23,050 nt of DNA from a virus. How positions within the stretch are numbered: position 1 is the first letter of the stretch; each line of letters opens with the position of its first letter. This document shows positions 1 to 23,050 of this stretch, one piece after another. The stretch is from IMG/VR virus record IMGVR_UViG_3300009094_000076, positions 1-23,050 of that record; one strand, written 5' to 3'. The notes under the pieces were generated by a model. That model was given only the letters and a program-made list of their open reading frames with translations, searched no databases and was not told where the DNA came from. A program made the position numbers and the translations under genes.

Positions 1-1
1 C

Positions 2-748
2 GGCTACGTCGCGGTGATCGACCCGCTGCAGCAGAGCGAGCTGCTCAACGCGAACTTCGCGCTCTTCGGCAAGCAGTATCAGGACTACTTCCGCACCGGC
101 CAGTTCTCGCAGATGGCCCTCGGGGTCGATGAGTGGTACGTGGACCCGCTGCTGCCGATTCACACCACCGGCAGCTTCGCGGCCTCGACCCCCATCGTCG
201 CAGGCGCAAACCAGACCGGCAGCGTCCTCAACATCTCCGGCATGGGCGCGTATGCGCTCAAGGCGGGCGATGCGTTCTACATCGTCGGCACGAGCACGAT
301 GGGCGTCAATCCGCTGGCCTACACGTCCACCGGCATGCCGCAGCGGTTCGTGCTGCAGGCGGATGCGACGGGCACCGGCACGGCGGCGCTCCAGATCAGC
401 CCGCCCATCGTCACCGCCGGGCAGCTGCAGACGGTGACGGGCTCGCCCAGCAACGGTGCGGCGGTCCAGTTCATCGGCGCGACGGGCACGGTCGCCGCGA
501 CGATGGCGACGACGGCCTCGCGCCAGCAGCTGATCTTCAACCCGGCCGCGTTCGCGTTCGTGTCGGCCCCGCTCACGTCGGACCTGCCCGGCGCGCGGTC
601 GAAGGTCGTCACCAACGGCGAGGTCAAGCTGTCCATGCGGTGGGCCGAGCAGTGGAACATCCAGACGGACCAGAAGCCGTCGCGGGTGGATATCCTGATC
701 GGGGTCGCGGCCATTCAGCCGTACTTCGCCGTGCGGATCATGACCTAA
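2..748 (+). CDS. P22-type major capsid (coat) protein, C-terminal part
   Basis: This is the shell-forming coat protein, cut by the left window edge. The frame is open from base 2, and a GTG at 14 is almost certainly internal. The 248 visible residues match the C-terminal half of the P22 coat family: a segment GDAFYIVGT followed by a QRFVLQADAT stretch, an ISPPI strand, the FAFVSAPL segment, and the closing WNIQTDQKPSRVDILIG block ending in AVRIMT. In the family this region includes the inserted domain and the end of the HK97-fold core; that mapping is from memory of the family. The following gp4- and gp10-like genes agree with the call. The stop is TAA and the next gene begins 31 bases later. 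Identity is based on motif recognition, not on a search. Confidence 0.9.
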   Translation, partial: GYVAVIDPLQQSELLNANFALFGKQYQDYFRTGQFSQMALGVDEWYVDPLLPIHTTGSFAASTPIVAGANQTGSVLNISGMGAYALKAGDAFYIVGTSTMGVNPLAYTSTGMPQRFVLQADATGTGTAALQISPPIVTAGQLQTVTGSPSNGAAVQFIGATGTVAATMATTASRQQLIFNPAAFAFVSAPLTSDLPGARSKVVTNGEVKLSMRWAEQWNIQTDQKPSRVDILIGVAAIQPYFAVRIMT

Positions 749-779
749 CGGTCGGCGGCAGAGAGGACAGGAGACTTCT

Positions 780-1418
780 ATGGCTTGGCAGTCAACGACG
801 CTTGCGGCTCCGATGACGAAGGACGATGTCACCATCGCCGTCGCCAGCGGCACCGGGTTCCCGCCCATCGGCGTGTCGGGAACGAAGAACTTTCACATCC
901 GCATCGACAGCGAGTGGATGCTCGCGGATGGGCAACCGAACGACAAGGTGGTCAAGGTCAAGCGGCGCGGCGACCAGGGCACCGCGACGGCCCCGCACGA
1001 CATCAACGCGAGTGTCGTGTTCTCGGGGTCTCCCTTCGACATCGTCGGCATGGCTCCGGCGTCCCTCACCTACCCGCCGATCTGGGACCCGACGCTGCGG
1101 ACCATTGGCGGCGACCTCGTGATCACGTCGGACATGGTGGCGGCGCTGGGCGAGAATGCTTCGTTCCTGCTCCACAAGCTGACGCCCGCGGCGATCACGC
1201 TGGCGCGGCCCTCGTTCGCGCAGGACGGGCTCGTGGTGTCGTTCTCGTCGGCGGCACCCGTGGCGCACGTCATCACGTCCACCGGCGGCTTCGCGACGGG
1301 CACGGCGGCTCCGGGCAGCACGGCCACGTTCGGTGCGTTCACCGGGGCGGGCCTGTCGCTCGTCGCGGCGGGCGGGCTCTGGAACGCGCGCGGCGCGGCG
1401 GGCGTCGTCATCACCTAA
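780..1418 (+). CDS. Probable virion decoration or fibre-like structural protein
   Basis: A 212-aa, beta-rich protein with no Cys. Residues about 7-85 (LAAPMTKDDVTIAVASGTGF, then FHIRIDSEWML, then RRGDQGTA) resemble a small module found at the start of many phage structural and fibre proteins. The C-terminal 75 residues (ITLARPSFAQDGLVVSF, AHVITSTGGF, GLWNARGAAGVVIT) resemble a beta-sandwich decoration or trimerisation module. An AGGAG ribosome site lies about 7 bases before the ATG. It sits directly after the coat gene and just before a strong terminator, so it is probably transcribed at the same high level as coat. That makes a head-decoration role attractive, but a short fibre is equally possible. 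No enzyme motif is seen. Confidence 0.75.
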   Translation: MAWQSTTLAAPMTKDDVTIAVASGTGFPPIGVSGTKNFHIRIDSEWMLADGQPNDKVVKVKRRGDQGTATAPHDINASVVFSGSPFDIVGMAPASLTYPPIWDPTLRTIGGDLVITSDMVAALGENASFLLHKLTPAAITLARPSFAQDGLVVSFSSAAPVAHVITSTGGFATGTAAPGSTATFGAFTGAGLSLVAAGGLWNARGAAGVVIT

Positions 1419-1438
1419 TACCTTCAGCCGATAAGGCA

Positions 1439-1473
1439 GCCGGACGCAGGTAGCCGCCTGCGTCCGGCGTTTT
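1439..1473 (+). terminator. Intrinsic terminator after the coat/decoration gene pair
   Basis: A perfect 12-bp GC-rich stem (1439-1450 with 1457-1468) encloses a 6-base loop (TAGCCG) and is followed at once by GTTTT. It lies 20 bases past the stop of the decoration-like gene. It probably ends or reduces transcription, so that coat and its partner are made in excess over downstream proteins. The short T-run suggests partial termination. Confidence 0.85.
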
Positions 1474-1490
1474 CCACAGGATTTCCACAG

Positions 1491-1946
1491 ATGGCAGAGC
1501 AGCACTACAACGGCCCCGCGATCCAGATCAATCCGGCCTCGGGCTACGCGACCGAGATGCGGAAGTGGGAATCCACCTTCACGCAGTTCGGGCCTCCGGG
1601 GCGCGAGTGGACCTACACCGAGTATCCGCGCGCGATGTTCCTGGCCGGGCACCCGCCGGGCAGTCCCGGCAAGATCGAGATCACCGACTGGCGTGACGCG
1701 GGCAACGACCACGAGCGCACCGCGCTGGAGTCGGCAGGCTACGAGGCCACGCAGGAGATGGCGATCCAGCGGCAGATTCACCGGGACCGCGAGATGGCGC
1801 AGGCCGCGGCCGAGGCGAACTACGCCGACCGGCGCATGTCCGAGAAGGCGCTCGCCGAGAAGGCCGAGGTCGAGGACGCGGTCGCCACGCACGTCGCCGA
1901 GGTGCCGCGCAGCAACCCGAAGACCGGCAAGCGCATCGTCGAGTAG
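1491..1946 (+). CDS. Small helical phage protein of unknown function
   Basis: A 151-aa protein. The first 75 residues hold an aromatic block (TYTEYPRAMFLAGH) seen in small proteins next to podovirus head genes. Residues about 78-140 are strongly helical and charged, rich in Ala, Glu and Arg, and probably form a coiled coil. The tail is basic (NPKTGKRIVE). The start follows a weak AGGA in an unusual leader made of two copies of TTTCCACAG just downstream of the terminator. The position between coat and gp4-like genes suggests a head or assembly role, but I do not recognise a named family. Confidence 0.75.
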   Translation: MAEQHYNGPAIQINPASGYATEMRKWESTFTQFGPPGREWTYTEYPRAMFLAGHPPGSPGKIEITDWRDAGNDHERTALESAGYEATQEMAIQRQIHRDREMAQAAAEANYADRRMSEKALAEKAEVEDAVATHVAEVPRSNPKTGKRIVE

Positions 1947-1973
1947 CCGCGCACGCGCGGGTGAGGGGCCACG

Positions 1974-2765
1974 ATGGGGGTGACAGCGGCGAGCCTGATC
2001 CGCACGGCGATGCAGGACCTCGGCGTCCTGGGCGCGGGCGAGGCCGCAGACGGCTCGCACATGCAGGACGGCCTGCGCCGCTTACAGGTCATGATCGGCG
2101 GCTGGTCGCTCGATCCGCTGACGGCCGCGCGCGATCACGGCCAGTCGTTCCCCGTGACCCCTGGCAAGTCGCAGTACACCATCGGGCCGGGGATGGAGTT
2201 CGACACGGTGCGCCCCGTGGGGCAGCAGTCGGTCGCCGCAGCGGGCTTGATCTTGAACGCGGGCCAGCCGAATCAGGTCGAGATCCCGGTCGGCCTGATG
2301 ACCTACGACCAGTGGATCGGGGTTCGGGTCAAGACACTCACCAGCCCGCTGTTCACGCATGTGATCTACGTGCCGGGCGCGACGGCCGCGCAGGCGACTC
2401 CGCCATCCGCGCCGCCCTACACGGCGTTTGGTGCCAGCGGGATCATTCTCTGGCCGACCCCGACCGAGGCGAATCCGCTGGTGCTCTACATCGAGCGCGT
2501 CTTGCCGCAGTTTGAAAACCTGACGACGCAGTACCCGATTCCAGACGGCGTTGCGGCCACGATTCAGCACAACCTCACCGTGGCGCTCGCGCCGATGTTT
2601 CAGGTGGAGCCGCCCGCCTACGTCGCGCGGATGGCGGCGCACACGCTGGCGGCGATGAAGCGCAACAACTACCAGTTTACCGACGCCGCGCTCGACCCGA
2701 TGTTCACGTTCGGCAGCGGCGCGGGCTACGACATCACCACCGGCGGCACGACGCGCCATGGCTGA
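1974..2765 (+). CDS. gp4-like head-closure / tail accessory protein
   Basis: In P22, gp4 binds below the portal and starts tail assembly and DNA retention. This 263-aa protein has the layout I associate with gp4-like head-closure proteins of podoviruses: an N-terminal helix pair with GLRRLQVMIGGWS at about 33-45, then FPVTPGKSQYTIGPG at 59-73, an IILWPTPTEANPLVLYIERV strand pair, and a C-terminal helical bundle (NLTVALAPMF, AAHTLAAMKRNN). It is longer than P22 gp4. The ATG follows GAGGGG with about 5 bases of spacing. Its last 8 bases overlap the start of the gp10-like gene, as expected for translational coupling of partners in the tail hub. Confidence 0.8.
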   Translation: MGVTAASLIRTAMQDLGVLGAGEAADGSHMQDGLRRLQVMIGGWSLDPLTAARDHGQSFPVTPGKSQYTIGPGMEFDTVRPVGQQSVAAAGLILNAGQPNQVEIPVGLMTYDQWIGVRVKTLTSPLFTHVIYVPGATAAQATPPSAPPYTAFGASGIILWPTPTEANPLVLYIERVLPQFENLTTQYPIPDGVAATIQHNLTVALAPMFQVEPPAYVARMAAHTLAAMKRNNYQFTDAALDPMFTFGSGAGYDITTGGTTRHG

Positions 2766-4317
2766 CTTTTCCGCGTTCGTCGGAGCGAGCTACAAGTCGC
2801 AGAGCCCGGTCAGCGACCAAGAGGAGTTGATCAACTTCTACGTCGAGGCGACCGGGTCGCCGGGCGCGACCGCGCAGGCGGTCTTGCACCCGACGCCGGG
2901 CTTCGAGCCCTTCGCGACGGTGCCGGTGCCTGCGGGCGCACCGTTCTCGACCGGCGGGCGCGCGATGTTCTACGGCATCACCACCACCGACCCGTTCCCG
3001 ACGCAGGTCGGGCGCTGCTTCTCGGTGTTCGGCAGCTCGTTCGACGAGATCATGGCCACCGGAGCCGTCATCCACCGCGGCCTCGTCGCTGCCGACGAGA
3101 ACCCCGCGACGATCACCACCAACGGCTACGGCAGCGACAGCGTGCTCCCTGACGACCAGGAGGGGATGGGGCAACTGCTCGTCACCGCGGGCGGCAAGGC
3201 CTACATCTTCGAGTTCGCGACGAATGTTCTGACCGAGATCCCCGACCTCGTCGGGATCAACGTGGTGCAGGGCGCGTGCCTCAACGGGCACTTCCTGGCG
3301 TTCGACCGCGACAACAGCATCATCTACGTGTCGGATCAGCTCGACGGCATGAGCTGGGACGTGTCGAACTACCTGCAGCGGCAGATCGGCACCGACCCGT
3401 GGCGCGCGATGGTGGCCACGCCCTATGGGCAGCTCTGTCTGCCGGGCACGTCCACCGGTGAGTTCTGGTATTTCGACCCGACGAACTACCCGACGCTCTT
3501 CTCGCCCGACCTCTCGGGCCTGTTCTCCTACGGCTGCGGCGCGACGTTCTCTGCGACCGTCATGGGCGACAGCGTGGTGTGGCTCGGGAAGGCTCCTGAC
3601 GGCGGCTATCAGGTGCTGCAGGCGCGCGGCTACCGGCCCGCACGCATCTCGACCTATGCGATGGAGCACGAGGCCGCGAGCTACCCGCGGGTCGATGATG
3701 CGATTGGGCAGTGCTACACCGAGCAGGGCCACACGTTCTACCTGCTGACGTTCCCGAGCGCCAACGTGACGTGGTGCTACGACGAGGCCGCGCCGCAGGG
3801 GCGGCAATGGCACAAGCGCGGAACATGGGTGTCCGAGCAGGGGCTCTATAAATATCAGCGGCCGGTGTTCCACGCCTTCGCGTTCGACAAGCACCTGATG
3901 GCTGACCGCGAGGCCTACCAGATCTACCGGATGGCGAACGCCCTGCCGCGCGACATCGAGGGGCGCGTGATCCGGCGGCTGCGCCGCTCGCCGACCGTGC
4001 AGAACCAGAACGAGCTGATTGTCTATAGCGGGTTCGAGCTGCTGTTGGAAACGGGCCTCGGGCAGGACGCGAATCCGCACGGCCCGCCGCCCACGGTCAT
4101 GCTGCGGATCTCGAAGGACGGCGGGCGCACCTGGGGGAGCGAGCGGCAGGCGAGTGCTGGGGCGCTCGGCTTGTTCCAGACCCGCGTGTCATGGGACCGC
4201 CTGGGGCAGGCGCGGCAGCGCGTCTTCGAGGTCACGGTCAGCGACACCGTCCGCAACTGGCGCGTGACCGCCGCCTACCTCACGGTGCCCGGCGAGCTGC
4301 GGCAGAGGGCGGGCTGA
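2758..4317 (+). CDS. gp10-like packaged-DNA stabilisation / tail hub protein
   Basis: A 519-aa protein resembling P22 gp10, which attaches to gp4 as part of the hub that plugs the tail and carries the tailspikes. Supporting features are the N-terminal LINFYVEA with HPTPGFEPF at about 24-52, a long beta-propeller-like middle with repeated strands (YGQLCLPGTSTGEFWYFDP, GDSVVWLGKAP), and a C-terminal block MLRISKDGGRTWGSERQ near residue 447 followed by TRVSWDRLGQARQRVF. The last block is a hallmark of this family. Length is close to the family norm of roughly 470-520. It overlaps the gp4-like gene by 8 bases upstream and the next gene by one base (TGATG). Confidence 0.88.
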   Translation: MADFSAFVGASYKSQSPVSDQEELINFYVEATGSPGATAQAVLHPTPGFEPFATVPVPAGAPFSTGGRAMFYGITTTDPFPTQVGRCFSVFGSSFDEIMATGAVIHRGLVAADENPATITTNGYGSDSVLPDDQEGMGQLLVTAGGKAYIFEFATNVLTEIPDLVGINVVQGACLNGHFLAFDRDNSIIYVSDQLDGMSWDVSNYLQRQIGTDPWRAMVATPYGQLCLPGTSTGEFWYFDPTNYPTLFSPDLSGLFSYGCGATFSATVMGDSVVWLGKAPDGGYQVLQARGYRPARISTYAMEHEAASYPRVDDAIGQCYTEQGHTFYLLTFPSANVTWCYDEAAPQGRQWHKRGTWVSEQGLYKYQRPVFHAFAFDKHLMADREAYQIYRMANALPRDIEGRVIRRLRRSPTVQNQNELIVYSGFELLLETGLGQDANPHGPPPTVMLRISKDGGRTWGSERQASAGALGLFQTRVSWDRLGQARQRVFEVTVSDTVRNWRVTAAYLTVPGELRQRAG

Positions 4318-4811
4318 TGCCGCTGACCCCCGGCCTCGCGCAGACCGAGCTGGTGGACCGCGACGGCTTTATGACGCAGCCGTGGCAGACCCACTTCCGC
4401 GACGTGCAGACGGGCATTGAGCAGTCGCCGTCGCGGCTGGCGACGAAGGACATCGACACCGAGACGCTCGACGGCATCGGCGCGCTGCCGCCGACGCCGA
4501 TCCTGCCCGACCAGCCGCTCGCCACCGGGCTCTATCGGGTGACAGTGTCGCTGCGGGTCACGACCCCGGCGACGACCTCGTCGTCGGTCGAGGTGCGGCT
4601 GCACTGGTTCGACGGCGTGGACTGCACGCTGGTGCTCGTGCCGCCGGTCACGGGCAACACGCCCGCGGCGGTCGGCACCGGCACCGCGCTCATTCACGTC
4701 GTCGCCGAGATCAACTCGCTCGTGATGATCTCCACGGCCTACGCCTCGGTGCCAGACCTGATGATGAAATACGCACTGCACGTCGTGCTCGAACAGATGG
4801 GGGGTGCGTAG
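4317..4811 (+). CDS. Small beta-rich virion-associated protein
   Basis: A 164-aa protein. Residues 1-40 look like a short attachment segment (LVDRDGFMTQPWQTHFRDVQ). The remainder is a predicted beta sandwich with alternating strands (GLYRVTVSLRVTTPATTSSS, EVRLHWFDG, TLVLVPP, MKYALHVVLEQM). Similar small proteins are common directly after gp10-like genes in podoviruses; their role is not known to me. The ATG overlaps the gp10-like stop by one base, and I chose it over an upstream in-frame ATG that lies inside the gp10-like gene. The TAG stop overlaps the GTG of the next gene by one base, so the block is translationally coupled. Confidence 0.75.
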   Translation: MPLTPGLAQTELVDRDGFMTQPWQTHFRDVQTGIEQSPSRLATKDIDTETLDGIGALPPTPILPDQPLATGLYRVTVSLRVTTPATTSSSVEVRLHWFDGVDCTLVLVPPVTGNTPAAVGTGTALIHVVAEINSLVMISTAYASVPDLMMKYALHVVLEQMGGA

Positions 4812-5557
4812 TGGGCCGACCGTTTTACGGCAACGACGTGCCGCGCAAGAAGAGCATCACCGGCGAGTCGCTGGGCTTCCGGCCGCAGCCGGTGCGCGCG
4901 CGCGTGCAGGGCGAAACCGAGGACCAGTACCGGAAGTACGTCAAGGGGATGCAGGGCGATCAGGCGCGCCGCCTTGCCACCGCCAAGGGGCTCGACACGT
5001 CGGGCATGGCCTGGGACGGCACGCAGTTCAAGGACGCCAACTGGGAGCACTGGTGGGAAGACCCAGGCGTCGTGGGCCCGGCCGCGGTCATGATCTCGGG
5101 CGGCTACGGGATGGGGGCGAACGGAATGTTCGGGTCCACCGTGCAGGGCCTCCTCGGTGGCGGCGCGACGGCCGCTCCGACCGCGGCGGGCACGGTGGGC
5201 GGCTTCAGTATCGTGCCTCCCACGGTCGCCTACGGCGGCTCGGCGGCAATTCCGACAGCGGCAACAGGAGGCGGTGCGATGGGCTGGCTAGGCAAGTTAG
5301 GGCTGACGGTCAAGGACCTCTTCAGCGGGGGCGCGGAGATCTACGACATGATTTCAGACAACCGCTCTGCCTCCAAAGCCGCGGAGACACAGGACCGCTA
5401 CCTGCAGATGGCGCTCGACTTCGCCAAGTCGCAGTATGCGGACCAGACGAAGCTCGAAAAAGAGCGATGGGACGCCAGCGAGGCGCGCCGCGTGCCCTAT
5501 CGCGCGGCCTCGCAGGACGTGCTCCGCGAGTTCCGCAACCTGTTGGGGCTGGACTGA
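4811..5557 (+). CDS. Putative internal virion / ejection-type protein
   Basis: A 248-aa protein with a GTG start that overlaps the previous TAG by one base. It has three parts: a charged N-terminus (RARVQGETEDQYRKYVKGM), a glycine- and alanine-rich hydrophobic middle at about 90-165 that could associate with membrane, and a helical C-terminus (KLEKERWDASEARRVPYRAA). Small Gly/Ala-rich proteins with a terminal amphipathic helix in this position are often minor virion or DNA-ejection components, but I do not recognise a specific family. The role is inferred only from context and composition. Confidence 0.65.
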   Translation: MGRPFYGNDVPRKKSITGESLGFRPQPVRARVQGETEDQYRKYVKGMQGDQARRLATAKGLDTSGMAWDGTQFKDANWEHWWEDPGVVGPAAVMISGGYGMGANGMFGSTVQGLLGGGATAAPTAAGTVGGFSIVPPTVAYGGSAAIPTAATGGGAMGWLGKLGLTVKDLFSGGAEIYDMISDNRSASKAAETQDRYLQMALDFAKSQYADQTKLEKERWDASEARRVPYRAASQDVLREFRNLLGLD

Positions 5558-5874
5558 TGCCGAGCGAAACCACGCCGCTGTCGCCCGCGGACGAAGCGCG
5601 GTTCCAAGCCTGGGCGCGCAAGGCGAAGATCGGCGACCTCGACACCGGCCGTTACGACTATCGCGGCTATTGGGCCGATCCGTCGATGCCCGCGAAAGAA
5701 AAGGCCGAGTACGTCTGGCTCGAAAAGCACCTGCCGGATGCCTACAAGCAGCACGGGCACGAGTCGTTCTCGGCTGAGTCGAGATACTCGCGCGGGTTGT
5801 CTGACGGCGGGCGCTGGTTGCCCGGCGACGTGCTCGTTGGCCCGCCCATGGCCTCGCACCGGAAGGGAAAGTAG
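5557..5874 (+). CDS. Conserved small phage protein (YDYRGYW / YKQHGH type)
   Basis: A 105-aa protein starting at an ATG that overlaps the previous TGA by one base. It carries two conserved signatures, RYDYRGYWADPSM at about 29-41 and HLPDAYKQHGHESFSAES at about 59-76, that I have seen in small proteins next to ejection and structural genes of many phages. No catalytic set is evident, though His62-64-type residues and several acidic positions are present. The function is unknown. Its TAG stop is followed, in the same frame, by only two codons before the ATG of the next gene, so readthrough would give a fused product; see the finding on TAG junctions. Confidence 0.75.
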   Translation: MPSETTPLSPADEARFQAWARKAKIGDLDTGRYDYRGYWADPSMPAKEKAEYVWLEKHLPDAYKQHGHESFSAESRYSRGLSDGGRWLPGDVLVGPPMASHRKGK

Positions 5875-5880
5875 GACGCC

Positions 5881-6819
5881 ATGATCGACCGCTGGACCGT
5901 AGACGTTGCGGACAACAAGACCGACACGCGCGAGGCCGAAGAGCTGTGGCTGCAGGACCAGCTGCGCGAGCTGAACCCGATGGCCGTGGACCGGGAGTGG
6001 CTGATCGCCACCGGGCAGATCCCACCCGACCCGGTCATTGACGAAGGCGGCGGCGACGACGGCGGCGGTAGCGACGGCGGTGGCGGTGGCGGCGGTGGCG
6101 GCGGTGGTGGTGCTCGCGGTTCGTTCGCGCCCCCGTCGAATCAGATCGGATGGATGCCGCGGCTCGACCTGCCGACGTGGGTCCCGCCCGCGCCGTTCAA
6201 GGCTCCCGCGCCGTTCGAGGGCATTGGCAACTTCTCGTATCCCGAGTATCAGAAGCCTGCCGACTACGTTCCGGGCACGTTCAGCGCGCCCACCATCGCG
6301 GAGGCCCGCGCCGAGCCCGGCTTCCAGTTCGCGCTCGATGAGGGGCGGCGGCAGATGGAAGCCTCGGCCGCGGCCAAGGGCATCGGCCGCACCGGCGGCA
6401 CCGTGAAGCGGCTGATCGGCTACGGCCAGGAGATGGCCGACACGAACTACAACAGCGTCTTCAACCGCAGCAAGGGCATCTTCGACACCAACGAGGGCAA
6501 CCGCGAGCAGGCCTACAACACGAACGCCACGCTCGGCTTCGGCGCGTGGGACGCGAACCGCGCCAACGCCGCGAACACCTTCGCGACGAACTACGGGGTC
6601 GCGAAGGACAAGTACGACTACGGCTACAAGTCGGCGTCCGACGAGTACGAGAGCCTCTACGGCACCTCGCGGCAGAAGCACGAGTACGACACCGCGGAGG
6701 CGCTCGGCGAGTTCAAGCCGCGGGAAACTGAGGCCACGCTGACGCACCAGCAGGCGTTCGCGGAGTGGCTCGCCAAGATGGGCATCGCCGAGAACATCTT
6801 CAACGAAGGCTCAGACTAA
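5881..6819 (+). CDS. Probable internal/ejection protein with Gly-rich hinge
   Basis: A 312-aa protein. Residues 1-54 form an acidic helical start. Residues 56-77 are nearly pure Gly with Asp and Ser. Residues 144-162 (AEPGFQFALDEGRRQMEAS) and 172-190 (GGTVKRLIGYGQEMADTNY) match a recurrent phage signature (GYQF-type segment, then SGGT, then a long helix). The C-terminus is a Tyr/Asn-rich helix with repeated spacing of YN, YD and YE residues. This signature is common in podovirus proteins next to tail genes, and ejection or tail assembly roles have been proposed for such proteins. AGGA precedes the ATG by about 4 bases. It lies 6 bases from the previous gene and overlaps the next ATG by one base. 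Confidence 0.75.
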   Translation: MIDRWTVDVADNKTDTREAEELWLQDQLRELNPMAVDREWLIATGQIPPDPVIDEGGGDDGGGSDGGGGGGGGGGGGARGSFAPPSNQIGWMPRLDLPTWVPPAPFKAPAPFEGIGNFSYPEYQKPADYVPGTFSAPTIAEARAEPGFQFALDEGRRQMEASAAAKGIGRTGGTVKRLIGYGQEMADTNYNSVFNRSKGIFDTNEGNREQAYNTNATLGFGAWDANRANAANTFATNYGVAKDKYDYGYKSASDEYESLYGTSRQKHEYDTAEALGEFKPRETEATLTHQQAFAEWLAKMGIAENIFNEGSD

Positions 6820-8156
6820 TGGCAGGCCCCTACGCCTCGCTCACGTCGCCCTACGCGCCGAACCACATGGACAGCGCGCTCCGCATTGCCGACCTGATCG
6901 CGCAGCGGGGGCGCAGCGCCGCGCTGGCGCAGCATGCGCGGCGGTCGATGGTCGGCGACCTGATCAGCGGCGGCGCACGCGCGGTCGGCGGCATCTTCGG
7001 AGCCCGCGACGAGGCAAAGAAGACGGCCGCGGAGAACGCGCAGATCGCCGAGATGATTGCCAGCGGCCAGCCGCTGGACCTCTCGAAGCTCGTGGCGGCG
7101 GTCGGCGTGCCGCGCGCCAAGGAGATTTACACCTTCGTCGAGGCCGCGCTCGCGAAGCAGAAGGCGTCGTCGCTGGAGGCGAATCAGACGGGCCTGCGGC
7201 AACGCGCGGCGGGGGCTCTCAAGCAGGGCGTCGATCCGAGCGTGATCAACGCCGAGCTGTATGGCGAGGGCGCGCCGCTCCTGCCGTCGCAGCTCGGGCC
7301 TGACCCGAAGGCCGTCGAAGCCGCCGCGGCGAAGAAAAAGCTCGACGAGGAGAACACGCTGATCGCCGAGATCTCGGAGGCGATGAAGCACGGCATGAGC
7401 CGCGCGGACGCGCAGCAGTACTACGCCGCGAAGACCGGCGGCAAGCTGCTCGGGAAGGAGTTCTTCCCCGAGGAGCCCGCGAAGGTCGAGCGGAAGTTGA
7501 TCACGGTGCCCGGCCCCGGCGGCGTGCCCATGCAGCGGTATGCCACCGAGGAGGAGCTGGAGAAGGGCGTGCGGATTTACCGCGCGCCGACTGACACGGG
7601 TGGCAGCGGCCTGCCCAAGCTCACGGGCGCGCAGCAGGACGACCTCGCCACGATGGACACCGTCGTGGACCTCGCGGGGCTGGCGACCGCGCTGGGCGAC
7701 AAGATCGGCTGGAAGGGCGTCGGCGGGCTCTGGACGGGCACCATCGCGGGGCAGGCGGCGAAGCAGCTCGGGTGGGGCACCGCGGACGAGGAGAACCTCC
7801 GCAACTACCTCGGCAACATCCAGGGCACCATCGCCAAGCTCCGCGGCGGCACCGCGTTCTCCGCGGCCGAGAAGGCGATGCTCAACAGCTACACGCCCAC
7901 CCTCAACGACTCGGACACGGTCATCCAGAGCAAGCTCAAGTCGCTCGGCGAGTTCATTGCGCTGAAGCGCACCAACACGCTGAAGTATGCCGGGCGTGAG
8001 ACGCCCGCCCCGCCGACCGGCGGTGGTGTGCCTGACGGCGTCAAGCGGGCGCTCGCGAACGAGCCCGCGAACCCGCCGCCGCAGACGCCCTACGTGCTGG
8101 CTGACGGCTCGAAGTGGCGGAAGAACACAGACGGGTCAATCACGCGGGTGCCCTGA
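6819..8156 (+). CDS. Putative internal virion / ejection protein, helical
   Basis: A 445-aa, mostly helical protein whose ATG overlaps the previous TAA by one base. Residues 1-60 contain a glycine-punctuated helix (GDLISGGARAVGGIFGARDE). Residues 60-220 are a long charged helical region with a short Lys run. The conserved part is at about 285-385: a TMDTVVDLAGL helix, a KLRGGTAFSAAEKAMLNSY segment near 340, and the pattern PTLNDSDTVIQSKLKSLGEF. I recognise the last pattern from large phage proteins near ejection genes. The C-terminus is Pro-rich and ends in a short strand pair (YVLADGSKWRKNTDGS). An ejection-protein role is inferred from position and helical content. Confidence 0.7.
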   Translation: MAGPYASLTSPYAPNHMDSALRIADLIAQRGRSAALAQHARRSMVGDLISGGARAVGGIFGARDEAKKTAAENAQIAEMIASGQPLDLSKLVAAVGVPRAKEIYTFVEAALAKQKASSLEANQTGLRQRAAGALKQGVDPSVINAELYGEGAPLLPSQLGPDPKAVEAAAAKKKLDEENTLIAEISEAMKHGMSRADAQQYYAAKTGGKLLGKEFFPEEPAKVERKLITVPGPGGVPMQRYATEEELEKGVRIYRAPTDTGGSGLPKLTGAQQDDLATMDTVVDLAGLATALGDKIGWKGVGGLWTGTIAGQAAKQLGWGTADEENLRNYLGNIQGTIAKLRGGTAFSAAEKAMLNSYTPTLNDSDTVIQSKLKSLGEFIALKRTNTLKYAGRETPAPPTGGGVPDGVKRALANEPANPPPQTPYVLADGSKWRKNTDGSITRVP

Positions 8157-9595
8157 TGGCGCAGGACCCTTACGCCATCGTCAGCCGTCCCACGCGGCCG
8201 GGTGGGGCTGCGTCGCCGCCCGCGGACCCCTACGCCATCGTCACGCGGCCCCGCGCGCCCGGCCCTGCGACGATGGGCGAGCAGCTCGCCGCGAAGCAGG
8301 CCGAGGCGCTCAAGCAGCGCCAGCAGGCCGCGCTCCGCGAGTGGCACGAGGACAAGCCGACCTACTTCAAGAAGCTGCTCTCGAACGTCCCCGAGGACGT
8401 GGGGCGGCAGCTCCTGGGCGTCGTCGGACTGATCGGGCACACGGCCGGAGCCGCCGCGGAGCTGGGCTCGGACATCGGCAACTTCACCCGCGACGTGGTG
8501 GGGCTCCAGCCCTACTACCTCAAGGATCGGCCGAGTCAGGCGGCGTTGAAGCAGGCGCTGGAGTCGCTCCCCGACGAGCTGATCGCGCACTACGCGGGCT
8601 ATCTCGACCCCGAGGGGCTCGCCCTGAAGGTGCAGGAAGGCCCGGCGACGACGGTGCTCGACGTGGTTCCGGCCGCGGCGGGGGTGAAAGCCGCCGCGAA
8701 GGGCGGTGCCGCGGTCACGAGAGCCACGGGGCGGGTCCTGACCTCGCCAGGGCTCGCGGGACGGGTCGCCAAGGGCGCGGTGACGCATGTGCCCGGCATC
8801 GGGCCGTTCCTCCGCAACGCCATCGACATCGCCGAGGCCCTGCGGGCTGAAACGGGCGGCGCGCCGGTCGTGGTGCCGCGCCCGCCGCGGCCGACCCCGG
8901 TGCCCGGCCTCACCACGCGCCATCCGTCCGCGCCGCCGGTGCGCGATTTCGGCGTGCCTGCGGTGGCCGGGGCGGAAGCGGTCGCGCCGGAGGGCTGGGC
9001 CCAGCAGACAATACCAGCGTCGGCGCTCGTGGAGCGGCCTGCGCCCCCTCCAGCCGCCGCCCCGGCGGCAGGTCCGCAACTCCAAGCCGCGCCCGAAGTC
9101 GTTCCTGGCGCGCCCGTAGCCCCAGTTGCGGCCCCTGCAGGCCCGATCACGCAGGCGACCGCGGCGGTGGACACCCTCGACGCCCCGTGGGCCGGTCGGA
9201 CGCGGGGGCAGCAGTCGCCGTCGTGGCTCCAGAGCGACCTCGGGCTGGCCGCGAAGCGCGCCGGGGCGCAGCTGACGCCGGAGCAGTTCGTGGAGGCCGC
9301 GCGGCTGGTGGTCGAAGAGGGCCTGACGCCACGGCAGGCGGTCGCGGCGGTGCCGCCACCGGTCGCCGGGGCAGGGGCTGAAGCCGGGGCCGGGAGTGTG
9401 GCGCGGACGGTCGAGCGCCCGCCGCGTGACCCGGCCGCACGGGCCGTCTATGCCCAGCTGCGGGTGGCGGGGATGACGCACGCCGAGGCGCTCGCCGAGC
9501 TGAAGGTAGCGCGCTCGCTCTCGCCGATGACGCCCGCGCAGATGCGCGCGGAGATCGCGGCTCGCCGTGGCAACCGCTCGCCGAGGCGTGAGTAG
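8156..9595 (+). CDS. Large phage structural/ejection-type protein with DPYAIV repeats
   Basis: A 479-aa protein; its ATG overlaps the previous TGA by one base. It opens with two copies of DPYAIV (residues 4-9 and 24-29). Residues 86-112 are a hydrophobic Gly/Ala helix (LLGVVGLIGHTAGAAAELGS), and another Ala/Gly-rich helical stretch lies at about 165-210, suggesting membrane association during ejection. Residues about 235-345 are a Pro/Ala-rich linker. The C-terminal part has short helical repeats, and YAQLRVAGMTHAEALAEL at 432-449 resembles the start of the next protein. The stop is TAG and the next GTG follows immediately in the same frame. No named family is recognised. Confidence 0.7.
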   Translation: MAQDPYAIVSRPTRPGGAASPPADPYAIVTRPRAPGPATMGEQLAAKQAEALKQRQQAALREWHEDKPTYFKKLLSNVPEDVGRQLLGVVGLIGHTAGAAAELGSDIGNFTRDVVGLQPYYLKDRPSQAALKQALESLPDELIAHYAGYLDPEGLALKVQEGPATTVLDVVPAAAGVKAAAKGGAAVTRATGRVLTSPGLAGRVAKGAVTHVPGIGPFLRNAIDIAEALRAETGGAPVVVPRPPRPTPVPGLTTRHPSAPPVRDFGVPAVAGAEAVAPEGWAQQTIPASALVERPAPPPAAAPAAGPQLQAAPEVVPGAPVAPVAAPAGPITQATAAVDTLDAPWAGRTRGQQSPSWLQSDLGLAAKRAGAQLTPEQFVEAARLVVEEGLTPRQAVAAVPPPVAGAGAEAGAGSVARTVERPPRDPAARAVYAQLRVAGMTHAEALAELKVARSLSPMTPAQMRAEIAARRGNRSPRRE

Positions 9596-11128
9596 GTGGC
9601 CGACGACCTCGACCTCGCAACCTACGGGTGGCTCCGCGCGCAAGGCGTGCCGCACACCGAGGCGATTGCCGCCGCGAAGAAGGCCAAGGACGCCCCGGCG
9701 AAGCAGCCGCCCGTCATCCGCGCGCCCACGGGCCGGGAACGGGTCCTGGGGGCGCTGCAGGACCTCGTGGCGGGCAACATCGTGCCCGACGCGGACACGG
9801 CGACCCCGGTGCCCCCGGCGCGCCCTGCGGGCCTCCTGGGCGGTCCCTCGGCCACCATGCGCGCGACCACCGGCCGCGAGCGGGTGCTGGACCGCGTGCG
9901 CGACCTCTATACCGCGGTCGGCACGTCGCCTATCGGCAAGCTCGCCGACTGGCTCGGCGTCTCCGACTTCGCGGGCATCGAGGAGCAGTTCACCAACCCC
10001 GAGCCCCAGGTGTCGATGGGGATGCCTGGGCCCCCGGCGGGGAAGGCGGCGATGTCGCAAGCCCCCTTGTCTGAACTGGTGGATGGGTTATGGCATCCCA
10101 TCGGCGCGGGGAAGAAACTGGAGCGGCCGCTGAGTCAGATGGAGTTCGGGGTCACGCCACACGCCGAGCGGCGGGCGCATCGCGTGATTACTCCAGCGGA
10201 CATGGAAGGGGCCACCATCATTCCCCTGACGGGTGACCGCGCTCGGGCGCAGGCCACGTTGACGCAGGTCGGGGACATTCCGCTGCGGAGCCCCGTGCCG
10301 TTGCCGGGTGGCCCAGACTTCATGCTGGAGAAGCCGGGGTCGGGGTGGGCGTCCGCGCGGGCCCCCATTGAGAAGCTCGCGAAAAAGGTGCGCGAGGGCG
10401 GCGAGCGCACGTTCGGGGTGTATGTGCCCGGCTCGCATGCGATGGTGGACTTTTCGACCACCTTCGCGGATGCGCTGCTGGAGCAGGTCAGCCAGTCGCC
10501 GGTGACCAAGAAGGGGCTGCAGCGGTTCGATGCCGCGGTGCGGCGACTCCGTCCTGAATGGAAGGGGCTGGCGCACCCCGACGCGCGCAAACAGTTGGAC
10601 GCCAACGGCGAGCTGCGGCTGGTCTTTACCGACGTGATGGGCCTGGGCGAGTTCCGCAAAGCGGGGTTCCCAGATCTGGCGACCACGCGAGCCGCGATCA
10701 GTGAACCGGCCCTGATGAACACCCGACCCTATGAGGGCGGCTTTGCCATCGCGGAGTTAGACCCCGGTGGGAGGGTGATTCGCCAGCCGGAGTCGCCGCA
10801 CCCGACCTACACCACAGAACTGGGCGGTCAGTACGCGGGACAGTTTGCCTCGGACGTGCCGATTGCCGACCTGTTCCCCACGTTCACGCAGGCGAGACGC
10901 CAGTCGGGGGCTGACCCCGCGAGGGACGTGCGGTCGTTCATGCTGTCGAACCCGACACAGGTCGCCACGCCGCAATGGGTGGACAGCGTCTCGAAGATTC
11001 TCGGGAACGCGCCACCACGGGTGGTGGACTATCTCAAGAAGTACGGCATCGCGGGCGCCCTCTCGGCTGGCCTGATCAACGACGCGCAAGCGCGTCAGCT
11101 GCAGGCGCAGGCGCTGGTGAAGGACTAA
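9596..11128 (+). CDS. Large phage protein with a polyvalent-type conserved domain
   Basis: A 510-aa protein with a GTG start directly abutting the previous TAG and in the same frame. GAGG lies about 9 bases upstream as a moderate ribosome site. Residues 10-30 (YGWLRAQGVPHTEAIAAA) resemble the end of the preceding protein. TGRERVL occurs twice (45-51, 92-98). Residues about 207-445 form a domain I have seen in large podovirus and polyvalent phage proteins: LTGDRARAQATLTQVGDIPL, then PVPLPGGPDFM, then WASARAPIEKLAKK, and later HPTYTTELGGQYAG and a DLFPTF segment. Its function is not established. The C-terminus is helical (VDYLKKYGIAGALSAGLI). Injection with the genome is possible but unproven. 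Confidence 0.75.
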   Translation: MADDLDLATYGWLRAQGVPHTEAIAAAKKAKDAPAKQPPVIRAPTGRERVLGALQDLVAGNIVPDADTATPVPPARPAGLLGGPSATMRATTGRERVLDRVRDLYTAVGTSPIGKLADWLGVSDFAGIEEQFTNPEPQVSMGMPGPPAGKAAMSQAPLSELVDGLWHPIGAGKKLERPLSQMEFGVTPHAERRAHRVITPADMEGATIIPLTGDRARAQATLTQVGDIPLRSPVPLPGGPDFMLEKPGSGWASARAPIEKLAKKVREGGERTFGVYVPGSHAMVDFSTTFADALLEQVSQSPVTKKGLQRFDAAVRRLRPEWKGLAHPDARKQLDANGELRLVFTDVMGLGEFRKAGFPDLATTRAAISEPALMNTRPYEGGFAIAELDPGGRVIRQPESPHPTYTTELGGQYAGQFASDVPIADLFPTFTQARRQSGADPARDVRSFMLSNPTQVATPQWVDSVSKILGNAPPRVVDYLKKYGIAGALSAGLINDAQARQLQAQALVKD

Positions 11129-11132
11129 CCGC

Positions 11133-12146
11133 TTGGCTAACATCTACACGCTCGCACCGCAGCCCTGGCTCGTGTTCCTTGACGACCGTGGGATCTTCAT
11201 CCCGAACGGGCAGCTCGCGATCTACTGGGCGGGCACCTCGACGCCCGCGCTGACCTACACCACCGCGCAGGGCGTGCCGCATCCGTTTCCGATCTCGCTC
11301 GACGGCGAGGGCCGCGTGCCCGGCGGGCTCTACCTGCAGCCGGGCCTGACCTACAAGTTCGTGCTGCACGAGCCGCAGGTCGAGGAGCCGCTCGACGGCG
11401 GCATCATCCGCAGCCAGGACCACGTCAACGCGGTGCCGTCGTCCATCGGCTCGACGCTGTCGATCACCGTGCCGGGTAGCTACGTGATCGACGGCGCGGG
11501 CGTGGACGTGATCGAGTATGTCGGCGTCGGCGACGTGACCATTCGCGGTATTACCGGCGGCGTGCAGGGCCAGGGCATCACGATTCAAAACCTCTCGTCC
11601 TCTGTCGTCTGGTTGTCCACGAGCGACCCCGGCGCAGGGCCGGGAAACACGCTGGTCAACATCGTGTCCTACGGGGAGATGCCGCTCGTGGCGTTTCGCG
11701 CCAACGCGCACTACACCTACCTGTCGGGCGAGTGGCGCATGGGCACCTACGAAATGGGCAACCCGATTTCGCCCGCGTTCGATCCGCTCGCCTACGGCGG
11801 CGCGGCGGGCATGACGTGGACGGTGAACCCCGGCGACGTGCAGTACGAGAACTTCTACCTGACCGGTCGCACGTTGAGCTACAGCTTCTGGATCGCCAAC
11901 ACGTCGGTCGGGGGCACGCCCAGCCCGTATCTCCTGCGTCACTTGCCTTATGGGTGGAACCTGCTGGAAGGCAACACCCTGTCGGGCATCCTCACGCAGG
12001 ACGCGGGGTCGCCGCTTGCGCTGGGCGTGGCGCTGATGTTCAGCAACACACAGGTCCGCTTTGAGCGCGTGCCGCTCAACACGCCCTGGACGATCAGCGC
12101 CGACAGCACGTCTGTCATCGGCCGCGTCGAAATCCTTCTGAGATAG
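11133..12146 (+). CDS. Tail fibre protein, short paralogue
   Basis: A 337-aa receptor-binding fibre. Residues 8-100 form a virion-anchor domain of a type common in podovirus fibres (PQPWLVFLDDRG, IPNGQLAIYWAGTSTP, ISLDGEGRVPGGLY, LTYKFVLHEPQ). Residues about 105-337 are a beta-rich tip domain. Both domains are clearly related to those of the next gene, but the shaft between them is absent here. The start is TTG, supported by AAGGA about 8 bases upstream and by alignment with the start of the paralogue. Placement behind the ejection-type genes and before the long fibre suggests it attaches to the gp10-like hub. Receptor is unknown. The TAG stop is one codon before the next ATG, in frame. Confidence 0.85.
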   Translation: MANIYTLAPQPWLVFLDDRGIFIPNGQLAIYWAGTSTPALTYTTAQGVPHPFPISLDGEGRVPGGLYLQPGLTYKFVLHEPQVEEPLDGGIIRSQDHVNAVPSSIGSTLSITVPGSYVIDGAGVDVIEYVGVGDVTIRGITGGVQGQGITIQNLSSSVVWLSTSDPGAGPGNTLVNIVSYGEMPLVAFRANAHYTYLSGEWRMGTYEMGNPISPAFDPLAYGGAAGMTWTVNPGDVQYENFYLTGRTLSYSFWIANTSVGGTPSPYLLRHLPYGWNLLEGNTLSGILTQDAGSPLALGVALMFSNTQVRFERVPLNTPWTISADSTSVIGRVEILLR

Positions 12147-12149
12147 CCC

Positions 12150-14459
12150 ATGCCTACCGTTATCTCGCCGCAGCCGTGGCTCATCTTCCTCGACGACAAC
12201 GGGGCACCGGTCCCGAACGGACAACTCGCACTCTACGAAGCCGGGACGAGCACGCCGGTCACCGTCTACACCGACAGCTTGGCGTCGGTGCCGCACCCGT
12301 GGCCGATCACGCTCGACAGCGCCGGGCGCATTCCTGGCGGGCTGTTCATCCTGCCGGAGGTGGCTTACAAGTTCGTCCTGCACCAGCCGAAGCTCGCCAA
12401 TCTCGACCTTACGGGCGCGATCATCAAGTCGCAAGACAACGTCATGGGGCACGGCGGCAAGGTCAACGTCTCGGGCAGCGTGCCCGACTCGGGACAGTTG
12501 CCGGGCACCGGCGAGCCGGGGGACGCCTACATTTCGGCCGACGACGGGCACCTCTGGATCTGGGATGACATCAACGGCGTCTGGGTCGATGTCGGCGCAG
12601 TGCAAGGCCCGCCCGGGCAGACCGGCCCGGTGGGACCGATGGGACCGCAGGGGCCAATCGGCCTGACCGGCGCGCAGGGCGATCCGGGGCCGCAGGGCAT
12701 CCCCGGTGCCACGGGGGCAACCGGCCCGCCCGGTACGCCCGGCGCAGACGGCACGGACGGCCTCGACGGCGCACCGGGCGCACCGGGGCCGCAGGGACCG
12801 CAGGGCATCCAGGGCATCCCCGGCCCTGAAGGCGAAGGCCAGATCGGCCCACAGGGGCCGCAGGGCGAGCCCGGTCCCATCGGGCCGTCAGGCCCGCCAG
12901 GACCGCAGGGCGAGACGGGCGCCATCGGCCCGGCGGGCCCGGCGGGCACGGCGGGACCGCACGCCGCCACGCACCGCACCGGCGGCTCGGACCCCGTCGC
13001 GCTCGACGCCGCGCAGATCACGACCGGGCAGTTCGTGGACGCGCGGCTCTCCGCGAACGTCGCGCTCGAAAACGTCGTGAACACGTTCGCGTTCCCGCAG
13101 ATCATTGCGACCCAGGCGGCGCTGCTCCGGCTCGTGGACACGGTCGCGCCGGTCGATGCCAAGGTCTGGCAGGTCATGAGCAGCGGTGGCCCGCTCTACC
13201 TGCAGGCGACGAACGACGCGGTCAGTCTGGAGCAGGGCAGCTTCCGCGTCGAGCGCAACGGCACCACCATTCAGACCGGCTCGATCAACGCCACGGGCAG
13301 TGGCACCACGCCCCTGAATGCCGCGAACCTGACCGGCCAAGTGCTCGATGCGCGGCTGTCGCCGAACGTCGCACTGGAGAACGTCACCAATACCTTCCTG
13401 GCCTCGCAGTACATCGTCGCGCCGTCCGCGCATCTCCTGCTCCAAGACACGAACGGCACGGCGAACCAGCGGCTAACGCGGCTGATCCAGGCCGGGAACC
13501 TCACCATCATCCAGACGCTGGACGATGCCCAATCGGGCGAGCAGGGGCGTCTGGCGATGGACCGGCTGGGTAACGTCAGCCTCTCGGGCACCATCAATGC
13601 CACGAGCAGCGGCACCACGCCGCTCCTTGCCGCGAACATCGTCGGCCCGATTCCTGACGCGAAGCTGACCGCGAACGTCCTGAAGTATGCGGGCGGGTAT
13701 CCCGGCGGCACCGCCAACTTCCTCCGCGCCGATGGGAACTTTGCCCCGACGCCGTCCGGGCGGGTGATCGGCACGCTGTCGATTCCTGGCGCGTCCCTGA
13801 TCGACGTGACCGGCCTCGACATCGTGAACTACACGGGGGCCGGGAACTTCACGATGTATGGGTTCTTCGGCGGCGTCGAGGGGCAACAGATCCTCATCAA
13901 GAACCTGTCGGCGTCGAATGTCTTTCTCCCGCACCAATCGGGCAACGCCGCCGTGGGCTACAAGCTGTTCAACGCCGTGAGCGTCGGGCCGACGCCGCTG
14001 GTGGGCAACAGGTCGTGGGCGCGCTACCTCTACACCAACGGCTCATGGTTCCTGACCGGACATGAGCAGGGCGACCCCTACACGGAAGCCTACGACGCGG
14101 GCAACTACCGGGGCCTGAACGACACGTTTTCGTGGGTGGTGGAAGCGGGCGACATTCTCGCGGACAACTGGTACGTGTCCGGTCGCCTCTGTACCTACAA
14201 CTTTTATCTCGTCAACACGAGTATCGGCGGTGCGGCGGTGGGGGCCTCGCTCACGCGGCAGATCCCGCAGGGGTGGTCGCAGATCAGCGGGAACGGCGTG
14301 TCGATGTGCGCGCTGGGCGGCGTGGCGGGGCAACCGAATGGCGTGGCCTCGACCGGGTATGGCGGGCGCGTAACCTTTGGCCGAATGGATCAGGCCAACT
14401 GGCCCAACGTCAACAACAGCATCGCGGTCATTGGGCAGCACCAGTTCATGCTGTCGTAG
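12150..14459 (+). CDS. Tail fibre protein, long paralogue with collagen-like shaft
   Basis: A 769-aa fibre. Residues 5-100 are the same anchor domain as in the preceding gene. Residues about 120-150 form a small module (ADDGHLWIWDDINGVWVDVG). Residues 153-270 are about 40 Gly-X-Y triplets with one phase break near GPEGEGQIGPQ, expected to form a collagen-like triple helix. HAATHRTGGSDP then leads into three repeats of the type DARLSANVALENVVNTF (about 293-313 and 397-417, and a degenerate copy near 500), probably trimeric coiled or beta shaft. Residues about 537-769 are the tip domain shared with the short fibre. The ribosome site is weak, so translation may depend on the upstream fibre gene. 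Confidence 0.9.
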   Translation: MPTVISPQPWLIFLDDNGAPVPNGQLALYEAGTSTPVTVYTDSLASVPHPWPITLDSAGRIPGGLFILPEVAYKFVLHQPKLANLDLTGAIIKSQDNVMGHGGKVNVSGSVPDSGQLPGTGEPGDAYISADDGHLWIWDDINGVWVDVGAVQGPPGQTGPVGPMGPQGPIGLTGAQGDPGPQGIPGATGATGPPGTPGADGTDGLDGAPGAPGPQGPQGIQGIPGPEGEGQIGPQGPQGEPGPIGPSGPPGPQGETGAIGPAGPAGTAGPHAATHRTGGSDPVALDAAQITTGQFVDARLSANVALENVVNTFAFPQIIATQAALLRLVDTVAPVDAKVWQVMSSGGPLYLQATNDAVSLEQGSFRVERNGTTIQTGSINATGSGTTPLNAANLTGQVLDARLSPNVALENVTNTFLASQYIVAPSAHLLLQDTNGTANQRLTRLIQAGNLTIIQTLDDAQSGEQGRLAMDRLGNVSLSGTINATSSGTTPLLAANIVGPIPDAKLTANVLKYAGGYPGGTANFLRADGNFAPTPSGRVIGTLSIPGASLIDVTGLDIVNYTGAGNFTMYGFFGGVEGQQILIKNLSASNVFLPHQSGNAAVGYKLFNAVSVGPTPLVGNRSWARYLYTNGSWFLTGHEQGDPYTEAYDAGNYRGLNDTFSWVVEAGDILADNWYVSGRLCTYNFYLVNTSIGGAAVGASLTRQIPQGWSQISGNGVSMCALGGVAGQPNGVASTGYGGRVTFGRMDQANWPNVNNSIAVIGQHQFMLS
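12606..12960 (+). repeat. Collagen-like Gly-X-Y coding repeat
   Basis: A run of 9-base units encoding Gly-X-Y triplets inside the long tail fibre, with GGN at every third codon and frequent CCG and CAG. It explains the locally repetitive GC-rich pattern and is a likely site of copy-number change by slippage or recombination. One phase interruption lies near 12826-12846. Confidence 0.9.
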
Positions 14460-14472
14460 GAGAAAGGCAGAT

Positions 14473-14826
14473 ATGGCGGTCGAAGTTTCCACCAAGCAGA
14501 TGGCGTTGACCCGCGACACCGATCCGGGGGGCTTCATGGAGCGGGTGACGGCGATGCTCGCGTTCGCGTGCAGCACGGTGCTGAGCGAGCCCGCCGACAC
14601 GCCCCATCACCAGCCGCGAGCCTTCTACGCGCAGCATGTCACGAAGGATCCGGCGTATGCGGCGAAGAACGCGGGGCCGCAAATCGTGATGGGCGTGAAC
14701 GTCGTCGCGACGACGACCTACGACGAGGTGACCAAGACCTCAACCTGCACCATCGCGGACATCGACCTGCAGTCGCAGATCCTGACGCTGTGGAACGCGC
14801 TGGCGGGGCTCGACACCCCGAGTTAG
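14473..14826 (+). CDS. Small conserved phage protein, last gene of the late operon
   Basis: A 117-aa soluble protein. Notable segments are FMERVTAMLAFACSTVLSEP at about 21-40, RAFYAQHVTKDPAYAAKNAG at 49-68, and a strand ending in TCTIADIDLQSQI. This arrangement (FM.RV helix, R..YA..V...P..A) recurs in small phage proteins close to head or tail genes; I cannot name the function. AGGAGAAAGG lies about 5-12 bases before the ATG and decides this start over an upstream in-frame ATG inside the fibre gene. It is the final rightward late gene and is followed by a hairpin. Confidence 0.75.
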   Translation: MAVEVSTKQMALTRDTDPGGFMERVTAMLAFACSTVLSEPADTPHHQPRAFYAQHVTKDPAYAAKNAGPQIVMGVNVVATTTYDEVTKTSTCTIADIDLQSQILTLWNALAGLDTPS

Positions 14827-14866
14827 AATCGGGGCTCATCACGCTCTGGTCGGCTTGACGAGTCGC

Positions 14867-14900
14867 GGGCCGGGTGTTCGAGGGGTCGGACACCCGGCCC
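14867..14900. terminator. Hairpin between convergent operons
   Basis: A perfect 11-bp stem (14867-14877 with 14890-14900, GGGCCGGGTGT pairing) with a 12-base loop lies between the stop of the last rightward gene and the stop of the leftward operon. Neither side has a T-run, so intrinsic termination is uncertain. Transcript end protection or factor-dependent termination on both strands are alternatives. Confidence 0.55.
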
Positions 14901-14913
14901 GTGGTCTGTACGG

Positions 14914-15543
14914 CTACGCGCGCTCCGCGGCTCCGGCGCGGCCGGGCCGGTCAGCAGGCCGGTGCGCGGGCGCATCCGCGTGCGGCTCGGTGCGGACGTG
15001 CTTGCCCTTGTCCTTGCCGTTGTCGGCGTGCTCCTCCTCGCCGTCCGGGTTGACCTGCTTCGGGCTCGCCTTCTTCGGCTCCTTCGGCTGGTCGGGCTGG
15101 GGCGGGAAGGGCACCGGCGGGTTCGCGGCGCTCGGGAGGTTCTCCAGCCGCAGGCCGTAGTCGTCCAGCGCGCGCTCCAGAATCGCCCGCAGCGTCAGCC
15201 CCTTCGACACGTCGGCCTCGTAGGCTTTCAGCGCCTCGTCGCCCCACGGCACGCGGAAGAAGGCGTAGAGCTTCTGCATGACCTCCAGCCCGGCGTCGAA
15301 CGTCTCTTTGTTGCTGATGGGATTGGTCTTCCCGTCGTGCTGGGTCTGGTTCGGGTCGGAGAAGTTGATCGACATGGATGCAGTCCTTTCGCTAGGAAGA
15401 GGGCGGAATGCTGTGCAGTCGCAGAGAAAGGCACTGCATCCGTCGCTGTACTGGTCATCGTCCACGCGGTAGATAAGGCTGTGCCGCGCCTCGACGTGTC
15501 CGCATGAGCACATGCGAGCCGGGATTCTCTGCGTGGCCGTCAT
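14914..15543 (-). CDS. Cys-motif protein with charged tail; possible two-start gene
   Basis: A 209-aa open frame. Residues 12-48 hold CSCGH, a following His, and CSAFLCDCTAF, a small Cys/His motif seen in many short phage and bacterial proteins and probably metal-binding. From residue 57 (MSINFSDPNQTQ) a different, helical protein begins (TFDAGLEVMQKLYAFFRVPW, LTLRAILERALDDYGLRLE) and ends in a very charged tail rich in Lys, Asp, His and Pro. AGGAG precedes the ATG at 15543, and GAAAGGA precedes the ATG at 15375, so both could be used. Either one fused protein or two products from one frame is possible. It is the last gene of the leftward operon, downstream of the terminator of the PEP-CTERM gene. 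Confidence 0.65.
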   Translation of the reverse strand: MTATQRIPARMCSCGHVEARHSLIYRVDDDQYSDGCSAFLCDCTAFRPLPSERTASMSINFSDPNQTQHDGKTNPISNKETFDAGLEVMQKLYAFFRVPWGDEALKAYEADVSKGLTLRAILERALDDYGLRLENLPSAANPPVPFPPQPDQPKEPKKASPKQVNPDGEEEHADNGKDKGKHVRTEPHADAPAHRPADRPGRAGAAERA

Positions 15544-15567
15544 TGCCTGAATCTCCTGTACAGCAAA

Positions 15568-15598
15568 GCGCCCGCCGACTCGGAGAGCCAGCGGGCGC
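15568..15598 (-). terminator. Terminator after the PEP-CTERM gene
   Basis: Reading leftward, an 8-bp perfect outer stem (GCGCCCGC with GCGGGCGC), extendable inward through a G-T pair and GGCTC/GAGTC, is followed by TTT. It lies 8 bases past the stop of the PEP-CTERM gene. The short T-run suggests partial termination, leaving some transcription of the next gene. Confidence 0.65.
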
Positions 15599-15606
15599 GG
15601 TCGAGG

Positions 15607-16350
15607 TTATCGGCGACGGCGATACGCGAGCCCCGCGAGCCCCAGGCCCAGGAGCGACAGCGACACCGGCTCAGGCACGGCTGCCACGTCCGTGACCTGC
15701 GTCTGCCCACGGCTGATGAGCCGCCCACTGCCTTCCAGCAGCATGTCGAACCCCAGCGTCATCGAGAACGGACCCGCCGCCCCGAACGGCGCGGGGCCGT
15801 AGTTCACCGCGAACGAATCCACGATGCCCACGCCGGTGTCGGTGAACGTCGAGATCAGGGTGCCGGGCCGGTCGGTCGCGGTCTGCGCGCCGATGGCGTT
15901 CAGCGCGTCCGCGTAGAACGAGTAGGTGGCGAACGAGCCTTCCGCCGTCTGCCACGTTCCGCTCCCGCTGTTGGCAATGAAGCTGGTCGGGCCGGGGAAG
16001 CCGTCTGCGCTGATCGTGGATTCCAGCGTGATCTGGCCCGCCGTCGTGTTCTGAATCGTCAGCGACGAACTGTTGATGACGTTCAGCGCGGGGCCGTTCG
16101 CCTCGCTGTGCAGCGAGCCTTCGATCAGGAGCCCGCCGATCATGGCGGTGCCCAGGTCGAGAATGCCCACGGTCGGGTTCAGGTCGTTGACCTGCGTGCC
16201 GTAGAGGCAGGGCGCGTTCTGATCTGTCGCGCAAAACAACGTGCCGCTGTTCACGTTTCCAGCAATGGTGAGCGGTGCGGCATCCGCGCGCGGGGCTAGC
16301 ATTAGGATCAGTCCCAGCGTCATCACGCTGGCGGTTACACGGTTACGCAT
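15607..16350 (-). CDS. PEP-CTERM sorting-domain protein, exported
   Basis: A 247-aa predicted secreted protein. The N-terminus is a signal peptide: MRNR, a hydrophobic core (VTASVMTLGLILMLAP), and a likely cleavage after RADA. The mature part is Ser/Thr/Gly/Asn-rich and predicted all-beta. The C-terminus is a textbook PEP-CTERM signal: VPEP, a hydrophobic helix (VSLSLLGLGLAGLAY) and RRRR before the stop. In bacteria such tails are cut by exosortase, with products destined for the surface or exopolysaccharide. I chose the ATG at 16350 because the signal peptide starts there; it overlaps the end of the HNH gene by 8 bases (ATGCGTAA). Phage carriage of such a protein is unusual. Its role (surface change, exclusion, biofilm) is unknown. 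Confidence 0.88.
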   Translation of the reverse strand: MRNRVTASVMTLGLILMLAPRADAAPLTIAGNVNSGTLFCATDQNAPCLYGTQVNDLNPTVGILDLGTAMIGGLLIEGSLHSEANGPALNVINSSSLTIQNTTAGQITLESTISADGFPGPTSFIANSGSGTWQTAEGSFATYSFYADALNAIGAQTATDRPGTLISTFTDTGVGIVDSFAVNYGPAPFGAAGPFSMTLGFDMLLEGSGRLISRGQTQVTDVAAVPEPVSLSLLGLGLAGLAYRRRR

Positions 16351-16750
16351 TTGTGCTCTCGCTTTCCTTAAGGCGGTGATACCGCCGTAGTTCTCGTTGC
16401 GCGTGACACACCCGACAGTAGCGCCCATCGCTCCTGCGGGTTAGCGGGTGTCCGCGTAGGCACTTCGTCTTGCGTGCGTTCACCGCCGCAGGGCTTTCCC
16501 CACGGCGCTTGTTCTCAGCCAGCGTCACCGGCTCCAAATGGGCCGGATTGACGCAGGCCCGGTTTCGGCAGAGATGATCCAGCGTTAAGCCTGAGGGGAT
16601 TGGGCCGACGAGCCATGCATACGCGAGGCGATGGGCCATCCTGGCATTGCCGTCAAGGTGGAATGCCCCATAGCCGTAGTGATTCAGCGCCCCGGTCCAG
16701 AGCCAGCACTCAGCGGTCTTATTGACCTTCGACCAGAAGCGATTCTGCAT
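16343..16750 (-). CDS. HNH endonuclease with C-terminal zinc motif
   Basis: A 135-aa free-standing HNH nuclease. Its core is of the phage HNH_3-like type: CWLWTGALNHYGYGAF, MAHRLAYAW, then LDHLCRNRACVNPAHLEPVT, giving His59, Asn68 and His71 as the likely catalytic set. The C-terminus has Cys97-x3-His101 and Cys112-x2-Cys115, a probable zinc site, with a basic end. Family members nick or cut DNA; many are selfish homing enzymes. No clear ribosome site precedes the ATG, which is 19 bases from the previous stop, so coupling is likely. Its end overlaps the PEP-CTERM start. It is one of three HNH genes in this operon. Confidence 0.88.
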   Translation of the reverse strand: MQNRFWSKVNKTAECWLWTGALNHYGYGAFHLDGNARMAHRLAYAWLVGPIPSGLTLDHLCRNRACVNPAHLEPVTLAENKRRGESPAAVNARKTKCLRGHPLTRRSDGRYCRVCHAQRELRRYHRLKESESTNA

Positions 16751-16769
16751 GATCAGGAAGGCTGAGATT

Positions 16770-17459
16770 CTACTCGGGCGGCTTCTCTGGGGCCGCTGGG
16801 GCCGACGCCAGCATCGCTTCCAGCGCCTTCAGCACGCTCGGAGTTATCGAAGGCTGGTAGCCGACCGACTGCCCCGTGCGCGGGCCAAGCAGTGCGCGTT
16901 CGCGGTCTACAAACGCCTGCAACGTGGCCCTCAGTCCATCTGGGACCGCTGGGGCGGGCCATTGAGCAGTGCCGTGGGCGAACGGGCCGCGATGGTTCTG
17001 GGTGTGCCCAACCGGCAACTCGCAGACGGCCTGCGTGCTGTCGTGCTTGGCTCCACAGGGGGCCACTGGGGCGGGCAGCGAAGCCAGCGCGGCATTTGCA
17101 GCCGCGACAATAAATTCTGCGTCCTGCTGTTCGTAGACGCGGCCGATGAAACGCTCTTCGTAGTGCCCCGCTCGCCGTGCGCTAATCCTCCGCTCGGTTG
17201 TGTAGCAGTCATGGTCAGACCGCTGTTCTGTTAGAAACCACTCGCCCTGCGTGATTGGACCCGGCACCACCCGCCCGCCCCGCGCGCCTTCTGCCCTCTC
17301 CAGTTCGGCTTCAAGTTGATCAGCGCAGGCACGCAGTTTCTTGGAGGTTAGAATTGCCCCGCGCGGCCATCGCTCAAGTGATGCCGCCGCCTCCGCGCGC
17401 CACTCCGCGATCAACTTCAGCAGCGCCGCGCTCGCCGTGTCCGTCGCCTGATCAGCCAA
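16770..17459 (-). CDS. Unknown phage early protein with Cys/His motif
   Basis: A 229-aa protein. I set the start at a TTG at 17459 because AAGGAGG lies 5 bases before it and the frame further upstream overlaps another gene. The TTG overlaps the previous stop by 8 bases. Residues 8-60 form a long helix, probably coiled coil. A central segment (WFLTEQRSDHDCYTTERR, then RVYEQQDAEFIVAAANAAL) resembles a module of many temperate-phage early proteins in which a DAEFI helix ends a short domain. Cys135-x10-Cys146-x5-His152-x3-His156 is a possible zinc site. The C-terminus is helical. The function is unknown. Confidence 0.7.
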   Translation of the reverse strand: MADQATDTASAALLKLIAEWRAEAAASLERWPRGAILTSKKLRACADQLEAELERAEGARGGRVVPGPITQGEWFLTEQRSDHDCYTTERRISARRAGHYEERFIGRVYEQQDAEFIVAAANAALASLPAPVAPCGAKHDSTQAVCELPVGHTQNHRGPFAHGTAQWPAPAVPDGLRATLQAFVDRERALLGPRTGQSVGYQPSITPSVLKALEAMLASAPAAPEKPPE

Positions 17460-17688
17460 AGAGCCCTCCTTGCCGTAACGTGGGGCGCACCGCGACGACG
17501 CCCAGGTCGGGCCGGTGCCAGGACATCCGCACGCGCATGGCCGCGTCCTCGGAGCGGAACAGCCACACATCAGGTCGGCGCGGCGGGCGCTTGACCAACA
17601 GCCGGGGGAACGTCTCCCACGTCCCATCGGTCAGCAGCAGCGCATCGTCCTCGACGGTCGCGCCGAACATCACCAGCGCGTAGCTCAC
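17452..17688 (-). CDS. Small hypothetical protein
   Basis: A 78-aa protein with alternating short strands (YALVMFGATVEDDALLLTDG, TWETFPRLLVKRPP) and an SEDAAMRVRMSWHRPDLGVV segment. It is placed as a gene because its GTG start overlaps the preceding stop (GTGA) and its stop overlaps the next start, fitting the strict overlap pattern of this operon. No family is recognised. Confidence 0.6.
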   Translation of the reverse strand: MSYALVMFGATVEDDALLLTDGTWETFPRLLVKRPPRRPDVWLFRSEDAAMRVRMSWHRPDLGVVAVRPTLRQGGLFG

Positions 17689-17921
17689 GGCTTCGACAGG
17701 TCTTGAATCCGCCGCAGGGCGTCGTAATGAAAGCCGGTGGTCGTCAGGGCCTCGGACACCAGCGCATGAATGTCCGCGAGCGGGTCAGGCCCGTCGCGTA
17801 GCTCTCGCAGCTTGTTGCCCAGGTCGATGGCGACAGACTGCTCCTCCTCGCTGGACGTGCTGCTGGCCTCCAGGCGGCACAGGTCAATCAGAGTGTCGAG
17901 GTCGTCTGCCGTCAGCCTCAC
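17685..17921 (-). CDS. Small acidic helical protein
   Basis: A 78-aa, Leu- and Asp/Glu-rich protein predicted to be all-helical (LTADDLDTLIDLCRLEASST, EEEQSVAIDLGNKLRELRDG). The acidity and small size would fit a protein-binding modulator or DNA mimic, but nothing in the sequence proves this. Its GTG start overlaps the previous stop by four bases (GTGA), as does its end with the next start. Confidence 0.6.
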   Translation of the reverse strand: MRLTADDLDTLIDLCRLEASSTSSEEEQSVAIDLGNKLRELRDGPDPLADIHALVSEALTTTGFHYDALRRIQDLSKP

Positions 17922-18154
17922 GTCGGCCTCATCTTCGACATCAGGGCGCGGTCATCGACGGCGAGCTTCTCGCCCTTGCGCTTGGGGGTGCGGCGCTTGC
18001 GGCCGGAGCCCTTGCACTTCGCACAGGGCACCGGGGCCCCGGCGATGATGCGGGTGCAGGTCCCCTGACAGTCGGTGCAGCGGTCGGCAGGCGGGACCGC
18101 GTGCTTGTGGGTCGGGCACGGGGCCTGCGAGAGACACCACGGCACATCGCACAT
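17918..18154 (-). CDS. Small Cys-rich, DnaJ-zinc-finger-like protein
   Basis: A 78-aa protein with CTDC at 26-29, Cys33, and CAKCKGSG at 44-51; the last is the classic CxxCxGxG element of DnaJ-type zinc fingers. A strongly basic stretch follows (GRKRRTPKRKG), suggesting nucleic-acid contact. Further Cys and His residues occur at the N-terminus (MCDVPWC, CPTHKH). The ATG at 18154 is two bases after the previous stop and was preferred to a longer frame that reads through the membrane-protein gene. The function is unknown; small zinc proteins of this type are frequent in phage early operons. Confidence 0.7.
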   Translation of the reverse strand: MCDVPWCLSQAPCPTHKHAVPPADRCTDCQGTCTRIIAGAPVPCAKCKGSGRKRRTPKRKGEKLAVDDRALMSKMRPT

Positions 18155-18156
18155 CT

Positions 18157-18339
18157 TCACGCGCCCACCAGCCCGAGGAGCACGGCCACCACAAAGACCA
18201 GCCCCGCGACGAGGCCCACGAACACCACCGCGTTGAGCACGGCATCGCCGAAGGACGGCGCGGGCGGCAGCGGCTCCAGGCTCGCGAGCTGTTTCATCTG
18301 CGCGCGGAGCGACGGGTCCGACCAGTCCGTCTTCTTCAC
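18157..18339 (-). CDS. Small single-span membrane protein
   Basis: A 60-aa protein with a soluble N-terminus (KKTDWSDPSLRAQMKQL, then Pro-rich LEPLPPAP) and one C-terminal hydrophobic helix at about 33-58 (VVFVGLVAGLVFVVAVLLGL). The start is GTG overlapping the previous stop (GTGA). It is placed in the early operon rather than next to lysis genes, so a membrane-located regulatory, exclusion or anti-host role is as likely as a holin-type role. No family is recognised. Confidence 0.65.
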   Translation of the reverse strand: MKKTDWSDPSLRAQMKQLASLEPLPPAPSFGDAVLNAVVFVGLVAGLVFVVAVLLGLVGA

Positions 18340-18614
18340 CGCGTGCCGCCCTGGCTGGCGTAGTAGGGCAGGACCTCGATCTTGACCGGCGGCTGGCCCA
18401 GCGGCCCGCCACAGGCGGCGCAGGGCCGAAGGTCCTCGACTGCCCAGCCGTAGCCGGTGAGGGCCGAGCGCGGCGCGCAGGCCTCGTGGTAAGCCACCGA
18501 GCGGTCGGCGGCGTCGAGCGCGCCGTCCTGCAGCTCGAAGCCGAAGATGTTGCCGACCGCGGCGTGGAAGTTCTCGTCGCGCTCGCGGGTGATCTGGTCG
18601 GGGGTGCGGGCCAT
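18336..18614 (-). CDS. Small zinc-ribbon-like protein
   Basis: A 92-aa protein. Residues 4-40 are helical and acidic (RTPDQITRERDENFHAAVGN). His43, Cys46, Cys65 and Cys68 (YHEAC, then PCAACGGPLG) make a plausible zinc site. The ATG overlaps the stop of the ribbon-helix-helix gene by one base (TAATG), and AAGGGAAAG lies just upstream. The function is unknown. Confidence 0.65.
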   Translation of the reverse strand: MARTPDQITRERDENFHAAVGNIFGFELQDGALDAADRSVAYHEACAPRSALTGYGWAVEDLRPCAACGGPLGQPPVKIEVLPYYASQGGTR

Positions 18615-18802
18615 TACTTCTTTCCCTTCTGGTTGGCGAGGACCTGCTTGAGCTGCGAGCGGAACCGCTCCTGCGATTCGAGCCACACGCCGAGGGCGCG
18701 GCGAACCTGCTCTGACGGCGAAATGCCCGCCTCGCGCTGCAGCGTTTCGACGCGGCGGCGCAGGGCGGGCGTGAGGCGAACGTTGACGGCCGTGGACTGC
18801 AT
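18614..18802 (-). CDS. Ribbon-helix-helix transcriptional regulator
   Basis: A 62-aa protein with the CopG/Arc-type layout: a short strand (STAVNVRLTP) that would insert in the DNA major groove, helix A (ALRRRVETLQREAG), a turn (ISPS), and helix B (EQVRRALGVWLESQER), then a basic tail. The family binds short operators as dimers and often represses its own gene. The ATG at 18802 is preferred because a TTGACA element and two ACGGCCGT palindromes lie around it, and the frame further upstream overlaps another gene. No ribosome site is clear, and the message may be nearly leaderless. It could control the small-gene half of this operon. Confidence 0.8.
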   Translation of the reverse strand: MQSTAVNVRLTPALRRRVETLQREAGISPSEQVRRALGVWLESQERFRSQLKQVLANQKGKK

Positions 18803-18829
18803 GTAAAGAGTGTGCAGCAACACGGCCGT
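18786..18829 (-). promoter_or_regulatory. Possible operator pair: two ACGGCCGT palindromes
   Basis: The 8-bp perfect palindrome ACGGCCGT occurs at 18786-18793 (within the first codons of the regulator gene) and at 18822-18829 (between the promoter hexamers). Counting flanks, the two sites form a 10-bp inverted pair, GACGGCCGTG and CACGGCCGTC, with centres 36 bp apart. That layout would suit autoregulation by the ribbon-helix-helix protein. Binding is inferred. Confidence 0.45.
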
Positions 18830-18838
18830 CCATGTCAA
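18809..18838 (-). promoter_or_regulatory. Candidate promoter for the regulator and small-gene cluster
   Basis: Leftward, a perfect TTGACA (18833-18838) is followed by 18 bases and a weak CACACT (18809-18814). It lies in the 46-base gap before the ribbon-helix-helix gene, the widest gap in this part of the operon. A start about 7 bases downstream would fall almost at the ATG. The -10 match is poor, so the call is tentative. Confidence 0.4.
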
Positions 18839-18848
18839 GCGGTTCGGT

Positions 18849-19343
18849 TTAGAAGGGCGCGAACGGGTCGGCGGCGGGCTCCGGCTCCTCGTTGAAGTTC
18901 TTCGCGGTCGGCGGCGTGTAGCCTGCGCGGATGCGCGCGGCCCAGCCCTTCGCGCGCCCGGCGTCGAGCCGGTTGTAGCGCGCCTTCTTCTGCGCCTCGG
19001 GGTCGGTGTCGGCCGCGTTCTGCGCCGCGAAGTAGAGCAGGCGGTCGGCCACCAGATCGAGATACTCGGCCGGGCACTCGGAGAAGTGCTTGCCCTGCAT
19101 CGAGGGGCCGGTCCAGTCGCGCGGCGACTTCGCCTTGACCTCGGGGTCGCCGTAGGGGCCGTCGAGGTCGTAGTCGCTCGCGACCGGCGGCGGCGTGCCC
19201 TGCCCGGTCGGGACATACGCCGGGCCGTTCCACGGGTTCTGCGGGGCGGGGGCGGTCGCGGCGCGCGCAGCGAGGGCGATGAGTGTGTCGAGCTTCGTGT
19301 TGATCTGCTTCAGAACGTCGAGGGCGTCGTTACCTGCGGCCAT
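18849..19343 (-). CDS. Conserved phage protein associated with recombination genes
   Basis: A 164-aa protein starting at the ATG at 19343, where AAGGAG lies 8 bases upstream; an upstream TTG is less likely. Residues 5-30 form a helix, probably coiled coil (DALDVLKQINTKLDTLIALA). The core is a block I know from many phage recombination clusters: SDYDLDGPYGDPEVKAKSPR, DWTGPSMQGKHFSECPAEYL, LVADRLLYFAAQ and ARYNRLDAGRAKGWAARIR. Its function is not established; neighbours are usually annealing proteins, exonucleases or ssDNA-binding proteins, as here. The C-terminus is acidic and ends in a short PFAPF, reminiscent of the acidic-aromatic tip of ssDNA-binding proteins, which is only suggestive. Confidence 0.75.
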   Translation of the reverse strand: MAAGNDALDVLKQINTKLDTLIALAARAATAPAPQNPWNGPAYVPTGQGTPPPVASDYDLDGPYGDPEVKAKSPRDWTGPSMQGKHFSECPAEYLDLVADRLLYFAAQNAADTDPEAQKKARYNRLDAGRAKGWAARIRAGYTPPTAKNFNEEPEPAADPFAPF

Positions 19344-19348
19344 GATGG

Positions 19349-19843
19349 TTACTCCTTCCAAGAAACACCACGAGAGATGCGAGAAACTTGCGAGCGATCT
19401 AGCTTGTAACCGGCGGCGATGTCCTTTACTCGGCGACCTTCTGCCCGCGCGGCCCGAATCGCCGCCACGTCGGCCTCTGACACCTTGGCGCGCGGGTGCT
19501 GCGCCCGCCGCCGTGTTGCTTCGGGCTTGGTGTAGTGGCCGTTGGCCGCGCCGCGCGCATGGCGACCCTTGATGAACATGTCACGGTTGTTGTCCACGCG
19601 CGTTCCGAGAAAGAGGTGCGCGGGGTTTACACACGGCGGATTGTCGCAGCGATGCAGCACACACAGGCCGGTGGGTATCTCGCCGTGAAACAACTCCCAT
19701 GAGACGCGATGCGCCTCCCTGATCTTTCCGTTCAGCCAGAAGCGGCCGTAGCCAAACTTCGCCAAGGCCCCGCGCCAAGGCCAACAGGTCGAGTCGCTGA
19801 CCGGTGACACGCTTGCCCAAAACAAGGGCACCCTGCTGCTCAC
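19349..19843 (-). CDS. HNH endonuclease with C-terminal HTH
   Basis: A 164-aa free-standing HNH nuclease. The core reads CWPWRGALAKFGYGRFWLNG, EAHRVSWELF, CVLHRCDNPPCVNPAHLFLG, with His64, Asn73 and His76 as the likely catalytic residues. Residues about 118-162 (VSEADVAAIRAARAEGRRVK, then IAAGYKLDRSQVSRISRG) form a helix-turn-helix that probably directs site recognition. The start is GTG, overlapping the exonuclease-annealase stop (GTGA), preceded by GAGGTGG. Family members are often homing enzymes that invade phage operons. It separates the fusion gene from the recombination-associated gene. Confidence 0.88.
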   Translation of the reverse strand: MSSRVPLFWASVSPVSDSTCWPWRGALAKFGYGRFWLNGKIREAHRVSWELFHGEIPTGLCVLHRCDNPPCVNPAHLFLGTRVDNNRDMFIKGRHARGAANGHYTKPEATRRRAQHPRAKVSEADVAAIRAARAEGRRVKDIAAGYKLDRSQVSRISRGVSWKE

Positions 19844-21237
19844 TCCACCTCGCTCGGCTCGTAAAGCCCCATCACGATGTCCGCGTAGACCAGCCGCGCC
19901 AGCTTCGCGGACGCACGAGCGATTAGCATGTCGGCAGGGTGCTTCGCCCATCCGCTGCCGGGCTTCACGAGGTCGGCCATCCTCGCGTCGTCCATCGAGA
20001 ACGAAAGACTGACCTCGGGGTCGTCGCCGCGCTTGGTGACGAACGTCGCGCGCTCGTTCGTGCGCTCGACGCACCTGAAATACTTCGCGGCCCCAGACCG
20101 GAGCACGAGCGCCCGAATCGCGTCCGCGGACAACACCGGCTTCCCAGAAACGATGTGAAAGGCACGCAGCGCGTGCATCGCAGGCAGGCCCATCTCACGA
20201 CCGGCCATGATCGTCATCAGCACCGCGGGGGCGTTCCCATACGAACCGAACAGGCGTGAATCCATCGCCCACTTCGCCAGCGTCACGGCCTCAGTCAACG
20301 TCTGCGGCTCCAACTGCCGCGTGTAGTCGTGCTCGACCATCACCGGCACCAGCGCGGTTGTCTGCTCCTCGCGCACCGGCTCCGGCTTCGTGGGTTCCGG
20401 CGCGGGCGACGGCTGGCCGGTGGGGGTGTCGGCGGTCACGGGGGCGGGCTCAGTCTCGAACAGGGGCTGGGGGCGTTCCACGGCAATTTCCTCGAAGGGG
20501 ATGGGGGCATCGGTGCGGAGCGCGATCAGCGCCCGCACGGCATCGACACGGGGGAAAAACTCGGCGAGCGACGACTGCACCGTCGCGCTCAACGTCGCGG
20601 GCTCCTCGGCCCACGCCGTGTGCAGCCCTTCGAGCGTGCCGTGCTGCGCGAGCAGCCGCGCCGCGATCACCGGGCCGATCTTCGACGCGCCCTTCACGTT
20701 GTCGGAGGCATCGCCGACAAGACACAGGAAGTCAGGCACCTGTTCCGGCCGCACGCCGAACTTCTGCATGACCGCGTCCGGTCCCAGCTCCGCGCCGTCC
20801 TTCAGCGACTTGATGTGGACGCGGTCGCTCACGAGCGCGAGCAGGTCCTTGTCGGCCGAGGCCACGAGCACGCGGGTGTCGGGCGATTCGAGCGCGAGCC
20901 GCGTGGCGGTCGCGATCACGTCGTCGGCCTCGAAGCCCTCGGCCATCCACACCGGCACGCCCTCGGCCTTCAGCGCCTCGACCACGAGGTCGAGCTGATG
21001 GTAGAGCGGCGCGCGGCCCTCGCTGCTGCGCTGCGCCTTGTAGGTCGGGTCGAGGTCGCGGCGGAAGCTCTTACGCGAATCGACAGCGACCGCGGCGTAG
21101 GGCTGGCCGTGCAGCAGCCCGCGCACGCGCGCCAGGATCTGCTCGGAGGTCGCGTTCGGGTTCGGGTCCGACGCGGCCATGTGCCAGATCGGGTAGCCGA
21201 TGCTGGCGAGGTCGATGAAGAGCGCGGTGGTGCTCAT
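19840..21237 (-). CDS. FEN-type 5'-3' exonuclease fused to a putative RecT-like annealing domain
   Basis: A 465-aa two-domain protein. Residues 1-255 are a 5' nuclease of the polymerase I/T5 FEN type with all expected acidic metal ligands: Asp9, Asp53, Glu103-Ala-Asp105-Asp106, Asp129 and Asp131 (SADKDLL), Asp176 and Asp179 (GDASDN), followed by the helix-hairpin-helix KIGPVIAARLL. The basic arch segment SFRRDLDPTYKAQR is present. Residues 260-298 are a Pro/Glu linker. Residues 312-465 (LFGSYGNAPAVLMTIMAGRE, LRAFHIVSGKPVLSADAIRA, ATFVTKRGDDPEV, HPADMLIARASAKLARLVY, MGLYEPSE) resemble phage RecT-like single-strand annealing proteins; this is from memory. One polypeptide could resect DNA and anneal the product. 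It overlaps both neighbours by four bases. Confidence 0.85.
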   Translation of the reverse strand: MSTTALFIDLASIGYPIWHMAASDPNPNATSEQILARVRGLLHGQPYAAVAVDSRKSFRRDLDPTYKAQRSSEGRAPLYHQLDLVVEALKAEGVPVWMAEGFEADDVIATATRLALESPDTRVLVASADKDLLALVSDRVHIKSLKDGAELGPDAVMQKFGVRPEQVPDFLCLVGDASDNVKGASKIGPVIAARLLAQHGTLEGLHTAWAEEPATLSATVQSSLAEFFPRVDAVRALIALRTDAPIPFEEIAVERPQPLFETEPAPVTADTPTGQPSPAPEPTKPEPVREEQTTALVPVMVEHDYTRQLEPQTLTEAVTLAKWAMDSRLFGSYGNAPAVLMTIMAGREMGLPAMHALRAFHIVSGKPVLSADAIRALVLRSGAAKYFRCVERTNERATFVTKRGDDPEVSLSFSMDDARMADLVKPGSGWAKHPADMLIARASAKLARLVYADIVMGLYEPSEVE

Positions 21238-21461
21238 CGCGTCACCGGCACGAGGTCGAGCGCGCGGGCGCTCGCGGTCAGAATCGCGCCGAGCTGCTCA
21301 CACTGCTCGGCATCGAGGTAGACAGTCACCGTCTGCCGTCCGTTGCCGAGGGCACCGGAGGAGATCGAGAGCTGCAGGGTGGAGGCGGGACCGGCCGAGC
21401 AGACGATGGGGCCGTTCCACGCATTCGGGATCTCTATCGTTTTCAATCGAGGCGCTTCCAT
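21234..21461 (-). CDS. Small hypothetical protein upstream of the exonuclease-annealase
   Basis: A 75-aa protein, mostly beta (IEIPNAWNGPIVCSAGP, STLQLSISSG, RQTVTVYLDAEQCEQLGAIL) with a final helix. The ATG at 21461 is fixed by AGGAG 4 bases upstream, which lies inside the end of the HNH gene; the two genes overlap by 19 bases. Its stop overlaps the next ATG (ATGA). No family is recognised. Tight coupling suggests a function linked to recombination. Confidence 0.7.
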   Translation of the reverse strand: MEAPRLKTIEIPNAWNGPIVCSAGPASTLQLSISSGALGNGRQTVTVYLDAEQCEQLGAILTASARALDLVPVTR

Positions 21462-21946
21462 GTTTCTCCTGAAAGAGCGGCGCGGATCGCGTGCCTGCTC
21501 ACGCCGAACCGGGCCATCCATCGTGCGACGGAGTGCCGCTCGCGAACCTGCGCGCGGAGCCATCGAACATCGTCACTCGTCAGCTTCGACTTCCAGTGCC
21601 CGTCGCCGCGCGGGAGCCGTCCCTTCGCGCTCGCGTCGGCGTGGTTGTCGGCGCACGTCCCCAGGAACAAGTGCGCCGGATTCACGCACGCCGGAACGTC
21701 GCAGTCGTGGCAGACCTGCAAGTCGCTCGGCGGCATCTCGTCGGCGTTCGCGAACATCCACGCGAGCCGGTGCGCCTTCTTTGGACCACCCCCGCCGTAG
21801 CACTGCGTGCCGTAGCCGTCCTTGTCCACCGGCCCGAGCCACAACCAGCACGCCTCGGGGTCGCGCACGGCAACGCGCGCCCAGAATCCTTCGCGGGTCA
21901 GTCGGGGCTTCGGCACGGCCACAAGCGTAGGCGCAGTGCATTGCAC
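21443..21946 (-). CDS. HNH endonuclease with C-terminal HTH, first gene of the leftward operon
   Basis: Up to 167 aa. The core reads CWLWLGPVDKDGYGTQCYGG, KAHRLAWMF, LQVCHDCDVPACVNPAHLFL, with His80, Asn89 and His92 as likely catalytic residues. Residues about 121-164 (LTSDDVRWLRAQVRERHSVA, MARFGVSRHAIRAALSG) form a C-terminal helix-turn-helix, as in the other HTH-bearing HNH gene here. The start is uncertain: GTG at 21946 lies inside the candidate promoter spacer, while GTGs at 21922 and 21916 lie near its predicted transcript start. The gene is the first of the leftward operon, divergent from a small HTH regulator. Homing activity is the default guess. Confidence 0.85.
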   Translation of the reverse strand: MQCTAPTLVAVPKPRLTREGFWARVAVRDPEACWLWLGPVDKDGYGTQCYGGGGPKKAHRLAWMFANADEMPPSDLQVCHDCDVPACVNPAHLFLGTCADNHADASAKGRLPRGDGHWKSKLTSDDVRWLRAQVRERHSVARWMARFGVSRHAIRAALSGETWKRLD

Positions 21947-21953
21947 TTGTCAA
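21924..21953 (-). promoter_or_regulatory. Candidate leftward operon promoter with palindromic spacer
   Basis: Leftward, TTGACA (21948-21953), 18 bases, then TACGCT (21924-21929; the three key positions T, A and final T match). The spacer contains AGTGCA-T-TGCACT (21935-21947), a perfect 13-base inverted repeat placed where a repressor would block polymerase. The divergent HTH protein is the obvious candidate binder, by inference. Confidence 0.55.
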
Positions 21954-21957
21954 GCCC

Positions 21958-21987
21958 TTGCACCGCACGCGGCGACAGGCGTAGCGT
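21958..21987 (+). promoter_or_regulatory. Candidate rightward promoter for the HTH gene
   Basis: TTGCAC (21958-21963), 18 bases, then TAGCGT (21982-21987). This mirrors the leftward promoter in spacing and -10 form. A start would fall almost at the ATG at 21993, and only AAGG, too close to the ATG, serves as ribosome site, so a leaderless message is possible. Match quality is modest. Confidence 0.35.
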
Positions 21988-21992
21988 AAGGC

Positions 21993-22190
21993 ATGACCAA
22001 AAGGCAAGCCATCGAGGCGATAGAGCGACACGCAAAGGCCGAACGGCTCACGGTGCGGGCGCTCTGCGCGCTCGCGGGCATCGACTACACGACCTTCTAC
22101 CGCTGGGGCACGCGGCCTGAGTCGCAGCCGCGCCCGGCGACGGTCGAGAAGCTCCTGCGGACGCGGCGGGCGCTCGACGCGAAGCCGTGA
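21993..22190 (+). CDS. Small HTH regulator, Cro/repressor-like
   Basis: A 65-aa protein. Residues 3-16 form a helix (KRQAIEAIERHAKA); residues about 20-38 (TVRALCALAGIDYTTFYRWG) form a helix-turn-helix with the typical Ala-Gly turn and a recognition helix ending in Tyr-Arg-Trp; a final helix (TVEKLLRTRRALDA) follows. Size and layout fit Cro-like or Cox-like phage regulators. It is divergent from the leftward operon and sits next to the palindrome in that operon's promoter, so it probably controls that switch. Its stop overlaps the next GTG (GTGA). Confidence 0.8.
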   Translation: MTKRQAIEAIERHAKAERLTVRALCALAGIDYTTFYRWGTRPESQPRPATVEKLLRTRRALDAKP

Positions 22191-22459
22191 TTCCCGCGCG
22201 CTCGCCGTGGGACCTCCTCGGCCAATTAAGCGCCGCCGGGCTCGAAGTGTCGGTGCCGTATCGCAGCGGTTGGGTGTTCTCGCGGGCCAAGCTCTTCGCG
22301 CATATCTGCCCGGCGACGGCCTGCGCCGACTGTACCGCGGCGCGCAAGGCGGGCTACCGCACCTACACCGTGACCGCGGAGAAGGTGCGCGACGGCCGCG
22401 CGCTCGATGAGATCGGGGCGCTCCTCTGGAAGCCGGTCCAGGGGGACCTGTTTAGATAG
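22187..22459 (+). CDS. Small hypothetical protein with Cys cluster
   Basis: A 90-aa protein with a GTG start overlapping the HTH gene stop (GTGA). Residues 6-30 are helix and strand (SPWDLLGQLSAAGLEVSVPY). Cys41, Cys46 and Cys49 (CPATACADC) may bind metal with a nearby His39. A basic strand-helix region follows (KAGYRTYTVTAEKVRDGRAL), and the end has a short QGDLFR, a motif often seen at the C-terminus of small DNA-modifying or clamp-contacting proteins, though this is only suggestive. The function is unknown. Confidence 0.65.
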   Translation: MIPARSPWDLLGQLSAAGLEVSVPYRSGWVFSRAKLFAHICPATACADCTAARKAGYRTYTVTAEKVRDGRALDEIGALLWKPVQGDLFR

Positions 22460-22462
22460 TTG

Positions 22463-22490
22463 TTGACATAGACAAGCGCTTGGCTTTAAG
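22463..22490 (+). promoter_or_regulatory. Sigma70-like promoter with palindromic spacer
   Basis: TTGACA (22463-22468), 16 bases, TTTAAG (22485-22490). The spacer holds the perfect 10-bp palindrome CAAGCGCTTG (22473-22482), a likely operator. It starts 3 bases after the upstream stop and drives the gene at 22539. This is the best promoter in the window. Confidence 0.65.
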
Positions 22491-22500
22491 CTCTGATCTC

Positions 22501-22518
22501 GGTGGCGCTGACGCCACC
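22501..22518 (+). promoter_or_regulatory. Leader hairpin before the zinc-motif gene
   Basis: GGTGGCG and CGCCACC (22501-22507, 22512-22518) form a perfect 7-bp stem with loop CTGA, just after the predicted transcript start and 12 bases before the ribosome site. No T-run follows, so it is more likely a transcript stabiliser, an operator half-site pair or a translation modulator than a terminator. Confidence 0.45.
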
Positions 22519-22538
22519 CACGAGCCCAGGAGCCGACC

Positions 22539-23050
22539 ATGACCCTCTCGACCGCGACCGTTCACAACCCCTCGAACTTCGAGCCCGCCGACTACGAAGT
22601 GCTCGACTACCTCGACAACCAGCCGCCGGTCTACTTCGGTGGCTCTGGCGTGGCGTTTGAGGACGAGAAGAACTACTGGCACGAGGGCATGGTCAGCGCC
22701 CTTGGCGAGGACTACGCCCGCAAGTCGCACCGCTGCATCCACTGCGGCAACGGCCGGGTGCGCTACATCACGGCCTGCCTGCACCGCCCCACGGGCGAGC
22801 GTGTCGTCTTCGGGGCCGACTGCACCGAGCGCCTTGGTTTCGAGAACCGGCAGGCCTGGAAGCTCGCGCAGCTCAAGTCGAAGGCCGAAGCCGGGCACGC
22901 CCGCCTCAAGGTGTGGAAGGCGCGCTGCGCGTTCCTCGACGCCAACCCCGCGGTCGCCGCCGCCATCGAGCAGGCGAAGGGCGCGGCGCACGCGAAGAAC
23001 ACCTTCGTCGCCGACGTGCTCGGGAAGCTCGACCGCTTCGGCTCCATCAG
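22539..23050 (+). CDS. Conserved phage zinc-motif protein, 3' end outside the window
   Basis: The frame is open from the ATG to the window edge (170 codons visible). AGGAG lies 7 bases before the ATG. The N-terminus has YEVLDYLDNQPPVYFGG; the signature region at about 64-100 reads RCIHCGNGRVRYITACLHRP, then TGERVVFGADCTERLGF, with Cys66, Cys69, Cys80 and Cys95. A long basic helix rich in Lys, Ala and Arg follows. I recognise this layout (YLDN, CxxCG, H.PTGE.V..G.DC) from proteins common in phages and actinobacterial elements; the function is not known. It has its own promoter with an operator-like palindrome, so it is probably expressed early and regulated. Confidence 0.75.
   Translation, partial: MTLSTATVHNPSNFEPADYEVLDYLDNQPPVYFGGSGVAFEDEKNYWHEGMVSALGEDYARKSHRCIHCGNGRVRYITACLHRPTGERVVFGADCTERLGFENRQAWKLAQLKSKAEAGHARLKVWKARCAFLDANPAVAAAIEQAKGAAHAKNTFVADVLGKLDRFGSI

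Follow-up and report, generated by a model that had tools for sequence, protein, structure and literature searches.

The window examined here, a 23,050-base IMG/VR virus record, carries an ORF (P0001) whose product has the architecture of a PEP-CTERM protein, which raises the question of whether a phage encodes a substrate for the exosortase of its host and what such a protein would do. PEP-CTERM proteins occur widely among environmental Gram-negatives and, to our knowledge, the functions of most of them are not known. P0001 shares a signal peptide, a body of little homology, a PEP motif, a membrane helix, and a basic end with proteins of the PEP-CTERM/EpsH (exosortase) system, in whose description phages are unmentioned (Haft et al. 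2006, PMC1569441). It differs in being phage-encoded without an exosortase of its own, and in having an ectodomain that was virus-only in the data searched. As would be expected of phages, neither the window nor any of 12 related virus records contained an exosortase.

The earlier note had described a secreted protein with a signal peptide and a VPEP-helix-RRRR tail, and this description was borne out by curated models. The tail of P0001 scored 26.1 bits against PF07589 (cut-off 20.7) and 22.4 bits against TIGR02595 (cut-off 16). The tail pattern occurred once in the window and in none of 100 dinucleotide shuffles, and PF07589 matched none of 14 control genomes. The start codon was placed at 16350, giving the N-terminus MRNRVTASVMTLGLILMLAPRADA with predicted cleavage before the following Ala, and the C-terminus was VPEPVSLSLLGLGLAGLAYRRRR. 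The signal peptide, as read from the sequence, was composed of an n-region (RNR), a hydrophobic core, and the cleavage site, was conserved in homologues, and formed the N-terminal helix of the AlphaFold2 model. Since the homologues begin near the same Met, a longer in-frame ORF extending to 16428 was unnecessary. With its tail above the curated cut-offs and its N-terminal signal peptide, P0001 is, at the level of sequence, a PEP-CTERM protein.

When the whole protein was compared with NCBIfam, EDSAP-1 (NF041538; 31.4 bits, below its cut-off of 100) and floc_PepA (NF033554; 26.5 bits, below its cut-off of 80) were among the best matches, and neither was matched once the tail was removed. The ectodomain without the tail gave no NCBIfam match and nothing significant in Pfam. 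The RpoN −24/−12 site, which is a trait of some host PEP-CTERM genes, was not found 5′ of the gene by a strict pattern.

The features of the window and of a cultured phage discussed below are collected in the table. The 8-base overlap with an HNH gene, on which the earlier note had relied, was confirmed, and the shared segment (16343–16350) was ATGCGTAA. P0001 lies among consecutive minus-strand genes, one of which is the exonuclease/RecT-like gene upstream, and this run meets the plus-strand tail-fibre genes. The G+C content across the gene, about 0.66, was the same as that of its surroundings. The exonuclease/RecT-like gene is a single ORF that apparently fuses a 5'-3' exonuclease, at its N-terminal end, to a RecT-like C-terminal region. 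Three HNH_3 ORFs (16343–16750, 19349–19756, and 21443–21946), all on the minus strand, were located in about 5.6 kb. The nearest cultured phages were distant (~27–34% identity), and their Gram-negative hosts include Rhodoferax, Vibrio, Shewanella, Xanthomonas, and Pseudomonas. When near relatives of the window were sought for a comparison of synteny, the exonuclease/RecT gene yielded none, and Hc3 yielded two short contigs that ended before the PEP-CTERM site.

Table. Positions of the PEP-CTERM gene, its parts and its neighbours in the window, and of two PEP-CTERM genes of phage Tunturi_5
Feature	Position	Strand	Details
PEP-CTERM protein gene P0001	15607..16350	-	247 aa; ORF and translation; PF07589 and TIGR02595 above cut-off
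Sec signal peptide, predicted	16279..16350	-	Residues 1-24; cleavage site between ADA and A, read from sequence
Ectodomain	15679..16278	-	Residues 25-224; 12-strand beta sandwich; AlphaFold2 model and alignments
PEP-CTERM sorting tail (VPEP, TM helix, RRRR)	15610..15678	-	Residues 225-247
HNH endonuclease gene	16343..16750	-	HNH_3, PF13392, 46.4 bits; overlaps PEP-CTERM start by 8 bases
Downstream ORF	14914..15543	-	63 bases past PEP-CTERM stop; no Pfam or PHROGs match
Collagen-like tail-fibre gene	12150..14459	+	Opposite strand, pointing at PEP-CTERM gene; PHROGs tail and tail-fibre families
5'-3' exonuclease with RecT-like C-terminal region	19840..21237	-	PF02739, PF01367; phrog_107, phrog_561
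Major head protein, P22 coat type	2..748	+	5'-truncated at window edge; phrog_283
Head closure Hc3	2758..4317	+	phrog_578
gp97	L214:3108-3704	-	Tunturi_5 PEP-CTERM protein, ...TPEPSTWMLLGTGLIGTIKLAVRKIRA
gp179	L199:5620-6258	+	Tunturi_5 PEP-CTERM protein, LKTFLKISALALVLLAIPVSAFADS...TPEPGSLVLLGTGLFGAAGMAYRRAK

Used as a query against viral contigs, P0001 recovered two relatives at 50% identity; two alignment scans gave 15 and 64 loci, and an ectodomain profile added further members from the tail-pattern matches. The resulting family, defined by a match to the ectodomain profile, comprised 93 ORFs on 93 viral loci, some of which overlap on one contig, and formed 65, 49, and 27 clusters at 98, 90, and 70% identity, respectively. 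A canonical PEP tail ended 89 of the 93 ORFs. The remaining four retained this tail but read AEP or GEP where the others have PEP, and two representatives of these scored 19.5–19.6 bits against PF07589, slightly below the cut-off. About eleven family ORFs entered through the tail pattern; most members were recruited by ectodomain peptides only, so the retention of the tail is not mainly an effect of selection of the data. The ratio dN/dS in the ectodomain was 0.03–0.29 between close pairs, which represented purifying selection. P0001 has a signal peptide and a conserved beta-sandwich ectodomain, and its PEP-CTERM tail was kept throughout the family, which has so far been seen only on viral contigs.

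A scan of GTDB, limited by patterns and covering 84,980 species of bacteria and archaea, gave 33 pattern matches, none of them a family relative. Because such genome scans need a match to a short peptide pattern, which divergent cellular members could escape, the term virus-only holds for the searches made here. No family member was found in plasmids, and P0001 had no relatives among the cultured phages of INPHARED; a 25-aa tail query for cultured relatives also gave no match and was too weak to count. The search of viral databases for PEP-CTERM tails that the earlier note had proposed yielded some members of this family together with further viral PEP-CTERM clusters. The window gene belongs to a viral family of exosortase-substrate-like proteins that has apparently not been described before.

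The gene neighbourhoods placed the family among core phage functions. The PEP-CTERM gene immediately followed the terminase gene in L005, and in L006, in a terminase-capsid-portal context, its start overlapped the portal stop by 4 bases. In L055 and L139 it was flanked on one side by a small membrane ORF and on the other by a P22-type portal, and the coat protein lay downstream. Terminase neighboured the family gene in L041, and the family gene was upstream of terminase in L151, L155, L156, and L152. It followed tail-side genes, ahead of opposite-strand helicase/primase genes, in L173 and L176, was located between exonuclease and DNA polymerase in L008 and L014, and occurred in records of 102–112 kb (L019 and L016). 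Terminase (phrog_2) was present in 22 of 49 family records and the P22-type portal (phrog_156) in 11 of 49. That unrelated phages carry family members inside their head and packaging cassettes indicates a genuine phage gene, which upholds the view of the earlier note that it is not a flanking host gene; nor is it chimeric, a condition that the note had named as refuting. The position of the gene varied, from the exonuclease/RecT-like strand behind HNH in the window to sites in or beside late operons elsewhere. Therefore, the insertion site is variable and moron-like, whereas the gene and its tail are conserved.

In L006, the ORF after the PEP-CTERM gene (6518–6940, plus strand) resembled the C-terminal end of portal families, and the arrangement looks like an insertion of the PEP-CTERM gene into, or just behind, a portal gene that was split. 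Small membrane ORFs were also observed near family genes (L173:5556–5828, L176:5621–5818, L152:5303–5494, and L147:4958–5197); these could be holins or other lysis genes, with weak family matches at most. HNH was considered as a co-mobilising partner and rejected, since HNH_3 occurred in only 12 of 49 family records; the HNH overlap is accordingly a trait of the window phage and not of the family. A temperate phage with a lysogenic-conversion gene was likewise rejected, since a tyrosine integrase was found in 0 of the 13 records tested, an absence that is only suggestive because these records are fragments.

In 11 of 49 clusters the family gene had a second PEP-CTERM ORF, belonging to another family, on its own strand and no more than 300 bases away. 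Such adjoining genes, of several families, were observed in L165, L182, L185, L188, L005, L144, and L171, and further in L178, L019, L090, L189, L167, L001, and L002. At least two tandem partner families recurred, one in L005, L165, L182, L185, and L188 and one in L144 and L171. The tandem partner of L001 and L002 was not found in cellular genomes by a pattern-based scan. A census of IMG/VR with a narrow VPEP-tail pattern gave at least 120 stretches. Among the matches listed, which numbered 122, there were 81 tail-like ORFs in 33 ectodomain clusters, and 76 of these ORFs had a signal-peptide-like start; a few of them were spurious, and single cases could be host flank. These counts indicate that viral PEP-CTERM proteins are common and that the window family is one among several. 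A larger census cluster, with 29 loci among the matches listed (L023, L035, L053, L056, L060, L062, L065, L070, and 21 more), had a different ectodomain, an example of which starts MKRLLMTTAIVTGA...ADIISTLGYTAN.

PEP-CTERM proteins were also found in an isolated phage. The complete genome of Tunturi_5 (PP885688), a cultured jumbo phage of Tunturiibacter psychrotolerans (Acidobacteriota), encodes two proteins annotated as hypothetical, gp97 and gp179, with PEP-CTERM tails above the cut-off. The match leading to this phage covered the C-terminal part only, with an E value of 0.5. The tails of gp97 and gp179 are like those of the window family, whereas the ectodomains have no recognisable relationship. 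The presence of such proteins in an isolate shows that phage-borne exosortase substrates are no artefact of contigs or assembly. PF07589 matched none of ten other cultured or circular phage records, which were three other Tunturi phages and seven others, including distant relatives of the window and two Microcystis phages. PEP-CTERM does not appear in the main text of the Tunturi_5 isolation paper.

The AlphaFold2 model, based on 11 family members, had a mean pLDDT of 84.9 and was composed of an N-terminal helix, a 12-strand beta sandwich, and a C-terminal helix. When the model was compared with known structures using VIA-align, the top match was the surface glycan-binding protein B (SGBP-B) of B. 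thetaiotaomicron (Z 9.8), followed by Bdellovibrio Bd1399 (9.4), CBM61 (8.6), an Epf adhesin domain (8.1), and the K2-2 tailspike (8.0). The TM-scores obtained with Foldseek were low, and the fold searches singled out no one specific family. Neither a Pfam CBM match nor a recognisable binding site was found in the ectodomain. Jelly-roll folds are common, so Z values of 8–10 are only suggestive and do not count as evidence of glycan binding; the model suggests that the ectodomain may be glycan-binding or adhesive. In addition, a Cys pair near the start of the ectodomain (F-C-A-T-D-Q-N-x-x-C) was kept in 15 of 15 aligned members, which fits a putatively exported, oxidised domain.

The best explanation of these observations, to which we give about an even chance, is that P0001 is a phage-made substrate for the host exosortase that coats surface glycans and thereby lowers adsorption and/or protects released progeny. 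Following the PEP-CTERM/EpsH model, Sec would export the protein, the tail would hold it in the inner membrane, the host exosortase would cleave the tail, and the cleaved protein would be released to the outer surface or the exopolysaccharide layer. The ectodomain, which is similar in fold to carbohydrate-binding modules and to lectin-like modules of tail spikes, may then coat or cross-link surface glycans of the infected cell and the matrix. Such a coating would reduce adsorption of further phages, which amounts to superinfection exclusion, and/or would keep released progeny from loss on debris and matrix. This explanation draws on the tail and signal peptide, the retention of the tail, purifying selection, the core phage neighbours, the lack of a cellular member in the scans, the Cys pair, the fold matches, the tandem partners, the Tunturi_5 proteins, and the joint action of host PEP-CTERM proteins and exopolysaccharide in forming flocs (PMC9850573; Gao 2018, cited in PMC12642866). 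The common jelly-roll fold and the variable position of the gene were counted against it.

A rather unlikely alternative is that the protein is sorted by the exosortase and acts in biofilm, floc, or matrix, for example by aggregating or loosening infected cells and altering transmission, while adsorption is unaffected. The CBM-like fold and the second PEP-CTERM gene alongside in part of the family are in agreement with such a role, as are published findings that link host PEP-CTERM proteins to floc formation (PMC9850573) and cyanoexosortase B to motility and biofilm formation (PMC12188702). However, the loci read showed no recognisable gene for a matrix enzyme or for exopolysaccharide beside the family gene, and a lytic phage would have scant time to build a matrix. 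It is still less probable that the protein stays in the inner membrane by its anchor and faces the periplasm, where it would act in superinfection exclusion or assist lysis with no need for an exosortase. The signal peptide, C-terminal membrane helix, and basic end would already give this topology, and the possible lysis genes adjoin the gene in L173, L176, L147, and L139; but a PEP box would be superfluous in a plain anchor, yet it was kept in nearly the whole family with the four close variants, and the matches of those neighbours to known families are weak.

It is very improbable that the gene is a host gene with no role in the phage, whether recently acquired or brought into the contig by mis-assembly. 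PEP-CTERM proteins are typically cellular, and host flank could account for some of the VPEP-tailed ORFs in the IMG/VR census; this reading was nevertheless rejected on the packaging and capsid cassettes of unrelated phages, purifying selection, absence from the scanned species, the matched local G+C, and the overlap with a phage gene. Selection and gene context likewise make passive cargo unlikely.

Preferring the reading of an exosortase substrate that coats the cell surface, its proposed action would be analogous to that of T5 Llp and phi80 Cor, in that a small phage-encoded surface protein blocks adsorption. Llp and Cor are surface exclusion proteins that act on an outer-membrane receptor and are not known to be exosortase substrates. 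No published function for phage PEP-CTERM proteins was found in the literature. The sole earlier hint found is a single sentence on hot-spring viruses of Lemonade Creek in Yellowstone, which concerns proteins of a different family, TIGR03118, with a putative exosortase-interaction C-terminus, 13 of which are given as horizontally acquired (PMC11003980).

The virus-only family, its conserved tail, the second gene in about one-fifth of clusters, and the Tunturi_5 pair suggest that many phages, while infecting a cell, use the host exosortase to bring proteins of their own to its surface or close to it. It is possible, and we hold it tentatively, that virus-specific PEP-CTERM proteins, often two adjoining, are displayed through the host exosortase on cell and matrix and form an unrecognised class of superinfection-exclusion or progeny-protection proteins across unrelated tailed phages. 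Since a PEP-CTERM gene in a virus implies that its host is exosortase-positive, such genes offer a host clue for uncultured viruses. Furthermore, the family gives a direct route to the question of what role PEP-CTERM display plays at the cell surface and whether it controls phage adsorption.

Follow-up and report, generated by a model that had tools for sequence, protein, structure and literature searches.

We identified a viral gene that encodes a FEN-family 5′ nuclease and a RecT-family annealing core in a single polypeptide, and our favored interpretation is that its product serves as a one-polypeptide form of the two-component phage recombinase, with the FEN domain resecting DNA before annealing by the tethered core. 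No biochemistry is available, and we hold this interpretation as somewhat better than an even bet. The fusion and its conservation, the catalytic residues, the boundary of the core, the replacement of the operon's exonuclease, and the association with a second protein, P2, are established by the observations below.

The analyzed stretch of DNA (the window) is an entire IMG/VR record of 23,050 bases and is possibly a fragment. A PHROG profile search found a phage head-closure gene in it. Features are listed in Table 1.

Table 1. Positions of the fusion gene, its domains, and other features in the window
Feature	Position	Strand	Description
FEN-annealase fusion gene	19840..21237	minus	465 aa; ATG start; stop included
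FEN 5′ nuclease domain	20479..21237	minus	Residues 1 to 253; assigned from Pfam, AlphaFold model with Foldseek, and ligand conservation
Disordered Pro/Glu linker	20314..20478	minus	Residues ~254 to 308; pLDDT of <50 over residues 264 to 307
RecT-family annealing core (predicted)	19843..20313	minus	Residues 309 to 465; ends at equivalent of Redβ residue 176; without C-terminal domain
P2, co-conserved accessory protein	18849..19343	minus	164 aa; acidic tail; terminal aromatic residue
HNH_3 endonuclease gene between fusion and P2	19349..19843	minus	GTG start overlaps fusion stop (GTGA); start inferred from sequence
HNH_3 homing-type endonuclease gene	21443..21946	minus	
HNH_3 homing-type endonuclease gene	16343..16750	minus	
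PEP-CTERM sorting signal protein	15607..16428	minus	PF07589 and TIGR02595 above cutoff
Probable tail fiber	12150..14459	plus	Collagen-like Gly-X-Y repeats (PF01391), then repeated domain units

Several features of the window lie outside the fusion. All three HNH_3 genes are of the homing type; two of them flank the fusion, and one of these separates it from P2. The PEP-CTERM protein has a counterpart in a related contig, L003 (9687-10310, plus strand; TIGR02595 above cutoff). Such proteins, which are unusual on a phage, are likely exosortase substrates of a Gram-negative host and thereby a clue to the host.

Domains and conservation of the fusion

On the evidence of sequence and structural models, the N-terminal half is a FEN-family 5′ nuclease, for which 5′ exonuclease and flap endonuclease activities are inferred. 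It matched Pfam 5_3_exonuc_N (E = 2.5e-25) and 5_3_exonuc (E = 2e-17), and both modules of the bacterial 5′ nuclease (PF02739 and PF01367) were matched across residues 44 to 251. The AlphaFold model of the whole fusion protein (pLDDT of 81.7) has a confident N-terminal domain, for which the best Foldseek matches were Mycobacterium smegmatis FEN and E. coli ExoIX; T5 D15 was also matched. The initial annotation, made from the sequence alone, had described a complete FEN nuclease with all nine acidic ligands. Across 53 distinct fusion sequences, these residues (D9, D53, E103, D105, D106, D129, D131, D176, and D179 of the window protein) are invariant in every sequence that fills the alignment column, in full agreement with that description. 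An Arg59/Tyr66-Lys67/Arg70 motif is also invariant in the fusions and matches PolI-type FEN sequence.

The stretch that joins the two halves is, as originally proposed, Pro/Glu rich, and it is predicted to be disordered. The linker sequence differs among relatives, and its length, measured between HMM boundaries, ranges from 35 to 136 aa. A short acidic motif, DI.EAMPT, recurs in otherwise variable linkers (L013, L016, L018, L025, L051, L060, and others) and is possibly a partner-binding site; it is absent from the window protein.

The likeness of the last ~150 residues to RecT was the weaker half of the initial annotation. Profile comparisons support the assignment of this half to the RecT family as an annealing core, with annealing activity inferred. 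The core of the window protein matched PHROG phrog_561, "RecT-like ssDNA annealing protein" (E = 7.5e-18), a profile matched by 17/17 fusion cores scanned; Pfam RecT was matched by 14/17 (best E = 5.8e-7), and the window's own core matched PHROG profiles only, not Pfam RecT. In comparisons with known annealases by hhalign, the core profile aligned to Redβ residues 98 to 176 (E = 2.4e-4; hhalign probability, 44%); no significant alignment was obtained with E. coli RecT. The Redβ alignment pairs W430 with W143 and R448 with R161, and these residues are kept in 51/53 and 52/53 fusion sequences, respectively. In the Redβ structure paper, W143 is said to be conserved almost universally, and R161 to take part in oligomerization and DNA binding (PMC9512822). 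In the AlphaFold model, helices and strands of the core extend from ~311 to ~462, after the disordered stretch (pLDDT of 58 to 96 over residues 311 to 460). Since Foldseek searches with the full-length model gave, within an E value of ≤0.001, FEN-family structures only and none that were annealase-like, the assignment of an annealase fold relies on profile matches and on secondary structure. A PDB profile search with the core gave a sole match, to a designed-repeat protein, which was judged spurious.

A search for the domain pair in other genomes, fused or as adjacent genes, had been suggested as a check on the original reading. Queries with the C-terminal half, with the FEN half, and with P2, as well as with alignments of all three, gathered related loci, which were collapsed to 65 nonredundant IMG/VR clusters. 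FEN and core were encoded in one ORF in 41 of the 65 clusters and as separate genes in none. Another 20 core-bearing clusters lacked a fused FEN; two of these are cut at the contig start, and 18 encode separate annealases. Separate domains in all close relatives would have refuted the initial annotation, yet every relative with a core identity of at least 52% and an ORF not cut by the contig end is fused. Chance or an assembly error as the source of the fusion was rejected because 41 nonredundant contig clusters share this architecture. Extra N-terminal domains in three fusions (L035, L046, and L047) were also rejected; their N-terminal extensions are read-through of upstream frames.

Both domains are under purifying selection (dN/dS of 0.03 to 0.35 in closer pairs, with synonymous sites partly saturated). 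Fused sequences cluster in a tree of the core (1 to 2 changes, versus 20.8 in shuffles), and the separate annealases nearest to the fused clade are those of L181 and L182, loci that carry P2, a PD-(D/E)XK nuclease, and a separate RecT. Long branches and modest support make this placement provisional. A whole-protein pattern scan of viral contigs gave no match, and C-terminal and alignment queries were needed to find relatives. No record of a cultured phage covers 80% of the fusion protein. A first genome scan for prophages found no relative; among the matches listed in a second scan there were only FEN-only proteins, and rare prophage copies are not excluded.

Absence of the annealase tail and replacement of the exonuclease

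Fused cores end where the Redβ annealing core ends. Only 0 to 12 aa follow the core in fused proteins, versus 77 to 183 aa in 18/18 intact unfused relatives, and the fusions thereby lack the C-terminal partner-binding domain of RecT/Redβ proteins. We read the missing domain as a loss within the RecT family, after which the core alone would suffice for annealing. Redβ residues 1 to 177 are enough for annealing, and residues 178 to 261 contact λ Exo and potentially SSB (PMC9512822). Without its C-terminal domain, part of whose function is contact with the exonuclease, Redβ retains annealing, but recombination in vivo is abolished (PMC5052646); the fusion must therefore compensate for the absence of this domain. 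We infer that a covalent tether would render the exonuclease-binding part redundant.

Gene content was examined in 30 long fusion contigs (38 to 64 kb). All 30 carry exactly one FEN, and none has YqaJ, DUF3799, or PDDEXK_1 above cutoff (0/30 for each; PDDEXK_1 gave one sub-threshold fragment). SSB and PolA were not found in these contigs either (0/30 for each). In contigs with separate annealases, FEN was not found (0/20), and most carry a YqaJ, PDDEXK_1, or DUF3799 exonuclease: YqaJ was present in 10/21, PDDEXK_1 was above cutoff in two more, and DUF3799 was present in two. Nucleases adjacent to the annealase in L005, L033, L036, L040, L181, L182, and L195 belong to these same families by Pfam, with that of L005 falling just under the YqaJ cutoff. 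Six contigs with separate annealases (L214, L215, L218, L219, L220, and L222; tails of 157 to 183 aa) yielded no YqaJ, DUF3799, FEN, or PDDEXK_1. A survey of Firmicutes found YqaJ or DUF3799 beside RecT (PMC8093625). In the fusion phages, FEN apparently stands in place of the PD-(D/E)XK exonuclease.

P2 follows the fusion in 38/41 clusters, in several relatives 3 bp past the fusion stop; it was not found within 5 kb of the fusion in L008 and L028. Its C-terminal residue is F, W, or Y in 46/55 copies, versus a background of 8%, and the protein often has an acidic, SSB-like tip (such as DDDIPF in L153 and L180 and DDDVPF in L004 and L194), of which the DPFAPF tip of the window P2 is a weaker example. 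P2 had no match in cultured phages, Pfam, or PHROG, and no PDB fold was matched; an OB-fold SSB domain was not detected, and the AlphaFold model is helical. P2 also lies directly behind a classical RecT in L188 (4866-5387) and L194 (4839-5411), together with a YqaJ and RecT pair in L195, and after a PD-(D/E)XK nuclease in L181 and L182, contigs that also encode a tailed, separate RecT-like protein. Its role, which is inferred, is probably to provide a connection with single-stranded DNA traffic or with SSB-binding partners of the host. The P2 proteins form an accessory family of phage recombination operons that is unannotated and has SSB-like tails.

Proposed mechanism and alternatives

In the mechanism that we favor, the FEN domain, acting as a 5′-to-3′ exonuclease and 5′-flap endonuclease, would act at breaks or genome ends and leave a 3′ single strand exposed. 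Held by a flexible tether (~35 to 136 residues across the family), the RecT core would coat this strand and anneal it to a complementary strand. The covalent linkage would take over from the exonuclease-binding C-terminal domain of separate annealases, and P2, through its SSB-like tip, would make the connection to single-stranded DNA traffic or SSB-binding host proteins. Both activities, their order, the hand-over of the strand, and the role of P2 are inferred in this scheme. The simplest history begins with an operon of annealase, exonuclease, and P2, in which FEN displaced the exonuclease and was fused to the annealase, whose tail was lost. More tentatively, and with rather less than even confidence, we suggest that these loci represent a third recombination-module architecture, in which a tethered FEN-annealase without a C-terminal domain is served by a dedicated P2, which would imitate the SSB tail and take on the recruitment of SSB-binding host factors.

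PolI-type FENs act preferentially at flaps and nicks and show poor processivity on blunt ends, so long resection by the fusion is not guaranteed. Direct hand-over of the 3′ strand to the annealase, which the initial annotation had envisaged, is likewise an inference, and removal of 5′ flaps after annealing is not excluded. The core might instead anneal strands exposed by a host nuclease or a replication fork, with the tethered FEN removing 5′ flaps and displaced ends before ligation. FEN relatives are structure-specific flap endonucleases, the invariant Arg/Tyr-Lys/Arg motif fits a PolI-type enzyme, and a phage-encoded flap-trimming activity would be useful because fusion contigs lack PolA. 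The composition of the operons nevertheless makes this order of events unlikely, if still worth serious consideration: the nearest operons hold at that place PD-(D/E)XK exonucleases of the YqaJ, DUF2800, or DUF3799 type, which are known resecting partners of RecT (PMC8093625), and the fusion contigs have no other resecting nuclease of the YqaJ, PDDEXK_1, or DUF3799 families.

The same exonuclease swap weighs against a role in replication, in which the fusion would remove RNA primers and process lagging strands and the core would only target the protein to single-stranded DNA. FEN is the classical primer-removal nuclease, and a primase-helicase-like gene lies upstream in L003, but P2 ties the fusion to recombination operons and RecT-type annealases are recombination proteins; we regard this role as improbable. 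Hardest to sustain is a reading of the C-terminal half as a degenerate RecT relative, which would only bind DNA or oligomerize and would have lost annealing. The absent C-terminal domain, the weak direct similarity to Redβ, and the undetected similarity to E. coli RecT could be cited for it; the preserved core length, the counterparts of Redβ W143 and R161 in 51 to 52 of 53 sequences, and the low dN/dS all speak against it, as does annealing by Redβ 1-177 without a C-terminal domain (PMC9512822).

In two-component recombination, the transfer of the strand from exonuclease to annealase is an open question. A natural fusion, with its fixed 1:1 stoichiometry, allows this hand-over to be tested by altering the tether. 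The family also suggests that covalent attachment of the nuclease makes the exonuclease-binding domain of an annealase dispensable and that a PD-(D/E)XK resector can be replaced by a FEN-type nuclease. As a compact system in a single gene, the fusion could be useful for recombineering.

Relation to known recombination systems

A literature search found no description of a FEN/RecT or exonuclease/annealase fusion; its coverage was partial, and absence is no proof. The parts are already known, and it is for their combination that we found no described example. Nearest in fold or sequence to the FEN half are the N-terminal 5′ nuclease of DNA polymerase I, E. coli ExoIX/Xni, and T5 D15. These enzymes are polymerase fused or free-standing, and in the collections searched FEN is joined to an annealase only in the fusion family. 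In phage T7, the FEN-family 5′ exonuclease gp6 works with the annealing protein gp2.5 in recombination; unlike the fusion, these are products of separate genes, and gp2.5 is an OB-fold SSB rather than a RecT family member. The poxvirus FEN1-like protein G5 also links a FEN-type nuclease to viral homologous recombination, but it stands alone, and a review gives an annealing scheme that relies on I3 together with the E9 3′ exonuclease (PMC9415595).

The closest sequence relatives of the fusion core are phrog_561 and the RecT-like proteins of actinophage and Salinibacter phage. Relatives of the phrog_561 type are separate proteins that keep the long tails described above; YqaJ, DUF2800/PDDEXK_1, or DUF3799 neighbors them in related contigs, and no FEN was found in the contigs tested. 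Like RecE/RecT of the Rac prophage and λ Exo/Redβ, the fusion locus encodes a 5′ nuclease together with a RecT/Redβ-family core, one that ends at the equivalent of Redβ residue 176. It differs from both systems in being one polypeptide, in using a FEN rather than a PD-(D/E)XK nuclease, and in having an annealase without the C-terminal partner-binding domain.
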